A stretch of DNA of 64,000 bases from Fidelibacterota bacterium (GTDB taxonomy: Bacteria; Fidelibacterota; SORT01): contig JACZYG010000012.1 in NCBI GenBank assembly GCA_022571215.1, positions 1 through 64,000 of the forward strand. Direction: 5' to 3'. Every line of letters begins with the position of its first letter. The first letter of the stretch is position 1. The notes under the pieces were generated by a model. That model worked only from the letters and a program-made list of their open reading frames with translations, was not told the origin of the DNA and ran no database searches. A program made the position numbers and the translations under genes. This document shows, piece after piece, positions 1 through 64,000 of this stretch.

Positions 1-1
1 G

Positions 2-532
2 CCTTCTTTCAGCACATTCAGGAGCGAGCATGTAGAGGAACTCGCGCTGGATGTGAAGGAGGGATTACTAAGTTGGGAGGAAGCCCATAAAATCTATGCG
101 GATTCGTTATACGAGCTCAAGGAGTTCGGAAATTCCGAAGGCGATTACAGAGCGTTAGTAGTCGCGAATGTGAGAGATGTAATACCGTATTTACGACTTG
201 CGGAATTGCTTCTGCAAAAAGGATTACTCGAGGAGGCATACGAACTCTTGGAACTATCGACCAAAATAAGCTCTTCACAATTCGCAATGAAATGGATGGG
301 TTCTATTCTCCTGGGGAACGATCTTCCCGGTGATGCAATTCACTTTTTACTGAAGGCGGATGAAATGGAGCCTTTTGAAAAAGACGTGCTTTATAATTTG
401 ACAGTCGCGTATATAGAAACAGGCAGGCTTGAAGAGGCGAAAGAGTCTTTTAAAAAGCTCTATTCGTTAGACAGGCAATATCCCGGCGTTATTAGCCTTG
501 CTGAACGGATAAGGAGCGCGGCCGGTGAATAA
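2..532 (+). CDS. TPR-repeat protein, C-terminal part (5' end outside window)
   Basis: The reading frame is open from the first bases of the window, so the gene starts upstream. The GTG at 53 is an internal codon rather than a convincing start, as no Shine-Dalgarno sequence precedes it. The visible ~176 residues are helical, with at least two tetratricopeptide-like units in the last 100 residues (around LRLAELLLQKGLLEEAYELL and YNLTVAYIETGRLEEAKESF). Such repeats act as protein-protein scaffolds. No catalytic motif is visible in this part, so the function of the full protein cannot be read. In related bacteria TPR tails of this kind follow an SGNH/GDSL hydrolase or a glycosyltransferase domain, but that is a guess. 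It ends 41 bp before a tRNA-Arg gene. Confidence 0.7.
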   Translation, partial: PSFSTFRSEHVEELALDVKEGLLSWEEAHKIYADSLYELKEFGNSEGDYRALVVANVRDVIPYLRLAELLLQKGLLEEAYELLELSTKISSSQFAMKWMGSILLGNDLPGDAIHFLLKADEMEPFEKDVLYNLTVAYIETGRLEEAKESFKKLYSLDRQYPGVISLAERIRSAAGE

Positions 533-573
533 ATTGTTGGAAATAGTCCGGGCGGTTTTTATATTATCGGCAC

Positions 574-647
574 GCGCCCGTGGCTCAATTGGATAGAGTG
601 CGTGGCTACGGACCACGAGGTTGGAGGTTCGAGTCCTCCCGGGCGTA
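574..647 (+). tRNA. tRNA-Arg (anticodon ACG)
   Basis: A full cloverleaf can be drawn. The 7-bp acceptor stem is 574-580 with 640-646, with a terminal G-U. The D arm starts GCTC. The anticodon stem CGTGG/CCACG encloses loop CTACGGA, which gives anticodon ACG. The T stem GGAGG/CCTCC has loop TTCGAGT, and the discriminator base is A647. No CCA is encoded. An ACG anticodon is the standard substrate of the A34-to-inosine deaminase TadA, whose gene is the next one downstream. Confidence 0.97.
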
Positions 648-718
648 CTTTTTATCTATTCTGCGGCAACAATCTGTTGAAGAGACTCAAAACATCTAAT
701 AATACGAACAGAGAATAA

Positions 719-1201
719 TTGAATATAATCGAAATACATCAACGATGGATGTTGCACGCGATTCGAGAGGCGGAATCCGCTTTAGATGAAGGGGAAGTGC
801 CCGTAGGAGCCGTTATCGTCAAAGACGGCACGATAATAGCGCGAGGACATAACAGGAGGGAAGCGCTCACCGACCCAACGGCTCACGCCGAAATCCTTGC
901 TATAACATCAGCCGCAGATCATCTCGGAGATTGGCGACTGAAAGGATGCACACTCTATGTAACTCTCGAACCCTGTCCGATGTGCGCGGGCGCTGCTGTG
1001 AATTCCAAACTCGGTCAGATAGTGTTCGGAGCGAGAGACGCAGACGTCGGCTCATGCGGCACGGTACACAATATCGCAACGGATAATAATGCAATTCATA
1101 AGATAAGCGTTCTGCCGGGCATACTTGAACACGACAGTAAATTACTGCTGACCAAGTTTTTTAATTCTGTAAGAAAAAAGAAAAAACCGAAATCTGCGTA
1201 A
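719..1201 (+). CDS. tadA: tRNA-specific adenosine deaminase TadA
   Basis: This 160-residue cytidine-deaminase-fold enzyme converts A34 of tRNA-Arg(ACG) to inosine so that one tRNA can read CGU, CGC and CGA. The zinc site is complete: His56 and catalytic Glu58 in TAHAEI, and Cys86 and Cys89 in EPCPMCAGA. The motif GEVPVGAVIV and the length are typical of TadA and distinguish it from guanine or cytosine deaminases. The start is taken as TTG 719, preceded by an AGAG sequence. The in-frame ATG 749 has no ribosome-binding site and would cut into the first helix. The gene follows its own substrate tRNA gene by 71 bp, possibly on one transcript. Confidence 0.95.
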   Translation: MNIIEIHQRWMLHAIREAESALDEGEVPVGAVIVKDGTIIARGHNRREALTDPTAHAEILAITSAADHLGDWRLKGCTLYVTLEPCPMCAGAAVNSKLGQIVFGARDADVGSCGTVHNIATDNNAIHKISVLPGILEHDSKLLLTKFFNSVRKKKKPKSA

Positions 1202-1249
1202 AAGAGATAGTTCACTGTTTTCGTGTCTTTCGGCTCGTATTATGGATTC

Positions 1250-1323
1250 GTGGTAGTCAGGACTTGTCCTGACACCTTAGAAATGGTTATACGGTCATCC
1301 CGAAGCTTCGGGATGACTCGCAC
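1250..1323. repeat. Composite palindromic repeat, family A, copy 1
   Basis: Two hairpins are joined by a ~20-nt linker. The left one is GTCAGGAC-TT-GTCCTGAC (1256-1273) inside GTGGTAG...ACC. The right one is a perfect 24-bp palindrome (1294-1317, arms GTCATCCCGAAG and its complement) followed by TCGCAC. The outer ends, GTGG.AGTC and GACTCGCAC, are imperfect inverted repeats of each other. The same architecture recurs at 4293-4362 and, in degraded form, at 1569-1677. It lies in the 217-bp gap between tadA and tRNA-Ser, which holds no gene. Confidence 0.8.
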
Positions 1324-1418
1324 AATCGGCTTACGGATGCTGCGATCTCGCAGATAGTGAAATAGTCGCAACTTTTTGTTTGATACGATTCGGTTAATTG
1401 TTTATCTTATTTTCAGTA

Positions 1419-1505
1419 GGAGAGGTGGCAGAGCCTGGCTGAACGCGCGCGATTCGAAATCGTGTTTACCGCAAGGTAACGGGGGTTCGAATCCCTCCCT
1501 CTCCG
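1419..1505 (+). tRNA. tRNA-Ser (anticodon CGA)
   Basis: This is an 87-nt class II tRNA with a long variable arm. Acceptor stem GGAGAGG pairs with CCTCTCC (1498-1504), and the discriminator is G1505. The anticodon stem CGCGA/TCGTG encloses loop TTCGAAA, giving anticodon CGA for UCG codons. The variable arm hairpin is around TACCGCAAGGTA. The T arm GGGGGTTCGAATCCCTC is canonical. No CCA is encoded. Confidence 0.97.
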
Positions 1506-1514
1506 CACAGACTC

Positions 1515-1561
1515 GTCATTGCGAGGAAACCGTCAGCCGACGGATGGTGAAGCAATCTCGG
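1515..1561 (+). repeat. Dispersed palindromic repeat, family B, copy 1
   Basis: The element starts GTCATTGCGAGGAA, has a variable centre with hairpin CCGTC-AGC-CGACGG, and ends GAAGCAATCTCGG. Related copies lie at 20227-20279 (reverse), 17642-17673 (degraded) and 22443-22482 (reverse). This motif style is a common intergenic repeat in several bacterial phyla. It carries no open reading frame. Confidence 0.75.
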
Positions 1562-1568
1562 TCTTTAG

Positions 1569-1677
1569 GTGGCAGTCATGGCTTACCATGACGCATCTAA
1601 TTAATCATTAAGGGCTGTCAAGGCAAGCCCTAACCCGTACCATGATCGTAACGATCAGGATAAAACCTGACCCGCAT
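1569..1677. repeat. Composite palindromic repeat, family A, degraded copy
   Basis: The left unit starts GTGGCAGTC and has hairpin GTCATGG-CTTA-CCATGAC (1575-1592). A middle degenerate unit has AGGGCT (1611-1616) facing AGCCCT (1626-1631). The right unit is ATCAGGATAAAACCTGAC followed by CCGCAT, an eroded version of the right unit at 4339-4362. It lies directly after a family B repeat and upstream of the promoter of the RND operon. Confidence 0.65.
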
Positions 1678-1714
1678 CATTTTTGAATTTAAAATAATAA
1701 ATGAAGAAAAAAGA

Positions 1715-1743
1715 TTGACACCTAAGATGACTGGTCATCTAAT
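1715..1743 (+). promoter_or_regulatory. Sigma70-type promoter of the RND operon
   Basis: TTGACA (1715-1720), a 17-bp spacer, then TCTAAT (1738-1743): a 6/6 and 5/6 match to the housekeeping consensus. It lies about 50 bp upstream of the ORF at 1791 and 190 bp upstream of the RND gene. The spacer is filled by the palindrome at 1725-1740. Confidence 0.65.
1725..1740. promoter_or_regulatory. Operator-like palindrome within the promoter spacer
   Basis: AGATGAC-TG-GTCATCT has perfect 7-bp arms with a 2-bp centre, between the -35 and -10 boxes. The size, TGAC..GTCA core and position suit a TetR-family repressor site that would block RNA polymerase. No regulator gene is present beside it. The assignment to TetR is inference; the palindrome is seen directly. 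Confidence 0.5.
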
Positions 1744-1790
1744 TACAACGTTATTAAATATTTAAATAGAAATTAAGGAGACTGAAACAA

Positions 1791-1931
1791 ATGGTTAGCA
1801 AACAGAATATGAAGATGATCGGTTTATCACTGGAGATACAGCGAATCAAACCGCTTGAATCTATGACTATATCAGTAATAAATTCCGTGATTCTATTTAT
1901 GCCGAAAACATTGCGAAACGGAGTTGAATAA
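1791..1931 (+). CDS. Possible 46-residue small protein or remnant of a decayed gene
   Basis: ATG 1791 follows an AAGGAG Shine-Dalgarno (1775-1780) at 10 bp. The 46-codon frame ends in TAA at 1929-1931, sharing its last base with the ATG of the RND gene, so translation could be coupled. The peptide (starts MVSKQNMKMIGLSLEIQR) has no recognised domain. A competing reading is decay. The +2 frame from 1799 reads through 19 codons of natural-looking protein, one TGA at 1856, then 22 more codons to 1927. The region could therefore be the remains of an older gene, for instance the missing regulator. I cannot choose between the two readings. Confidence 0.3.
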   Translation: MVSKQNMKMIGLSLEIQRIKPLESMTISVINSVILFMPKTLRNGVE

Positions 1932-4258
1932 TGAGCGAAGAGAACAGAAAACTAAGTAAATTCGACAGCAAAGTGGTTAATTACAGCAGGTGGGTAATCA
2001 AATGGCGCTGGCTGATAATTCTAACGACTTTTCTCATTGCCGGGGTCAGCGCGAGCGGCGGAAGATTCCTGGTGTTTGATACGAATTACAGGGTTTTCTT
2101 CGGCGACGACAATCCACAGCTTGCCGATTTTGAGCAACTCCAAAATATCTATACGAAAAACGATAATATCATAGTCATCTTAGAACCGAGCGACGGTGAA
2201 GTTTTCACCGGAAAAACTCTCGATGCGGTTGAATGGCTGACCGGTGAGGCATGGAAAGTGCCTTACGCAATTCGGGTGGACGCGATAACCAATTTTCAAC
2301 ACATCCGGGCAGAGGGAGATGAACTTATAGTCGAAGATCTGGTCTACGATGCGCTGAATATGTCTCAGGAACAACTTGATTATGCAAGAGAAACGGCTGT
2401 TAAGGATCCCTTATTGCTCAATCGGCTGATTTCTAGCAAGGCTCATGTAACAGGTGTGAACATTACTTTGCAGCTGCCAGGAGAATCTATCTTTGAGGTG
2501 CCTGAGTCGGTAGAATATGCTCGCGGACTCGCGACACAATTGGAAGAGACTTATCCCCATATTCGCACATACCTGACAGGTACGGCGATGCTGAATAATG
2601 CCTTCACCGAAGCGGGATTAAAAGATATCCAAACACTTATTCCGCTGATGTATCTCCTAATAATTATCACCATGATAATTCTGCTGCGGTCATTTAGCGG
2701 AACTCTTGCGGCATTGTTGGTCATAGGACTATCAGCGGCAACGGCAATGGGTCTTGCCGGATGGGCAGGGATTGGATTGACTCCGCCGTCGGCAACCGCT
2801 CCTACGATGATACTGACGCTGGCGGTTGCGGACAGTATTCATATACTCATGATATTTTTACGGGAAATGCGTCACGGCATGAACAAATCAGACGCTCTTG
2901 CGGAGAGTCTGCGATTGAATTTTATGCCGGTATTTCTGACGAGTGTTACAACGGTTATCGGTTTTCTCAGCTTGAATTTCAGCGATGTTCCACCACTACA
3001 TGATCTTGGAAATATAGCTTCGACCGGAATTGTGGCGGCGTATGTCTATTCGATACTCTTCCTGCCGGCAATGATCTCTGTTCTTCCCTTTAAAGTTAAA
3101 TTGAGAGATCAGGAAAAGCTGCAATTCATGGACAGGTTTGCTGATTTTGTAATTAAAAATTCAAAATTATTGTTGGCCGGTTCCGTCATCTTGATCATCA
3201 TACTCGCGTCATTTATCACGCGTAACGAGTTGAACGATCAGTTCGTGGAATATTTCGATGAGAGTATCAAGTTCCGGACTGATACGGATTTTACCATCGA
3301 TAATCTCACGGGAGTTTATCAGATCGAGCATTCACTCGGAGCAGGTGAGAGCGGAGGCATAAGTAATCCGGCTTATCTAAACAAGCTGGAGGATTTCGCA
3401 AACTGGTATCGTGAGCAGGATGGAGTCATACAGGTTTACACCGTTAGCGAAATAATGAAACGACTTAACAGAAGTATGCATGGTGACGATGAAGAGTGGT
3501 ATAGGATACCCGAAAGTCGTGAATTAGCCGCGCAATATCTGCTTCTCTATGAGATGTCATTGCCGTACGGATTGGACCTCAACAATCAGATAAATGTGGA
3601 TAAATCAGCGACTCGTCTGACAGCCACATTCGATGATGTGACATCAAAAGAGATGAGGGAGATGTCCGATAAGGGATCTGCCTGGCTGAGAGAAAACGCG
3701 CCCGAATATATGTTTTATCCCGGCTCGGGTATGGCAGTAATGTTCTCCTATATATCGGGCAGAAATATTGACAGCATGCTTAAGGGAACTTCTTTCGCGT
3801 TGATCCTGATCTCGTTTTCGCTCATAATAGCTCTCCGAAGTTTTAAATTCGGATTAATAAGTCTCATCCCGAATATAGTGCCAGCTCTGATGGCTTTTGG
3901 AGTTTGGGGACTTTTGGTCGGCGAAGTCGGATTTGCTCTTGCAATCGTTACAAGCATGAGTTTGGGTATTGTCGTTGACGATACCGTCCACTTCCTATCA
4001 AAGTATTTACGGGCGCGCAGAGAGAAAAATTTGAGTACGGAGGAAGCGATCCGATATGCGTTTTCATCTGTCGGAACGGCGCTGCTTGTAACAACACTCA
4101 TTCTTATCGCAGGCTTTGCGGTTCTTTCACTCTCCTCCTTCAAGGTCAATGCGGGAATGGGACAACTGACTGCGATAACTATCGCATTTGCGCTGCTGAT
4201 AGATTTTGTCATGCTGCCGCCTGTGATAATGCTTTTTTCAAAAAAGGAAAATAATTAG
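1931..4258 (+). CDS. RND-superfamily (MMPL-type) inner-membrane transporter
   Basis: At 775 residues this is a two-repeat RND permease. Each half has one transmembrane helix, a large periplasmic loop, then a five-helix bundle. Helices are visible around residues 24-44, 235-385, 407-427 and 620-770. The second bundle carries the acidic pair in VVDDTVHFLSKYL, typical of the proton-coupled MMPL/HpnN class; the first has VADSIHILMIF at the equivalent place. It lacks the size of AcrB-type drug pumps and resembles exporters that move lipids or other hydrophobic molecules to the outer membrane. Genes for a LolA-like periplasmic protein and an outer-membrane protein follow, the usual set for this class. 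The substrate is unknown. A promoter with operator-like palindrome lies upstream. Confidence 0.85.
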   Translation: MSEENRKLSKFDSKVVNYSRWVIKWRWLIILTTFLIAGVSASGGRFLVFDTNYRVFFGDDNPQLADFEQLQNIYTKNDNIIVILEPSDGEVFTGKTLDAVEWLTGEAWKVPYAIRVDAITNFQHIRAEGDELIVEDLVYDALNMSQEQLDYARETAVKDPLLLNRLISSKAHVTGVNITLQLPGESIFEVPESVEYARGLATQLEETYPHIRTYLTGTAMLNNAFTEAGLKDIQTLIPLMYLLIIITMIILLRSFSGTLAALLVIGLSAATAMGLAGWAGIGLTPPSATAPTMILTLAVADSIHILMIFLREMRHGMNKSDALAESLRLNFMPVFLTSVTTVIGFLSLNFSDVPPLHDLGNIASTGIVAAYVYSILFLPAMISVLPFKVKLRDQEKLQFMDRFADFVIKNSKLLLAGSVILIIILASFITRNELNDQFVEYFDESIKFRTDTDFTIDNLTGVYQIEHSLGAGESGGISNPAYLNKLEDFANWYREQDGVIQVYTVSEIMKRLNRSMHGDDEEWYRIPESRELAAQYLLLYEMSLPYGLDLNNQINVDKSATRLTATFDDVTSKEMREMSDKGSAWLRENAPEYMFYPGSGMAVMFSYISGRNIDSMLKGTSFALILISFSLIIALRSFKFGLISLIPNIVPALMAFGVWGLLVGEVGFALAIVTSMSLGIVVDDTVHFLSKYLRARREKNLSTEEAIRYAFSSVGTALLVTTLILIAGFAVLSLSSFKVNAGMGQLTAITIAFALLIDFVMLPPVIMLFSKKENN

Positions 4259-4260
4259 TA

Positions 4261-4400
4261 TAAATATAAACGATTCATATGGAGAAAAATGCGTGGCAGT
4301 CAGGACTTGTCCTGACGCCGTTTGGGGTAGGTCTCGCGGTCAGGATAAATCCTGACTCGCACTTACTGTAAATATAAACGATTCAATGGAGAAGAATAAA
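4261..4400 (+). repeat. Duplicated 5' leader flanking a family A repeat
   Basis: A 17-bp segment, TAAATATAAACGATTCA, occurs at 4261-4277 and again at 4369-4385. Each copy is followed by an ATGGAGAA Shine-Dalgarno region (4279-4286 and 4386-4393). Between them sits a family A palindromic repeat (4293-4362). The downstream copy serves the LolA-like gene. The upstream copy places an SD before ATG 4289, opening an 8-codon frame that ends at a TGA within the repeat. Confidence 0.7.
4293..4362. repeat. Composite palindromic repeat, family A, copy 2
   Basis: The left unit is GTGGCA followed by GTCAGGAC-TT-GTCCTGAC (4299-4316) and GCC. A ~22-nt linker follows. The right unit is GTCAGGAT-AA-ATCCTGAC (4339-4356) and TCGCAC. 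Same order and outer ends as the copy at 1250-1323, but the right hairpin has entirely different arm bases that still pair. Confidence 0.8.
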
Positions 4401-5228
4401 ATGAAACAAAGAATAACAAAGATTCTACCAAGAGCAGTTCTTGCATCACTCTTCCTGTTAAATATGGAAACGATGTACGCGCAATCTGCTGACGAAGATA
4501 AATCCGACGACCCTGTGGCATACGGTCTTGCCATAGCCGTGGAAACGGAGAAAAGAGACACCGGATTCGGTGATTTCACGGCAGAGCTTACGATGATACT
4601 TAAAAACCGGCACGGAGAGACGAGCGAGCGATATATCCGTTCCAGGACATTGGAAGTAATTGGAGATGGAGACAAGACACTCTCTATCTTCGATAAACCT
4701 AGAGATGTAAAAGGCACAGCATTTCTTTCGTTCAGCCACAAAGAAGGGGCGGACGACCAATGGCTTTATCTGCCTGCGCTCAAAAGGGTAAAAAAAATAT
4801 CTTCAAATAATAAATCGGGACCTTTCATGGGAAGCGAATTCGCTTTTGAAGACCTTTCCTCTCAGGAAGTCGAGAAGTATACTTATAGATATGTCGGCGA
4901 TGATGTCCTTGACGGTATCAATTGTTTTATGTTGGAACGCGATCCCGTCGACCCGAAATCCGGTTACACGGTACAGATTGTCTGGATTGATAAGGAAGAG
5001 TACATACCTCGTAAAATAGATTTTTACGATAGGAAATCTTCGCTATTGAAAACTCTTACGTTTTCAAATTATAAGCAGTATCTCGATAAATATTGGCGCG
5101 CAAGTGAGATGAATATGATCAACCATCAGACAGGTAAAAGCACCCGGTTGGAATGGAGAGAATTCAAATTCGCGACAGGCTTAACAGATAGAGACTTCGA
5201 TAAGAACAGTCTGAAGCGCGCACGGTAG
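4401..5228 (+). CDS. Periplasmic LolA-like outer-membrane lipoprotein-sorting protein
   Basis: About 275 residues, with a cleavable signal peptide (MKQRITKILPRAVLASLFLL...AQS). The rest fits the LolA/LppX-like fold found beside MMPL-type RND pumps: motifs WLYLPALKRVKKI and GSEFAFEDL, then KYTYRYVGDD and a C-terminal TRLEWREFKFATGLTDRDF. It probably carries a hydrophobic ligand through the periplasm for the transporter encoded upstream. The start is taken at ATG 4401 because GGAGAA (4388-4393) is well spaced for it. ATG 4386 would add MEKNK and has no SD. Lipoproteins themselves are only one possible cargo, and the family name should not be read as proof of function. Confidence 0.8.
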   Translation: MKQRITKILPRAVLASLFLLNMETMYAQSADEDKSDDPVAYGLAIAVETEKRDTGFGDFTAELTMILKNRHGETSERYIRSRTLEVIGDGDKTLSIFDKPRDVKGTAFLSFSHKEGADDQWLYLPALKRVKKISSNNKSGPFMGSEFAFEDLSSQEVEKYTYRYVGDDVLDGINCFMLERDPVDPKSGYTVQIVWIDKEEYIPRKIDFYDRKSSLLKTLTFSNYKQYLDKYWRASEMNMINHQTGKSTRLEWREFKFATGLTDRDFDKNSLKRAR

Positions 5229-5232
5229 ATTA

Positions 5233-6453
5233 TTGTTCTATCCGTTTAAATGGTACGCCATACTTGCTATTACCGTTTTTCCTTCATACTTGACAGCTGG
5301 GGAAATTTCAGGTAATATTTCGGTGGAAACCCGTCTATTTCCCCAATCAGCTCTCTCGGAAGTGCAGGGAGGGAATAATCTCTCCCTTGCATTTCAACCT
5401 GAATACTATCTCGAATGGAGTGGTGGTTATCAAAGTTTTACATTCGTTCCATATTATAGAATTGACCAAGCCGACGATAAACGAACACACTTCGATCTCA
5501 GAGAACTACAGTGGCAGTATATCGCCCGGAGATGGGAATTTAGAGCCGGGTATCGGAGAGTATTCTGGGGCGTTATAGAGACTTACCATTTAGTGGATGT
5601 GATAAACCAGACCGATCTGGTTGAAAATATCGATTTTGAGGATAAACTCGGTCAGCCTATGTTGAATCTGGCAATCATCAACGACTGGGGTACTATTGAT
5701 CTATTTTTACTCTTGGGATTCAGGGAGCGGACGTTCGCCGGTGAAGAAGGACGGCTCCGTTTTCCATTGAGAATAGACACGAAAAAGGCGCTATATGAAT
5801 CAGGTGACGAAGAAAAACATATAGATTTTGCTGTCAGATATGAACATTCTCTAAGCATTTGGGATATAGGTATTTCCCATTTTATCGGCACGAACAGAGA
5901 ACCTTCGTTTCAGTTAGGATTTGACGAAAATAATTCTCTACGCTTCACCGATGCGGGTGATCCGATACTCGTTCCTTTCTATGACCAGATAAATCAGACA
6001 AGTCTCGATCTTCAAGGAACAGCTGAAAGTGGATTACTCTTTAAATTGGAAGCTCTGACCCGCAAAGGCATTCCGGATCGTTTCTTTGCGGTATCAGGCG
6101 GATTGGAATACACTTTTTACGGCATAAAAGACTCTAACACGGATATGGGTATCTTGCTTGAATACCACTATGACGACAGAGATTCAGCTGCCACTACACC
6201 GTTTCAGGATGATCTCTTCATCGGAACACGGATCGCTCTGAACGATGTGCAGAGTACCGACCTTCTCGTGGGGGCTATAATTGATATTAACACAGGGGGT
6301 AGCGCGTTGGTTCTCGAATCAACACGAAGAATCGGAGAGAGCTGGAAACTCGAAGTGCAAATTAGAGGTTTTGTAAATGCGAATGAGTCAGACCCTATAT
6401 ACGGTTTCCGAAAAGATGATATGCTCCAGATAGAGTTATTTAAATACTTTTAG
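5233..6453 (+). CDS. Outer-membrane beta-barrel-like protein of the RND operon
   Basis: This 406-residue protein begins 5 bp after the LolA-like gene with a TTG start. A signal peptide (FKWYAILAITVFPSYLTAG) is followed by many alternating hydrophobic/aromatic beta strands ending in ELFKYF, a terminal aromatic typical of outer-membrane barrels. Third member of the RND / LolA-like / outer-membrane trio, it probably forms the exit or acceptor in the outer membrane. It resembles the DUF1302-type proteins seen in equivalent operons, but I cannot confirm the family. No ATG lies near the 5' end, so the TTG start is fairly sure. Confidence 0.65.
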   Translation: MFYPFKWYAILAITVFPSYLTAGEISGNISVETRLFPQSALSEVQGGNNLSLAFQPEYYLEWSGGYQSFTFVPYYRIDQADDKRTHFDLRELQWQYIARRWEFRAGYRRVFWGVIETYHLVDVINQTDLVENIDFEDKLGQPMLNLAIINDWGTIDLFLLLGFRERTFAGEEGRLRFPLRIDTKKALYESGDEEKHIDFAVRYEHSLSIWDIGISHFIGTNREPSFQLGFDENNSLRFTDAGDPILVPFYDQINQTSLDLQGTAESGLLFKLEALTRKGIPDRFFAVSGGLEYTFYGIKDSNTDMGILLEYHYDDRDSAATTPFQDDLFIGTRIALNDVQSTDLLVGAIIDINTGGSALVLESTRRIGESWKLEVQIRGFVNANESDPIYGFRKDDMLQIELFKYF

Positions 6454-6504
6454 TCAGTAAGTTGCCCGTCTGAATAATTATCTCGTTTATATTGTAAAAA
6501 AAGC

Positions 6505-6533
6505 TTTACACCCTGAAATTTATCGTATATATT
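6505..6533 (+). promoter_or_regulatory. Promoter of groES-groEL
   Basis: TTTACA (6505-6510), a 17-bp spacer and TATATT (6528-6533): 5/6 and 5/6 to the sigma70 consensus. It lies 91 bp upstream of groES. The CIRCE-like element begins 11 bp after the -10 box, near the expected transcription start. Confidence 0.65.
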
Positions 6534-6544
6534 AAGAGGCTGTA

Positions 6545-6571
6545 ATGGCAAACTCACTTGGTGAGTGCTAA
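6545..6571 (+). promoter_or_regulatory. Degenerate CIRCE (HrcA operator) element
   Basis: The right half GAGTGCTAA (6563-6571) is a perfect CIRCE arm. After the canonical 9-bp spacer, the left half ATGGCAAAC matches TTAGCACTC at only 5 of 9 positions. Overlapping it is a shorter perfect palindrome, ACTCAC-TTG-GTGAGT (6552-6566). The location just downstream of the groES promoter supports heat-shock control by HrcA, though with a weakened site. hrcA itself is not in the window. Confidence 0.6.
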
Positions 6572-6624
6572 AAGACAGAAACTAATAATAAACATATACT
6601 TAAAGTAACAACGGAGAACAAAAA

Positions 6625-6915
6625 ATGGCATTAAAAATCAAACCTTTAGCAGACAGGGTTGTAGTTCAGGCTGATGAAGCTGAAGATAAGAGTGAGGGTG
6701 GAATAATATTGCCGGATACGGCGCAAGAAAAGCCTCAAAAAGGAACCATTATAGCTATTGGAGCGGGAAGAATTTCAGATAATGGCGAACTCATAAAGCC
6801 GGAAGTCAAGGTCGGCGATAAGGTACTTTACGGTAAATATTCAGGTAATGAGATCAGCGTCGGTGGTGTTGAATACCTCATTATGCGAGAAAGCGATATT
6901 CTTGCGGTAGTATAA
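6625..6915 (+). CDS. groES: Co-chaperonin GroES
   Basis: At 96 residues this is the usual length for the 10-kDa lid of the GroEL folding chamber. Recognisable segments are [11 protein letters not shown], the mobile-loop region [35 protein letters not shown] and the C-terminal [12 protein letters not shown]. The gene is preceded by GGAGAAC and ATG 6625, and followed 42 bp later by groEL. It is co-transcribed from the promoter at 6505-6533 and probably repressed through the CIRCE-like site. Confidence 0.97.
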
Positions 6916-6957
6916 ACAACATCGAATGATATTTTTAAAACAGGAGAATAGATAAAA

Positions 6958-8592
6958 ATGGCAAAGAACATTGAATTTGAATCCGAAGCCCGCGCAAAAC
7001 TGAAAATTGGAATTGATAAACTTTCCAGGGCAGTTGCGGTAACTCTCGGACCTAAAGGAAGAAATGTTGTTATAGATAAAAAATTTGGCTCGCCTACCAT
7101 AACCAAAGATGGCGTGACGGTTGCCAAAGAGATAGAACTTTCAGATCCGGTGGAAAATATCGGCGCAATGATGGTAAGAGAAGTTGCCTCGAAGACATCC
7201 GATGTAGCGGGTGACGGAACTACCACCGCTACCGTGTTGGCGCAAAGCATTTTCAGCGAAGGCTTGAAAAATGTGGCAGCAGGCTCCAATCCGATGGATA
7301 TGAAGCGTGGTATTGATGCAGCGGTTAAGACTGTAGTTGAGGGATTGCACAAGATGAGCAAGCCTCTGCCGGGTAAAGCGGAGATCGCCCAGGTTGGAAG
7401 TATATCGGCGAATAATGACACCGAGATCGGCGATCTTATTGCGGATGCAATGGATAAAGTTGGTAAAGACGGCGTTATTACGGTTGAAGAAGCAAAATCC
7501 ACAGAAACTTCTCTTGAGATTGTTGAGGGGATGCAGTTCGACCGTGGATACCTTTCACCTTATTTCGTCACGAACGCGGAGAGTATGGAAGCAGTTCTTG
7601 AAGAGCCGTACATTCTCATTCATGACAAGAAGATAAGCAATATGAAAGATCTCCTTCCCATGCTTGAGAAAATATCACAATTGGGCAAACCTCTTCTGAT
7701 AATATCGGAGGATGTTGACGGAGAAGCGCTTGCCACTCTCGTAGTCAACAAGCTCAGAGGAACTTTGAAGGTAGCGGCAGTGAAAGCTCCGGGTTTCGGA
7801 GATAGAAGGAAAGCGATGCTCGAAGATATAGCAGTCTTAACGGGTGGCGCTGTGATTTCCGAGGAACAAGGATTTAAGCTCGAAAATACTACGACCGCTT
7901 CTCTCGGACAGGCGAAAAAAGTGACGATTGACAAAGACAACACGATAATCGTCGAAGGCGGCGGAAAATCAAGCGATATCAAAGCAAGAATCGGACAGAT
8001 AAAAGCTCAAGTTGATTCTTCCACCTCTGATTACGATAAGGAAAAGCTTCAGGAGCGTCTTGCTAAGTTAGCGGGCGGTGTTGCCGTGCTGAGCGTTGGA
8101 GCAGCTACAGAGGTAGAGATGAAAGAGAAGAAAGCAAGAGTGGAAGACGCTCTGCATGCTACTCGCGCTGCGGTGGAAGAAGGAATCATTGCCGGTGGCG
8201 GTGTTGCGTTTATAAGAGTGTTAGATTCTCTCGATAAATTAAAATTAGATGGTGACCAGAATATCGGTGTGGCGATAGTCAAAAAAGCTCTCGAATATCC
8301 GCTTAGGAAGATTGCGGAAAATGCCGGTTGGGAAGGTTCCATTGTGGCTCAGAAAGTCAAAGAAGGAAAAGGTGATTTCGGTTTTAACGCGCGTACCGAA
8401 GTATTCGAAAACCTGATTGCAGCCGGAGTGATAGATCCTACGAAGGTAGCAAGAATAGCGCTCGAAAACGCAGCTTCTATCGCAGGCTTATTGCTGACGA
8501 CGGAAGCGGTAATTGTGGATGAGCCTGAGAAGGATAGTGGATCATCTGCGGTGCCGGGAATGCCTCCTGGTGGAATGGGCGGAATGTATTAA
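6958..8592 (+). CDS. groL: Chaperonin GroEL (60-kDa)
   Basis: This 544-residue ATP-driven folding chamber subunit contains [20 protein letters not shown], the ATP-binding [14 protein letters not shown], and [14 protein letters not shown]. It also has the family signature region [15 protein letters not shown] and ends in the flexible Gly-Met tail [12 protein letters not shown]. The length and motifs are wholly typical. An SD (CAGGAGA) precedes ATG 6958. It is the last gene of the operon and is followed directly by a strong intrinsic terminator. Confidence 0.98.
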
Positions 8593-8608
8593 TCGCCTGA
8601 TCAATCTT

Positions 8609-8639
8609 AAAACCCCGCCTCTTACGGCGGGGTTTTTTT
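8609..8639 (+). terminator. Intrinsic terminator after groEL
   Basis: A 7-bp GC stem, CCCCGCC / GGCGGGG (8613-8619 and 8626-8632), has a 6-nt loop. It is preceded by AAAA and followed by a run of seven T: a textbook Rho-independent terminator 17 bp after the groEL stop. Confidence 0.93.
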
Positions 8640-8722
8640 ATTTACTAAGTGAATAGTTTGCTTATTTAGGGACTAAAGTTGATATTGGTTTTCAATTATT
8701 TACTCACACGTTCAATGGAGGT

Positions 8723-10831
8723 ATGATGAAATTCATAATTCGGATTCACACGGCTGTTCTGTATACACTATTGGGATTTTCAATCGCGTCAGCAAGCGAT
8801 TCACTAACCGTTGCAAAAATCATGGCAGAGCCTTCGATTGCCGGACAAAGAGCAAGAATAGCCGCTTTATCTCCCGATGGCAGTCAACTTTTATATCATT
8901 ATGATTCTGACGGAGATAATGAATCCGAATTGTATTTGGCGGATACGCGTTCGGGTCTGAGTAAATTATTCGAGGGATTCGATAAAGCTTCAAAGAATAT
9001 AGCGTGGCATCCGAACCAGCGTAAATTGCTGTACACATTGAAGGGCGATATATATGTATATGATTTTGAAGCTGATAATTCTAAGCAGCTGACAAAAACT
9101 CCCAAAAATGAATCATCCGTGGAGTGGACGAAAGATGGTCAAGGCGTATTTTACAAATACGAAAAAACCTATCACATTCAAAACGTTACCGATGGTACGC
9201 ACGTTCAAATAAACTCCGCGCCAGGTGAAAACGAAGTAGATTACGGAGGCAGTTTATCTCCCGATAATGAGTATTTCTTGTTTGAACGGGTGGATGAAAG
9301 CGGTCATTGGAAAATGCATTGGGCTGATTACGTTCCCGAAACGGTCCAACCTAAGTCTTCCATGCGGGGCATTGATTCGGGAATTATCGGATTGATAAAA
9401 ACAGACGGGAAGGCTGAACCGAAATGGATAAAACCCGATTGGAAAGAAAAATACCGGATATACAGTTTTGATTGGTCGCCTGATTCAAAAAAAGTGGTCG
9501 TTCAGCTCGTTTCGACTGATTTCCACACCCGTAAACTGTTCGTTTACGACGTTGAGAAAGATAGATGGAAAGAGGTCTGGCATGAAGTGGATAAAAAATG
9601 GATAGGCGGTCCCAGCCTGTCAGTCCGATGGTCACCCGCAGGAGATAAACTCCTTGTAGCGTCTGAGAAGAGCGGCTGGAACCGGCTTTATCTTAACGAA
9701 ACCGGAAAGAAGAAAAGTAAAACTCTTACGAAAGGCAAATGGGAAGTTCAGGAATTCCATTGGGTTTCCGACGGGAAGATACTTTTTGCGTCTAATGAAA
9801 AAGAAACCTCCGAAAGACATTTTTATCTGTTAGACGTTAAAAGTAAAAAGTATAAGAAACTGAAAACGGAAGCAGGCTATAACAGCGGAGTGCATATCTC
9901 AAAAGACGGCTCAACGCTGCTTTATACGCATGATAATTTCGGTCAGCCATCTGATATTTACGCCTTGAGCCTTGAGGAGGGCGCCGAACCTGTCAGAATA
10001 TCAAACACCATACCCGATGATTTTAACGGCTATGGCTGGACTATTCCTGAGATAGTAGAATTTAAAAGTCATGTAGACGGAAAGACGATTCGCGCAAATC
10101 TTTACAAGCCTGAATCGTTTGAGAAAGACAAAAAGTATCCGACGATCTTCTTCGTTCACGGAGCCGGATATATGCAGAATGTAAAGAAGAGTTGGACTCA
10201 TTACTGGCGTGAATTCATGTTTAATACGCTGTTGAATCGAGCAGGTTACGTGGTCATGGATGTAGATTACCGGGGCAGCGCGGGTTACGGTCGTGACTGG
10301 CGGACAGATGTTTATATGCATCTCGGAGGAAGAGACCTTGACGATATAATTTCAGGCGTAAAATGGGGAGTTTCCGAAGGATTTATAGATAAAGAGCGTA
10401 TAGGCATCTACGGAGGATCGTACGGCGGTTTCATGGCGATAATGGCTCTCGTTATGGAACCTGATGTATTCGCCGCAGGCGCGGGATTACGTTCGGTTAC
10501 CGATTGGGAGAACTATTATTACAGCAATCCGTATTACACTGCAAAACGGCTCGGAATACCGAAGGATAACAAAGAAGCCTATATTCGCTCTTCGCCGATA
10601 CATCATACCGACAACATGAAATCTCCGTTGTTGCTGCTGCACGGTGTTCTCGATAACAATGTGCAGTTTCAGGATGCGGCTCAACTTGTGCAGAAACTGA
10701 TTGACGGCGGGAAGAAATTTGATCTTATGATATATCCGAAGGAGGCTCATTCGTTCAAGACTCCTGAAGCCTGGACAGATGAATACAGAAGGATATTCGA
10801 CTATATGGAAAAATATGTTAGGAATAAATAG
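8723..10831 (+). CDS. Secreted S9-family (prolyl oligopeptidase / DPP-like) peptidase
   Basis: At 702 residues, it has a signal peptide (MKFIIRIHTAVLYTLLGFSIASA), then a beta-propeller of WD40-like/TolB-like blades (about 45-430), then an alpha/beta-hydrolase peptidase domain. The catalytic triad is visible: Ser566 in GGSYGG, Asp644 in GVLDNNVQ and His676 in KEAHSF. The oxyanion region is FFVHGAG and DYRGSAGYGR. It probably trims peptides in the periplasm or outside the cell. GGAGG (8717-8721) is closer to ideal spacing for ATG 8726 than for ATG 8723; they differ by one Met. It stands alone behind the groEL terminator; the MFS gene follows by 11 bp. Confidence 0.9.
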   Translation: MMKFIIRIHTAVLYTLLGFSIASASDSLTVAKIMAEPSIAGQRARIAALSPDGSQLLYHYDSDGDNESELYLADTRSGLSKLFEGFDKASKNIAWHPNQRKLLYTLKGDIYVYDFEADNSKQLTKTPKNESSVEWTKDGQGVFYKYEKTYHIQNVTDGTHVQINSAPGENEVDYGGSLSPDNEYFLFERVDESGHWKMHWADYVPETVQPKSSMRGIDSGIIGLIKTDGKAEPKWIKPDWKEKYRIYSFDWSPDSKKVVVQLVSTDFHTRKLFVYDVEKDRWKEVWHEVDKKWIGGPSLSVRWSPAGDKLLVASEKSGWNRLYLNETGKKKSKTLTKGKWEVQEFHWVSDGKILFASNEKETSERHFYLLDVKSKKYKKLKTEAGYNSGVHISKDGSTLLYTHDNFGQPSDIYALSLEEGAEPVRISNTIPDDFNGYGWTIPEIVEFKSHVDGKTIRANLYKPESFEKDKKYPTIFFVHGAGYMQNVKKSWTHYWREFMFNTLLNRAGYVVMDVDYRGSAGYGRDWRTDVYMHLGGRDLDDIISGVKWGVSEGFIDKERIGIYGGSYGGFMAIMALVMEPDVFAAGAGLRSVTDWENYYYSNPYYTAKRLGIPKDNKEAYIRSSPIHHTDNMKSPLLLLHGVLDNNVQFQDAAQLVQKLIDGGKKFDLMIYPKEAHSFKTPEAWTDEYRRIFDYMEKYVRNK

Positions 10832-10842
10832 ATTAAGCACTG

Positions 10843-12183
10843 ATGGCGAAAAAAATCACGTACTGGGAGCTGATTCGGGATAACGAAAGTTACCGGAAGT
10901 TATGGCTCGGTCAACTCGTCAGCAATTTAGGCGACTGGTTCAGCACCATAGCCATCTACGGCATAATAATAGAACTCTCAGGTTCGGGACAGGCAATCGC
11001 AGGCGTTCTCATAGCAAAGATGCTCCCCAATTTTTTTGTCGGACCATATGCCGGCGTGATAGTGGACAGGTTTGACCGAAAGAAGATAATGATCTTATCG
11101 GATATTTTACGCGGCGTTCTTGCTCTCGGATTTATCTTCTTGAGCAAACCTGAACATTTATGGATTGCGTACCTTCTGATGACACTTCAGATGGTTCTCG
11201 GCAGTTTTTTCGAGCCGGCGAGGAATGCGGTTATCCCCAACATCACCAAACGGAGCGAGATCGTGGCGGCGAACGCTCTTGCGGGGAGTACATGGTCAGC
11301 CATGCTCGCTATCGGCGCCGCAATCGGTGGATTGGTAACAGCGCTGTTGGGTCGTGATATAGCATTTATCATTGACGCGGGCACATTCATGCTTTCCGCT
11401 TATTTTATCTGGACAATACCATCGCTAAAGGCAAAAGACCATGAAGAGAAAAAGGAGACCGGAGCGGGATTTAGGCAGCTTATAGCTGGAATAAGATACA
11501 TTAAAGAAGACATATACAAGGTCGGTCTTCTCTTCGTTAAACCGGGTCTCGCGCTGAGCGGAGGTATTCTGACGCTATTCCCCATTTTTGCAGAAAAAAT
11601 AATGCTTACGCCGCTGCTGACTACCTCGGCAGCTCTCGGTCTACTCTACGCTTCGAGAGGAGCGGGCGCATTTATAGGGCCTATTTTTGTACGCGGCTAC
11701 TTTGGTGAAAGCCCGAGGATAATGAGAAGAACCATCGGTTTCGGTTACCTTATCATATCAATATCTTTTATTCTGTTCAGCTGGGCGCCAAACATCTGGA
11801 TTGGTTCGCTCTTTATAATGACCGGAACGTTCGGCGGCGCATGCATCTGGTTTTTCAGCACAACTCTGATTCATATAGAAGTTGAAGACAGGTATCGAGG
11901 CAGGTTTTTCGCTCTTGAGCTTGCCATCTTCACGCTTATTTTTTCGATCTCAACCGTAGTCGTTGGCTGGTCTCTGGATAACCTTCCTCTGACCGCGCGG
12001 GAAGTAGGATTTAGATTGGCATTGGTACCTATTATTCCGGCAATTCTCTGGTTTATTTTCCTTTTCTCCTATAAGAAGAGAAGGGGAGATAAGATGAGTG
12101 ACAAGAATTGGACCGCTGTTCACGGGCAGGGCAGCATAACGGAAGGGTCTGACCTGCCGCCTTCTGATCTGGTCGAAGATTAG
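10843..12183 (+). CDS. Major facilitator superfamily transporter
   Basis: A 446-residue inner-membrane protein with about 11-12 hydrophobic helices. The motif-A-like GVIVDRFDRKKIMILSD lies after helix 2, and FEPARNAVIPNI marks the MFS_3/EntS-like subgroup of permeases, often annotated as efflux transporters. The last ~50 residues are hydrophilic and end in a cytoplasmic tail (SEGSDLPP-type composition). The substrate is unknown. It starts 11 bp after the S9 peptidase stop and is probably co-transcribed with it. The next gap contains two dispersed repeats. Confidence 0.85.
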   Translation: MAKKITYWELIRDNESYRKLWLGQLVSNLGDWFSTIAIYGIIIELSGSGQAIAGVLIAKMLPNFFVGPYAGVIVDRFDRKKIMILSDILRGVLALGFIFLSKPEHLWIAYLLMTLQMVLGSFFEPARNAVIPNITKRSEIVAANALAGSTWSAMLAIGAAIGGLVTALLGRDIAFIIDAGTFMLSAYFIWTIPSLKAKDHEEKKETGAGFRQLIAGIRYIKEDIYKVGLLFVKPGLALSGGILTLFPIFAEKIMLTPLLTTSAALGLLYASRGAGAFIGPIFVRGYFGESPRIMRRTIGFGYLIISISFILFSWAPNIWIGSLFIMTGTFGGACIWFFSTTLIHIEVEDRYRGRFFALELAIFTLIFSISTVVVGWSLDNLPLTAREVGFRLALVPIIPAILWFIFLFSYKKRRGDKMSDKNWTAVHGQGSITEGSDLPPSDLVED

Positions 12184-12201
12184 AATTTCTGTATTCTTTT
12201 T

Positions 12202-12233
12202 GTGGCGGTCAGAAAGTTTACCCGAACTCGCAC
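12202..12233. repeat. Short derivative of palindromic repeat family A
   Basis: It starts GTGGCGGTC and ends GAACTCGCAC, the outer ends of family A, but the hairpins between them are reduced to 13 bp. It looks like an internally deleted and eroded copy. Confidence 0.5.
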
Positions 12234-12251
12234 AATATGAATAAAGGGTAA

Positions 12252-12306
12252 TATGGAGTGCATCAACTGTGTTGATGCTGCATTGACTCAGTCAATGCGC
12301 TCCAAA
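12252..12306. repeat. Two-hairpin repeat, family C, copy 1
   Basis: This 55-bp element consists of hairpin GCATCAAC-TGT-GTTGATGC, then hairpin GCATTGAC-TCA-GTCAATGC. They are enclosed by outer arms TGGAGTG / CGCTCCA, giving a cloverleaf-like fold. The second copy at 20172-20226 is 50/55 identical. Confidence 0.8.
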
Positions 12307-12493
12307 AGAATTAATATCGAAAGCTTAGACCAACACGATAACCAATTACTTCCAATTCTCGTAGAGAATGTACGAATCATCGAAATATGGTATCTGTACA
12401 TGCGATAAATAGTATTTATCTCCTTGCAATTATTACATTTAATAGGTTAATTTTAATAGCAAAATTAGAACATATCCTTTAGAAAGGACTCAA

Positions 12494-13561
12494 ATGGAAA
12501 TAAACAGGCGAAAGACTCGCCGGGTGATGGTCGGCGATGTGGCAGTGGGTGGCGACGCCCCTGTAAGTATACAATCCATGACCACCACAAAGACCTGGAA
12601 CGTCAAAGATACCTTAAAAGAGATACATGATCTCGAGAAAGCCGGATGTCAGATAATTCGGGTTACGGTTCCCGATGAAGCGTCCGCCGCCGCGCTCAAA
12701 AAGATAAAGGCGGAGATGTCGGTACCGTTGGTCGCCGATATTCATTTCAATTATAAAATGGCGCTGCTTGCCCTTGAAGCGGGTGTGGATAAGATACGCA
12801 TTAATCCGGGGAACATAGGCAAACCTGAAAACGTAAAAATGGTTCTTGACGGATGCAAAGCTCAGGGCGTTCCTATACGGATAGGAGTAAATGCCGGTTC
12901 ACTCGAAAAAGAAATTGCGGAAAAATACGGTTATCCTACGGCTGAAGGGATGCTTGAGTCCGCCGCGAAGCATATCAAAATTTGTGAAGAAAACGATTTC
13001 ACCGATATAATAGTCTCGCTGAAATCTTCCGACGTTCCTCTTATGATGGCTGCGTATAGGCTGTTTTCCGAAAAATATGATTATCCGTTGCATCTCGGTG
13101 TTACGGAATCGGGTACATTTCGTACCGGAAGCATCAAATCTTCGGTCGGAATAGGTTCGCTGCTTGCCGAGGGTATCGGAGATACTATACGTGTTTCGCT
13201 TGCCGATGAATCTGTTAAGGAAGTAAAGGTCGGTAAAGAGATACTGAAATCTCTCGGATTGGCGAGTGGCGGCGTGACGATCATCGCCTGCCCGACCTGC
13301 GGCAGGCTTGAAGTTGACCTTTTCAAAATCGCCAATGAGGTAGAGGAGAGGACAGAGCACATAAAGACGCCTATGAAAGTCGCAATCATGGGCTGCGCCG
13401 TGAACGGTCCGGGAGAATCAAGAGAAGCGCATATCGGAATCGCCTGTGGAACACATGAAGCGCTGTTGTACAGGGACGGTAAATCGATTGGCAAGATACC
13501 GGAAGACCAGGCAGTCGAGCGGCTTATACAAGAAATAGAGGAATACTCGAACAATCATTGA
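12494..13561 (+). CDS. ispG: 4-hydroxy-3-methylbut-2-enyl diphosphate synthase (IspG/GcpE)
   Basis: This is the penultimate enzyme of the MEP isoprenoid pathway. It reduces the cyclic diphosphate MEcPP to HMBPP with a [4Fe-4S] cluster. The 355 residues form a TIM barrel (IQSMTTTKTWN, VADIHFNYKMAL, RINPGNIG) followed by the cluster domain. The cluster ligands are Cys266 and Cys269 (ACPTCGR), Cys301 (GCAVNGPGE) and Glu308. The length is that of the ordinary bacterial form without the plant-type insert. An SD GAAAGGA precedes ATG 12494. The downstream gene overlaps its stop codon by 4 bp. Confidence 0.96.
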   Translation: MEINRRKTRRVMVGDVAVGGDAPVSIQSMTTTKTWNVKDTLKEIHDLEKAGCQIIRVTVPDEASAAALKKIKAEMSVPLVADIHFNYKMALLALEAGVDKIRINPGNIGKPENVKMVLDGCKAQGVPIRIGVNAGSLEKEIAEKYGYPTAEGMLESAAKHIKICEENDFTDIIVSLKSSDVPLMMAAYRLFSEKYDYPLHLGVTESGTFRTGSIKSSVGIGSLLAEGIGDTIRVSLADESVKEVKVGKEILKSLGLASGGVTIIACPTCGRLEVDLFKIANEVEERTEHIKTPMKVAIMGCAVNGPGESREAHIGIACGTHEALLYRDGKSIGKIPEDQAVERLIQEIEEYSNNH

Positions 13562-14109
13562 AAAGTATGCGGCTGCTTCTTCCGATATTTCTCTCAGTTC
13601 TAATCATATCAAGCGGTTTATCTGCTCAGAAGATAGAAGATTCCACCTTTTCAAAAAACAAAGTCTATCTCTACGCCTCAAAAGGCAACGTAATTGTAGT
13701 CGGCAAGGTCATCGAACTTTCAATAATAGATCTGCAACTTATGAATTTCAACGATGATAGGTTCATCCGGTTCGACCCGAAATCGGACAACCTGTTCATA
13801 GTCAGATATGAATCTGATATTAAGGCTGCCAAATACGATTATGATTATATTGACAACGAGATTTATCCTAATAAGCAAATGAATCTTCATTTCTATCTGC
13901 CGGAACACAAAGATATAACCCGTAATGAAATATACTATCTCACATATAATAGCGCGTCTGATACACTGGTTTTGGCTCCCACTTCGGATAAGGAAGTTGA
14001 ATTATATGTTAGTCGTTTCGAAAAACGTGAAGCGAGAAAATGGTTTAAAAAATTGGCTAAATTTACGCTCTTCGTGATCGCATCAGTTGCGGGGCTTCGG
14101 CTTCTATGA
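13558..14109 (+). CDS. Secreted or membrane-anchored protein of unknown function
   Basis: At 183 residues, it has an N-terminal signal sequence (MRLLLPIFLSVLIISSGLSAQ) and a hydrophobic C-terminal segment (FTLFVIASVAGLRLL) that could anchor it. The middle is beta-rich and polar with no motif I recognise (YVYLYASKGNVIVVGKVIELS-type strands). TTG 13558 overlaps the ispG stop codon. ATG 13567, three codons on, is an equally good start and trims the peptide to MRLLL. It overlaps yifB by 4 bp, so ispG, this gene and yifB are probably one transcript. No link to isoprenoid synthesis can be inferred beyond position. Confidence 0.65.
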   Translation: MKSMRLLLPIFLSVLIISSGLSAQKIEDSTFSKNKVYLYASKGNVIVVGKVIELSIIDLQLMNFNDDRFIRFDPKSDNLFIVRYESDIKAAKYDYDYIDNEIYPNKQMNLHFYLPEHKDITRNEIYYLTYNSASDTLVLAPTSDKEVELYVSRFEKREARKWFKKLAKFTLFVIASVAGLRLL

Positions 14110-15671
14110 TGGAGAATAAGCTAAACACAAACAAAGCCTCAAAGCTACTGAGCGCGGCGGTTCTCGGAGTGGAAGCGTACATAGTGGAAGTCGAATCACA
14201 TCTCGACGCCCAACTGCCTGCGTTTGTAACGGTCGGACTTCCGGATGCGGCCGTTAAAGAGAGCAAGGAGCGGGTTTCAGCGGCGATAAAGAACTCAGGT
14301 TATAAATTGCCGATGAAGAAGATAACGATAAATCTCGCTCCGGCGGACGTTCGTAAGGAGGGTTCCGCGTTCGACCTCCCGATAGCTGTGGGAATTCTCG
14401 CTGCGAGCGGTGTCGTTCCAAATGACAGACTCGATAAATATCTCATTCTCGGTGAATTGAGTCTTCAGGGCACTCTCCGGGCTATCAGAGGCGCTCTTAA
14501 TATAGCCGTGATGGCAGGAAAACAGAAAAATCTGGCTGGTATTATCCTTCCAAAACAGAACGCGGAAGAGGCGGCAGTAGCAGGGACTGTTCCCGTTTTC
14601 CCCGCCGAAAGCTTGGGTGATGTGGTCGAATTCCTAAAAGGAGAGAAGGATCTGTCTCAATTCACGGTGAATATTGACTCGATAATGAAAACCGCGCGTG
14701 AATATGAGATGGATTTTGCCGATGTCAAGGGTCAAGCGCATGTTAAACGAGCGCTTGAAGTGGCAGCCGCAGGTGGTCATAATATCATTATGATAGGACC
14801 TCCCGGAAGCGGTAAAACAATGCTCGCGAAACGGCTTCCAAGCATACTCCCGGATCTGCGTCTTGAAGAGGCTATAGAAACTACCATGATCCATTCCGTG
14901 ATGGGTCTGCTCCCGAAAAATAAAGGCTTGATTACGACCCGACCGTTCCGTTCGCCGCATCATACTGTTAGCGAGGCGGGATTGGTAGGAGGTGGCAGCA
15001 TCCCGAAACCGGGAGAGGTCAGTCTTTCTCATAACGGCGTTCTCTTTCTCGATGAATTGCCTGAATTCGGAAAGAGCGTGCTTGAAGTTCTGCGTCAGCC
15101 GCTTGAAGACGGCTGGGTTACGATCTCAAGAGCTTCGATGTCTCTTACATATCCGTCTAATATACTTCTTTCCTCCGCCATGAATCCATGCCCGTGCGGG
15201 TATGCTACCGATCCGAATAACGATTGCAACTGCAGTAACCGTGAGATCCATCATTATATGAAACGCATTTCCGGTCCCCTTCTTGACCGGATAGATATAC
15301 ATATTGAAGTGCCGTCCGTGAACTACTCGGAACTGTCGAGCAAAGAGAGGGGGGAGCCTTCCGCCGATATTCGAGCGCGAATAGAAATTGCGCGTGACGT
15401 TCAAACGAAACGTTTCAGCGATGTGAAAGGCTTACATACCAACGCTCAGATGGGATCGAAACAGATTCGCAATTATTGCGTTATAGACGAGAAAGGCGAT
15501 GAGCTGCTTCGAACAGCGATCAATAAACTCGGACTTTCAGCGCGCGCGTACGACAGGATACTCAAGGTCGGAAGAACGATTGCCGACTTGGAAGGCTCCG
15601 AGGAGATCAAACCCGAATACATTTCGGAGGCAATACAATACAGGACGCTCGACAGGCAGCTCTGGAACTGA
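14106..15671 (+). CDS. comM: YifB/ComM family Mg-chelatase-like AAA+ ATPase
   Basis: This 521-residue protein has three parts. An N-terminal Lon-like fold (about 20-180: FVTVGLPDAAVKESKERV, INLAPADVRKEGSAFDLP) is followed by an AAA+ module with Walker A GPPGSGKT (about 231-238), Walker B LFLDELPEF and RPFRSPHHTVS. The C-terminal Mg_chelatase_C domain contains SARAYDRILKVGRTIADLEG. In naturally competent bacteria ComM is a hexameric helicase that drives branch migration of incoming DNA. Here a role in recombination or transformation is inferred from the family. A zinc-like cluster, MNPCPCGYATDPNNDCNC, is typical. It overlaps the upstream gene by 4 bp. Confidence 0.93.
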   Translation: MMENKLNTNKASKLLSAAVLGVEAYIVEVESHLDAQLPAFVTVGLPDAAVKESKERVSAAIKNSGYKLPMKKITINLAPADVRKEGSAFDLPIAVGILAASGVVPNDRLDKYLILGELSLQGTLRAIRGALNIAVMAGKQKNLAGIILPKQNAEEAAVAGTVPVFPAESLGDVVEFLKGEKDLSQFTVNIDSIMKTAREYEMDFADVKGQAHVKRALEVAAAGGHNIIMIGPPGSGKTMLAKRLPSILPDLRLEEAIETTMIHSVMGLLPKNKGLITTRPFRSPHHTVSEAGLVGGGSIPKPGEVSLSHNGVLFLDELPEFGKSVLEVLRQPLEDGWVTISRASMSLTYPSNILLSSAMNPCPCGYATDPNNDCNCSNREIHHYMKRISGPLLDRIDIHIEVPSVNYSELSSKERGEPSADIRARIEIARDVQTKRFSDVKGLHTNAQMGSKQIRNYCVIDEKGDELLRTAINKLGLSARAYDRILKVGRTIADLEGSEEIKPEYISEAIQYRTLDRQLWN

Positions 15672-15697
15672 AGTAGGACTATTTCCGAAAAGGTGTC

Positions 15698-15730
15698 TTT
15701 GTCCAAACGAAGAAGATGGTGTTGTTTATA
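15698..15730 (+). repeat. Fragment of a T9SS sorting-domain coding end
   Basis: Read in frame it encodes FVQTKKMVLF and then a stop, closely matching the final residues (FVQTRKMVLLK) of the two T9SS cargo genes nearby. DNA identity to 16990-17019 is about 24 of 30. It lies between yifB and the next gene, with no sorting domain before it, so it looks like the remnant of a lost gene end. Confidence 0.5.
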
Positions 15731-17025
15731 TGAATAAATATTTTCTAATAATTCTTTTGACAGTTTTTTCATCCGGGAACGTGTATTCTCAAAGCGATCC
15801 TGAAATTACTCAAAAACTTTCTGACATATTCTTTACAGACTCTCAAAATGGCTGGGTGATCGGCGACAGTGGATTTATCGCGCGCACCAATGACGGGGGA
15901 ATTTCCTGGAGTAAGTCCCCCACAAGTGTCATTGACAGTTTAACGACCCTATTTTTTATAGATGCCGTACATGGTTGGGTAGGCGGCGAAAACGGAATCC
16001 TTCTTAAAACCACTGACTCCGGTAATTCATGGCAATCGACCCCCACAAATTCGGAAGAAATTATTTTAGATATTGAATTTGCAAATAATGACATAGGATG
16101 GTTCAGTGACGGCACGGGAGCGTACAGTACTGAAAATGGTGGTGCGACATGGGAAAAGATAATTGATAGTCTGGGAATAGCATTTCTATCCGTGCTTGAC
16201 AGTAACATTGTGTGGTTTGAAGAAGATGTATTTAGGGTGTATAGATCCGCAGATGGCGGAAATTCAATAGAAAATATACCTTCCGGGTTTGCTTATATCG
16301 GAATATGTGGTGCGTGGACAGAAGATTTTGATATGGCTAATGACTCAACCGGCTTGATGGTAGGGACAGTTTGGTGTCTCAATATTTCATTCAAAGATAG
16401 TATAGATTATTTCCCCTTACTTATTGAGTTGTTATCCAAAGATTCTCTTTTATGGATGCCTTCTCAAGCACAAGGAACCGGAAGTGAACCACTCGATGCC
16501 GTTCAGTTTCTTACTGAGAAAATTGTATGGTCCGTTGGAGAATTCGGTACGATAATTAAATCTCAAAATGGTGGCATTATCTGGGTAAAACAATTATCCG
16601 GTACCGAGACAGATCTATTTTCGATGTCATTTATCGACACTCTGACCGGTTGGGTGCTGGGTAAAAATAATCTTATCCTACATACTACCGATGGAGGGGA
16701 GAACTGGAGTACATTGGTGAGCATTGATAATAAAGAATATAATATCCCAAATGAATTCACGCTTTTGCAAAACTATCCCAACCCGTTTAACCCTGTGACG
16801 AAGATAGAATACGTTCTACCAGTCGGGTCGGAGATTAGTCTGATAATTTATAACCTCCTTGGACGGGAAGTAGCACGTGTTGTTGACGGCGAGCAATCGG
16901 CAGGCAACCATACTGTTAGATGGGATGCATCAAATTTTGCCTCCGGCATATACTTCTACCGCCTCCAGGCGGGTCCGGCAGCTGGCGGATTCGTCCAGAC
17001 GAGGAAGATGGTATTATTAAAATAG
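15730..17025 (+). CDS. Secreted Ycf48-like beta-propeller with type IX sorting domain
   Basis: At 431 residues, it has a signal peptide (MNKYFLIILLTVFSSGNVYSQ), then a propeller of BNR/Ycf48-like repeats. The pattern is FFTDSQNGWVIGDSGFIARTNDGGISW, recurring as DAVHGWVGGENGILLKTTDSGNSW and later FIDTLTGWVLGKNNLILHTTDGGENW. The last ~80 residues are a type-A T9SS C-terminal domain starting LLQNYPNPFNPVTKIEYVL and ending FVQTRKMVLLK. It is therefore exported across the outer membrane and probably surface-attached. The substrate or partner is unknown. The start is ATG 15730; longer frames into yifB are spurious. The gene end (16990-17055) is duplicated at 17819-17884. Confidence 0.85.
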   Translation: MNKYFLIILLTVFSSGNVYSQSDPEITQKLSDIFFTDSQNGWVIGDSGFIARTNDGGISWSKSPTSVIDSLTTLFFIDAVHGWVGGENGILLKTTDSGNSWQSTPTNSEEIILDIEFANNDIGWFSDGTGAYSTENGGATWEKIIDSLGIAFLSVLDSNIVWFEEDVFRVYRSADGGNSIENIPSGFAYIGICGAWTEDFDMANDSTGLMVGTVWCLNISFKDSIDYFPLLIELLSKDSLLWMPSQAQGTGSEPLDAVQFLTEKIVWSVGEFGTIIKSQNGGIIWVKQLSGTETDLFSMSFIDTLTGWVLGKNNLILHTTDGGENWSTLVSIDNKEYNIPNEFTLLQNYPNPFNPVTKIEYVLPVGSEISLIIYNLLGREVARVVDGEQSAGNHTVRWDASNFASGIYFYRLQAGPAAGGFVQTRKMVLLK

Positions 17026-17055
17026 GGAGCTATTAGCGCTTCTGCGTTAGAAATC
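16990..17055 (+). repeat. 66-bp direct repeat, left copy (gene end plus 3' flank)
   Basis: It runs from the TTCGTCCAGACG codons of the T9SS domain through the stop into 30 bp of flanking DNA. Identical at 63 of 66 positions, without gaps, to 17819-17884. The two copies bracket a 763-bp segment that contains the DUF2784 gene. Confidence 0.85.
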
Positions 17056-17086
17056 CGACGTTTAGAATATATAAAGATTCTATTCA

Positions 17087-17112
17087 GCGTCAGGGCAAGC
17101 CCTGACTGCCAC
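17087..17112 (-). repeat. Single unit of palindromic repeat family A
   Basis: GTCAGGGC-AA-GCCCTGAC (17089-17106) with flanking GC and TGCCAC. In reverse orientation it matches the left unit of family A (GTGGCAGTC...), with a G-C pair replacing the A-T pair of the copies at 1250 and 4293. It could also act as a bidirectional terminator between the convergent genes, but it has no T-run. Confidence 0.65.
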
Positions 17113-17240
17113 CGAAATTAAACGTTTTTAAACTTTGATTTATGTATGCCGAATGCAGCGAAAGGCACTGTTTAGGGCATCAGGATAATGAATACCGGTT
17201 AGTTTCATCGCCGATTGCGGGACTAAGGTAAATCCCGACT

Positions 17241-17600
17241 CTAACGTAATTTTTTCCAGACGAGATAGTAGGCTGCGGCATTTATAATTATCACTCCAGC
17301 TGCTAAGTAATATTGCACCTGCCGCGTGAGACCCGGCGGATAGACAATAGGAATCAAATAATAGTCTATAAAACCTCCCGTATAGAACCCTGAACCGGCT
17401 CTGACTCTCAATTCTATCTCCAACGTTGTCAGGGGACAAACCCAGCCGCCGACTTCAATAGCCGCTCCCCACAGAGCTACCGGAATATGATAATAGAGAA
17501 TCCTTCTCCATTTTAGAACTGTAAAACCGCCGAAAACTACAAATAGGATAAAAGTAAAGTGAATCAGTAAAACCACATCCGCGAAAAACTTGTAGGGCAT
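17241..17600 (-). CDS. DUF2784 family membrane protein
   Basis: This 119-residue protein has three to four hydrophobic helices. It begins KFFADVVLLIHFTFILFVVFGG and contains the family-like segments HIPVALWGAAIEVGGWVCPLTTLE and YPPGLTRQVQYYLA. These match the uncharacterised DUF2784 family of small inner-membrane proteins. The function is unknown. The gene is alone on the minus strand inside a segment bounded by 66-bp direct repeats, so it may have arrived by, or be prone to loss through, recombination between them. Confidence 0.8.
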   Translation of the reverse strand: MPYKFFADVVLLIHFTFILFVVFGGFTVLKWRRILYYHIPVALWGAAIEVGGWVCPLTTLEIELRVRAGSGFYTGGFIDYYLIPIVYPPGLTRQVQYYLAAGVIIINAAAYYLVWKKLR

Positions 17601-17641
17601 GATTAACTATTATCTCTATATCTAATATTGTTCATATCGCT

Positions 17642-17673
17642 GTCACTGCGAAGAATGCGCCAACGAAGCAACC
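17642..17673 (+). repeat. Dispersed palindromic repeat, family B, degraded copy
   Basis: GTCACTGCGAAGAATGCG, then CAACGAAGCAACC, matches the ends of family B (GTCATTGCGAGGAA...GAAGCAATC) with several substitutions and a short centre. Confidence 0.45.
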
Positions 17674-17818
17674 TTTTATTCTGTATCATAGACACCTCAG
17701 TTGCAGACTTTGCAAATTGCTTCAACTTAATAAAGCTGTTTCACAATCATATTCAATAGTAACGCCTTTTATCCGTAGTGGCAAACAGCATATACTTTCA
17801 GAGCTCAAAGTAAGCAAT

Positions 17819-17884
17819 TTCGTCCAGACGAAGAAGTTGGTATTATGAAAATAGGGAGCTATTAGCGCTTCTGCGTTAGAAATC
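17819..17884 (+). repeat. 66-bp direct repeat, right copy (orphan gene end)
   Basis: It encodes, in a frame with no gene before it, the last residues of a T9SS sorting domain plus the same 3' flank as 16990-17055 (63/66 identical). Upstream sequence shows no trace of the rest of the domain, so the identity begins abruptly at TTCGTCC. Confidence 0.85.
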
Positions 17885-17945
17885 AGGCGCATAGAGTCTC
17901 TTTAACTCTAAATATTGGCCTGAAAACAGCCTGTATGCTTTACAG

Positions 17946-18458
17946 TTATTCTTCTTCGGCGGCAGGAAGCGCTTCAGGGACAGGAAGCGGTAGGCTGCTG
18001 TTCCAGGTGGCAGTAATCATCTTCCAACTGCCGTTTTCACGCTTCCATATCTCCACGTATTTGCCATTATCGCTGATAGCCTCACCCTCTTCGGGCTGTA
18101 TGGTAAGCGTATATTTGCCGACCACGTGCGCCATATCACCACTCACATGAAGGTCTATAACTGTGAGATGTAAATCACGTCCGCCTGCGTCGTAGAAAGC
18201 TTGGAAAAATTCTTGTATACTCTCTCTACCGGTAACCATTTGATTGTTTGGCGGAAGAACTTTTGCCTCTTCTGTGTAGTGTGTGGCAAAAGCGGCAAGA
18301 TCGCCGGAGTCGAAGTTATCCTCCCATTGCTTGCTGGCAGCTCTGATAGCTTGACCGTCCTCAGCAGTAGTATCTTGAGTCGCTGTTGTGCAACTCACCA
18401 GAAAGGGTATAGCAAGTGTCAGAACGAGCAGAGAAAGAGTCGGGTGTTTATGTACCAT
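17946..18458 (-). CDS. SnoaL-like (DUF4440) lipoprotein
   Basis: A 170-residue protein with a lipoprotein signal (LAIPFLVSC, Cys23), followed by an NTF2/SnoaL-like domain: QAIRAASKQWEDNFDSGDLAAFATHYTEEAKVLPPN, GRESIQEFF, KYVEIWKRENGSWKMITATWNS. This is the DUF4440 pattern, a cone-shaped fold used by isomerases and by many binding proteins; function here is unknown. The tail is Pro/Ala/Glu-rich (PEALPAAEEE). A strong SD (AGGGGGTG on the minus strand) supports the start. It is divergent from the metalloprotein-like gene at 18679. Confidence 0.85.
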   Translation of the reverse strand: MVHKHPTLSLLVLTLAIPFLVSCTTATQDTTAEDGQAIRAASKQWEDNFDSGDLAAFATHYTEEAKVLPPNNQMVTGRESIQEFFQAFYDAGGRDLHLTVIDLHVSGDMAHVVGKYTLTIQPEEGEAISDNGKYVEIWKRENGSWKMITATWNSSLPLPVPEALPAAEEE

Positions 18459-18678
18459 AGTTTCACCCCCTATAGTTTGGATTGATTTAGTACCAATAAA
18501 GAATAACTAATTGCTCTCGGAAATGCAAGCGAAATGCCTATCTCCCTGATAGATAAGCATATCTTTTTATGAGTCGGAAGACCCGGAGAGGCGCATATTG
18601 GTCACACTAATTAAAATCTTGACTTAAAATATCTAATAAGTAAATTGAAAATCAGACTAATAATAAGGAAACGTGAGC

Positions 18679-19752
18679 ATGTCCAGATGTATGCGGTTAA
18701 CAATTAAAGGGACTATCCTTTTTTTGATACATGTAATAATACCGATAAATTCTCCGGCACAAAATCCGCCTTTCGTTGGAACTATCTTCGTTGATCCGGA
18801 CATCATTACGTCATCAGACACTACCTCATTCCAGAGCGTGTCAAACGCCGGGCAGGGTTTTCGAACGATGTTCGACAGACGTGTCAATGACTGGGTCAAT
18901 GTGAATGCGTATTTGTTCAACGCGAGCTTTGACGATGGACTATCCGCCGAGATTCAGGTCAATCCCGAATTCGGCAGCGTAGCTTTGGCTTTGGCGGAGG
19001 CGCAGAAGTATGGGGAAGTTATCGGTAGAATACCCACAGCGCTTCGGGTCGATGTGCAAACCGTCTGGATTCACAAAGGCGTTGAGCCGTTTGGAGGTGG
19101 GAATAACAACCTGCTCATCCACACAGGTCAAACTGATCTTTATATCGCTGACGGCATCCTCGAGGAGACATTTGTGCACGAGGCATCACACACTTCCCTT
19201 GACGCGGACCATGCATCGTCAGCCGGATGGCTCGCCGCGCAGGTCGCTGATGATCTGTTTATCTCTAGCTATGCCAGAGACAATCCGGATCGCGAAGATA
19301 TTGCAGAAAGTTTTCTGCTTTATTTAGCCGTCCGGTTCCGATCAGATCGGATCACTCAATCACTAAAAGATTTGATAGAGGAGGCGATGCCCAACCGAAT
19401 TGCCTATTTTGACCAACAATCGTTTGATATGCACCCGGTATACTCGTTGGTAACCGGAGTCAATGATCCTGCCACAATTAAGCTGCCCAATACTTTTGCC
19501 CTGCTTCAGAATTATCCGAACCCGTTTAACCCGACAACTACGATAAAGTACAGTATATCTCAATCGGCAAATGTTTCGTTGATAGTTTTTAACCTCATCG
19601 GACAAGAAGTAGCTCGCCTCGTTGATGGTGTTCAGAAGGCGGGATATCATAATATCAATTGGGATGCGTCAAACATCTCCAGCGGCATCTACTTCTACCG
19701 CCTCCAAGCAGGCGAATTCGTTCAAACGAGGAAGATGTTGTTGTTGAAATAA
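18679..19752 (+). CDS. Secreted HExxH-containing protein with type IX sorting domain
   Basis: About 357 residues. The signal region is MRLTIKGTILFLIHVIIPINSPAQ. A central domain contains ETFVHEASHTSLDADHASS. Its HEASH matches the HExxH zinc site of metallopeptidases, with Asp and His residues six to eight further on. The C-terminal ~80 residues are a T9SS domain (LLQNYPNPFNPTTTIKYSI ... FVQTRKMLLLK). A secreted metallopeptidase is a reasonable guess, but I do not recognise the family. ATG 18679 is chosen over GTG 18673 because AAGGAA (18665-18670) is properly spaced only for the former. Confidence 0.8.
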   Translation: MSRCMRLTIKGTILFLIHVIIPINSPAQNPPFVGTIFVDPDIITSSDTTSFQSVSNAGQGFRTMFDRRVNDWVNVNAYLFNASFDDGLSAEIQVNPEFGSVALALAEAQKYGEVIGRIPTALRVDVQTVWIHKGVEPFGGGNNNLLIHTGQTDLYIADGILEETFVHEASHTSLDADHASSAGWLAAQVADDLFISSYARDNPDREDIAESFLLYLAVRFRSDRITQSLKDLIEEAMPNRIAYFDQQSFDMHPVYSLVTGVNDPATIKLPNTFALLQNYPNPFNPTTTIKYSISQSANVSLIVFNLIGQEVARLVDGVQKAGYHNINWDASNISSGIYFYRLQAGEFVQTRKMLLLK

Positions 19753-19755
19753 ATC

Positions 19756-20136
19756 GTGACTGTCTATAAAAAAGCGATAATCGGAATATCGGGGTTTTCT
19801 ACGGTAGCAGCTCTACTGCTGATAATCAGCGAACTAAACTCTGTAGGTACATGCCCGCCGTTTCCGTTATTCGGGTTTCCGACATGCTATCTTGTATTCC
19901 TGTTATACGCGGCAGTTTTTGGCTCACAATTCACCTCCGATAAGCTTCTAACGGAAAGAATATTTTGGACAGCAAGCCTGATAGGTATGCTGACCGCATT
20001 TTGGTTTTCTACAGATCAGCTGATCGGATTAAGTGAATGTCCCAAATTTAATGAAGTTCCCCTTTGTTATGTCGCGCTGATTGGGTGGGGAGTGCTGATG
20101 TGGCTGCATCGGAAGGACATTTCAGGACTCCGATAA
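19756..20136 (+). CDS. Small four-helix membrane protein with paired Cys motifs
   Basis: At 126 residues, it has four hydrophobic helices. Two similar segments occur: CPPFPLFGFPTCYLVFLLY (about 33-51) and CPKFNEVPLCYVALIGW (about 95-111). Each has a Cys-Pro start and a Pro-x-Cys-Tyr end at a helix entrance, suggesting an internal duplication with cysteines on the same side. The layout could allow disulfide chemistry, but no thioredoxin or VKOR motif is present. The GTG start lies 3 bp after the T9SS gene stop, so they are probably co-transcribed. I do not recognise the family. Confidence 0.6.
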   Translation: MTVYKKAIIGISGFSTVAALLLIISELNSVGTCPPFPLFGFPTCYLVFLLYAAVFGSQFTSDKLLTERIFWTASLIGMLTAFWFSTDQLIGLSECPKFNEVPLCYVALIGWGVLMWLHRKDISGLR

Positions 20137-20171
20137 TGAAGACTAAACGGAGATTGAGACGGGGTGTGTTC

Positions 20172-20226
20172 TATGGAGTGCGTCAACTGCGTTGATGCGG
20201 CATTGACACAGTCAATTCGCTCCAAA
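20172..20226. repeat. Two-hairpin repeat, family C, copy 2
   Basis: 50 of 55 bases match 12252-12306 with no gaps. The hairpins are GCGTCAAC-TGC-GTTGATGC and GCATTGAC-ACA-GTCAATTC within TGGAGTG / CGCTCCA arms. A family B element begins at the very next base. Confidence 0.8.
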
Positions 20227-20279
20227 GAGATTGCTTCGTCGCTCCCCCCGCATTCTGCGGAGTTTCTCCTCGCAATGAC
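20227..20279 (-). repeat. Dispersed palindromic repeat, family B, copy 2
   Basis: In reverse orientation, it ends GTCATTGCGAGGAGAAAC and starts GAAGCAATCTC like the copy at 1515. The variable centre has hairpin CCGCA-TTC-TGCGG. It directly abuts the family C element. Confidence 0.75.
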
Positions 20280-20303
20280 AAGCGAGTGCGAGCCGTTATA
20301 GAA

Positions 20304-21122
20304 TCAATCTCCGAGCGTTCTCTTGAGATAATCCTTTAGTCTTTTCCATGCGTCGGTTGCCGCTGATTTGCCTTCCGGTCGTTTGTCTATCCAGAGGAAG
20401 AAGCCGTGTCCGACATCATCGTAGATGTGGATTTCATTCTCTATACCTGCTTTTCGGAGAGCCTTCTCGAATTTTCTCACGTCCGAGGGAGGGATGCCGC
20501 CGTCATTCTCGCCGAATATACCAAGAACTTCATGACCGATATGTTTGAGCTTCTCAGGATCGTCTATAAGTCTGCCGTAGAAAATCGCGGTCGCTTCATG
20601 ATGTTCTCCGCCAATGCCGTATGAAAGCGCGACACCACCGCCGTAACACCAACCCATAGTTCCGATTTTGTCAGTTATAACATCGTCTCTGCCTCTGAGG
20701 TAAGATGCCGCGGCATCAAGATTTCGAATAATATAATCAGGGTCAGAGAGCGATTCAGTCATCAGCGTTCTGTTTTCCGCATTGTTTGAGCCTGTTTTCC
20801 CGCTGTACATATCCACGGCAAGAACTACATACCCTTCATCAGCGAGAGCGTCAGCCATCTCCTTTATACGCAATTTCAGACCGTACCATTCGTGCACGAT
20901 TATCAAAGCCGGTTTCTTTCCTTCTGTGTCCGGTGCGACTATATACCCCGCTGTCTTCGGGTCTTCACTGAAATAATTTACCGATTCGCCTCTCAGGGAG
21001 GACGCCGTTCCGAGAACGGCGGGAGGGAGGTCGCCGTCGGTCGGTTTTTCCTGCGCGGTTGAATTGGAAGGCAGATAGAGCAAGATCGAAAGAATAATGC
21101 TTATTGAATATATTAATTTCAT
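20304..21122 (-). CDS. Secreted dienelactone hydrolase family protein
   Basis: At 272 residues, it has signal peptide MKLIYSISIILSILLYLPSNSTAQ and an alpha/beta-hydrolase of the DLH family. The triad is Cys159 (GWCYGG), Asp207 (GENDGG) and His239 (DVGHGFF). The oxyanion-side segment VHEWYGL and GYVVLAVDMYSGKTG fit. It would hydrolyse a lactone or ester outside the cytoplasm; the natural substrate is unknown. A strong SD (AGGGAGG on the minus strand) precedes the ATG. It lies alone 77 bp downstream of nadA and may share its transcript. Confidence 0.87.
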   Translation of the reverse strand: MKLIYSISIILSILLYLPSNSTAQEKPTDGDLPPAVLGTASSLRGESVNYFSEDPKTAGYIVAPDTEGKKPALIIVHEWYGLKLRIKEMADALADEGYVVLAVDMYSGKTGSNNAENRTLMTESLSDPDYIIRNLDAAASYLRGRDDVITDKIGTMGWCYGGGVALSYGIGGEHHEATAIFYGRLIDDPEKLKHIGHEVLGIFGENDGGIPPSDVRKFEKALRKAGIENEIHIYDDVGHGFFLWIDKRPEGKSAATDAWKRLKDYLKRTLGD

Positions 21123-21199
21123 GGTTCCCTCCTTACGGTAAAATCATTCTATATTGGTGGTAATTATAAATCAGTGAATAGAGTATCTGGTGAACGCCG

Positions 21200-22279
21200 T
21201 TAAACACTCAGTTCCATCATTTTATTGATAGAGCGGTTTGCTCTCCTCGCTACCTCCTCATCGATCAGTATCTCGTATTCAGAGAGGTCGGAACCGGAGT
21301 CAATAGCCACGAGGACATCATGAATACCTTTCAGAGTTACTTTAGCCATGTGTTGACAGCGGACGTAGCATGCCGTCCAAAATTCAACGGTCGGAAACTC
21401 CTGCATCAGGTTGGATGTAAGCTCGCATTCGGAGGCTATAAACGCTTTTTTGAGGCTGCCTTCCGAGACCCTCTGCGCTATGTCCTTACGTATCTGAGTC
21501 GTGCTGCCGAAAAAATCCGCTTCCCTGAGAACCTCGGGTTTGCATTCCCAATGGACATAGATCATTCCGTCCGGGTTTTCTTTTTCAATTCCGAATGAAT
21601 CCCGTACGAGCCTGATGTCCTCAAGCGTAAACATCTCATGAACTTCACAGATGGCTCCTTTTACGCCGTCCCCGTTTCCGTTCGGATAGATAATCTTCTT
21701 TTTGTCGCCGAGTTCCTCTTTGAGGTTTTGGGCGAAATAGATGTCGGGTACAAAGATAATGCTGTCGCCGGGCATACGCATCGCAATATCCTGAGCGTTT
21801 GCTGATGTGCAGCATACATCGCATTCCGCTTTCACATCGGCGTAAGTATTTATGTACGTCATAACGGGAACACCGGGGTTCAGCTCTTTAAGCCTCAGGA
21901 CGTCTTCAGGTGTGAATTCATCCGCAAGAGAACAGCCGGCTGATTTATCAGCAACGAATACCCTTTTACTCATGTTGAGTATCTTGGCGGTTTCCGCCAT
22001 GAAAGGAACGCCGTTAAATATTATATACTCAGAGTCGGTTTTTGAAGCGGACATACTCAATCCGAGAGAGTCGCCCTTCTCGTTCTCATCTGATAGTCCG
22101 AAAACGAGCGGTTCCATGTAGTTATGTCCGAGCATGAGGACGTTATGTTTCTTTTTGAGCGCCAATATATCGTGAACCAGCTCGGCATTAGCGTCTATGT
22201 CGTAAATGGTGAGAGTCGGGGAGGTTCTTTTAACGAGTTCTTCTTTTATCAATTCGATTTCGTTCGTGTCTCTTGTCAT
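21200..22279 (-). CDS. nadA: Quinolinate synthase A
   Basis: This [4Fe-4S] enzyme condenses iminoaspartate with dihydroxyacetone phosphate in de novo NAD synthesis. The 359 residues show the threefold repeat: LMLGHNYMEP, FNGVPFMAETAKIL, SAGCSLAD (Cys116), VMTYINTYADVKAECDVCCTSANA, YVHWECKPEV and ACYVRCQHM. The three cluster cysteines are probably Cys116, the Cys of HWECKPEV and one in ACYVRCQHM. The partners nadB and nadC are not in the window. The start ATG 22279 leaves a ~45-residue lead before the first domain, longer than in compact forms but common. Confidence 0.95.
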   Translation of the reverse strand: MTRDTNEIELIKEELVKRTSPTLTIYDIDANAELVHDILALKKKHNVLMLGHNYMEPLVFGLSDENEKGDSLGLSMSASKTDSEYIIFNGVPFMAETAKILNMSKRVFVADKSAGCSLADEFTPEDVLRLKELNPGVPVMTYINTYADVKAECDVCCTSANAQDIAMRMPGDSIIFVPDIYFAQNLKEELGDKKKIIYPNGNGDGVKGAICEVHEMFTLEDIRLVRDSFGIEKENPDGMIYVHWECKPEVLREADFFGSTTQIRKDIAQRVSEGSLKKAFIASECELTSNLMQEFPTVEFWTACYVRCQHMAKVTLKGIHDVLVAIDSGSDLSEYEILIDEEVARRANRSINKMMELSV

Positions 22280-22383
22280 AGTGTATTCTTTCTTATTGTA
22301 AGCTTAACAACAATTTAATTCTAAAGCGGGAATTATCAAAGGAATATGACTCTTTATACGCCCCGCGCATCCATAATTAGGCT

Positions 22384-22420
22384 GCGTCATTCGAGACCTG
22401 ATTTATCAGGTCGCTGCGAT
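22384..22420. repeat. Palindromic repeat related to family A
   Basis: GACCTGAT-TT-ATCAGGTC (22395-22412) has perfect 8-bp arms and a 2-bp centre. It is flanked by GCGTCATTCGA and GCTGCGATC. Its geometry is that of family A, with different arm bases. Confidence 0.5.
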
Positions 22421-22442
22421 CTTATGCTTAATAAATTACTCT

Positions 22443-22482
22443 GAGATTGCCGCGTCATGCCGTTGGCATTCCTCGCAAAGAC
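22443..22482 (-). repeat. Dispersed palindromic repeat, family B, copy 3
   Basis: On the minus strand it reads GTCTTTGCGAGGAATGCC, hairpin ATGCC-AAC-GGCAT, then GACGCGGCAATCTC. It is the last repeat of any of the three families that I can find in the window. Confidence 0.6.
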
Positions 22483-22513
22483 AGGGGATGGGAGATGAAT
22501 AATATAGATGAAT

Positions 22514-23182
22514 TTATTTAATATTCTTAAAATAGACGCAATGTCTTCTTAAGTTACATTCGCCGCAGAGCGGATTCCTCGCCTTGCAGGTTTGTCTGCC
22601 GTGTGTAATAATATTGATATGAAATGAATATGCTTTTCCCTTGGGAAAAACAGCTGCCATAAGTTTGTAAGTCTTTTCGGGAGAACTGTTTTCAGGGACG
22701 AAACCAAGGCGGGCGCATATCCTATTAATGTGTGTATCAACCGGAAAGCGGTCCGCATTGCAGGCGAATGAAAGAACAACATTGATAGTCTTAACGCCGA
22801 TACCTTTCACCTTAGTGAACGTATCTTCGACCCACTGCGGGTCTCTGTCGCGCAGCCATTGCAGGTCTAACTTGCCCCAATTCTCTTTTATGAAATCAAG
22901 CGTGTCTTTTATATATCCCGATTTTGCTTTCGCAAGACCCGCGACACGAATTGCCTCTTCTATATCTTCTCTCGGTGTTTTCCTGACTATATTCCATGTG
23001 GGATACCGTTTTCTGAGCTCGGCGTAACCTTTATCCCTGTTCACGTCATTGGTGTTATGGGAGAGCAGTGTAAGTATAAGCTCGTCGAGAACATTAATAT
23101 TTTTACCTGCTTTCGGGACGCCGTATGCCTTTTCGAGGAGCAGGTCAACCTTGACGGCTTTATCACGTAATCGTTTACTCAT
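22514..23182 (-). CDS. nth: Endonuclease III-type DNA glycosylase/AP lyase
   Basis: A 222-residue HhH-GPD base-excision repair enzyme that removes oxidised pyrimidines. The helix-hairpin-helix VKGIGVKTINVVL carries catalytic Lys131, and VDTHI supplies Asp149. The C-terminal [4Fe-4S] loop is complete (Cys199, Cys206, Cys209, Cys215; spacing 6-2-5). The substrate-pocket segment is LLSHNTNDVNRD, close to the LSxxTxD motif of Nth. Lys plus Asp argue for a bifunctional glycosylase rather than MutY. The ATG overlaps the end of the 5-formyl-THF cyclo-ligase gene by 4 bp. Confidence 0.9.
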   Translation of the reverse strand: MSKRLRDKAVKVDLLLEKAYGVPKAGKNINVLDELILTLLSHNTNDVNRDKGYAELRKRYPTWNIVRKTPREDIEEAIRVAGLAKAKSGYIKDTLDFIKENWGKLDLQWLRDRDPQWVEDTFTKVKGIGVKTINVVLSFACNADRFPVDTHINRICARLGFVPENSSPEKTYKLMAAVFPKGKAYSFHINIITHGRQTCKARNPLCGECNLRRHCVYFKNIK

Positions 23183-23766
23183 CCTTTTATTTGAGTAATT
23201 CCCTTTTCGGTTACGACAAAGTTTACCTTAATATCATGCTCCTCGGCGGGAAGAGTCTCTATGAATTGAAAATCAAAGGTAAGCGCAATTTTGATAATGG
23301 AGAGATTCTTTAAAATCCTGTCATAAAATCCGCCGCCCATTCCGATACGATTTCCAGATTTATCTACGGCTACGCAAGGAACGAGAATTATACCAGCATC
23401 GGTTATTTCTGACGGAATGATAGATTCTTCAGTCGGCTGTTCGATACCGAATTGTGTCATTCCAAGAGAATCGAGGCTACGAATCAAAGAGTGTGAGGGA
23501 GGCTTATCAACGCCGTGATATACCGGTATCATTACACTTTTATTTTCGGAGAGCGCTTGTTCAATCAGAGGTTTAGTCCTGACCTCGCCGGGAAGGCTGC
23601 CTATAAATGTATGTATAGAAATTGAATTTTGATATTCCGGAAGAGAAAGTAAATGTTTGTGAATTAGTTCACTTTTAGCGTCAACTTCGGAAGGCGCCAT
23701 GTTAGCGCGTTTCTCGGCGTAAATTTTTCTTATGTCGCTTTTTTCTTTGATTATCAGTCTTCCAAT
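23179..23766 (-). CDS. 5-formyltetrahydrofolate cyclo-ligase
   Basis: The enzyme makes 5,10-methenyl-THF from 5-formyl-THF with ATP. The diagnostic C-terminal segment VPCVAVDKSGNRIGMGGGFYDRIL and the EVRTKPLIEQAL region are clear. From ATG 23700 the protein would be 173 residues and lack the conserved N-terminal basic helix. Upstream codons in frame encode KEKSDIRKIYAEKRAN, which fits that helix, so I extend to TTG 23766 (195 residues). The TTG lacks an SD, whereas GGAAAG (23764-23759) sits 4 to 7 bp before ATA/ATC codons at 23754 and 23751. The exact start is therefore unsure and may be a rare codon. It sits downstream of trxA and overlaps nth. Confidence 0.85.
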   Translation of the reverse strand: MGRLIIKEKSDIRKIYAEKRANMAPSEVDAKSELIHKHLLSLPEYQNSISIHTFIGSLPGEVRTKPLIEQALSENKSVMIPVYHGVDKPPSHSLIRSLDSLGMTQFGIEQPTEESIIPSEITDAGIILVPCVAVDKSGNRIGMGGGFYDRILKNLSIIKIALTFDFQFIETLPAEEHDIKVNFVVTEKGITQIKG

Positions 23767-23769
23767 AAT

Positions 23770-23797
23770 TAAGGCTCACTAAAAAGTGAGCCTTAAA
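23770..23797 (-). terminator. Perfect 12-bp hairpin between trxA and the cyclo-ligase gene
   Basis: Arms TTAAGGCTCACT and AGTGAGCCTTAA with a 4-nt loop (AAAA on the plus strand, TTTT on the minus strand). It lies 28 bp after the trxA stop on the minus strand. There is no strong T-run after it, so it may attenuate rather than fully terminate. It also sits directly before the uncertain start of the next gene. Confidence 0.55.
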
Positions 23798-23825
23798 ATT
23801 TAACTATAATCGGTATTAATGTCAG

Positions 23826-24143
23826 TTATAAAACTGCATCCAACTTCTCTTTCATAAAATCCTTCGGTCGGGCGCCGATCACGGTTTCCTGCACTTCGCC
23901 GTTTTTAAAGAACAAAAAACTCGGAATACTTCTGATAGCGTATTTCGATGATATGTTGGGGTTAGCATATACATCAACCTTGCCTATCTTTATAGTGTCT
24001 TTATATTCGGTTGCCAATTCTTCAAGAACAGGAGTCATAGCGACACAGGGACCACAACCCTCGCCCCAAAAGTCTACTAATACAGGAACATCCGAACTTA
24101 TGACTTCACTTTCAAAGTTCTCATCTGTAAATTCTATCGCCAT
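23826..24143 (-). CDS. trxA: Thioredoxin with altered active-site context
   Basis: A 105-residue single-domain thioredoxin. The redox pair is Cys30/Cys33 in CGPC, the cis-proline is in SIPSFLFFKNGE, and VLVDFW precedes the site. The residue before CGPC is Gly29 instead of the near-invariant Trp (WGEGCGPC rather than WAEWCGPC), and Val replaces the usual Lys after it. It probably still acts as a cytoplasmic disulfide reductase, but its redox potential or partner set may differ. An SD AGGAGA precedes the ATG. The 230 bp upstream, to the alkaline phosphatase gene, hold no other gene and presumably its promoter. Confidence 0.92.
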   Translation of the reverse strand: MAIEFTDENFESEVISSDVPVLVDFWGEGCGPCVAMTPVLEELATEYKDTIKIGKVDVYANPNISSKYAIRSIPSFLFFKNGEVQETVIGARPKDFMKEKLDAVL

Positions 24144-24373
24144 ATTTTACTATCTCCTATTTACCTTTTAATCGTTTACGCTCAATATGTGGTGGATATT
24201 AACATTCAATAACTATATATGCAATATCCTTATCATTGTTAATCCATTTACTTACTTATATATATCGGTCAATCAATTTAATAGTTGACCCCGTTTCAAA
24301 TCTTAACAGAAGTAATATCGGTTTTTGCGCTCTGAAAACCGTAAGAATGCTTACTTATTGTGATTTTATTTTG

Positions 24374-25471
24374 TCATCTGTTTTTAATAAGAGAGATGAT
24401 ACGGCGACCGAGTTCGTCTATTTCCATTACTCCGCCAAACAATTCCGAGCCTGCTCCGGCTGCGAGTAATGGAACTGAACTGCCGGAATGACCGTGTGTT
24501 GACCATTTTTCGTTGAATTCCCGTGATTTATCTCTGCCTTGCAGGAGGGTAAGCCCGCCTGTCTCATGATCCGCCGTGACCAATATCAGTAATTCCTTTT
24601 TTGTTTCGGCATAGTCAAGAGCTACGCCGAGAGCTTCGTTAAAATCTTCCAACTGAAATAACATCTCCTTATAATCATTGTCATGGGCTTCCCAGTCAAT
24701 CTGCGATCCTTCGACCATAAGAAAAAAACCTTTTTCATTTTTATCCAGGATTTCAATAGCCACCTTTGTCATATCCGCAAGTTTCAGCGATGGATTCTCC
24801 CTTTTATTAAAGGCTTTATAAGAAAGTAGAGCGATGACCTTTTCGGTTTTTTCCCTGTCAAGCGACATAAGGTCTTCCATATCATAGACCACAGTGAAAT
24901 TCTTGCTTTTCATCTCATTCAGTAAATTTCTTCCGTCTCTCCGTTCACCCTTATCAACTTTAGGTAGAAAAAATTTCAGACCGCCGCCAATGATCAGATC
25001 TATTTCGGATTCTGACATTTGCAGGGCAATCTCAAATTCTTTTTTTCGTAAATCTACACTTGCCACGAACGCTGCGGGTGTGGCGTGGGTGATACTGGAG
25101 GTAGCAATAAGCCCTGTTGACATCCCTTTTTCCGAGGCATAATCTACAAGAAGTTTAAGATCGTTCTTATCATCATCAACGCCGATAGCTTTGTTATAAG
25201 TTTTCACTCCTGTTGACCATGCCGTTGCGCTTGCCGCTGAATCTGTTATCCATGAACTTGAAGAGCTTGTAAGAACGAGACCACCGTTCGTGAATCTCAT
25301 GAAATTAGAACCTACATTATTCATTATCGCCGCGGTAACCTGAGAAACGCCCATACCGTCACCTATGAAGAGTATGATGGACTTAGGTTTTTCTATTGAT
25401 TTAGCGTGAACCTCGATGCCTACCAGAATTGTGAGAATTATCTGAATGTATAATTTAAATTTGAATTGCAT
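24374..25471 (-). CDS. Secreted alkaline phosphatase (PhoA family)
   Basis: At 365 residues, it has signal peptide MQFKFKLYIQIILTILVGIEVHAK. Metal and catalytic motifs are in order: FIGDGMG (Asp38), TDSAASATAWSTG (nucleophile Ser78), EGSQIDWEAHDND, TADHETGG and STHGHSGSSVPLLAAG. These supply the two-zinc plus magnesium site of the alkaline phosphatase superfamily, so it would release phosphate from monoesters in the periplasm. It is shorter than E. coli PhoA (about 470) but in range for environmental forms. No Pho box was recognised upstream. It reads in the same direction as tyrS, 51 bp downstream of it. Confidence 0.92.
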   Translation of the reverse strand: MQFKFKLYIQIILTILVGIEVHAKSIEKPKSIILFIGDGMGVSQVTAAIMNNVGSNFMRFTNGGLVLTSSSSSWITDSAASATAWSTGVKTYNKAIGVDDDKNDLKLLVDYASEKGMSTGLIATSSITHATPAAFVASVDLRKKEFEIALQMSESEIDLIIGGGLKFFLPKVDKGERRDGRNLLNEMKSKNFTVVYDMEDLMSLDREKTEKVIALLSYKAFNKRENPSLKLADMTKVAIEILDKNEKGFFLMVEGSQIDWEAHDNDYKEMLFQLEDFNEALGVALDYAETKKELLILVTADHETGGLTLLQGRDKSREFNEKWSTHGHSGSSVPLLAAGAGSELFGGVMEIDELGRRIISLIKNR

Positions 25472-25522
25472 GATTATATTGCCGCTCCATTTGTGATGAT
25501 ATTTATGAACATAAATGTTAGC

Positions 25523-26731
25523 TTATTTGACAGAAATACGCAGGAATCGTCTTTTACCCGCTTTCAATATAAATTCGTTGCCGGCTTCTACTTTATGATC
25601 TATCTCTGATATTTTTTCGCCGTCTATCCGCACTCCGCCTTGCTTTATTAATCGTCGCGCTTCGCCTTTGGATGACGTTATATTATTAGCCGCCATCAGA
25701 TCGACAATGAGCTCACCGTCAACGGCTTTTACCTCGGGAATATCATCGGGCAGGTCTCCCTTCGCGAATACCTTTGTGAATTCAGCTTCGGCGATCACCG
25801 CCGCATCTTTTCCGTGATAGAGCGAAACTAAATCTCTGCCGAGCTGTTTCTTGAGTTCCATAGGATTGGTGTCGGAAGAGTCTAAGGTTTTTTTAATCTG
25901 AGCGAGCTCTTCGTTAGAAGCGTCGGTAGCGAGTTCAAAGTATGGATAGATAAGCTCGTCGGGAATAGACATCGTTTTTCCGTATATCTCTTTCGGCGAT
26001 TCATCTATGCCTATATAATTGCCGGTTGATTTGCTCATTCTCATCTTACCGTCGGTTCCGGGCAAGACCGGCATCGTCAATACGCACTGGGGTTTAACGT
26101 TGAATTCTTCCTGTATTTTACGGGCTATCAATAAATTGAATTTCTGTTCGGTGGCTCCTATTTCCACATCCGCCTTAACGACAACAGAATCGTAGCCTTG
26201 CATGAGAGGGTAGAAGAACTCGTGTATGCTTATCGGTTTCTCGCCTTTATAGCGTTTACTGAAATCATCCCGTTCCAACATTCGCGCAACAGTGAATTTC
26301 GACGCGAGATTCATGACTTCCGAGAAGTCCATTTTTGCGAACCATTCGCCGTTATAATGAATCTCAGTTTTGTCTCTGTCCAATACCTTGAAAAATTGCT
26401 CTTCATAGGTCTTTGCGTTTGCCATGACCTCTTCATGAGTGAGACGAGGGCGGGTTTCGTTCTTATCGGAGGGATCGCCCACCATTCCCGTATAATCTCC
26501 TATTATCAAAACGACCTGATGACCGAGTTCTTGAAACTGTTTCAATTTCCGGAGACAGACCGTGTGACCGAGATGAATGTCGGGCGCCGTGGGATCGAAG
26601 CCTTGTTTTACCCTGAGAGGTTTATTCTCGTCTATACTTTTTTTAATGAGAGCGTCAAACTCCTTTTCAGGCAGCAGCTCCTCCGTCCCTCTTTTAATTA
26701 AAGCTTTCTGCTTTTGAAAATCTTTTTCCAT
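25523..26731 (-). CDS. tyrS: Tyrosyl-tRNA synthetase
   Basis: At 402 residues, this class I synthetase has an HIGH-type motif HLGH (53-56) and a KMSKS-type motif RMSKS (231-235). A C-terminal S4 RNA-binding domain covers the last ~65 residues (SSKGEARRLIKQGGVRIDGEKI). The tyrosine-binding region is YPLMQGYDSVVVKADVEIGATEQKFNL. This is the TyrZ-like bacterial form rather than the E. coli type. It ends the smpB-tyrS run; smpB lies 21 bp upstream on the same strand. Confidence 0.95.
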   Translation of the reverse strand: MEKDFQKQKALIKRGTEELLPEKEFDALIKKSIDENKPLRVKQGFDPTAPDIHLGHTVCLRKLKQFQELGHQVVLIIGDYTGMVGDPSDKNETRPRLTHEEVMANAKTYEEQFFKVLDRDKTEIHYNGEWFAKMDFSEVMNLASKFTVARMLERDDFSKRYKGEKPISIHEFFYPLMQGYDSVVVKADVEIGATEQKFNLLIARKIQEEFNVKPQCVLTMPVLPGTDGKMRMSKSTGNYIGIDESPKEIYGKTMSIPDELIYPYFELATDASNEELAQIKKTLDSSDTNPMELKKQLGRDLVSLYHGKDAAVIAEAEFTKVFAKGDLPDDIPEVKAVDGELIVDLMAANNITSSKGEARRLIKQGGVRIDGEKISEIDHKVEAGNEFILKAGKRRFLRISVK

Positions 26732-26752
26732 TAAGTCTGTCCCATATTCGAT

Positions 26753-27214
26753 TTAATATTTATTTTTCACCGAGCGAGCTATTTCTCTTTTTACTTCTTT
26801 TTCGGCAATAGTTCTTCTTTTGTCATGTTTTGCCTTACCTCTTGCGGTTCCTAAGAGTACTTTAGCCTTGCCACGTTTAAAATATATCTTTAAAGGTATC
26901 AGAGTTAAACCTTTTTGTTCTATAACTCTTTTTAATTTTAATATCTCTCCTTTATGCAGGAGTAATTTTCTCTTTCTGTCAGGTTCATGAGCGTGGGTGG
27001 TGCCATGGGAGTAAGGACTTATATGCACTCCTAACAGGAACATTTCGCTATTCTCAATCAGCGCGTACGATTCTTTGATATTGACTTTGCCGTCACGAAG
27101 AGATTTGACTTCCGTTCCCATGAGTACCAAACCGGCTTCTATAGTGTCGATAATATGATAATCGTATCGGGCTTTTCTATTGCTGGCAATAACTTTTTCT
27201 CCCATAACATTCAA
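26753..27214 (-). CDS. smpB: SsrA-binding protein SmpB
   Basis: This 153-residue partner of tmRNA is needed for rescue of stalled ribosomes. Motifs are ASNRKARYDYHIIDTIEAGLVLMGTEVKSLRDGKVNIKESYA, the GILKLKRVIEQKGLTLIPLKIYFKRGKAKVLLGTARGKAKHDKR core, and a basic C-terminal tail with KEVKREIARSVKNKY. The tmRNA gene itself is not recognisable in the window. The start is ATG 27214; an internal Met three codons on is also possible. Confidence 0.96.
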   Translation of the reverse strand: MNVMGEKVIASNRKARYDYHIIDTIEAGLVLMGTEVKSLRDGKVNIKESYALIENSEMFLLGVHISPYSHGTTHAHEPDRKRKLLLHKGEILKLKRVIEQKGLTLIPLKIYFKRGKAKVLLGTARGKAKHDKRRTIAEKEVKREIARSVKNKY

Positions 27215-27278
27215 TATTAAACTTGCTTCAACCGAAATGCAAGAGATGAAGATATTGCTTTACCCGAATGATTTTCTT

Positions 27279-27307
27279 TTGTAATTTCATCCTCTGTCAA
27301 CTAATAT
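27279..27307 (+). promoter_or_regulatory. Possible promoter of the STAS operon
   Basis: TTGTAA (27279-27284), a 17-bp spacer and TAATAT (27302-27307): 4/6 and 4/6 to consensus. It lies 46 bp upstream of the STAS gene, in the divergent gap from smpB. The match is weak but well placed. Confidence 0.35.
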
Positions 27308-27353
27308 GATTTCTTACATTTTGGGATTATTTTATGAATATTGGAGGATTTAG

Positions 27354-27698
27354 ATGCGGATAAAGGAAAAGATAGAAGGTGATGTAGCAATACTGTCTCT
27401 TTCGGGCAAAATGATGGGAGGACCGGAGACCGCTGAGCTGCAAAAATCGGTTAAAAGTCTTTTAGGAGACAATATCACTAAAGTGATTGTTGACGTTGCG
27501 AAAGTAAAATGGATGAACAGTTCCGGGTTAGGAGCCCTAATGGGCGCAATGACATCTATGCGTAACGCCGATGGTGATCTTAGACTCGCCAACGTAACTG
27601 AAAAAGTTAAGAGCCTTTTGATTATCACGCAGCTAATGACCATTTTCAAAACTTACGAATCGGTTGACAGAGCGGTTGCCAGCTTCTTGAACGAGTAA
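27354..27698 (+). CDS. STAS-domain anti-anti-sigma factor-like protein
   Basis: A 114-residue single STAS domain, as in SpoIIAA/RsbV. The region around the phosphorylatable serine is MNSSGLGALMGAM with Ser57. The preceding residue is Asn55, where most family members have Asp. The standard partner is an RsbW-type kinase and a sigma factor, neither of which is nearby; the next gene is a peptidase. It may instead belong to a phosphatase-controlled signalling or lipid-asymmetry pathway. SD TTGGAGG precedes ATG 27354 at 7 bp. Confidence 0.85.
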   Translation: MRIKEKIEGDVAILSLSGKMMGGPETAELQKSVKSLLGDNITKVIVDVAKVKWMNSSGLGALMGAMTSMRNADGDLRLANVTEKVKSLLIITQLMTIFKTYESVDRAVASFLNE

Positions 27699-27706
27699 CA
27701 ATTCTA

Positions 27707-29185
27707 ATGGAGATGGACAAGGTTTCCAGACGAGCCGAGTCGTTCTTCCATGCGATATCCGAGGAGTATTACCTTTCATCTTCCGGGTTGAAAGAAGAGA
27801 GCAACCTTTCCGAGATTTACGATGAGTATCAGGATCTGTGCAGTAAGGATATCATAAACTCGCTTATTGAGCAGAACTCTGCCAATGGAGCAGATCGGCA
27901 GCGCTCACAAATGTTAGAATTTCTTCACTCTCTGTATCAGGGATTTCTTACAAGAAAAGGCAGCGATGAACTGCTTCGTCTTGAGGCTACGTCAACGCTG
28001 AATATAGCAGGTGAGGTGATTCCGTATCGTCAAGCTCCCGTAATTCTCAAAAACGAATCAAATAGAGAAAAACGAAAGTTGATACAGGAAGCGGTTCACG
28101 AGATCGTCGAGAGGGATAATCCGAAACGATTGGAGATGTTGCAAACCGTTCATCGGACTGCGGACGAATTCGGCTATGAGAATTATTCAGAATTGGTAGA
28201 AGATGTGTCGGGAATAAATCTTACTGACTTTTTGGTTCTATGTGAGGAGTTTCTCAGCAAGACAGAGGATATGTATACGGATGTCGCAACGTGGGCGTTC
28301 AGGAAACATCTCAATATAAGCTTGGAAGAGGCAACGACGTATGATTCAACCTATCTATTCAGAATGACTGAATTTGATGACTACTTCCCGGCGGCAGACC
28401 TTCTTCCGAGAGTAGATAAGTTTATCTCTTCAATGGGTCTTGATATGAAGGTAGGAGGTAACATCACATTTGACACCGAATCCCGCCCATTGAAATCGTC
28501 GAGAGCATTTTGCGCTCCCATTTCAGTACCCGACAGGATAATGTTGGTTATTATGCCGCAGGGCGGACTCTCAGATTATCAATCGTTTATGCATGAATTG
28601 GGACATGCGATGCATTATGCTCATACGGATCATACGCTGCCGATGGAATTTCGGTATTTAGGAGACAATTCCGTCACCGAAAGTTTCGCAATGTTATTTG
28701 ACCATCTTACTCTAAATGCCAACTGGCTTAAAAAGATCGCGGAAATGACCGACCCGAAAAATTATCTCCTGATGGCAAACTTACTGGAATTATATATGCT
28801 GCGACGCTACTGCGCCAAATTCATTTATGAGAAAGAGCTGCACGGCAATACGGATATAGCGGATATCCCTGATGCGTATTCATCAATTTTAACCGAAGCT
28901 ACTAAGATAGATTGTAAGCCTGTAAATTATTTGAACGATGTGGATTCAGAATTTTATTGTGTGAGGTATCTGAGGGCATGGATGTTGCAATCGCTGCATA
29001 ATTCATATCTTATCGAAGAGTTCGGCGAAGATTGGTTTTTAAACCCCGAGACCGGCGGAAAATTGAAAGAATTGTGGCATTATGGCCAAAAATTGAATGC
29101 CGAGGAGATGGTTAAGATCGTTTCGACCGAGAAGATGAACTTCAATAATCTCATCGGCTCCATCAAAGAGGCGTTTAATGGATAG
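27707..29185 (+). CDS. M3-family oligoendopeptidase-like metallopeptidase
   Basis: At 492 residues, it has the zinc motif HELGHAMHYAHTD (His296, Glu297, His300) and the third ligand Glu325 in SVTESFAMLFDHL. The mostly helical remainder and the C-terminal YLRAWMLQSLHNSYLIEEFGEDWF region fit the M3 (oligopeptidase F/thimet) clan. No signal peptide is seen, so it is probably cytosolic and degrades small peptides. It is shorter than typical M3A enzymes (about 600-680), consistent with a compact M3 variant. It begins 8 bp after the STAS gene and overlaps the deacetylase gene by 8 bp. Confidence 0.88.
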   Translation: MEMDKVSRRAESFFHAISEEYYLSSSGLKEESNLSEIYDEYQDLCSKDIINSLIEQNSANGADRQRSQMLEFLHSLYQGFLTRKGSDELLRLEATSTLNIAGEVIPYRQAPVILKNESNREKRKLIQEAVHEIVERDNPKRLEMLQTVHRTADEFGYENYSELVEDVSGINLTDFLVLCEEFLSKTEDMYTDVATWAFRKHLNISLEEATTYDSTYLFRMTEFDDYFPAADLLPRVDKFISSMGLDMKVGGNITFDTESRPLKSSRAFCAPISVPDRIMLVIMPQGGLSDYQSFMHELGHAMHYAHTDHTLPMEFRYLGDNSVTESFAMLFDHLTLNANWLKKIAEMTDPKNYLLMANLLELYMLRRYCAKFIYEKELHGNTDIADIPDAYSSILTEATKIDCKPVNYLNDVDSEFYCVRYLRAWMLQSLHNSYLIEEFGEDWFLNPETGGKLKELWHYGQKLNAEEMVKIVSTEKMNFNNLIGSIKEAFNG

Positions 29186-30161
29186 TCAGACCTTTCCGGA
29201 GCGTCAGACTTTTGATATAAAATTTTCGGATACGGGGTTCATCTATTCAGATAAATATCTTGACCACAAAGCCGGCGACAATCATCCAGAACGACCTGAC
29301 CGGCTCACCTCTCTAATATCGCATTTAAAGTTTGAAGGCATCTGGGACAAGCTTACACATTACGCTCCGGAAAAAGTTAACCGTGAATTGCTTACAACTC
29401 TTCATAATGAGGAATATATCAACAGGCTAAAGGAAGCTTGTTCAACCGGCAAGACATACATTGACGCTTTGGATTGCGGCATAAATGAACGGTCATACGA
29501 TGTTGCGCTTCTTGCCGCGGGAGGAGTTGTCAAAGCGGTTGACATGGTCATGTCCGAACAGGTAAAGAACGCATTTTGCGCCGTGCGACCTCCGGGGCAT
29601 CATGCCGAAAGAGATAAAGCGATGGGATTCTGCTTCATTAATAATGTCGGAATAGGAGTTTTGCACGCAAGAAAGTACGAATTGCTTCGAGCTGCGATCA
29701 TTGATTGGGACGTGCATCATGGTAACGGGACCCAGCATTTATTTGAAAAAGATCCAAACGTGTTGTACGTGAGTCTGCACGAATATCCGCATTATCCGGG
29801 CACGGGCGCGGTAAGCGAAAAGGGTGAGGGAGAAGGTTACGGAACTACGCTCAATTATCCGATGCAAAAAGGAGCCGGCAACGAAGACTATTTGAAAATA
29901 TTCAAAACCCGGATAGAACCTGAAATAAGAAAATTTGAACCGGATATTATTTTTATTTCGGCAGGTTTTGACGCTCATAGAGACGATCCTCTCTCGGGCA
30001 TCAACCTCACTCACGATGCCTTCCGGGATATGACAATGATTGTCCGGGAGTGGGCTGAAGAATTTTCCGGCGGTCGAATTGTTTCTGTTTTAGAGGGTGG
30101 ATACAATCTTGGTTCACTGCGTAGAAGCATAGGGGAACATTTACTGGCGTTAATGGAATAA
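29178..30161 (+). CDS. Histone deacetylase-superfamily amidohydrolase
   Basis: This 327-residue arginase/deacetylase-fold zinc enzyme starts with the family-typical YSDKYLDHKAGDNHPERPDRL. The active-site pair His141-His142 is in RPPGHHAERDKAMGFCFINN, and zinc ligands are in IDWDVHHGNGTQ (Asp178, His180). FISAGFDAHRDDPL supplies another Asp and LEGGYNLGSL the Tyr. Bacterial members deacetylate acetylated lysines (AcuC-like), polyamines or other small amides; the substrate here is not known. It overlaps the upstream peptidase by 8 bp and is followed 3 bp later by pcm. Confidence 0.92.
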   Translation: MDSQTFPERQTFDIKFSDTGFIYSDKYLDHKAGDNHPERPDRLTSLISHLKFEGIWDKLTHYAPEKVNRELLTTLHNEEYINRLKEACSTGKTYIDALDCGINERSYDVALLAAGGVVKAVDMVMSEQVKNAFCAVRPPGHHAERDKAMGFCFINNVGIGVLHARKYELLRAAIIDWDVHHGNGTQHLFEKDPNVLYVSLHEYPHYPGTGAVSEKGEGEGYGTTLNYPMQKGAGNEDYLKIFKTRIEPEIRKFEPDIIFISAGFDAHRDDPLSGINLTHDAFRDMTMIVREWAEEFSGGRIVSVLEGGYNLGSLRRSIGEHLLALME

Positions 30162-30164
30162 ACC

Positions 30165-30827
30165 GTGGACGGCGAACTCTTCAATAACGATTCTGATTTC
30201 GAGAGTGAAGAATGTTACAGGACGCTCCGGCGGAGAATGGTTGAGGATCAAATTATTAAAAGGGGGATTACCGAACCTTCCATAATATCCGCTATGCTAA
30301 ATGTTCCGCGTCATTTATTCGTACACGATATCCATAAACAAAAGGCGTATTCAGATAGCCCACTGCCGCTTAGCCATAATCAGACAATCAGTCAACCGTA
30401 TATTAGCGCTCTGATGTTGGATCTTGCGACTTTGGACAGCGATCAAAAGGTTCTTGAATTGGGTACAGGCTCAGGTTATCAAACAGCGCTATTGGCGAAT
30501 ATAGTAACAGATTTATATTCAGTTGAACTGCTGGAACCTTTGTATAACTCGGCAAAAACCTTATTGACAAAAATGAATTATAATAACATTCAAATGAAGT
30601 TGGGCGACGGTAAGCTCGGGTGGAAGGAGAACGCTCCGTATGACGTTATTATCGTTTCTGCGGCGCCAAAGTCAATACCTGAAGAATTGAAAAATCAAAT
30701 CAACGTTGGTGGTAGAATAATAATTCCGATTGGAGCGAATAAACAAAAATTATTGCGGATTACGAAAAATAATGATGGCTTTAATATCGAAAAGTGCGGC
30801 ATGGTAAGTTTTGTTCCGCTTGTCTGA
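30165..30827 (+). CDS. pcm: Protein-L-isoaspartate O-methyltransferase
   Basis: This 220-residue enzyme methylates isoaspartyl residues in aged proteins to start their repair. Seen: MVEDQIIKRGI, MLNVPRHLFV, AYSDSPLPLSHNQTISQPYISALMLDL, the SAM motif VLELGTGSGYQTALLA (about 96-111) and post-motif YDVIIVSAAPKSIPEEL. The GTG start at 30165 follows the deacetylase stop by 3 bp. It probably forms one transcript from the STAS gene onward, a grouping of protein-processing enzymes. Confidence 0.94.
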   Translation: MDGELFNNDSDFESEECYRTLRRRMVEDQIIKRGITEPSIISAMLNVPRHLFVHDIHKQKAYSDSPLPLSHNQTISQPYISALMLDLATLDSDQKVLELGTGSGYQTALLANIVTDLYSVELLEPLYNSAKTLLTKMNYNNIQMKLGDGKLGWKENAPYDVIIVSAAPKSIPEELKNQINVGGRIIIPIGANKQKLLRITKNNDGFNIEKCGMVSFVPLV

Positions 30828-30917
30828 TTCTAACGATGAACGAAACAAAAGCATTTGAATATCGTATTCTTTATTGTGCGTGAGAATAGTCTGATAGCTT
30901 AAACAAGGATTGAACCA

Positions 30918-31655
30918 ATGGCAAAGGAATCCAAAACAAAAAAAGTCACAAAAAAGAATAAAAAAGCCAAACAGAAAGATGATATAAAGCGGTTATACAA
31001 ATCTCAATATGACCGTATGATTGGCGGTGTAGCGGGTGGGATTGCTGAATATCTAAAAGTTGATGCAACCATTATTCGCATTGTGTTCGTGCTGATGAGT
31101 CTCTTCGGAGGCACCGGTTTAATCGTTTATATTGCGGGTCTGCTGATTATACCGGAAGGGGATAAGGAAATACTCTCCGACGAGAAGGTAAAAGCAAAAA
31201 AGAACAATACGGGATTTTGGGGAATTTTACTCATCATAGCGGGTTTACTTTTTATCCTTCCCGATATCGGTTATATGAGGATGCATCGGATGTGGATGGG
31301 ATACGGTTTTTGGGATCTTATAATTCCCGTCATGGTTATTGGGCTTGGCGCATGGCTTCTGCTAAGACCCTCTAATCCGCTTTCTACTCTTTCATCTAAA
31401 TCCGAAAAGTCCGAGGTGGAGGAAGAAGATAAAGATGGAGATGCTCCTAAAAGTCTTAAACGTTCCAGAGTGGATAAAAAGATAAGCGGTGTATGCGGGG
31501 GGATAGGGGAGTATTTCGACATAGATTCTACAATTGTAAGGATACTTTGGGTGCTCGCAACTTTGGCATCGGCCGGTTTCGGGATACTCGCATATCTGAT
31601 ATTTATGGTCATAATAGGCCAATCAGAAGATTCACCTGAGGGGGAGAAATCATGA
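30918..31655 (+). CDS. Membrane protein with two PspC domains
   Basis: At 245 residues, it has a basic N-terminal stretch of lysines, then PspC domain 1 (KRLYKSQYDRMIGGVAGGIAEYL ... LLIIPEGD, about 30-90). Two more hydrophobic helices follow, then PspC domain 2 near the C terminus (LKRSRVDKKISGVCGGIGEYF ... FMVIIG, about 180-240). PspC domains sense or stabilise inner-membrane stress. A protein with one at each end is less usual. The next gene overlaps by 4 bp and encodes a related multi-helix membrane protein, so they may form one complex. SD AAGGA precedes the ATG. Confidence 0.85.
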   Translation: MAKESKTKKVTKKNKKAKQKDDIKRLYKSQYDRMIGGVAGGIAEYLKVDATIIRIVFVLMSLFGGTGLIVYIAGLLIIPEGDKEILSDEKVKAKKNNTGFWGILLIIAGLLFILPDIGYMRMHRMWMGYGFWDLIIPVMVIGLGAWLLLRPSNPLSTLSSKSEKSEVEEEDKDGDAPKSLKRSRVDKKISGVCGGIGEYFDIDSTIVRILWVLATLASAGFGILAYLIFMVIIGQSEDSPEGEKS

Positions 31656-32227
31656 GCGCTCTCAAAAAGGGGAACGGATCTCGATATTTCGGATTATTGT
31701 TAATTCTCAGCGGTATTGGTTGGATATTGGATGAAACGGGATTTGGATATTTAATCAGGGGAAGCATTGGCGCATGGGTTTTCTTTGTGTTTGGATTATT
31801 CTTACTAATCAGCGGATATAATCAAAAAAGCAAACGTATGGCTTTTTGGGGAACGCTGATCATGCTTGTCAGCGGCATGAATCTGCTGCAAGATTATAGG
31901 TTTATTCATCCGTATCTGATAGACATATGGCCTCTATATATAGCTTCTGTGGGAGTTGCGTTTATGGCAACAATATACATCAAACCTAACGACTTAGCCG
32001 CATTGATTCCCGGAGGTATATTCCTTCTCTCGGGGTCTTACATATTTATGGAAGTCAACGGTTTCTTCTATTATGAAATTATGTATAACAGCAACAGGAT
32101 ATTGGCGATCTTCCTGATACTGATCGGTAGTCTGCTTTTATGGAGGAGTCCCAGGAATAAGAAAAATAAGAAAACAGAAATAGTTTCTTCGGAAAAGAAC
32201 GCCGATTCCGGTAAATCGAATATTTGA
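31652..32227 (+). CDS. LiaF/DUF5668-like multi-helix membrane protein
   Basis: A 191-residue protein with about six short hydrophobic helices in repeated pairs: YFGLLLILSGIGWILD, GAWVFFVFGLFLLISGY, AFWGTLIMLVSGMNLLQDY, LIPGGIFLLSGSYIFM and ILAIFLILIGSLLLWR. This is followed by a basic/polar tail. The pattern resembles the LiaI/LiaF-type transmembrane region found next to PspC proteins in cell-envelope stress systems. No enzymatic motif. It overlaps the PspC gene by 4 bp (ATGA), so production is coupled. Confidence 0.7.
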   Translation: MSALKKGNGSRYFGLLLILSGIGWILDETGFGYLIRGSIGAWVFFVFGLFLLISGYNQKSKRMAFWGTLIMLVSGMNLLQDYRFIHPYLIDIWPLYIASVGVAFMATIYIKPNDLAALIPGGIFLLSGSYIFMEVNGFFYYEIMYNSNRILAIFLILIGSLLLWRSPRNKKNKKTEIVSSEKNADSGKSNI

Positions 32228-32421
32228 TGTTGTATTCTGACAAGCCTGTAGTTTATTCCATTGCTGATATTTTAATCATATAATATCAATCGTTGCACTT
32301 CTAAAAATTACTATCCTAAACCCTAACCGGCGCTCATATTTCATATCACTTGACTATAACTGACTCTCAAAGTAAATTCTATCAACTTGAAACTACCGAA
32401 CAAAATTTACAGATTTATTCA

Positions 32422-33999
32422 ATGCAAAAAGTAATACTTATAATTTTAGACGGCTATGGCTTAAGAGAGGAAAATGAATATAACGCGGTGGCGGCAGCTG
32501 AAAAGCCCACGCTCGACGAATTATTTTCAAAGTATCCTAACACTAAATTACGCTGTTCCGGTCTCGATGTAGGCTTGCCTGACGGTATGATGGGAAATTC
32601 CGAAGTAGGTCATCTTAATATCGGGGCTGGGAGAATCGTAAATCAGATCCTCGTCAAAATAAATAATAGTATCGCGGACGGCAGTTTCTATCAAAACAAT
32701 GTGTTTAAGGATATAATCGGCGTATCGAAGAGCAGGGGCTCAGCGCTGCATCTAATGGGATTAGTTTCTGAGGGAGGAGTGCATAGCAGTTTAGAGCATT
32801 TATACGCGCTCTTAAAAATGGCTAAAGATAGTAAGATCAGAAAAGTCTTTATCCATGCGTTTACCGATGGAAGGGATACATCACCGAATTCGGGACTGAA
32901 ATATTTAAGCGAGCTGCAAGAAAAAATAGATGAGATCGGAGTGGGTGAAATTGCCACTATCAGCGGCAGGTATTATGCAATGGACCGTGATAAACGTTGG
33001 GATAGAACCGAAGAGACTTTTAGATCTATGGTCAATGGAGAGGGTGAAAAATATTCTTCGTACGTAGAAGTTTTGAAAAACAGCTACGAAAAAGGAATAA
33101 CGGATGAATTCATCATACCAAGTACGTTGTTCAACGAGGGGAAACCGATAGGAAGTATAGATAACGGCGATAGCGTGATTGCTTTTAATTACAGAGCGGA
33201 TCGAATGAGACAGATGACCAGGGCATTAACGGATCAACATTTTCAAAACTTTGAAAGCAGTAAACTAAAAATGAATTTCGCCTCAATGGCAATGTACGAA
33301 GAGAGCAATAAATTGCCTTACGCGTTTGAACCGGAAAGAATGGATAATATTCTCGGGGAGGTTGTGTCGAACGCTGGATTAAGTCAGTTACGTGTAGCGG
33401 AGACCGAGAAGTACGCTCATGTGACCTACTTTTTCAATGGAGGAATTGAGCGACCTTTAGAGAACGAAGAGAGGCAATTGGTCAACTCGCCAAGGGTAGC
33501 GACTTATGATCTTCAACCCGAAATGAGCGCCGAGGCGCTGACAGACGTAATCTATTACGCTATCGAAGACGATGAATATGATCTTATTGTCTTAAACTAT
33601 GCAAACTGCGATATGGTGGGACATACCGGGTCGTTCGATGCAGCCGTAGCGGCAGTGGAGGCGGTTGACAAGGGTTTATCGAAAATAGTTCCCGCGATGA
33701 TCGAAATGGGAGGAGTTTGCCTTATTACGGCTGACCATGGCAATGCCGAACTGATGTTCGATGAAAAAGTAGGTCTTCCTCATACGTCACACACGACAAA
33801 TCTCGTGCCTTTTATATTAGCGGGCGTAAATTCTCATGTAAAACTGCATGGGGAAGGTAGATTGGCGGACATTGCCCCTACTATTTTGGATTTGTTAAAG
33901 ATCGAAAAACCCGAGGAGATGACCGGAGTCTCACTTATAGAAAATATTAACTTGAAATCAACTATTGAAGATGAGGAATCTGTTTTAGATGGAGTATGA
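32422..33999 (+). CDS. gpmI: 2,3-bisphosphoglycerate-independent phosphoglycerate mutase
   Basis: This 525-residue Mn-dependent glycolytic enzyme interconverts 3- and 2-phosphoglycerate. VILIILDGYGLRE carries the first metal Asp, and the phosphorylated Ser60 is in MMGNSEVGHLNIGAGR. HAFTDGRDTSP, SGRYYAMDRDKRWDR, VLNYANCDMVGHTG and ITADHGNAE follow in the family order. The frame runs up to TTG 32350, which would add 24 residues not seen in the family. ATG 32422 gives the usual start two residues before the first strand, though it has only a weak SD. It overlaps the downstream kinase gene by 11 bp. Confidence 0.95.
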   Translation: MQKVILIILDGYGLREENEYNAVAAAEKPTLDELFSKYPNTKLRCSGLDVGLPDGMMGNSEVGHLNIGAGRIVNQILVKINNSIADGSFYQNNVFKDIIGVSKSRGSALHLMGLVSEGGVHSSLEHLYALLKMAKDSKIRKVFIHAFTDGRDTSPNSGLKYLSELQEKIDEIGVGEIATISGRYYAMDRDKRWDRTEETFRSMVNGEGEKYSSYVEVLKNSYEKGITDEFIIPSTLFNEGKPIGSIDNGDSVIAFNYRADRMRQMTRALTDQHFQNFESSKLKMNFASMAMYEESNKLPYAFEPERMDNILGEVVSNAGLSQLRVAETEKYAHVTYFFNGGIERPLENEERQLVNSPRVATYDLQPEMSAEALTDVIYYAIEDDEYDLIVLNYANCDMVGHTGSFDAAVAAVEAVDKGLSKIVPAMIEMGGVCLITADHGNAELMFDEKVGLPHTSHTTNLVPFILAGVNSHVKLHGEGRLADIAPTILDLLKIEKPEEMTGVSLIENINLKSTIEDEESVLDGV

Positions 34000-34981
34000 C
34001 AAAGATAATTTACTGGAAATATTAAATAAATCCAAAAATAAGAAGATCGCTGTAATTGGTGACATCATGCTTGACAGATACAGGTGGGGTAACCACGCTC
34101 GAATGTCTCCCGAGGCGCCCGTTCCGGTCATTGAAATAGACTCTACATCAGAAAGTCTCGGTGGAGCGGCGAATGTATTTAATAATCTTTATTTCCTTGG
34201 AGCAAAACCGATAGTAATCGGGGTCGTCGGCAATGACGAAGCAGGTGAGATCATAAAAAAGAAAGTCCAAACTGAAAATTTGCCTACCGACGGAATATTT
34301 ATTGATTCCACACGCGTTACATCGGTGAAAGAGAGAGTCATTTCAAACGGTCAACATGTGGTTAGACTTGACTGGGAAGGAAGATCCAAAGTAAGTGAGG
34401 AGATTCAGCGCAAGATCATTGATTATCTAAATACCATTATTCGTGATTTAGACGCGGTCATTATTCAGGATTATAACAAGGGTGTTATTGACGCCGAACT
34501 CATAGACAAGGTTATCGCAAAGTGTATTGCAAATGAAACTATACTTGCTGTTGATCCAAAGATTGAGAATTTCTTCAACTACAAGAAGACTACGCTCTTT
34601 AAGCCTAATGTGCCTGAAACGGAAAAAGCGTTGGGTATGAATATAAAAACTCAAAGCGACGTTCGTAAGGCGGGTCGCGAACTTCTCGACAGAATGGAGT
34701 GCGGCTGCGTTCTGATTACTCAAGGGCGCGATGGTATGACGCTTTTTCATAAAAACGGCACGGTAGAGCAGATACAATCGCATGTCAGAAAAGTATCGGA
34801 TGTCTCAGGTGCCGGAGATACCGTAATCGCGTCATTTACGCTTGCGCTCACCACGGGCGCGAGTTATGTTGATGCTGCGCACATTGCAGCGATATCAGCC
34901 GGAATTGTATGCGAAGAAGTAGGTGTTGTACCAGTTGAAATCAGGAAAATCAGAGAGTACCTGGAAAACCCAAGCGAATAG
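33989..34981 (+). CDS. rfaE1: D-glycero-beta-D-manno-heptose-7-phosphate kinase (HldE1/RfaE1)
   Basis: A 330-residue PfkB-family kinase with IGDIMLDRYRWGNHARMSPEAPVPVIEI, the substrate signature of HldE kinase domains. GGAANVFNNLYFLGA and the anion-hole/catalytic DVSGAGDTVIASF (Asp277) follow. It makes heptose-1,7-bisphosphate for ADP-heptose and LPS core. The nucleotidyltransferase half of fused HldE is absent, so that activity must be encoded elsewhere. An ADP-heptose epimerase gene is at 63.1 kb. It overlaps gpmI by 11 bp. Confidence 0.93.
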   Translation: MEYDKDNLLEILNKSKNKKIAVIGDIMLDRYRWGNHARMSPEAPVPVIEIDSTSESLGGAANVFNNLYFLGAKPIVIGVVGNDEAGEIIKKKVQTENLPTDGIFIDSTRVTSVKERVISNGQHVVRLDWEGRSKVSEEIQRKIIDYLNTIIRDLDAVIIQDYNKGVIDAELIDKVIAKCIANETILAVDPKIENFFNYKKTTLFKPNVPETEKALGMNIKTQSDVRKAGRELLDRMECGCVLITQGRDGMTLFHKNGTVEQIQSHVRKVSDVSGAGDTVIASFTLALTTGASYVDAAHIAAISAGIVCEEVGVVPVEIRKIREYLENPSE

Positions 34982-36701
34982 GATTCACTTAAAATATTAT
35001 TTAATTAAATTTGGGATTCTGTTTTATCTGTTATTTCCAATATCAGCGTTCCAGCAGGCAGTGTTTCCGCAATCCTTAAATTCTATTTATTCGCCTGGTG
35101 ATTGGGTAACCTATCTAAATACAAGAACCATAACAAGCATATCCGAAGGGAATATATACGTATATTTCGGTACGACCGCCGGAATAATACAATACGATAT
35201 GATAAGAAGAGAATGGGCTGACCCCATAAATAAAAGTAATGGATTAAGCAGTGATTTTATTTACTCAATTGCCGTAGACAGACCTAACGGCATGGTATGG
35301 CTCTCCACGCCTTCCGGTTTAAGCCGCTTCGATGAGTATAACCGGGTGATATACAATATTTCTATGTCGCAGTTGAATCTTTTCCAAAGGGAGCGTATCT
35401 CCTCTATCGGATTCGCTTCTAACACTGTCTGGCTAAAAACTACTTTAGGGTATGTTGAACTTGATCGAATCAGCGGATTTTTTAAACGAAAAAACATCCA
35501 GCCTCCGGGAGAAATAAGTTGGTCGGCTTCTCGGACGCCTGATAATAATATTCCATTTTTTATGAGCGACGGATTCGAGTATCAATACGGCCGAAATTCC
35601 GCGATAATAATTGATGCTTATCTGAGGGAATTTGATGTGACTGCATCTGTGACAGATGACTTTGGTAATCAGTACAGCGGGACTTGCGGTTCAGGTCCGT
35701 TTATTGGGAATACGAAATTACAGACCTTAGAAAATTATAATTATGGATTACTCAATAACTATGTCACAAGTATCGCGGTAGACGACGATAATCAGATGTG
35801 GATAGGCGGGATCAAAACTTTTCTGCAGCAGAATACGTATAGCTCAATAGGATTTAATAGATGCCACGACGGTTCGGGAATAGTTAAATGGGGCATAGAA
35901 GAAGATGAGTGGACATATTATGAATCTATATCGAATATAGGCGTTGATATGGATAATATTCGAGCAATAGAAATAGGCGAATCTAATATCTGGTTTGGAA
36001 CGGGAAACGGACTTGTCTATCTTGATTTAGAGGCGAACGAATGGAAAAGAATCACCGAATTTGACGGCTTAAGGGGAGATGAAATAAAAAGTTTAACCAT
36101 ATTCGATTCGAGTCTGTGGGTAGGAACGGTGTTTGGTATTCAAACTGTGGATATCATCACTAAGAAAGTCAGTACTCCTGGAGTATTCAATGATCTACAA
36201 TTAAGTATATTTGATATCAAAAGTGACTCGAAGGATTTATGGATTGGAACGTCATATGGAGCATACAAGATAGATGGAACTGATAATCTAATTTATCACT
36301 ATAGCAGCAGCGGAGAAATGATTGCTCCGAACTCAAGAGGCGGCGGAAACGTAAGAGCTTTTGGCTTCAACGATGAATACATATATTTAGCGGACGATAT
36401 TGGAATAACCCAAATTAATAAATTAACTAATGAATATAAAAAACTGCCTCTTAATCCCTCGGTCTTCAAAGGAAACATAAGACGAATGGTTGTGTTAGAC
36501 GACTATTTATGGGTCGGAACATCGTTAGGGCTGCTCCGTTATAATATAGCTAATTCTTCATGGAGAAAATATTCTACCGAAGATGGACTTGCAAATAATT
36601 CAGTGAATGACTTATATATAGACAATGATTATATTTGGATAGGAACAGATAATGGTCTTACTCAGTTTTACTGGAACGATCCTAATAGATCCGACAATTG
36701 A
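34923..36701 (+). CDS. Secreted two-component-regulator-like beta-propeller protein
   Basis: About 592 residues. The N-terminal hydrophobic segment YYLIKFGILFYLLFPISA acts as signal or anchor. It is followed by blades of the Reg_prop type: MVWLSTPSGLSRFDEYN, NIWFGTGNGLVYLD, SLWVGTVFGIQTVD, DLWIGTSYGAYKID, YLWVGTSLGLLRYN and YIWIGTDNGLTQFY. Such propellers form the periplasmic sensor of hybrid two-component proteins, but here there is no kinase or T9SS domain. The start is uncertain: GTG 34923, TTG 34926 and TTG 34935 all lie inside the preceding kinase gene and no later start exists before the hydrophobic segment. It precedes a GWxTD-family gene by 28 bp. Confidence 0.75.
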   Translation: MLYQLKSGKSESTWKTQANRIHLKYYLIKFGILFYLLFPISAFQQAVFPQSLNSIYSPGDWVTYLNTRTITSISEGNIYVYFGTTAGIIQYDMIRREWADPINKSNGLSSDFIYSIAVDRPNGMVWLSTPSGLSRFDEYNRVIYNISMSQLNLFQRERISSIGFASNTVWLKTTLGYVELDRISGFFKRKNIQPPGEISWSASRTPDNNIPFFMSDGFEYQYGRNSAIIIDAYLREFDVTASVTDDFGNQYSGTCGSGPFIGNTKLQTLENYNYGLLNNYVTSIAVDDDNQMWIGGIKTFLQQNTYSSIGFNRCHDGSGIVKWGIEEDEWTYYESISNIGVDMDNIRAIEIGESNIWFGTGNGLVYLDLEANEWKRITEFDGLRGDEIKSLTIFDSSLWVGTVFGIQTVDIITKKVSTPGVFNDLQLSIFDIKSDSKDLWIGTSYGAYKIDGTDNLIYHYSSSGEMIAPNSRGGGNVRAFGFNDEYIYLADDIGITQINKLTNEYKKLPLNPSVFKGNIRRMVVLDDYLWVGTSLGLLRYNIANSSWRKYSTEDGLANNSVNDLYIDNDYIWIGTDNGLTQFYWNDPNRSDN

Positions 36702-36729
36702 ACCATACTGATTCCGCATGGGATAAGAA

Positions 36730-38007
36730 ATGAAAACCTTGAGCAATATTCAGATTATTTTGATAATACTCGTAATGAGTCCATATCAACTTTTAGCTCA
36801 AGCTGAACTCTCAACTTATCGAATTAATGAGGTTCCGAACTTTTATTACGAGACTATCACAAGTAGAGCATCTGATGGAAAAGGCACGAATCTCGATATT
36901 TACGTGAAGATCTCTTATGATGAGCTTCAGTTCATTAAGAGTAAAAACAGTTTCACTGCCAAATATGAAATCTCGGTCATTATATTCGATGCCTCCGGAG
37001 ACCAGCAAGAGGGTAAGACAGTTGAAGAGATAATTGAGGTAATAGAGTTCGACGACACTAATTCCCGTGAACTATTTAGGGTCACTAAAATCAATTTCCT
37101 CCTGAAAAAAGACAGTTACCGTGTCAACTTAGGAGTAATGGACCTGGATACCCGCAAAACAGGATCGCGGCGAATTACGTTATTCGTACCTGACTACAGT
37201 GATAAATTATCCATCAGCGACATAATTTTCATAGATAAAGTCGAAGAGACGGAGACAAACGAGACCATAATGTATCTGAATATTTCGGGAGGTTTCATTT
37301 CTGAATCGTCGGAGTTTAAAGCATATTACGAAATTTACGGTGTGGATGGCGTGGTTGAAATCAAGAATGAAGTGAAAGATATGAAGGGTGTAACAATTTA
37401 TTCCGATAAATTCCAGAGAAGGTCAAAAGATGGAACTATAAAAGAAATTGTCAGTATCGTAAAAGATGACCTTCGATTTAATAAATACAAATTTCATGTT
37501 TCTGTTTCAAAAAAAGGAAGGAAAAAAGTATCTAAAAGCAAGACCTTCCAGGTTCGCTGGTTTGGAATGTCCGAATCAATAACTGATCTTGATATGGCTG
37601 TTGATTTCCTAAGATATATAGCCTCAAAGAAAGATTATGATAAAATGGTGTCTTCAGAATCCGAAGAAAAAAGAAAATTGTTCATCCGATTTTGGAAAAA
37701 GCGTGATCCCTCTCCCGAAACAGAAACGAACGAACTTATGAAGGAATATTACAGAAGAATACAATACAGTAACGAACATTTTGCAACCTTCCAAGAAGGA
37801 TGGAAGGCCGATATGGGAATGGTATTGATCTTATTCGGTCATCCGAATGAAATAGAAAGGCACCCGTTTGACATTAACAGCAAACCGTATGAAGTCTGGT
37901 ATTATTATGACATCAACAAGAATTTTGTCTTTCAGGATTATTCAGGATTCGGTGAATACCGTCTCGTTACTCCACTTAATGATCTCAGCAGGAGCGATTT
38001 TTATTGA
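36730..38007 (+). CDS. GWxTD-domain secreted protein
   Basis: At 425 residues, it has signal peptide MKTLSNIQIILIILVMSPYQLLAQA. A beta-rich middle (about 30-280) is followed by a C-terminal domain with KRKLFIRFWKKRDPSPETETNELMKEYYRRI, EGWKADMGMVLILFGHPNEIERHPF and YEVWYYYD. This is the GWxTD family of FCB bacteria. The motif that names it reads GWKAD, so the Thr is replaced by Ala. The function of the family is not established. It is linked to the propeller gene upstream (28 bp). Confidence 0.82.
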   Translation: MKTLSNIQIILIILVMSPYQLLAQAELSTYRINEVPNFYYETITSRASDGKGTNLDIYVKISYDELQFIKSKNSFTAKYEISVIIFDASGDQQEGKTVEEIIEVIEFDDTNSRELFRVTKINFLLKKDSYRVNLGVMDLDTRKTGSRRITLFVPDYSDKLSISDIIFIDKVEETETNETIMYLNISGGFISESSEFKAYYEIYGVDGVVEIKNEVKDMKGVTIYSDKFQRRSKDGTIKEIVSIVKDDLRFNKYKFHVSVSKKGRKKVSKSKTFQVRWFGMSESITDLDMAVDFLRYIASKKDYDKMVSSESEEKRKLFIRFWKKRDPSPETETNELMKEYYRRIQYSNEHFATFQEGWKADMGMVLILFGHPNEIERHPFDINSKPYEVWYYYDINKNFVFQDYSGFGEYRLVTPLNDLSRSDFY

Positions 38008-38073
38008 AGAGTCTCTCTCTGATAAGGGAAGCCCTAATCATGATTCCAACGCGCACGATGCAGAGAATATTGG

Positions 38074-39156
38074 TTGCCTAATATTGCGGTGATACCCGGC
38101 GACGGGATAGGAAAAGATGTCACGATAGAGGCCGTCAAAGTCTTGGAGACAATGGACAAATTGTTCCATCTGGATCTGAAACTAAATCATTTCGACTATG
38201 GGGCGGACAGGTATCTGAAGGACGGAACTACTCTGCCGGAATCTGGCTTCAAAGAATTAAGAGACAATTATGATGCGATATTTCTTGGCGCATTAGGCGA
38301 TCCGAGGATTCCAGATATGAAACACGCCAAAGATATTCTTCTCGGTCTCCGATTCCGACTTGACCTTTACGTAAACCACCGCCCTGTTAAGCTCATCCAT
38401 GAGAAATTATGCCCGCTGAAGGATAAGATGCCTAAAGACATTAATTTTGTTGTGTTCAGAGAGAATACAGAAGGATTCTATGTCGGTATAGGCGGGAATT
38501 TCAAAAAGGACACGCCCGATGAAATAGCTATCCAGGAATCTGTGAATACACGTAAAGGCGTGGAAAGGATAATCGAATACAGCTTCCAATATGCCGTCGA
38601 AAACGGGCTGTCACATGTAACGATGTCCGATAAAAGTAACGCTATGCAATATGAGGGCGGGCTTTGGCAGCGGACTTTCGACGCGGTTAAAGAACGGTAT
38701 CCGAAAATAAAGACGAATCATTATTATATTGATGCGATTGCAATGCAGATGATTAAAAAACCTGAACAGTTTGAAGTGATTGTCACAAACAACATGTTTG
38801 GGGATATAATTACAGATCTCGGCGCTCAGCTACAGGGAGGATTGGGGTTAGGAGCCTCAGGAAATATAAACCCGGAACGAAACATCGGACTGTTCGAACC
38901 GGTTCACGGTTCAGCTCCGAAATATGCCGGTAAGAATATTGCCAATCCGATGGCCGCGATTCTCTCTGCTCAAATGATGCTCGAATTTCTCGGGTTTAAA
39001 CCCCAGTCAGACGTCATATCTGAAGCTATCGAGGATGCGATTGAACATGATTGGACACCTCGCGACCTCGGCGGCTCTCTCGGGACGGTCGAAGTCGGTG
39101 ATTATATCGTCAGATATATAGAAGAGAATGTCGCAGGAAAGTTAAAGGGAATTTAG
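38074..39156 (+). CDS. 3-isopropylmalate/isocitrate-family dehydrogenase (LeuB-like)
   Basis: A 360-residue NAD-dependent beta-decarboxylating dehydrogenase: NIAVIPGDGIGKDVTIEAVKVLE, FRENTEGFYVGIGG, SDKSNAMQYEGGLW, VTNNMFGDIITDLGAQLQGGLGLGASGNI and PVHGSAPKYAGKNIANPMA. The RENTEG loop matches the archaeal-type LeuB, tartrate and isocitrate subgroup rather than the RELTGG of E. coli LeuB. A short archaeal-type leuD lies 3.3 kb downstream, which favours a role in leucine synthesis. Specificity cannot be fixed by eye. The TTG start 38074 is supported by homology (MPNIAVIPGDG). Its end overlaps the convergent E1 gene by 4 bp. Confidence 0.85.
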   Translation: MPNIAVIPGDGIGKDVTIEAVKVLETMDKLFHLDLKLNHFDYGADRYLKDGTTLPESGFKELRDNYDAIFLGALGDPRIPDMKHAKDILLGLRFRLDLYVNHRPVKLIHEKLCPLKDKMPKDINFVVFRENTEGFYVGIGGNFKKDTPDEIAIQESVNTRKGVERIIEYSFQYAVENGLSHVTMSDKSNAMQYEGGLWQRTFDAVKERYPKIKTNHYYIDAIAMQMIKKPEQFEVIVTNNMFGDIITDLGAQLQGGLGLGASGNINPERNIGLFEPVHGSAPKYAGKNIANPMAAILSAQMMLEFLGFKPQSDVISEAIEDAIEHDWTPRDLGGSLGTVEVGDYIVRYIEENVAGKLKGI

Positions 39157-41663
39157 TATTCGCATAAAAGTTTCGCCGCTTCAATAATCTGCTCTTCGCT
39201 TATCAAAAATTCTTCCTCCAATGTAGGACTGTAAGGAACGGGTGTATCAAGCGCGCCTAAAACTCTTACCGGAGCGTCAAGATATTCAAAGACTTCCTCG
39301 GCTATTATCGAGGCAACGGATTGACCGATACTTCCGCGTTTGCTGTCTTCGGTGACGATCAATACCTTTCCGGTTTTCGCCACAGATGAGAGAATAGCAT
39401 TCTTATCTAACGGGACAAGCGATCTGAGATCAAGCAGTGTAGAGGAAATACCATTCTCTTTTTCTAACTTGTCTACGGCTTTTAAACATCGGTGCACAAA
39501 CGCCCCGTACGTGATTATCGTAATATCACTGCCCAGACTTTTCAAATGGGCGGTTCCCAAAGGTATCAGGTAATCATCATCTTCCGAAGGGAGAATTTGT
39601 TTTATCCCGGTTGCGCGATAAAGAGCAATGTGTTCATAAAACAATACAGGATTATCATCCCTGATTGCCGATTTGAGCAGACCCTTTGCTTCGATTGGGG
39701 TGGAAGGGCAAACAATTTTGAGACCCGGAGTTCTGTAAAACCACGGTTCCGTGTTTTGCGAGTGAAATGGTCCCGCTTGTCTAAGCCCGCCCCAAGGCAT
39801 TCTTATGGTCAACGGTACGCTGTGATTCCATCTGTAATGAATCTTTGCCGCATTATTGACCAGCTGATTGAATCCGCTCGCGACAAAATCATTGAATTGA
39901 ATTTCGGCAATCGGACGTTTCCCTAACAACGCAGCTCCAACGGAAGCGCCGATGATAGCTGATTCGGAAAGAGGGGTGTTCATAATTCGGTCTCCGAATT
40001 CATTAAGCAGAGATTTTAATATAACAAAAGCGTTACCGTATTTACCTCCTACATCCTCTCCAAGTATGAACGTGTCCGGGTCTCTGTTAAGCTCCTCGCG
40101 AAGAGCTTCGACTATCGCTTCCCAAAATGTTTTCCCGTTTGGTTGAGATTTAAAGCCAATCTCACTTTCGTTGTACCATGAATGGTCTAAATTCTTTATA
40201 GCCATGTTTCTTTTGGACAATAGCTCGGTATGAGATTCAACATCTCCAAGATGATAGGGGGAATCGCCGGCATTCTCCGGTTCAGGCCATGGAGCATCGA
40301 TCAGTTCATTCGCGGCATTTTCAATCTCTTCGCTAATTTCCTCGATAAATTGACTGTTAAGCACGTCATCCAACAGCCCTTCGTTCGTTAATTTCCTTTT
40401 ATAGTTGGCAATAGGGTCTTTCTTTATCCATAAGTCGTAATTATTTTTATCTATATACCCCTTTTCGTTCATCTCCGGGTATTCAATGAACTGATCGGGT
40501 TCAACGCCGAAATACAGCATGTCATCGTGGTGAGCGTGTCCCGCAAATCTCATACATATCAATTCCACGAGAACAGGACCCTCGCCGTTCCTGCAACTTT
40601 CTACCGCTTCAGTGACACCGGCGAACACTGCTTCCGGGTCAGTACCGTCAATTGTAACCCCTCTTATGCCGTAACCTTTTGCTTTCTCCGCGAGAAAATA
40701 CGTTGCATATTGCTCATTGAGGGGAGTGGAGAGAGCGGTCTGATTGTTTTGGACTATAAATACAATCGGCAACTTATGGACAGCCGCAAAATTTATTGCT
40801 TCGTGCCATTCTCCTGTTGAGGTTGCCCCTTCACCGGTACAGTTTATGATCACACGTTTTGTTCCTTTTAACGCTAATCCTATTCCTGTTGACGTCAATG
40901 AGCTAATTGAAATTGGAGCTGAAGGCGGAAGAATTCCACTGTCGAAGTCGCCGATGTGAAAATCTTTTCCGTTCATCGGCTTGCCGACCTTGCCCATCTG
41001 AGCGGCAAGAACATCATAGGAACGCTGACCCATTGCAAGAGCTAAACCAAGATCGCGTATCATAGGAGCGACATAATCACCCATATAAGCAGCGTCTGAG
41101 TCCCGAGCGGATTTATTGTTCTTTAAGCGGATTCCAGCGGCATAAATCGCTTCCTGACCCATTGAGCGAAATCCTTTTCCCTGAAATTGAGTGCCGTCAG
41201 GCGTTTTTATCTCACCTGAGATGAAGAACTTTTTCAATCGGGCATCAAGATACCGTGTATGGAGCATTCCTTTATATATTCGTAATTTTTCTGAATCAGA
41301 TAAAGATATTTTTAACGAGAATCTTTTAAATACTGATGATATGGCTGATATAACGTACTTATTAAAGTTATTATTTAGGTCTATCTGAGATCTTCCGGGA
41401 TAAAATTCCATGTTTGAGCCGATGTATACCATCTTTGAAATGATAGATTCCATCTTATACAAATACTCATTTCGCAGACTCTCAAATTGTTTCTTATCGG
41501 ATAGATCAGGTTTATTTTCTAACAATGATTCTAAAAGATTCAGCATCGGTTTAAGAAGAAGAGGAGCAAGATGAGCGATGGTAGAATTCAGATCCATCCG
41601 AAGCAACAGATCATCCGGTGTATTCGTTTTTTCCGCGAGCGAATTATAGTCTGTTCTGTTCAA
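39153..41663 (-). CDS. Fused alpha/beta 2-oxoacid dehydrogenase E1 (branched-chain type)
   Basis: An 836-residue thiamine-diphosphate enzyme combining both E1 chains. Residues about 130-480 are the alpha chain (KGMLHTRYLDARL, the TPP motif GEGATSTGEWHEAINFAAVHKLPIVFIVQNN, RFAGHAHHDD). About 510-836 are the beta chain (WEAIVEALREELNRDP, FILGEDVGGKYGNAF, TPLSESAIIGASVGAALLG, VTEDSKRGSIGQSVAS, VRVLGALDTPVPYSP). The first ~130 residues are a helical extension with no recognised domain. It would feed acyl groups to a lipoyl E2, which is not in the window. The 3' end overlaps the convergent dehydrogenase gene. Confidence 0.9.
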   Translation of the reverse strand: MNRTDYNSLAEKTNTPDDLLLRMDLNSTIAHLAPLLLKPMLNLLESLLENKPDLSDKKQFESLRNEYLYKMESIISKMVYIGSNMEFYPGRSQIDLNNNFNKYVISAISSVFKRFSLKISLSDSEKLRIYKGMLHTRYLDARLKKFFISGEIKTPDGTQFQGKGFRSMGQEAIYAAGIRLKNNKSARDSDAAYMGDYVAPMIRDLGLALAMGQRSYDVLAAQMGKVGKPMNGKDFHIGDFDSGILPPSAPISISSLTSTGIGLALKGTKRVIINCTGEGATSTGEWHEAINFAAVHKLPIVFIVQNNQTALSTPLNEQYATYFLAEKAKGYGIRGVTIDGTDPEAVFAGVTEAVESCRNGEGPVLVELICMRFAGHAHHDDMLYFGVEPDQFIEYPEMNEKGYIDKNNYDLWIKKDPIANYKRKLTNEGLLDDVLNSQFIEEISEEIENAANELIDAPWPEPENAGDSPYHLGDVESHTELLSKRNMAIKNLDHSWYNESEIGFKSQPNGKTFWEAIVEALREELNRDPDTFILGEDVGGKYGNAFVILKSLLNEFGDRIMNTPLSESAIIGASVGAALLGKRPIAEIQFNDFVASGFNQLVNNAAKIHYRWNHSVPLTIRMPWGGLRQAGPFHSQNTEPWFYRTPGLKIVCPSTPIEAKGLLKSAIRDDNPVLFYEHIALYRATGIKQILPSEDDDYLIPLGTAHLKSLGSDITIITYGAFVHRCLKAVDKLEKENGISSTLLDLRSLVPLDKNAILSSVAKTGKVLIVTEDSKRGSIGQSVASIIAEEVFEYLDAPVRVLGALDTPVPYSPTLEEEFLISEEQIIEAAKLLCEY

Positions 41664-41876
41664 TTATTCAAATATTTATATTATACTTTATCAAGCTGAG
41701 AACACATTTAAAGCGTTTTAAATTAAGAAAGCCAATTTTAATAGTCAATCAGGCATCAGATGTTACTGAATTATTGGAGAGAAGGATATAACGCATATTG
41801 TTACGTCATTATAGCCTTAATAAACTTGACATTATCTGACATCAATCTTAATTTAATTCTTTAATAATTCAAAAAT

Positions 41877-42461
41877 ATGAAACATACCGAAAACGAAATA
41901 CTTGAAGCCTTGAAATCGAATGTAAAATCCGAGGATCTAACAGCAACTCTTCCAGGGATGAGCGAAGGTCAATTGGATGAATTTTTCAATAAGGTATCAT
42001 ATCTTCTTTCAAATAACGTAACTGACAGCGATTCCCCGAAGCGTACGAAGAAGGAGAGCGGGTTAGGACAGACTAATACTTCTATTTTCATTGACGGCGC
42101 AAGCGATAGCAATGAAAATGGGGGAATTGGGATCGTATTTCGGTCTAAAGAAGGGGAGGAATTCCTGATTTCCCGGTCTATAGGAAAAGCAACCAATAAT
42201 GAAGCTGAATATAATTCCTTAATTACGGCTATCGATGAGTCTTTAAAGAATGACTTTAGAAGTATCGAAATATACTCTGATAGCGAGTTACTTGTGAAGC
42301 ATATTCACGGTGAATATAAGGTAAAAGCGCCTAATTTAAAGCCGTTATATGACCGCGCGATGAAATCTATAAGCAAACTTGATAGATTCTCTATCAAATG
42401 GGTTCCAAGAGAAGAAAATACCTTAGCGGATGATCTTGCGAAAAAGGGTTCAAAACTATAA
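41877..42461 (+). CDS. Ribonuclease HI family protein with N-terminal extension
   Basis: At 194 residues, the RNase H fold occupies about 66-194 with all four acidic residues: Asp73 (FIDGASD), Glu109 (TNNEAEY), Asp135 (YSDSELL) and Asp185 (TLADDLA). This is the archaeal/RnhA-like branch with the AEYNSLI motif, which removes RNA from RNA-DNA hybrids. Residues 1-60 form a separate acidic helical region (ENEILEALKSNVKSEDL, GMSEGQLDEFFNKV) of unknown role. It is followed 32 bp later by leuD. A TTGACA box lies at 41826-41831 but its -10 partner is weak. Confidence 0.88.
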   Translation: MKHTENEILEALKSNVKSEDLTATLPGMSEGQLDEFFNKVSYLLSNNVTDSDSPKRTKKESGLGQTNTSIFIDGASDSNENGGIGIVFRSKEGEEFLISRSIGKATNNEAEYNSLITAIDESLKNDFRSIEIYSDSELLVKHIHGEYKVKAPNLKPLYDRAMKSISKLDRFSIKWVPREENTLADDLAKKGSKL

Positions 42462-42493
42462 ATATACTCAGCCATTAAAAGGCGGATAAGCAA

Positions 42494-42985
42494 ATGTTAA
42501 GAGGTAAAATACATAAATATGATGTAGATAATATTGATACCGACCGGATAATACCCGCAAGACACTGTATTACGGTCGATCCTGAGAAACTCGCCGCTCA
42601 TTGTTTAGAAGATCTTGATCCTGAATTCGCCTCAAAGGTTAAAGAGGGAGAGATTTTGGTAGTGGGAGAAAATTTCGGATGTGGAAGCAGTAGGGAAAAT
42701 GCTCCAATAGCCATAAAAGGAGCGGGTATATCAGCGGTAGTAGCAAAAAGCTTTGCCCGGATCTTTTATAGGAACTCGATAAATATAGGATTGCCGATAT
42801 TTGAATCACCTGAAGCGGTAAATGAAATAAAAAAAGACGATATCGTCTCTTTGGACATCACCACAGGCAAGATAATGATCGAATCCTCCAAGAAAGAGTT
42901 TAATTCAGCTCCATTTCCACAGATGATGCAGGATATAATTGCAGCAGGCGGAATGGTAAATTATTTGAAAAATAAGCATAGTTAA
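42494..42985 (+). CDS. leuD: 3-isopropylmalate dehydratase small subunit (short form)
   Basis: At 163 residues, it has the swivelling domain of the aconitase superfamily: [45 protein letters not shown] and [19 protein letters not shown]. The short length and this sequence style belong to the archaeal/thermophile LeuD-HacB subgroup. It isomerises 2- to 3-isopropylmalate together with LeuC, which is not in the window. It precedes the thiolase gene by 7 bp, so leucine-type and acyl-CoA enzymes share a transcript. Confidence 0.9.
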
Positions 42986-42992
42986 GTCATTT

Positions 42993-44183
42993 ATGAATAG
43001 AAGTATAAAAGATTCAAATATAGTATTACTCGAAGGGGTGAGAACGCCATTCGGCTCTTTCGGTGGAAGTTTGAAAAATTTAACGGCTACCGAGCTCGGA
43101 ATAATAGCCGCGAAAGGGGCGATTAAGAAATCCGGTATCCCGGCAGACAGGATAGACAGCATTGTATTCGGTAATGCGTTACAAACGAGCTCTGATGCAA
43201 TATATCTCGCCAGACATGTAGGATTAGGCGCGGGAATACCTGAATCCGCCCCGGCGCTTACGGTTAACCGTCTTTGTGGTTCCGGGTTCGAGGCAATTAT
43301 ACAGGCAGCGCGCACGCTTATTTTAGGAGAAGCGGAATTCGTTTTAGCAGGAGGCGCGGAATCGATGAGCATGGCTCCTCATAGCTCCTGGGGGTTAAGA
43401 TGGGGCTCAAAACTTAAAGATGACGTAATGGTGGACCTGCTCTGGGCATCGTTATATGATCCTGTAGCGGGACTATCAATGGCTCAAACTGCTGAAAAAC
43501 TCGCGGAAGAGAGAAATATCAATAGGGAAGAGGTGGATAACTATGCTCTTTTGAGTCAGACGAGAACTCAAGATGCCATACGAAAGGGTAATTTTGATGA
43601 GGAGCTGGTATTAGTAGTCGATAAGAAAGGGATAGAATTACTATCAACTGATGAGCACCCACGTTCTGATACAACGATAGAAGCCCTTACTAACTTAAGG
43701 TCATACTTTAAGGAGGAGGGCACTATTACGGCAGGAAATGCATCAGGAATATCAGACGGCGCCGCCGCTATGATAGTCACGACTGCTGAAAACGCTGAAA
43801 AAGTTAATGCTAAACCACTTGGACGAATTATTGATTGGGGAATTTCAGGTTGCGACCCGACTCTGATGGGGATTGGACCTGTACCTGCCTCACGGAAAGC
43901 TCTTGAAAGAGCAAATCTGACCCTTGAAGAGATTGATCTTATCGAGGTAAATGAGGCGTTTTCGCCTCAATATCTTGCCGTGGAAAAGGAACTTGGATTA
44001 GATAGAGATAAAACAAATGTGAATGGTGGCGCGATTGCTATCGGGCATCCTTTAGCCGCTACAGGCTCCCGGCTTAGCCTTACTCTCCTTTACGAATTGA
44101 GGAGGCGAGGATTAAAGAGGGGACTCGCCACGGCGTGCATAGGCGGAGGTCAGGGGGCGGCAATTATTTTGGAAACCACATAA
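42993..44183 (+). CDS. Acetyl-CoA C-acyltransferase (thiolase)
   Basis: A 396-residue thiolase. The active-site residues are Cys95 (NRLCGSGFEAI, acyl acceptor), His352 (GHPLAATGSR) and Cys382 (ACIGGGQGAAI). The start LLEGVRTPFGSFGG is typical. It either condenses two acetyl-CoA or cleaves 3-ketoacyl-CoA; direction and chain length cannot be told from sequence. The next gene encodes a 3-hydroxyacyl-CoA dehydrogenase, so they act in sequence, either in beta-oxidation or in butyrate/hydroxybutyrate-type synthesis. Confidence 0.93.
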   Translation: MNRSIKDSNIVLLEGVRTPFGSFGGSLKNLTATELGIIAAKGAIKKSGIPADRIDSIVFGNALQTSSDAIYLARHVGLGAGIPESAPALTVNRLCGSGFEAIIQAARTLILGEAEFVLAGGAESMSMAPHSSWGLRWGSKLKDDVMVDLLWASLYDPVAGLSMAQTAEKLAEERNINREEVDNYALLSQTRTQDAIRKGNFDEELVLVVDKKGIELLSTDEHPRSDTTIEALTNLRSYFKEEGTITAGNASGISDGAAAMIVTTAENAEKVNAKPLGRIIDWGISGCDPTLMGIGPVPASRKALERANLTLEEIDLIEVNEAFSPQYLAVEKELGLDRDKTNVNGGAIAIGHPLAATGSRLSLTLLYELRRRGLKRGLATACIGGGQGAAIILETT

Positions 44184-44217
44184 AAAAAATAAAGTTTAAT
44201 TCATGGAGCAAAATTAA

Positions 44218-45102
44218 ATGGCACTGAAGAAAGTAGGCGTATTGGGATGCGGTCTTATGGGTTCAGGGATCGCTCAGGTTGCCGCGCAATCCGGTTATGA
44301 AGTCGTTGTCCGTGAGGTAAATCAGGAGCTGCTCGACAAAGGATTGGGAAGGATCAAAGACTTTCTTTCTAAGGGCGTTGAAAGAGGAAAGTTAAGTCAA
44401 TCTGATATGGATAAGACCTTTTCTAAAATTGCCGGTACGACAGAGCTCGGCGATCTTTCGGACTGCGATTTAGTGATAGAGGTGATTATCGAAAATATGG
44501 AGCTGAAGGCTCATCTGTATAAGGAACTGAGTGAAGTGTGTAAGCCTGAAACCATTTTTGCGAGTAACACATCGTCGTTATCAATCACCGAGATGGCATC
44601 TCACACCAATAGACCTGATAAAATGGTCGGTCTTCATTTTTTCAATCCTGTTCCGCTGATGAAGTTGGTTGAGGTTGCCAGATGCGTAGCCACAAGTTCT
44701 GAAAGTTTTGACACCGTTTATGAATTTGCTAAATCTCTTGGAAAGACACCCGTAAAGTGCGGCGACACCGCAGGGTTCATAGTCAATCGGCTCCTGGTCC
44801 CGTACTTGTTGGATTCGATACGGCAGTTGGAGAATGGTCTTGCGATGGTGGAAGATATTGATAACGCGCTGAAATTGGGATTGGGATATCCTATGGGTCC
44901 GTTCACACTATTGGATTTTGTGGGAATAGACACAACTTTATATATAGCCGATATAATGTTTGAAGAGTTTAAAGAACATAAGTATGCCGCTCCACCTCTC
45001 ATGAGAAGAATGGTTCATGCAGGGTATTTCGGAAGAAAGTCAGGTAAAGGCTTTTACGATTACACTTCCGAGCCGGCAACGGTTAACGAATTAGGATTAT
45101 AA
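44218..45102 (+). CDS. 3-hydroxyacyl-CoA (3-hydroxybutyryl-CoA) dehydrogenase
   Basis: At 294 residues, it has an N-terminal Rossmann domain (VGVLGCGLMGSGIAQVAAQSGYEVVV) and VIEVIIENMELKAHLYKEL. Then follow the catalytic FASNTSSLSITEMA / GLHFFNPVPLMKLVEV and the C-terminal dimerisation domain (DTAGFIVNRLLVPYL, KLGLGYPMGPFTLLDFVGIDTTL, GRKSGKGFYDY). This is the short, single-function form. It reduces acetoacetyl-CoA or oxidises the hydroxy compound. SD TGGAGCAA lies before ATG 44218, 34 bp after the thiolase. Confidence 0.94.
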   Translation: MALKKVGVLGCGLMGSGIAQVAAQSGYEVVVREVNQELLDKGLGRIKDFLSKGVERGKLSQSDMDKTFSKIAGTTELGDLSDCDLVIEVIIENMELKAHLYKELSEVCKPETIFASNTSSLSITEMASHTNRPDKMVGLHFFNPVPLMKLVEVARCVATSSESFDTVYEFAKSLGKTPVKCGDTAGFIVNRLLVPYLLDSIRQLENGLAMVEDIDNALKLGLGYPMGPFTLLDFVGIDTTLYIADIMFEEFKEHKYAAPPLMRRMVHAGYFGRKSGKGFYDYTSEPATVNELGL

Positions 45103-45116
45103 AAAAAAGGAAATTT

Positions 45117-46184
45117 ATGAAAGCCTTGCTCACGACAGGTGGTCACGGAACGCGGCTTAGACCCTTAACGCATACATTGAACAAGCATCTTATTCCGATA
45201 GCGAATAAACCTATAATACATTATGCTCTTGAATATCTTGCGGAGTCGGGCATAAATGAAGTGGGTGTTGTTACCAAAGACGAGGGATTGGATATCAAAG
45301 AAGCGCTTGGTTCGGGGGAACAATGGGGACTGAATCTTACTTACATTCCTCAAACTTCACCTCGAGGACTCGCTGATGTCGTAAAAATCTCTGAGGATTT
45401 TATCGGTGACAGTCCGTTCGTGTTTTATCTTGGAGATAATATTGTGGTGGGAGGGATCAAGCGATTTCTTGATGCATTCAAAAAATCGGAATCAAATTGT
45501 CATCTTGTGCTCTCCAAAGTCAAAGAACCTCAGCGTTTCGGAGTTCCGGAAATCAGAGGTGATGAAATTGTGTGTATTGAGGAGAAGCCGGATAAACCCA
45601 AAAGCGATTTTGCCGTTACCGGAATCTATTTCTATGACAAGAGCATCTTTGAAGCGGTGAACAGTATAAAACCTTCAAGCAGGGGAGAATTGGAAATTTC
45701 CGACGCGCATCAATACCTCCTGGATAACGGTAAAAAAGTTACGTATTCGGAGATAACAGGTTGGTGGAAAGATACCGGGAAACCCGAGGATCTTTTGGAA
45801 GCGAATCGTCTCGTCCTCGATAAGATGACAGAGGACGAAATTCTTGGAGATGTGAGTTCTGATTCAGAAGTTGTTGGAACTGTAAAGATCGGCAAAAACA
45901 CTATTATAAAGAACAGTCGTATACGCGGACCGGTTATCATCGGAGAGGGGTGCAAAATAGAAAAATCCTTCATCGGTCCTTACACATCCATCCACGACGG
46001 TACGTCAATTTACAAAAGCGCGCTCGAGTTCAGCATCATCTTGCGTAATTGCAACATTTCCAACGTGAGACAGAGAATGGATGGCAGTATTATAGGTGAT
46101 TCGGTTGAAATAGTCAGGAGAACAGAACGACCCCTGACAAATCGTTTTATGATAGCCGATCACAGTCGTGTGGAGATAGTTTAA
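45117..46184 (+). CDS. Glucose-1-phosphate thymidylyltransferase, long form
   Basis: At 355 residues, the nucleotidyltransferase domain is first (TTGGHGTRLRPLTHTLNKHLIPIANKPIIHYALEYL, FVFYLGDNIVVGG). A left-handed beta-helix tail follows (KIGKNTIIKNSRIRGPVIIGEGCKIEKSFIGPYTSI). It matches the long RmlA type that makes dTDP-glucose for sugar antigens or glycosylated products. The other rml genes are absent nearby. SD AAAGGAAA precedes the ATG. A role in LPS or surface sugar supply is inferred. Confidence 0.87.
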   Translation: MKALLTTGGHGTRLRPLTHTLNKHLIPIANKPIIHYALEYLAESGINEVGVVTKDEGLDIKEALGSGEQWGLNLTYIPQTSPRGLADVVKISEDFIGDSPFVFYLGDNIVVGGIKRFLDAFKKSESNCHLVLSKVKEPQRFGVPEIRGDEIVCIEEKPDKPKSDFAVTGIYFYDKSIFEAVNSIKPSSRGELEISDAHQYLLDNGKKVTYSEITGWWKDTGKPEDLLEANRLVLDKMTEDEILGDVSSDSEVVGTVKIGKNTIIKNSRIRGPVIIGEGCKIEKSFIGPYTSIHDGTSIYKSALEFSIILRNCNISNVRQRMDGSIIGDSVEIVRRTERPLTNRFMIADHSRVEIV

Positions 46185-46192
46185 CGCTCATT

Positions 46193-46831
46193 ATGGCGGT
46201 GAAGGAGAAAAAGAAAAAACAATATTTTGTGGGGATAGCCGGAAATATCGGAGCGGGAAAAACGACCCTTACCGATATTATCGCCGATAGTTTCGGCTGG
46301 AAACCGTATTACGAACAGGTTATTAATAATCCCTACTTATCTGATTTTTATGGTGACATGCGTCGATGGTCTTTTAATCTTCAGGTATATTTTCTTTCAA
46401 ACAGATTCAAAACTCATAAAGAGATGGAAGAATCGGGATATTCCTGCGTTCAAGACCGCACGATTTACGAGGACGTTGAAATATTCGCTTATAATCTGCG
46501 GGAAATGGGAAATATGTCAGTGAGAGATTATGATAATTACTGCGAGCTCTTTTCGACAATGACATCTTTTCTTAGTAAGCCGGACTTGATAGTATATCTC
46601 CGGGCAACAACCGATACACTTCTGTCGAGAATAAGCAGCAGGGGAAGGGAATTTGAAAAGACTATTAGCCCTGAATACCTTCACATGCTAAATATAGCTT
46701 ACGAACATTGGATCGATAGGGCAAAAACCGAGCAAAATATCCTTATCGTTGAGACTGATAAAATCAACGTTTTTAAGGATAAGAAAAAACTGCGAAATAT
46801 TCTTGATACTATTCAAGAGTATTGTCCTTGA
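46193..46831 (+). CDS. Deoxynucleoside kinase
   Basis: At 212 residues, it has P-loop GNIGAGKTT (17-25), the lid/active-site CVQDRTIYEDVEIFAYN and LIVYLRATTDTLLSRISSRGREFEKTI. This is the dNK/dGK/dAK family that phosphorylates deoxynucleosides for nucleotide salvage. Base preference cannot be read. It starts 8 bp after the thymidylyltransferase gene. ATG 46193 is followed by a lysine-rich lead (MAVKEKKKKQ). Confidence 0.9.
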   Translation: MAVKEKKKKQYFVGIAGNIGAGKTTLTDIIADSFGWKPYYEQVINNPYLSDFYGDMRRWSFNLQVYFLSNRFKTHKEMEESGYSCVQDRTIYEDVEIFAYNLREMGNMSVRDYDNYCELFSTMTSFLSKPDLIVYLRATTDTLLSRISSRGREFEKTISPEYLHMLNIAYEHWIDRAKTEQNILIVETDKINVFKDKKKLRNILDTIQEYCP

Positions 46832-46938
46832 TTAAGCATAAAGAACGGTATTCAATTAGGAAATGATTTATATCGGCAGTATATTTTATAGCTGTATACC
46901 AAAATGCCCAAGTGTCAGATTAAATTTGATATGAGAGT

Positions 46939-47562
46939 ATGAGAATTGCGATATTTGCTTCCGGCAGCGGCTCCAATGCTGAAGCGATCATTCGCGCGTC
47001 GAAAGATGGAAGATTGTCAGCAGAAATTGGATTGGTGGTAAGTAACAACGCAAGCGCCGGTGTATTGCAAAGAGCAAAAGCGTTTAATGTGAATTCCTGT
47101 GTTAGTGACCAAAGGAATTTTGACAACGAGGAGTCATATAACAGTTCTCTGTTTGGTATACTTGATGACAATGGCATAGATTTTATAGCCCTTGCGGGAT
47201 ATTTAAAATTGATAAAACCTGAAATGATAAAAAAGTACAAGAATAAGATAACTAATATACATCCGGCGCTTCTGCCGTCTTTTGGAGGAAAGGGTTTTTA
47301 CGGTAAAAAAGTACATCAAGCCGTTCTTGAAGCTGGGTGTAAAGTTAGCGGCGTCACAATTCATTTGGTGAGCGAAGCTTATGATAGGGGTCCGATCATT
47401 TCTCAATTGACCGTACCGGTTTTTGAGGATGATAGCCCTGAGTCACTTGCTGCGCGGCTGCTAAAAGTTGAGCATCAAATCTATCCTGAAGCTCTTCAAT
47501 TGTTTGCTGATGACAGAGTGAAAGTAACAAATAACAGTGTGAGAATAATAGATAAAGTATGA
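46939..47562 (+). CDS. purN: Phosphoribosylglycinamide formyltransferase
   Basis: This 207-residue enzyme transfers the formyl group from 10-formyl-THF to GAR in purine synthesis. The N-terminal RIAIFASGSGSNAEAII is typical, and the catalytic Asn and His are in TNIHPALLPSFGG. The catalytic Asp is in SEAYDRGPIISQ (Tyr-Asp-Arg-Gly in place of the common Leu-Asp-x-Gly). It overlaps purH by 4 bp. A 107-bp gap precedes it and presumably holds a promoter. Confidence 0.94.
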   Translation: MRIAIFASGSGSNAEAIIRASKDGRLSAEIGLVVSNNASAGVLQRAKAFNVNSCVSDQRNFDNEESYNSSLFGILDDNGIDFIALAGYLKLIKPEMIKKYKNKITNIHPALLPSFGGKGFYGKKVHQAVLEAGCKVSGVTIHLVSEAYDRGPIISQLTVPVFEDDSPESLAARLLKVEHQIYPEALQLFADDRVKVTNNSVRIIDKV

Positions 47563-49103
47563 GTAAGGATATAAGAATCAAACGCGCATTGTTCAGCCTC
47601 TGGGATAAAAGCGGTTGCGAAATTTTTGCGAAAGCGTTGGCTGATAACGGAACTAAGATCATAGCGAGCGGGGGTACGGCAAAGTATTTGACGTCAAAGA
47701 ATATCGAAGTAGAAGAAGTCGCCGAAATAACCGGCTATGGTTCGATGCTGGGTGGCAGGGTAAAAACTCTTCATCCTAAAATCTTCGCGGGCATTTTAGC
47801 GGACAGAGATAACGAAGAACACCGCAGGGATTTATCGGAAGCGGGTATTGAAGAAATAGATCTTATAGCGGTTAATTTTTATCCTTTTGAAGATTTTATA
47901 AGCGATGGAAACAAGGAATTATCCGATGCGATAGAAATGATAGATATCGGAGGTCCTTCTATGCTACGGGCATCAGCTAAAAATCATTCTTCAGTAGTGC
48001 CCGTTTGCAGCTCCGAGCAATTCAGTTGGCTTGGCGGAGAGTTGGCAGCCTCGGGCGGTTATATTAGTTCTAAAAGTAGGATTAAATTGGCAAAGGAAGC
48101 CTTTGCATACACTTCAAATTATGAAGCGGCGATAAGTAATTACTTTCAACGGAACGGAGATTCACACAGTTCATCCAACACAATAGTGATGGATAAAATC
48201 TCTTCGTTACGCTATGGAGAAAATCCTCATCAAACCGCAACATTATATAGCTCTCCGCAGTTAAGAAGGATCGAGCTTGATTTATTGAACGGAAAAGAGC
48301 TCTCATATAATAATTATCTCGATTTAGATTCCGCTCTCGGTATCTTAAAGGATCTGAAAGAAAATGGAGTGGTGATACTCAAACACGGTAATCCGTGCGG
48401 ATGCTCAGAGATGACGGAGCTCTCCCAATCTTATAGACGCGCATTGAAGACCGACCCCGTCAGTTCGTTTGGAAGTGTTATCGGTCTCAAAGGTAAAGTG
48501 GATATCGAAACAGCTACGGCGCTGTCTGAATTATTTGTTGAATGCATAGTTGCGCCGGAATACGATTCTGAAGCGGTAAAGCTGCTCTCAAAGAAGAAGA
48601 ATCTGAGAATCCTTACTTATGACCGGCTTGACGAACCTGATTACGAATTTAGGGCGATGAGAATTGGAGTGTTGATGCAGGAACGCGACAGTGAGGGATT
48701 GGATATTAAAGACGCGAAAATAGTTACCGAACGAAAACCCACGGATTCAGAGCTAATCGCTCTTTCACTTGCGTGGCGAATTACGAAGCATGTGAAATCA
48801 AATGCGATAGTCTATTGCGATGAAGAAGGTACTCTCGGCATTGGCGCAGGTCAGATGTCTCGTATAGATTCTTCACGTCTTGCGGCGCTGAAGGCAAGTG
48901 ACGCAAACCTCCAGTTAAAAGGGGGAGTTGCTGCATCAGACGCATTTTTCCCTTTCAGAGACGGATTGGACGTTATTGCAAAAGAGGGAATAATAGCGAT
49001 TGTTCAACCGGGCGGTTCGATAAGAGATGAAGAAGTGATAGCAGCGGCAAATGAAAATAATATGGCGATGCTTTTCACAGGATATAGACACTTTAGACAT
49101 TAA
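47559..49103 (+). CDS. purH: Bifunctional AICAR transformylase / IMP cyclohydrolase
   Basis: At 514 residues, it performs the last two steps to IMP. The IMP cyclohydrolase domain comes first (ALFSLWDKSGCEIFAKAL, IIASGGTAKYL, GGRVKTLHPKIFAGIL, NFYPFEDFI, IDIGGPSMLRASAKNH). The transformylase follows (LRYGENPHQTA, LKHGNPCGCSE with catalytic Lys-His, GIGAGQMSR, ASDAFFPFRDGLD, AIVQPGGSIRD). It is overlapped at its start by purN, giving a two-gene purine unit, and followed 18 bp later by mreB. Confidence 0.97.
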   Translation: MSKDIRIKRALFSLWDKSGCEIFAKALADNGTKIIASGGTAKYLTSKNIEVEEVAEITGYGSMLGGRVKTLHPKIFAGILADRDNEEHRRDLSEAGIEEIDLIAVNFYPFEDFISDGNKELSDAIEMIDIGGPSMLRASAKNHSSVVPVCSSEQFSWLGGELAASGGYISSKSRIKLAKEAFAYTSNYEAAISNYFQRNGDSHSSSNTIVMDKISSLRYGENPHQTATLYSSPQLRRIELDLLNGKELSYNNYLDLDSALGILKDLKENGVVILKHGNPCGCSEMTELSQSYRRALKTDPVSSFGSVIGLKGKVDIETATALSELFVECIVAPEYDSEAVKLLSKKKNLRILTYDRLDEPDYEFRAMRIGVLMQERDSEGLDIKDAKIVTERKPTDSELIALSLAWRITKHVKSNAIVYCDEEGTLGIGAGQMSRIDSSRLAALKASDANLQLKGGVAASDAFFPFRDGLDVIAKEGIIAIVQPGGSIRDEEVIAAANENNMAMLFTGYRHFRH

Positions 49104-49121
49104 AGGAGATAAAAATAGCTA

Positions 49122-50135
49122 ATGGGAATTTCATTTTGGAATTATATATCTGGGGACATGGCAATAGATCTTGGTACCGCAAACACACTCATCTATTTAA
49201 AAGGTCAGGACATAGTTATCGACGAGCCATCTATCGTTGCGCGTAACAGTCGAACAGGTCAAATCATTGCCGTAGGTAATGACGCCAAAGAGATGCTCGG
49301 AAAAACACACCAGGATATTGAAGTTATCAGACCTCTCAAAGATGGTGTTATTGCTAACTTTGAGGTTACCGAAGGGATGCTTCAGGGATTCATTAAGAAA
49401 GTAAAGATAAGCAGGATCGCCAGACCACGTATGGTTATCGGCGTTCCGACGGGGATAACCGAAGTAGAGAAGAGAGCAGTTAAAGATTCGGCAGAGAGAG
49501 CAAATGCAAGAGAAGTTTTTCTGATAGGAGAGCCTGTGGCGGCAGCTATCGGTATCGGATTGGAAATAGATAAACCGGTAGGAAATATGATAGTGGATAT
49601 TGGCGGCGGCACGACGGAAATAGCGGTCATAGCATTAGACGGTATAGTCACGCACGAATCCGTTCGGATAGGTGGAGATGAAATGGATGAGGCAATTGTG
49701 CAATATTTTAAAAGAGAGCATAATCTTCTTATAGGCGAGCGGACAGCAGAAAATATTAAATGCGAAATTGGCTCGGCAACAGCCGTTGAAGAAGTAACCA
49801 TGGCTGTAAAGGGAAGGAATCTTATCGCAGGCATTCCGAAAACAATAGAAGTCACTTCTTCCGAGATACGTGAAGCATTGAGAGATACGGTTGACGCTAT
49901 AGTGCAGAGCGTCACGGAGTCTCTTGAAAAAACTCCGCCTGAACTTTCGAGCGACATTCTCGACAGAGGAATAATTCTCACGGGAGGCGGCGCTTTGCTC
50001 AAGGGTCTTGATCAAAGACTCAGAGATGAAACTCAATTGCCCGTTAATGTGGCGGAAAATCCATTATTGACAGTTGCATACGGAACCGGTAAGGTCTTGG
50101 AAAATATCGATAAATACATGAGTGTTTTAACTTGA
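49122..50135 (+). CDS. mreB: Rod-shape-determining actin homologue MreB
   Basis: A 337-residue actin-fold ATPase that positions the peptidoglycan elongation machinery. Phosphate-1 motif is DLGTANTLIYLKG, phosphate-2 DIGGGTTEIAVIAL, adenosine motif ILTGGGALLKGLD. VIGVPTGITEVEKRAV and EPVAAAIGIGL are typical. It is the first gene of an uninterrupted mreB-mreC-mreD-mrdA-rodA block, so the organism is expected to grow as a rod or curved rod. Confidence 0.97.
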   Translation: MGISFWNYISGDMAIDLGTANTLIYLKGQDIVIDEPSIVARNSRTGQIIAVGNDAKEMLGKTHQDIEVIRPLKDGVIANFEVTEGMLQGFIKKVKISRIARPRMVIGVPTGITEVEKRAVKDSAERANAREVFLIGEPVAAAIGIGLEIDKPVGNMIVDIGGGTTEIAVIALDGIVTHESVRIGGDEMDEAIVQYFKREHNLLIGERTAENIKCEIGSATAVEEVTMAVKGRNLIAGIPKTIEVTSSEIREALRDTVDAIVQSVTESLEKTPPELSSDILDRGIILTGGGALLKGLDQRLRDETQLPVNVAENPLLTVAYGTGKVLENIDKYMSVLT

Positions 50136-50161
50136 TTATATTACCCTTTAGCTGAGGGTTC

Positions 50162-50974
50162 ATGACAAACTTTATATCGTTTATTTACAATTCACGGGAT
50201 TATCTAACACTTTTCCTTGCGATATTTCTTTCTCTTTTTCTCATATCATCGAACGATAATCCTGCGGTGAGTTCGATGAGAGGCATCGTATTAGACAGCT
50301 ACCGATTTATTCAGAAACCGATATTCACTATTTCCGATTTGATGAAAGTGCGAAAAGAGAATAAGATTATCAGGCGAAAAAATATTGAACTATCTGTAAT
50401 GGTCAGCAATCTCCGGGAAGCAAGAATTGAAAACGAACGGCTGAGAAACCTTCTTAGTTTTAGTGAAAGTAAGAAGGTATATGAATTTGTATCTTCAGAA
50501 GTCATAGGCTACAACATGGGATCCTTCTCGAATTCTATTATTCTTGACGCAGGTCTTGAAAAGGGAATTTCAAAGAATACACCCGTAGTAAATTCGGATG
50601 GAGTCGTTGGGAAGGTGATTGATGCAGGCGAAAAATCTTCTGTAGTTCAGCTCCTTGATGATCAAAATTTCAGAATAGCGGTGACCATAAACCCCGGGGG
50701 CGCGAACGGCATACTTCATGGGAATAGAGGGTTAAGTGACCTAAAGGAGGTTCCTAAGGGATTAATGGTCACGGTAGGTGACACCGTAGTAACATCCGGT
50801 TACAGTGATATATATCCAATCGGTCTTATGGTTGGTATTGTGAGATCCGTTGACGAAAGACCCGAATACTTTTTTAAAGATATAAAAGTCAAACCCTTCG
50901 TGACAATGGCGAAATTAAAAGAAGTTCTTCTCTTATTGGATTTGAATTTAAATAAGGGTGTTACAGAAAAATAA
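50162..50974 (+). CDS. mreC: Rod-shape-determining protein MreC
   Basis: At 270 residues, it has one N-terminal membrane helix (LTLFLAIFLSLFLISS), a coiled coil (about 65-100: KENKIIRRKNIELSVMVSNLREARIENERLRNLL), then the double beta-barrel domain (VIGYNMGSFSNSIILDAGLEKGISKNTPVVNSDGVVGKV, LMVTVGDTVVTSGYSDIYPIGLMVGIV). It links MreB to PBP2 in the periplasm. It overlaps mreD by one base. Confidence 0.94.
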   Translation: MTNFISFIYNSRDYLTLFLAIFLSLFLISSNDNPAVSSMRGIVLDSYRFIQKPIFTISDLMKVRKENKIIRRKNIELSVMVSNLREARIENERLRNLLSFSESKKVYEFVSSEVIGYNMGSFSNSIILDAGLEKGISKNTPVVNSDGVVGKVIDAGEKSSVVQLLDDQNFRIAVTINPGGANGILHGNRGLSDLKEVPKGLMVTVGDTVVTSGYSDIYPIGLMVGIVRSVDERPEYFFKDIKVKPFVTMAKLKEVLLLLDLNLNKGVTEK

Positions 50975-51453
50975 TGAAATGGATAAAATATGGAGTTTTA
51001 TTTTCAATTGCTCTCATAATAGAATCTAACCTATCATGGTTCTATGCAATTGGAAATCATACTCCTGATTTGATAATCATTCTTTTGATTTACATTGCTA
51101 TAAAAGAAGGAAAAATAAAGGGAACGTCTACCGGTTTTACGATGGGTCTAATAGAGGATCTCATAGTATCGGTAAGTTTTTTAGGATTATCCTCGCTTAC
51201 AAAATGTATTACGGGCTTCATTATGGGTTATTTCACGGAGTCCAGGAGGTCACGTTTATTTCCCGGAATTATGTTTCCTACGAGTATCGGCATAATTATA
51301 AATGAGTTCGTCAGAACTATGTTTAGAATAGCGGGAACATCAGAAGGCATTCTTTCCGCTATGCTGACAAAAGCATTACCCTCATCTATCTATACCTTTG
51401 TAATATCTTTAATCATATTTTCAATTTTCAAACCAAAAGAGGATCTGATATAG
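50974..51453 (+). CDS. mreD: Rod-shape-determining protein MreD
   Basis: A 159-residue inner-membrane protein with about five helices, recognised by hydropathy and by position between mreC and mrdA. NHTPDLIIILLIYIAIKEG and GLIEDLIVSVSFLGLSSLTKCITGFIMGYF match the family pattern of a short loop rich in Gly-x-x-x-D. It belongs to the elongasome; exact activity is not known. It is directly followed by mrdA without a gap. Confidence 0.92.
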   Translation: MKWIKYGVLFSIALIIESNLSWFYAIGNHTPDLIIILLIYIAIKEGKIKGTSTGFTMGLIEDLIVSVSFLGLSSLTKCITGFIMGYFTESRRSRLFPGIMFPTSIGIIINEFVRTMFRIAGTSEGILSAMLTKALPSSIYTFVISLIIFSIFKPKEDLI

Positions 51454-53268
51454 ATGTATAAAGCGACATTTTCTATTTCCGATTCTCGCCTTAACTTTTC
51501 ATATTTCGTATTATTTATGGCGTTGAGCGTTTTGCTTTGGCGATTTTATGTTTTGCAGGTAAAGCAATATAGGTCATTTCTTGAAAGGTCTGAAGAAAAT
51601 CGAGTAAGACAGGTTACGATTGAACCGCCAAGAGGTTTGATCTATGACCGCAACGGAATATTACTTGTAGAAAATCGTCCCTCTTATGCTGTATCGGTAA
51701 TTCCATGGGAAGCGAATAAATCTCCCGGCGTGTATGATCTTCTTTCTAATTACCTTGGTAGCGATAAAGAGTTTATTCTTTCTATGGTTAAAAAAAATTC
51801 AATAGGTAATTTTCACCCTGCTAAAATCAAACGCTCAATTAAGCTAAGCACTCTCTCTGTCTTGGAGGAACATTCTGTGGAGCTTCCGGGAGTTGTTTAT
51901 GGACTTTTACCAGAACGATTTTATCCTACAACAGCTAGAATGAGCCATTTACTCGGCTATATTCGGGAGATCAATGATTTTGATCTTTTAAAACACAAAA
52001 ATGATGGATATAATAAAGGCGATCTTATCGGATGGGTCGGCTTGGAAAAGTCTTACGAACAGATGTTGAGAGGAGTGAAAGGCTTTGAATACATACAGGT
52101 TGATGTCCGAGGAAGAAGAATAGGAAAAATAGAGACGGCAGAAACTAAGACTCCTAAACCCGGAAACGACCTTCATCTGTCAATTGACTTAAATGTTCAG
52201 ATCGAGGCTGAACGTTTCTTGAAAAACAAGAAAGGAGCAATCATCCTTCTCGACCCGAATAACGGGGAGTTGATCGCCTTTGCAAGCGCGCCGGATTATT
52301 CTTTAGATCTTTTATCAGGACCTATATCTCCAGAGGATTGGAAAACATTGCAGAATGAAAGCGACCATCCTATGTTCAATCGAGCTACCATGAGCACATA
52401 TCCACCCGGTTCGATATATAAGCTCGTGACTGTGATAGCAGCTCTTGAAAGCGGGGTTATTGACAGAAACTGGACGATAAACTGTCCCGGTTACTATAAG
52501 CTTGGCAGAAGAGTCTTTAGATGCAATAGAGCATCGGGTCACGGAAGATTGAACTTGGAAGAGGCAGTGGGACAATCATGCAACGTTTATTTCTATAATC
52601 TGATGTTTGAACTTGGATTAAAAAATTGGAGTGAATATGGCAAGTTATTTGGTTTTGGACTAAGAACAGGTATGGATATCCGCGAAGAAAGCACGGGAAA
52701 TGTTCCCAATGAAGCCTTTCTCGATAAAAGATATGGTGCGGGGATATTGCAAAAAGGGCATCTCCTCAATTTAGTATTGGGACAGGGAGACTTACTCGTG
52801 ACTCCGATACAAATGGCAAATTTCATGATGATAATTCGTAATGAAGGAATATACTACAAGCCGCACGTGGCGCGAAAATATTATTACCCGGGCGCGCAAT
52901 TCTATGACCATGTTGAAGTGGCTAAATTAGAGATTGCGGTCAGCATCTCGGATACCACATGGTCGGTTTTAAAGGCGGGAATGAAAAAGGTTATCGAAGA
53001 TGATAAGGGAACGGGTAGAATAGCACGCATACCCGGGTTAGATATTTACGCTAAAACTGGAACAGCGCAAAACCCTCATGGAGATGATCACGCTTGGTTT
53101 GTAGGCTATGTCGAAGATGAGCTTAATCCGCTCGTGTTTGTGATCATTATTGAGAATGGCGGAGCGGGAAGCACCACGGCAGGACCAATCGGAAAAGCCT
53201 TGATAATGAAATACTATCAGACCTTATCTTCGGAGTTCGCTTCAATTGAATGGGAGACAGGATTATAA
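51454..53268 (+). CDS. mrdA: Penicillin-binding protein 2 (elongation transpeptidase)
   Basis: This 604-residue class B PBP cross-links peptidoglycan during side-wall growth. There is one N-terminal membrane helix (about 13-31), then a pedestal domain beginning RGLIYDRNGILLVENRPSYAVSVIP. The transpeptidase motifs are Ser320-x-x-Lys323 (GSIYK), Ser375-Cys-Asn377 and Lys534-Thr-Gly536 (KTGTAQNPHGDDHAWFVGY). Paired with RodA, whose gene starts on the last base of this stop codon, it forms the elongasome glycosyltransferase/transpeptidase unit. Confidence 0.96.
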   Translation: MYKATFSISDSRLNFSYFVLFMALSVLLWRFYVLQVKQYRSFLERSEENRVRQVTIEPPRGLIYDRNGILLVENRPSYAVSVIPWEANKSPGVYDLLSNYLGSDKEFILSMVKKNSIGNFHPAKIKRSIKLSTLSVLEEHSVELPGVVYGLLPERFYPTTARMSHLLGYIREINDFDLLKHKNDGYNKGDLIGWVGLEKSYEQMLRGVKGFEYIQVDVRGRRIGKIETAETKTPKPGNDLHLSIDLNVQIEAERFLKNKKGAIILLDPNNGELIAFASAPDYSLDLLSGPISPEDWKTLQNESDHPMFNRATMSTYPPGSIYKLVTVIAALESGVIDRNWTINCPGYYKLGRRVFRCNRASGHGRLNLEEAVGQSCNVYFYNLMFELGLKNWSEYGKLFGFGLRTGMDIREESTGNVPNEAFLDKRYGAGILQKGHLLNLVLGQGDLLVTPIQMANFMMIIRNEGIYYKPHVARKYYYPGAQFYDHVEVAKLEIAVSISDTTWSVLKAGMKKVIEDDKGTGRIARIPGLDIYAKTGTAQNPHGDDHAWFVGYVEDELNPLVFVIIIENGGAGSTTAGPIGKALIMKYYQTLSSEFASIEWETGL

Positions 53269-54497
53269 TGCCGGCAGGTCAGCAGCTGCTTTCAACACTA
53301 TTTTCTCATGATTGGGTATTATTTTTTATCATTATAGCGTTGATATTAATTGGTATTGTCGCTATTCAAAGCGCTACGGTTGATTCCGGCTCGCAGATGA
53401 AGGAAACTAACTTTCAGAAACAAATTATATGGGCGATCTTAGGACTCTTAATTTATTTTTCTATCAGTCTGATTAATTTCAGATTTCTATATGCATTAGC
53501 CTATTTCGCTTTGTTAGCCGGAATATTATTAGTGCTATTAACTTATATACCGGCCATTAGCAAAGGCGCATCGGGGAGGTGGATTGGTTTTGGAGGATTG
53601 ACCATTCAGCCGTCTGAGTTTATGAAAGTTTTTTTAATAATCGGATTGGCAAGGCTGTTGACCGACAACATTAAGAATCTCAGTAAACCAAAGAGTTTAA
53701 TTTTACCTTTTATTATTGCAGGTGTTGTCACATTGCTTGTTCTGCGGCAACCTGATCTTGGAACGGCAATGGTTTTTCCCGCCATTCTCTTCCCGATGCT
53801 TTTCTGGTCGGCTGTTCCCGTAATGACTTTATTTCTGATAATCGCGCCCATAATCAGCTTGCTGAGCGCCTTCAACCTCATATCTTTTGTATTCTGGATA
53901 GGATTGATTCTACTATTGCTATGGTTTGCCCGCAAATCATTAAGATTTATCGTTTTGATGTTTTTACTGAATGTATCTGTCGGCTTGGTAACCCCGATGA
54001 TGTGGAATAATATAAGACCTTATCAACAGAAACGGATTTTAACTTATGTTAACAAACAGTTGGACCCGAGGGGTTCAGGGTATCAGGTTCTACAATCGAA
54101 GGTGGCTATAGGATCAGGGGGAATGTATGGAAAAGGGTTGGGAGACGGAACACAATCACAACTAAAATTTCTTCCTGAACAACACACCGATTTTATCATA
54201 TCCCTTATTGGCGAAGAGTTAGGTTTTATAGGAGTATCAACTGTATTACTGCTCTTTTTCTTTTTACTGGCTAAAATTATAAATAAAGCTTCAAATTCGA
54301 AAAACGTATTTGAAAGTCTTGTATTGATAGGAATATCAGCATTACTATTATTCCAAATATTTATCAATATCGGAATGACCACCGGATTAGTGCCTGTAAC
54401 CGGATTACCGCTACCATTTATAAGCTACGGCGGATCATCTCTCCTTGCGATGATGATTCTAATGGGATTAGTCCAAAGCGTAAGCAGAAATATTTAA
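53268..54497 (+). CDS. rodA: Rod-shape-determining peptidoglycan polymerase RodA
   Basis: A 409-residue SEDS-family membrane glycosyltransferase with about ten helices. Motifs are IGIVAIQSATVDSG, GASGRWIGFGGLTIQPSEFMKVFLIIGLAR, RQPDLGTAMVF and LPEQHTDFIISLIGEELGFIG (catalytic-cavity Glu). The C-terminal TGLPLPFISYGGSSLLAMM is diagnostic. The start ATG 53268 shares a base with the mrdA TAA stop; an upstream ATG 53250 inside mrdA would add six residues and is less likely. It is last in the shape block and is followed by a 104-bp gap. Confidence 0.95.
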   Translation: MPAGQQLLSTLFSHDWVLFFIIIALILIGIVAIQSATVDSGSQMKETNFQKQIIWAILGLLIYFSISLINFRFLYALAYFALLAGILLVLLTYIPAISKGASGRWIGFGGLTIQPSEFMKVFLIIGLARLLTDNIKNLSKPKSLILPFIIAGVVTLLVLRQPDLGTAMVFPAILFPMLFWSAVPVMTLFLIIAPIISLLSAFNLISFVFWIGLILLLLWFARKSLRFIVLMFLLNVSVGLVTPMMWNNIRPYQQKRILTYVNKQLDPRGSGYQVLQSKVAIGSGGMYGKGLGDGTQSQLKFLPEQHTDFIISLIGEELGFIGVSTVLLLFFFLLAKIINKASNSKNVFESLVLIGISALLLFQIFINIGMTTGLVPVTGLPLPFISYGGSSLLAMMILMGLVQSVSRNI

Positions 54498-54601
54498 CTG
54501 CTGTTTCACCTTAGAATTATTAAAACACAACGATAAATATCAGAATAATATAAAACATAGATGTTGCATAAGTTATGGCGATATTTTAAATTTAAGAGTT
54601 C

Positions 54602-55318
54602 ATGTTAATGCACAAAATGGAATATATGAAAAGATCCTGGATATATGTTTTAATCGGCTCTATTTTAATCCCTGCATGCGGGGGAAGTCAAGCCGCAAGA
54701 AATCCTGATGAAAACTCTCCTGCTACGGAACAGACCGCCGATCGCGGAATTCGAGAACTCATTAGGGATTTACAACGGTTAGAATCCACATTAGCGGTTC
54801 AATCGGCTAAAGTTAATAATCTCATAGCCGCGGTGACCAATATCAATAATCAGGTAGAGGAATATGATCTACGCTTGCTAAAAGTTGAGTCAATGATGGC
54901 TACATCGGGGAATAGCCGATATTCATTTCTTCAGTCGCCTCTTAGTCCTGAAGTTTATCTGGTCGAGTACGAAAACGGTTTGCAAGCGTTTAACTCTGCG
55001 CGATACAACGCTGCTTTGATTGCTTTTCAGAAATTGGTAAATTCGAATCCTAATAACGAGCTTGCGGATAACTCGCAATATTGGATCGGCGAGTCTTATT
55101 ACGGCTTGAAAGATTATGAGCGCGCTTTGTTAGAATTTGAAAAAGTTTTCACGTTTCCAAATAATAACAAGATGGATGCTGCTCAGTTAAAATTAGGCAT
55201 TTGCTACTTAAAACTAAAAAATCCGGCTAAAGCCAAAGAAGAATTTAATAGACTAATACAATATTATCCAGAGAGTGAATATATCCCTTTATCCAATCTA
55301 CTAATCAAGAAACTTTAA
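54602..55318 (+). CDS. CpoB/YbgF-like TPR lipoprotein
   Basis: At 238 residues, it has a hydrophobic lead with a probable lipobox (ILIPAC, Cys26). A coiled coil (about 48-95: LIRDLQRLESTLAVQSAKVNNLIAAVTNINNQVEEYDLRLL) follows, then three TPR-like units (YENGLQAFNSARYNAALIAFQKL, SQYWIGESYYGLKDYERALLEFEKV, AAQLKLGICYLKLKNPAKAKEEFNRLI). This coiled-coil plus TPR order is that of CpoB, which coordinates Tol-Pal and peptidoglycan synthesis during constriction. tol genes are not nearby. The start may be ATG 54602 or 54608. Confidence 0.8.
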   Translation: MLMHKMEYMKRSWIYVLIGSILIPACGGSQAARNPDENSPATEQTADRGIRELIRDLQRLESTLAVQSAKVNNLIAAVTNINNQVEEYDLRLLKVESMMATSGNSRYSFLQSPLSPEVYLVEYENGLQAFNSARYNAALIAFQKLVNSNPNNELADNSQYWIGESYYGLKDYERALLEFEKVFTFPNNNKMDAAQLKLGICYLKLKNPAKAKEEFNRLIQYYPESEYIPLSNLLIKKL

Positions 55319-55337
55319 AATGAGATGTTGATATAAA

Positions 55338-56195
55338 TTGAAAGTATTTTTAATTGCCCCCGAAGTTGCCCCGTTTGCGGAAACAGGAATAATTTCCGAG
55401 TTTTCCAGGAATTTTCCTATCTGCATGTTGGAAGAAAAGCATGACATAAGATTGATAATGCCGAAGTATCCGTTTGTGAGCGATAGAAAATATACTCTTC
55501 GCGAAGTGATCAGACTGAGAGAAATTCCTGTTGAATGGGACTCTGAGACGAAGATATCCAGTATTAAGTCCGGATTTATACCTGATTCTAAAGTACAGGT
55601 TTATTTTCTTCAGGAAAACGAAATATTTAACGGATTAGATCACAGAATTTATAAAAGAAAGGGAGCTCGTAAAGTCATTGAGGGATTAGATTTAAGGTTT
55701 TCTTTCTTCGTGAAATCCGCTCTTGAAAGTCTGAAGTTTTTACATTGGCAACCTGAACTGATTCAGTGTTGCGGATGGACTTCAGCATTGGTTCCTTTGA
55801 TGTTGAAAACTATATATAAGGATGATCCATTCTACAAGGATATTAAGGTGGTATTTAGTCCGTTCACTTCCAAGGAAGGATCCTCTTACTCAGCCGAATG
55901 TCTTGAATTCGCGAAAATTAATGTAGACCAAGAATTATCCGAAGACCTGCTGATCGATAAAAAGGGAAGATTCAGTTCCTTTCACGCGGGAATAAAATAT
56001 TCAGATTCAACAATTGTATTCTCAAATAACAAAGAAAATGTGATGAAGGGCTTGAAATCAAATACAAACCTTTCCAAAATATTAAAAGAGAAGAAAAATC
56101 AGATTAGTTCGATAAAGATAAAGTCGGATAAGCTAGACCAATACGTCAATCTCTCCACAGAAGTATTGGAAGTATACAAAAGTGTGGTTTCTTAA
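55338..56195 (+). CDS. Stand-alone glycogen/starch-synthase-like protein, probably non-canonical
   Basis: At 285 residues, it resembles only the N-terminal Rossmann half (GT5) of glycogen synthase: KVFLIAPEVAPFAETGIISEFSRNFP, HDIRLIMPKY, VYFLQENEIFNG, FVKSALESLKFLHWQPELIQCCGWTSALVPLML. The ADP-glucose motif KTGGL is replaced by ETGII, and the whole C-terminal GT1 domain is missing. Normal glycogen synthesis is therefore unlikely. Bacteroidetes carry similar short proteins beside a DUF4270-type lipoprotein gene, as I recall, and here a lipoprotein gene also follows. TTG 55338 is used as start. It is probably part of the envelope cluster rather than of storage metabolism. Confidence 0.75.
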   Translation: MKVFLIAPEVAPFAETGIISEFSRNFPICMLEEKHDIRLIMPKYPFVSDRKYTLREVIRLREIPVEWDSETKISSIKSGFIPDSKVQVYFLQENEIFNGLDHRIYKRKGARKVIEGLDLRFSFFVKSALESLKFLHWQPELIQCCGWTSALVPLMLKTIYKDDPFYKDIKVVFSPFTSKEGSSYSAECLEFAKINVDQELSEDLLIDKKGRFSSFHAGIKYSDSTIVFSNNKENVMKGLKSNTNLSKILKEKKNQISSIKIKSDKLDQYVNLSTEVLEVYKSVVS

Positions 56196-56222
56196 GCTGT
56201 CTTCCGTAGCCCTATTTAGAAA

Positions 56223-57491
56223 GTGAATTTTCATTCAAGTAATATTAAACAATCGGTGACAAAATATTATCATCTTTTATTACTGATGCTGTTTTTAGCG
56301 GTTATTCCAGGTTGTGACAGTATAGTCTTTGATAACAAGATAGATACGATACTTGAACCTGTGGATCAGGTCAATTTTTTAAGCGTTTCGTCATCTGCTA
56401 TCAATGACAGCACCTGGACGAAGACGCCTAATAGGGAAAAGGCGGTCCGGCTTCTCATCGGCAAAATTGAAGGTTATGAATCTGCCGCATTGCTTCGGTT
56501 CGGGAAATTATCGGAACTGCCGGTAGAATCGCTTATCAAATCCTTATTTGTACAATTGACGGTTATTAATACTATTAGTAAACAACCTTCATCTTCAATT
56601 TTACTTTCTATGTATAGGAACAGAGTTGAGTGGAATGAGAACAACGTAGTGAATCTCAAACTTGAGGATTTTGCTCCGCTACCGGAAGATCTTATCGATA
56701 CGACCACAGTACTTTGGCGTAACAGTGATTCGACATCGGAAAAATTCTCGTTTGATATACCGTTCTCTCTTGTACAGAGCTGGATAGACAGCAGCGATAC
56801 AAACGGCGTAATAATCATCGGCGATAGTTCTTCTGATTTTATTATTTCCTCTCCGGCAAGAACGAGCGCCTTGAGCAGTTCGTTGGAGCCTTTATTACAA
56901 GTGAAGTATACAGACAGTGATACAACGATCTCAACCGGTATATCGGCTACGGGGAATGGATATTTGCTATCTATATCTACTGGTTTGCCGTTATCTGATC
57001 CGGACAGAACATATATTGGCGGCGGGAAGGCGTACAGAGGAATTTATAAATTCAATTCGGGACTTTTTGACGGCATATCTGAAACATCGAAAATATCAAG
57101 AGCGGAATTAAATTTAGCCATAGATGTTTCAAGATCAATTCTTCCGATTAAGAATAGCTCCGTAACAGGTATCGGAGATACTTTGTATTTCAGTTACCTT
57201 GACTCTTCTTCAGAGGGCGGTGATCTCTTTCCAACAACGCAGTCAAATTTCTCCTTCGCTAAAATCCCTATAGATGGAAATATTATCTCGCTGAACATGA
57301 CCAATATTCTTCAGAGATGGGTTTCTGATAATATTGAAGAGAGGGGATTGGTAATATGGAGCGGTTCTGAGGAAAGCCATCTGTTCAGGGTCGCCTTATA
57401 TAAAGAAGGTTGTGATGTGACAGCTGACGCTTCATGCGTAGAACCTGAGCTGAATATTTACTACACAACAACCGAGGGGATCGAAGAGTGA
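56223..57491 (+). CDS. Lipoprotein of unknown function, beta-rich (DNRLRE/DUF4270-like)
   Basis: At 422 residues, it has signal YYHLLLLMLFLAVIPGC with the lipobox Cys31. The remainder is beta-rich with two broadly similar halves, each with a strand set around AALLRFGKLSELP / YRGIYKFNSGLF and ending in a calcium/carbohydrate-binding style segment (FSFDIPFSLVQSWIDS; ISLNMTNILQRWVSDN; RGLVIWSGSEES). This resembles DNRLRE/DUF4270-type surface proteins. No enzyme motif is visible. GTG start 56223. It overlaps the barrel-protein gene by 4 bp, so the two probably work together at the outer membrane. Confidence 0.65.
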   Translation: MNFHSSNIKQSVTKYYHLLLLMLFLAVIPGCDSIVFDNKIDTILEPVDQVNFLSVSSSAINDSTWTKTPNREKAVRLLIGKIEGYESAALLRFGKLSELPVESLIKSLFVQLTVINTISKQPSSSILLSMYRNRVEWNENNVVNLKLEDFAPLPEDLIDTTTVLWRNSDSTSEKFSFDIPFSLVQSWIDSSDTNGVIIIGDSSSDFIISSPARTSALSSSLEPLLQVKYTDSDTTISTGISATGNGYLLSISTGLPLSDPDRTYIGGGKAYRGIYKFNSGLFDGISETSKISRAELNLAIDVSRSILPIKNSSVTGIGDTLYFSYLDSSSEGGDLFPTTQSNFSFAKIPIDGNIISLNMTNILQRWVSDNIEERGLVIWSGSEESHLFRVALYKEGCDVTADASCVEPELNIYYTTTEGIEE

Positions 57492-58669
57492 AAATGAAAT
57501 ATTTGGCAACGCTGACATTCTTATTTTTCTTTCTTCCCAATACGGTTGATGCAGGAAGTCTTTACGGTCTTTTTGGTATCGGGGAGAGACAATATGCGGT
57601 TTCCGCCCGTTCATTAGGCATGGGCGGTGTCAATTTGGCTTTATTCGACGAATTTACTCTGAGCAGATGGAATCCTGCTCAATGGAGCAATATTTCACCG
57701 GTCAGGGTGAATTTTCGTAGTCTAACAAGCTATAACAGTGTAAATGACGGCGCTTCATCCACATTTACCGATTTTAACGGTTTCATCATGGGAATACCAA
57801 TTGGCAACAAGTTTACCATAGGCGGTGGTATTAATCCTATATCGAATTCTAATTATGCTTTAAGTCAATCCGACATTGTTAACGGTGAGCCATGGAATCT
57901 CACTATAAACGGTAACGGGGGAATTAGCTCATTCGGGCTTGGAGTAGCTTTCCAGATTACCGAGAGTTTTTCCATTGGGATTAAAAACGATTGGGTTTTC
58001 GGTAAGAAAGATGAAGAATGGATTACCCGATTCGATAATGTTAATTTTTTAAGTACAACATATATGAAATCAAATTCATTCGACGGAGCGCTTTTTACTA
58101 TCGGATTATTTAAGAATCTGAATAATTTTAATTATGCCGGCTCAATAACATTTCCTTTAAATTTCAGAATGACGAGAGAAATAAGTGAACAAACATTAGA
58201 GCCTAAAATATTATTGGAAAAAGAAATTGATTATCCAACCGAATTACGAATGGGATTCACATATGATTTGGATGAACGATATGTTTTAGGGATGGATTAT
58301 CAAATAAGTGATTGGAGTTCCTTAGAATCAGATTTTAATGGTAAATTTGGTGCCGCGTATGATATATTCGGTGGAATTGAAAAGAAAATTTCTCCGAGAA
58401 GAAATAATCTACTCGGGAAATTAGCTTTTAGGAGCGGATTCACATTTCGCCGGCTGTACACAGGCGGTTTGGAGGAGTCTTTAATCACTGAAAGGGCGCT
58501 GACATTCGGGATTGGGATTCCCGCTCACAATGGGAAAGAAATAATAGATTTAGGATTTTCGTACGGGTTGAGAGGCAGCGAAAAGAGCACGGCAGTTGAA
58601 GAGACTACCTTTCTTTTTATGATAGGATTTTCAGCTGGGGAAAAATGGTTTGTAAGAAGAGGTAGATAA
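57488..58669 (+). CDS. FadL/PorV-like outer-membrane beta-barrel protein
   Basis: At 393 residues, it has signal peptide MKYLATLTFLFFFLPNTVDA. The mature start, GIGERQYAVSARSLGMGGVNLALFDEFTLSRWNPAQWSN, is the typical opening of PorV/PorQ and FadL-like barrels in FCB bacteria. Many amphipathic strands and glycine turns follow. It may import a hydrophobic compound or anchor the upstream lipoprotein at the surface. GTG 57488 overlaps the preceding stop; ATG 57494 has the better-spaced SD (GAAGAG) and trims two residues. Not enough is seen to call it PorV proper. Confidence 0.75.
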   Translation: MKMKYLATLTFLFFFLPNTVDAGSLYGLFGIGERQYAVSARSLGMGGVNLALFDEFTLSRWNPAQWSNISPVRVNFRSLTSYNSVNDGASSTFTDFNGFIMGIPIGNKFTIGGGINPISNSNYALSQSDIVNGEPWNLTINGNGGISSFGLGVAFQITESFSIGIKNDWVFGKKDEEWITRFDNVNFLSTTYMKSNSFDGALFTIGLFKNLNNFNYAGSITFPLNFRMTREISEQTLEPKILLEKEIDYPTELRMGFTYDLDERYVLGMDYQISDWSSLESDFNGKFGAAYDIFGGIEKKISPRRNNLLGKLAFRSGFTFRRLYTGGLEESLITERALTFGIGIPAHNGKEIIDLGFSYGLRGSEKSTAVEETTFLFMIGFSAGEKWFVRRGR

Positions 58670-58692
58670 AACTTAAGGAGAAAGTGAAGTAA

Positions 58693-59967
58693 ATGATTAA
58701 TGTTAAAATCTATTTCAGGAAGTTTGGTTTATTTGGTGTTATAATGACGGCTTTTGTTTATGCCGTACTCACCGGCTGCGCTCCTCCGCCCGCGACGGAT
58801 GGGGAGATAAGCGCAATCGAAAAAGCCCGCTTGGATTCGATAGCGAAGGTTGAGGATCGCAGATGCAAAATCTGGCTTTCAACGGGTTTCGAATATTACA
58901 AGAATGGTGATTTTGTGGGTTCTGTACGGAATTATAACAATATGGTCGATGGTGGCTGCGCGGAGAATTACGGTGATAAGCTTTGGATATATCTCGGTAA
59001 CTCATATAGAGAATTGGACAATGCTGACAGTGCTATGTGGGCGTTTGAAAAAGGATTAAGCCAAGCTCCCGATAACATCCCTCTCCATGAAAACGTGGCA
59101 TTCTTATTCCAGATGGAGGGAGATAATAACAAAGTAATTGAACGTTATGAAACTATCGCCTCTCTGGATCCAGCTAATATTGAAAGATGGAGAAAACTTC
59201 ACGATCTATATTTCAGGAACGCATTTTATGAGAAGGATTTGAATATTCTTCAAAAGATCGTTGAAATGGACCCCGGCGACATTATGGCGAAAAATGACAT
59301 GGTAACGGTAATAAAACTCATGGGCGGTGATGCCACCGAGCTCCTTGAACAAAGGGTTAAAGACAATCCCGATAACACGGAGTTCTTGCTTGAATACGCT
59401 AACGCCATCTTTGAAACAGGAGATTATGAAAAAGCAGTGGGGTTATATGAACAAGTTACGGCCGCTGAGCCTAAACATATGCTTGCTTTGGACAGGATCG
59501 CATCGTCTTACAAGAACTTGGACCGGCCGAAAGACGCGTTAAAAGCGCTTAAAACTATTTTAAAAATAAGAGGTGATGACAAGAACCTTCTTTATGATAT
59601 CGCAGAAATATATAAAATTGGCGGTCAGATTAAAACCGCTTACAGTTGGGCAAATAAAACTATCGCCGCTAAACCGAAAGACGGCAGAGGATATTATATA
59701 AGAGGCTTGGTGCTTGAAGAGGCGGCTAATTTCTGCCAAAATGAACGAGAAGCAAAAGTAGCGTCAATATTTGACAAGTTAGTCTATGAACTCGCTCTTG
59801 ACGACCTAAACGTAAGCGCGCGATTAGGTTACGGTGAAGCGAAATCAAGAATAGAATATCTTACTCTTCTCGCTCCAAACAAGAGTGATTTGTTTATGCA
59901 TCCTGACAAGTTTGCGCCGGAAGGTGATTGCTATAAATGGATAAAGAGGAAAGTAAAAAGAAAATAG
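58693..59967 (+). CDS. TPR-repeat lipoprotein
   Basis: At 424 residues, it has lipoprotein signal FVYAVLTGC (Cys29) followed by CAPPPATDGE. From about residue 50 there are eight or so tetratricopeptide units (WIYLGNSYRELDNADSAMWAFEKGL, NVAFLFQMEGDNNKVIERYETI, LEYANAIFETGDYEKAVGLYEQV, YDIAEIYKIGGQIKTAYSWANK). It is probably a periplasmic scaffold tethered to the outer membrane. It is last of the lipoprotein / barrel / TPR set and overlaps rpiB by 31 bp, with the rpiB SD (GGAAGG) inside its coding end. Confidence 0.82.
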   Translation: MINVKIYFRKFGLFGVIMTAFVYAVLTGCAPPPATDGEISAIEKARLDSIAKVEDRRCKIWLSTGFEYYKNGDFVGSVRNYNNMVDGGCAENYGDKLWIYLGNSYRELDNADSAMWAFEKGLSQAPDNIPLHENVAFLFQMEGDNNKVIERYETIASLDPANIERWRKLHDLYFRNAFYEKDLNILQKIVEMDPGDIMAKNDMVTVIKLMGGDATELLEQRVKDNPDNTEFLLEYANAIFETGDYEKAVGLYEQVTAAEPKHMLALDRIASSYKNLDRPKDALKALKTILKIRGDDKNLLYDIAEIYKIGGQIKTAYSWANKTIAAKPKDGRGYYIRGLVLEEAANFCQNEREAKVASIFDKLVYELALDDLNVSARLGYGEAKSRIEYLTLLAPNKSDLFMHPDKFAPEGDCYKWIKRKVKRK

Positions 59968-60398
59968 CTCTCGGATCTGATCACGCCGGTTTCGAGATTA
60001 AAGAACAATTAGCCGCGTACCTTAAAGAGAAGGGATACGAAGTTAAAGATTTCGGCGCATATTCAGCCGATGCAATTGATTATCCCGAACCTGCTTATTC
60101 AACGGCAAAATCAGTATCTGAACATTCAACTGACGAAGGGATATTAATTTGCGGTACCGGTATCGGTATGAGCATCGTTGCTAACAAGCTGCCCGGAATA
60201 CGAGCGGCTGTTTGTAATTCGGTAGAAACCGCTCAGATCTCAAAAAGACATAACAATGCGAATGTATTATGTCTCGGATCAAGGATCGAACATTCAGACA
60301 GTTTTGAAAAGATAGTTGATGAATGGCTGAACGCAAAATTTGAAGAAGGCAGGCATGAACGCCGTGTCGGTAAAATTCACTCATTGACGGGAATATGA
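59937..60398 (+). CDS. rpiB: Ribose-5-phosphate isomerase B
   Basis: This 153-residue RpiB/LacAB-family enzyme interconverts ribose-5-phosphate and ribulose-5-phosphate. The catalytic Cys72 is in [16 protein letters not shown], with His16 (GSDHAGFE) and His105 ([14 protein letters not shown]). The start ATG 59937 lies within the end of the TPR lipoprotein gene and is supported by an SD. The overlap of 4 bp with glyA continues a conserved rpiB-glyA-nrdR order. Confidence 0.94.
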
Positions 60399-61699
60399 GG
60401 ATGCTGTCTACTTTAAAGAACAATGATCCCGATCTATATGAGTCAATCAGAGGCGAAATTGCCCGCCAGCGTCAAACTCTTGAACTGATCGCATCAGAAA
60501 ATTTTGTAAGTCGCTCCGTTTTGGAGGCAGCCGGTTCTGTGCTTACAAATAAGTATGCCGAGGGTTATCCGGGCAAAAGATATTATGGCGGTTGCGCTTA
60601 TGTTGATATTTCTGAAAATCTCGCCCGCGATAGAGCTAAAAAACTTTTCGGCGCTGAATACGTGAATGTTCAGCCGCATTCAGGTTCACAAGCGAACATG
60701 GGAGTCTACTTTACATTTCTGAAGCCGGGTGATACACTCATGGGAATGAATCTATCTATGGGCGGTCACCTCACCCATGGCTCACCTGTGAATTTCTCCG
60801 GAAAGATATATAACGTCGTCTCTTATGGGGTCGATAAAGAGAGAGAGCGGATAGATTTTGACGAGGTAGTAAAAGTCGCCAGAGAGCATAAGCCTAAGAT
60901 GATAGTTACGGGCGCCAGCGCCTATCCGAGAGATATTGATTTTGCTAAATTCCGTGAAATAGCCGATGAGGTCGGGGCGTACTTAATGGCTGATATTGCT
61001 CATCCCGCAGGTCTGGTCGCCGTTGGTTTGCATAGCGATCCTCTGCCCCATTGCCATGTTGTGACTACAACGACTCATAAGACCCTCAGAGGTCCGAGGG
61101 GCGGCATGATAATGGTGGGTAAGGATTATGAAAACCAGCTCGGGGTCGTAGCTCCCAAGTCGGGAAGAACGAAAATGATATCCGAGCTTCTTGACAGTAC
61201 GATCATGCCCGGAATTCAGGGGGGACCATTAATGCATATTATCGCTGCCAAGGCAGCGGCATTTGCCGAAAATTTAAAACCCGAGTACAAGAGCTACGTT
61301 GAACAGATAGTGAAAAATGCGAAAGCTCTTGCCGAAAGACTGTTAGAACATGATTTTCAGGTTGTTTCCGGTGGTACGGATGTACATCTTGTATTATTGA
61401 ATCTTACAAATAAAAATATAACGGGAAAAGCAGCCGAAGAAACGTTGGAGGCTGCGAATATCACAACCAATAAAAATATGGTTCCATATGATGAACGTAG
61501 TCCTTTTGTTACAAGCGGATTGAGGATCGGTACGCCTGCCCTAACAACCAGGGGAATGAAAGAGGATGAAATGAGGATCATAGCCGACTATATTGACAGG
61601 GTCATTTCCGCGCCTGAAGACGCCTCAGTCCGAAAAGAAGTGAGGATTTCGATTGGAGAGCTTTGTGATAAATTCCCATTATATGATTACCTCGTATAA
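60395..61699 (+). CDS. glyA: Serine hydroxymethyltransferase
   Basis: A 434-residue PLP enzyme that converts serine and THF to glycine and methylene-THF. PLP lysine is Lys229 in [15 protein letters not shown]. Other motifs are [57 protein letters not shown] and [12 protein letters not shown]. It supplies one-carbon units used by purN and purH encoded 13 kb upstream. It overlaps rpiB by 4 bp. Confidence 0.97.
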
Positions 61700-61717
61700 A
61701 TATGGGAGGACACTGAT

Positions 61718-62164
61718 TTGAGGTGTGTTTATTGCGATTCATCCGAAACAAAAGTCGTTGACTCGAGAGGAGTTCAAAGCGATAACGCCATACGAAGAAG
61801 ACGCGAATGCGAATCATGCAGTCGCCGCTTCACTACTTATGAATATATCGAAAATACCCCCGTCATGGTCATAAAGAGCGATGGGAGGCGGGAAAGCTAC
61901 ATGCGTCAAAAGGTGGAGAAATCAATCCAGCTGGCGTGTAACAAACGTCCCGTTTCATTAGAGCAGATTGATCTGATAATCAACGATGTCGAACTCGAAT
62001 TGAGTTCATTAGGCAGGAGGGAAGTGCCCGTGCGTATCATCGGTGAAACGATAATGAAGAAACTCAAAGCGACTGACGAGGTAGCGTTCATACGTTTTGC
62101 AAGCGTCTACAGGAAGTTTAAAGACGCGCAGGAATTTATCTCGGAGATTCACAAGCTCAATTGA
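61718..62164 (+). CDS. nrdR: Transcriptional repressor NrdR
   Basis: This 148-residue ATP/dATP-sensing repressor controls ribonucleotide reductase genes. The zinc ribbon uses Cys3, Cys6, Cys31 and Cys34 (RCVYCDSSETKVVDSR ... RECESCSRRFTTYE). An ATP-cone domain follows (VIKSDGRRESYMRQKVEKSIQLACNKRPV ... KATDEVAFIRFASVYRKFKD). TTG 61718 is the start, preceded by GGGAGG, and matches the usual MRCPYC beginning. No ribonucleotide reductase gene or NrdR box is in the window. It is 18 bp after glyA. Confidence 0.96.
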   Translation: MRCVYCDSSETKVVDSRGVQSDNAIRRRRECESCSRRFTTYEYIENTPVMVIKSDGRRESYMRQKVEKSIQLACNKRPVSLEQIDLIINDVELELSSLGRREVPVRIIGETIMKKLKATDEVAFIRFASVYRKFKDAQEFISEIHKLN

Positions 62165-62222
62165 TGAATGAAACGCTTGACATCCGATACGGAGTCAGGT
62201 ATTATTAAACTGCTTATTTTAT

Positions 62223-62295
<73 letters not shown>

Positions 62296-62346
62296 CAAAT
62301 TTATTCCTCTCAGATAATCTACAAATGGACAGTTCAATAAGATAAC

Positions 62347-63078
62347 ATGACAATTATTCTTCAGGACAGCGGAGAACGAATTATACCCCCTCAGGAAGGT
62401 GAGGTGAGTGTAGTATTTGAGCATCATAAATTTACATATGACGTTACATCCAAACATATTTTTAATAAAGATGTCTTGGATGTGGGATGTGGTACGGGAT
62501 ATGGAGCAGCTATACTCGCAAATCATGCGCGAACAGTAACAGGAATCGATTATCATATTCCGGCGCTGGAATATTGTAAAAACATTTATTCCGCAAATAA
62601 TATAGCGTATAGTGGAATGGAAGCAGTGTCATTAGCTTTTAAGGACGATTGCTTTGATATTGCAACATCATTCCAGGTAATTGAACATATTTCAGATGTT
62701 CGTAAATTCTTAAAAGAATTAAAACGGGTAGTAAAACCCGGAGGATTGATATTTATTTCCACACCAAATGTTTCTGACAAAGCAAAAAAGAGCTCAAATA
62801 ACAGTTTCCATGTTAATGAAATGAGCTATTATGACCTTAACGAACTTTTAACCTCAGAATTCAATTCATTTAAAATTGAAGGTCAAACTTATAGTTCAGG
62901 AGGAGTACTAAAAACGATGATCAGAAAATTGCCGTTATATAATTGGGGCGCTATGTTAAAGCGAAATAGCAAATTTAAAAAATATGTCTCGCAAATATTA
63001 GGCTTAACAAGTTACACAAGCACAATTAAAGGCGCAGCAACGTCTATGGATCTATATGCAATTTGCAATAACAATTAA
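62347..63078 (+). CDS. Class I SAM-dependent methyltransferase
   Basis: At 243 residues, the SAM-binding motif is VLDVGCGTGYGAAILAN (about 43-59). Post-I acidic residue is in VTGIDYHIPALEYCK, and CFDIATSFQVIEHISDVRKFLKELKRVVKPGGLIFISTPN is the Methyltransf_11/25 pattern. The C-terminal third is variable and probably binds the substrate. Adjacency to an ADP-heptose epimerase gene suggests a surface-sugar or LPS role, which is only inference. ATG 62347 has no strong SD. Confidence 0.85.
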   Translation: MTIILQDSGERIIPPQEGEVSVVFEHHKFTYDVTSKHIFNKDVLDVGCGTGYGAAILANHARTVTGIDYHIPALEYCKNIYSANNIAYSGMEAVSLAFKDDCFDIATSFQVIEHISDVRKFLKELKRVVKPGGLIFISTPNVSDKAKKSSNNSFHVNEMSYYDLNELLTSEFNSFKIEGQTYSSGGVLKTMIRKLPLYNWGAMLKRNSKFKKYVSQILGLTSYTSTIKGAATSMDLYAICNNN

Positions 63079-63114
63079 ATATGACCAATAATAAAACAGG
63101 TATCGAATAATAAA

Positions 63115-64000
63115 TTGATAATAGTTACAGGTGGAGCGGGACTGATAGGGAGCAGTGTCGTCTGGAAGTTGAACGAAAGAGGCAATTCCAATCTACTAAT
63201 AGTCGACCATAACCCGTTAGATCTCAAGGACGCTAATCTTTTTCCTCTAAGATATTCATATTATGTGGATAAAGCTGATTTTATTAAACCATTACTTGAT
63301 GGCAAATACGGTGATGAAATAGAGGCGATTATACACCTTGGAGCGTGTTCGGATACAATGGAATCGGATAAAAAGTACCTCTATCAGAATAATTTTGAGT
63401 ACACGCGAATTTTAGCCGAATTCGCCGTGGATAAAGGAATTCGGTTTATTTACGCGTCAAGCGCCGCAACATATGGAAATGGTGATAAAGGCTATTCGGA
63501 TGATGAGAATTTGATTTCTACTTACGAACCGCTTAATGAATATGCGCGGTCTAAACAGATGTTTGATCTGTGGGCGATAGAAGAAGGTATCATGGAAAAA
63601 ATAGTAGGGCTGAAATACTTCAATATTTTCGGTCCGAACGAGGGTCATAAAGGTAACATGCGAAGCATGGTCTTGAAAGCATACAAACAAATTTTTGCTA
63701 AAGGCAAAGTGAGCCTGTTCAGTTCACACAGAGATGATTATGAAGACGGGGAGCAGAAAAGAGATTTTCTATATGTGAAGGATGCAGCTGAGATGACTCT
63801 ATATTTTCTTGATAATCCTCAAATTAACGGGATATATAATATCGGTTCCGGTAAGGCGGAGACCTGGAACGAACTTATCGGCAATCTGTTCAAATCACTT
63901 GATATGGAGCCTATAATTGAATATATAGATATGCCCGAGAATATACGTAATCAGTACCAATACTATACAAAGGCTGATATGACCAAATTTGAAAGTTTGG
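63115..64000 (+). CDS. hldD: ADP-glyceromanno-heptose 6-epimerase, 3' end outside window
   Basis: The frame stays open to the window end (295 codons seen), so the gene is cut. The NADP-binding start is MIIVTGGAGLIGSSVVWKLNERG, with Leu where most have Phe. HLGACSDTMESD, the catalytic Tyr143-x3-Lys147 (EYARSK), YFNIFGPNEGHKGNMRSMV and RDFLYVKDAAEM follow. These are diagnostic for HldD/RfaD rather than UDP-glucose epimerases. It finishes the ADP-heptose pathway started by the kinase at 34 kb. TTG 63115 is the start that fits the family; its SD (AGG at 63098) is distant. Confidence 0.92.
   Translation, partial: MIIVTGGAGLIGSSVVWKLNERGNSNLLIVDHNPLDLKDANLFPLRYSYYVDKADFIKPLLDGKYGDEIEAIIHLGACSDTMESDKKYLYQNNFEYTRILAEFAVDKGIRFIYASSAATYGNGDKGYSDDENLISTYEPLNEYARSKQMFDLWAIEEGIMEKIVGLKYFNIFGPNEGHKGNMRSMVLKAYKQIFAKGKVSLFSSHRDDYEDGEQKRDFLYVKDAAEMTLYFLDNPQINGIYNIGSGKAETWNELIGNLFKSLDMEPIIEYIDMPENIRNQYQYYTKADMTKFESL

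Follow-up and report, generated by a model that had tools for sequence, protein, structure and literature searches.

The window, that is, the whole stretch of 64,000 nucleotides that was analysed, carries a propeller gene predicted to be exported by the T9SS, a DUF2784 gene and a gene of the DUF4440/SnoaL-like type between comM and a second T9SS gene (Table 1). The DUF2784 gene passes the gathering score of PF10861 (125 bits versus 29.7), and the PF18962 sorting domains of both T9SS genes are above the Pfam cut-off (34.6 and 39.5 versus 27). An Rfam scan of positions 15000-20500 returned nothing at the gathering score. Positions 18590-18623, before the second T9SS gene, resemble by eye the end of the tRNA-SeC arm element described below (GGTCACACTAATTAAAATCTTGA). 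The locus was compared in five genomes of one Marinimicrobia family, whose members were retrieved by search: G000 is the window's own genome, G001 and G002 belong to the same genus, and G003 and G004 to the same family.

Table 1. Features of the window and related features of the other genomes.
Feature	Position	Strand	Evidence or remark
comM (Mg-chelatase family)	14106..15671	+	PF01078/PF13541/PF13335
comM 3' end, putative anchor of an insertion hot spot			downstream content differs in G003 and G004
Orphan T9SS tail VFVQTKKMVLF	15691..15726	+	19 bp past comM; profile E 1.4e-6; divergence sets in just before the propeller ATG
Propeller gene, YCF48-like, predicted T9SS export, with sorting domain	15730..17025	+	PF14870, PF18962
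Repeat copy 1	16990..17055	+	
Flank common with copy 2, about 41 bp, unrelated beyond	17026..17066	+	leader profile E 0.42 only
DUF2784 gene, cargo of the inserted segment	17241..17600	-	PF10861, E 1.7e-36
Orphan T9SS tail of other type, NFVQTKKLVL*, decayed, in-frame stop	17804..17853	+	
Repeat copy 2	17819..17884	+	
DUF4440-module leader (TTAGAAATTAGGCGTTTAGAG...CTGAAAACAGCC family)	17874..17937	+	E 1.8e-7
DUF4440/SnoaL-like gene, multicopy module in the family	17946..18458	-	PF14534; relatives in G000-G004, several contexts
Second T9SS gene, genuine tail at 19699-19751	18673..19752	+	PF18962; synteny with DUF4440 retained in G004 (G004:C44, 81% over 1.8 kb)
Interval from smpB to the MRIKEKIEG gene	27215..27330	.	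empty here; holds the propeller gene in G004
Propeller relative in G004	L032 5809-7116		between smpB and the gene starting MRIKEKIEG
Orphan comM 3' ends	L027 (G004:C44) 1778-1823 and 2492-2556	-	
tRNA-SeC-like att-like cores with arm	L024 305, 1370, 2218, 7597, 11353; L037 8898, 15360, others		

As reported in the preliminary description, two copies of a 66-bp sequence (16990-17055 and 17819-17884), identical at 63 of the 66 positions, are separated by 763 bp containing the DUF2784 gene, and copy 1 consists of the final 36 coding bases of the propeller gene and 30 bp of flank. Mismatches are confined to repeat positions 14, 19 and 29, so that the last 37 positions are identical, and the alignment extends to 17066 and 17895, respectively (70 of 77 positions identical). 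The left border of copy 2 had been described as abrupt. It is abrupt in comparison with copy 1, but not in comparison with the T9SS tail family, to which the match runs on as far as approximately 17804 (profile match at 17804-17853, E 7.6e-7), with gap-free similarity over 15 nt upstream from the FVQT codons. The GPAAGG insert of copy 1 is absent from this upstream part, indicating that the two tails derive from different sorting domains. Judged from its sequence, copy 2 is another T9SS end, decayed by an in-frame stop codon and followed by the leader of the DUF4440 module, for which a profile was built from 14 other places in the family. Since copy 2 is decayed, the event at this locus would be old. 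An additional orphan tail, which had escaped the preliminary description, immediately precedes the propeller gene.

The 30-bp flank resembles a shortened leader of the DUF4440 module. A dispersed repeat was considered for this flank and rejected, since its 29-nt core is present at two places only in the window with up to three mismatches allowed (0 in 100 shuffles), and since only other parts of the segment recur elsewhere in the window's own genome. In a search of that genome with the 921-bp segment, the other matches listed fall within the coding tail or within a separate palindromic stretch, and no further copy of the flank was found among them. The flank common to both copies, which extends 30-41 bp beyond the stop codon, unlike that of most orphans, still requires either that it was duplicated locally or that a crossover passed through the tail.

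The relatives were compared for presence or absence of the segment, as the preliminary description had proposed. In G004, the locus contains comM, DUF4440 and the second T9SS gene, without propeller gene or DUF2784. In G003, the stretch between comM and the contig end is occupied by a different gene (by eye). DUF2784 is present in three of the five genomes (G000, G001, and G002), with another T9SS gene upstream in G002 and beside another gene in G001; it was not found in G003 and G004 in the search of the five family genomes. The closest relative of the propeller gene sits elsewhere in G004, in an interval that is empty in the window, indicating that the propeller gene changed place too. Its middle part and its sorting domain differ from those of the G004 gene, indicating that the propeller gene is itself a mosaic. 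At 16768-16805, it matches the G004 relative as far as the NPFNPVT segment and then diverges, as if its sorting domain had been swapped at this segment. DUF4440 genes with the conserved leader exist in multiple copies across the family; they occupy several contexts, and tandem arrangements are frequent (L025, L026, L028, L033, L052, and window 17946-18458).

The best reading of the locus is that the DUF2784 segment and the preceding propeller gene are insertions at a comM hot spot. By its anatomy, the DUF2784 segment is a small cassette bounded on the right by an orphan T9SS tail, and DUF2784 would have entered by recombination between tails. Excision of the gene by recombination between the two copies, which had been predicted, is plausible. 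Two origins had been put forward for the repeats: insertion of a cassette at conserved sorting-domain ends fits the data, and does so family-wide, whereas a simple tandem duplication is unsupported.

Orphan tails reproduce the terminal 12-30 codons of a T9SS sorting domain and form the end of a unit. The search for additional orphan T9SS ends, also proposed earlier, was made with the tail profile over 75 sources (669 kb) picked mostly around tails in the five genomes, so that densities are not genome-wide; in the first scan of G001 and of G002, 40 of 43 candidates were scored. After removal of duplicates, the 123 matches comprised 73 distinct orphans, 33 genuine tails, and 17 weak matches (E above 1e-6, the two orphans of the window being kept). 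Orphans were detected in all five genomes (11 in G000, 23 in G001, 25 in G002, 10 in G003, and 4 in G004). Nearly all of them retain the final codons and the stop codon, and conservation ends sharply at the latter, the information content dropping from 0.92 to 0.20 bit immediately past it. The left limits vary between 1 and 68 bp upstream of FVQT, apart from a single orphan at 147; the shortest values are uncertain, since 168 of 200 trials with random sequence yielded 0-5 bp. These limits were measured for 70 orphans and 33 genuine tails, each needing 150 bp upstream; a limit of at least 90 bp was observed for 1 of the 70 orphans versus 21 of the 33 genuine tails. On a reading of the alignment columns, third codon positions vary more than first and second positions in orphans too.

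Orphans follow genes closely, at a median distance of 75 bp versus 238 bp for random intergenic points. Excluding five of the 70 orphans that lie inside a predicted gene, the preceding gene is on the same strand for 49 of 65 orphans versus 253 of 417 random points (p 0.027). The tail was in frame 0 with the preceding gene in 17 of 36 cases (p 0.06), a count bearing on the idea of readthrough. The genes located between tails are varied (DUF4440, a ferredoxin-like protein identified by eye, YceI, and LGT); a Pfam scan of eight array proteins assigned a family to YceI and LGT only. Arrays of units each followed by a tail were found in G002:C21, G001:C37, and G001:C3, although not all units contain a single gene.

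Several controls were performed. The tail query matched six of 29 genomes that belong to other families, with 12 matches in total. Ten of these have a sorting domain upstream (in a shortened frame for one, L107), and the others (L117 and L118) are weak and doubtful, with neither sorting domain nor FVQT. No convincing orphan was found in these 29 genomes, for which the query, being DNA of this family, is less sensitive. A search of the five genomes for the NPF segment, which is also a conserved part of the sorting domain, yielded 25 matches, of which 24 are in domains complete by length, including one that ends early at SGIYF, and one is without motif; in five of the 25 loci, which are near contig ends, the distance from the locus centre to the examined motif exceeded 150 nt. 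Since this segment is nearly always in a complete domain, it is the terminal piece that becomes orphaned. Amplification chimeras occur in single-cell genomes, which G001 and G002 appear to be. However, artefacts of assembly or amplification cannot explain all orphans, since junctions are common to G003 and G000, to G000 and G002, and to G001 and G002. The exact 32-nt tail pattern had no match in viral contigs, which is weak evidence as only exact matching was used. A search of the 669 kb for duplicated 3' ends of other genes, T9SS tails being set aside, led to acceptance of comM in G004 only, with a crude filter for paralogues.

Comparison of the neighbours of 111 tails (E up to 1e-3) flagged 68 pairs, in which only the left neighbour is the same in 15, only the right in 49, and both in 4. 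These pairs share members, and are therefore not independent, and they include genuine tails; a few do not align in register (L069, and L022 with L063 or L081). Units that comprise one gene or a few and end in a T9SS tail copy sit behind genes with the same end, and their partners are exchanged between genomes. Four units are 93.7-95.1% identical between two genomes (two in G000/G002, one in G002/G004, and one in G001/G003). A fifth, in G001/G002 (92.7%), is no closer than other DNA common to these two genomes.

The clearest case is one locus, compared in three species, that is present with and without a unit. G002 has the order gene A-tail-gene B-tail-D, and G000 the order gene A-tail-D. Gene A, a T9SS gene of 657 aa in G000, is 94.8% identical to its G002 counterpart over 1964 bp, and gene B of G002 is a second T9SS gene (422 aa). 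Flank D is 89.5% identical over 904 bp between G000 and G002, and three segments beyond D are 76-80% identical. At the same locus, G001 has three other genes with tails, followed by a flank matching D (86.7% over 354 bp). Up to position +4, the only tail of G000 is the same as tail A of G002, and beyond it the resemblance is to tail B, as though the two flanking tails of G002 had recombined.

Crossover positions were mapped starting from 101 tails, of which 12 pairs with at least 88% identity over 90 bp were kept. The 2-log-unit intervals were located at or left of +5 in five pairs, at or right of +9 in three, and spanned both in four. The position of crossovers partly to the left of +5 and partly to the right of +9 is as predicted by homologous recombination. 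Crossover positions thus seem to vary, the intervals being wide, although later mutation or conversion could mimic such variation, since several informative pairs are only 91-92% identical.

Duplication of a 3' end was not limited to T9SS tails. G004 harbors two extra copies of the comM 3' end (65 and approximately 45 bp), both of which stop at the stop codon. They bound a HicA/HicB-like pair (named by eye from the translation) and a second DUF4440 gene. Duplication of the comM end, which is not a T9SS tail, in a similar manner hints at a more general 3'-end mechanism. In G002, which is 66% complete, only the first 36 codons of comM were found (L082, G002:C38, 2165-2272), with a stop inside the matched stretch; an arm-like element adjoins this fragment.

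Tyrosine recombinases were found beside tRNA-Leu in G000, G001, and G002, and beside tRNA-SeC in G000 and G002. Tyrosine integrases adjoin the tail arrays of G001:C3 (by tRNA-Leu) and of G002:C21, which starts with an integrase remnant similar to the tRNA-SeC one of G002:C14. The arrays also contain tRNA-SeC-like 3' ends with an arm of approximately 150 bp (41 matches in the five genomes, some to the arm only). In G002:C21, several units consist of a core, a gene, a T9SS tail with leader, and the next core, the shortest being approximately 0.85 kb; some units between tRNA-SeC-like cores are only 0.85-1.1 kb long. The left edge of the core is sharp (0.01 bit at -5 versus 1.4-2.0 bits at -4 to -1), the edge alone being informative as the 18 sites, one of which is the tRNA gene itself, were chosen by core sequence. 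Such an edge is expected of a tyrosine recombinase, and the tails do not have it. The tRNA-Leu integrase family was detected (E 1e-40 or better) in three of 61 genomes, all of genus g1; it was not found by this search in G003 and G004, both of which have orphans, indicating that tails do not require it everywhere. The tRNA-SeC integrases were detected with PF00589 only. We interpret the arrays as the site of two processes, one being insertion at tRNA ends, driven by integrases, and the other recombination at T9SS tails. G000, the genome of the window, contains two longer tRNA-SeC 3' fragments at a distance of 4.7 kb (L072, G000:C66, 235 and 4964), which resemble the footprint of an integrated island.

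From the orphan ends, their shape, the exchange of neighbours, and the locus with and without a unit, we infer that recombination between T9SS tails is probably what moves the cassettes. Homologous or homeologous recombination would proceed through the 40-70 bp of common tail DNA, and a unit excised between two tails, or imported DNA bearing tails, could recombine with any other tail. As both sides encode the same C-terminus, the T9SS gene would keep its sorting signal and the insertion would be tolerated. At the window locus, the T9SS propeller gene would have entered first between comM and DUF4440, followed by DUF2784, and the 66-bp repeat would be the tail pair and DUF4440 leader left at both ends of the DUF2784 segment.

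Use of the T9SS tail as an attachment site by a site-specific tyrosine recombinase, in the manner of an integron or of a tRNA-targeting island, with cassettes that bring a copy of the 3' end of the gene and so restore it upon insertion, is the alternative that fares best, although we consider it unlikely. It would account for the integrases adjoining the tail arrays, for the small units, often a single gene with the site behind it, for the tRNA-SeC-like cores with conserved arm interleaved with tails, and for right limits coinciding with the stop codon, including those of the comM ends of G004. In addition, seven of the 12 crossover intervals are compatible with a single zone from +12 to +23. 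However, five of the 12 lie at or left of +5, the left limits of orphans are scattered over 1-68 bp in comparison with the sharp edge of the tRNA-SeC-like core, and the tRNA-Leu integrase family is restricted to three g1 genomes whereas orphans extend to G003 and G004.

The repeat of the window might also have arisen, independently of any wider system, by tandem duplication of the propeller end together with the adjoining DUF4440 gene, the inner copy being later replaced by DUF2784. The 37 identical bases do resemble a local copy, and DUF4440 genes occur in tandem in G003, G004, and G001. We nevertheless regard this scenario as quite improbable, since the tail of copy 2 is of a different type and is flanked by the DUF4440 leader (E 1.8e-7), a repeat search detected no DUF4440 remnant in the interval, and 73 orphans with many unrelated neighbours require a general process. 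Finally, it is highly improbable that orphan tails are remains of decayed T9SS genes that take no part in gene movement: a few orphans do have longer sorting-domain traces (for example, L081+8884, L077-8947, and L092+1374) and third codon positions are the more variable ones, but for 69 of the 70 orphans measured the similarity does not reach back as far as 90 bp before FVQT, NPF segments are in complete domains in 24 of 25 cases, and neighbours are exchanged at tails.

Recombination through T9SS tails was compared with known systems of gene movement. Like integron arrays (IntI, attC), the arrays described here contain units that often consist of one small gene, a repeated site behind the gene (orphans followed same-strand genes in 49 of 65 cases), mixed functions, and common units in new contexts. 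In contrast to integrons, the repeat is the end of a protein-coding gene, attC boxes and an attC fold were not found, the integrases scanned are of the phage type rather than IntI, and crossovers apparently do not occur at one base. The three integrases scanned (from G000, G001, and G002) scored 92-97 bits with TIGR02249 versus a cut-off of 265, and two of them matched phrog_1 (E 3e-72 and 2e-63). A pair of attC boxes (R'' RYYYAAC and R' GTTRRRY) was found in one of 77 neighbourhoods of tails without NPF motif, versus 1.9% in shuffles, and the two bottom strands tested folded no better than shuffles (z 0.20 and -0.73). Membership in integrons was therefore rejected on the basis of the missing boxes, of the fold in these two strands, and of the absence of IntI among these three integrases.

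In tRNA-targeting islands and small satellites, such as tycheposons and PICMIs, the 3' end of a gene is duplicated at the far end of the element and the function of the gene is kept. The duplicated 3' end and the preserved host gene are common features, and tRNA-SeC-like att cores and arms are present in the same arrays. The tail sites differ in having smeared left edges, in being in protein genes, and in delimiting units of approximately 0.5-2 kb without integrase. A sharp block of identity, starting at a fixed crossover and running to the target gene's end, was not observed for T9SS tails, given the 1-68 bp scatter. Orphan Rhs/CDI toxin-immunity modules are gene fragments located beside intact relatives, with a short common sequence that allows homologous exchange. 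Shared gene fragments are used for exchange in both cases, but the C-terminal toxin is the variable cargo of Rhs/CDI, whereas the C-terminal end is the constant joint here and the cargo can be any gene. Among the literature matches listed, whose coverage leaves out subscription papers, nothing concerned T9SS tails as cassette joints or islands of this bacterial group.

The tails may form a mobile cassette system without attC, in which secreted-protein genes supply the joint with their 3' coding end and of which the copies of comM and tRNA-SeC ends would point to a general, 3'-end-restoring mode of gene capture; we propose this generalization tentatively, with less confidence than the role of tail recombination itself. 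Integrons are the standard example of gene cassettes, and to our knowledge it is open how a gene acquires its recombination site in that system. Here, an abundant gene family provides, through its conserved end, an obvious source of the site, and the landing rule is simple, insertion occurring where the end is restored. If this is true, any T9SS gene would be a safe landing site, with the export signal restored on insertion, and ordinary genes would spread between species carrying an end remnant of 40-70 bp. This suggests a route for the trade of single genes between species and genera of uncultured marine bacteria.
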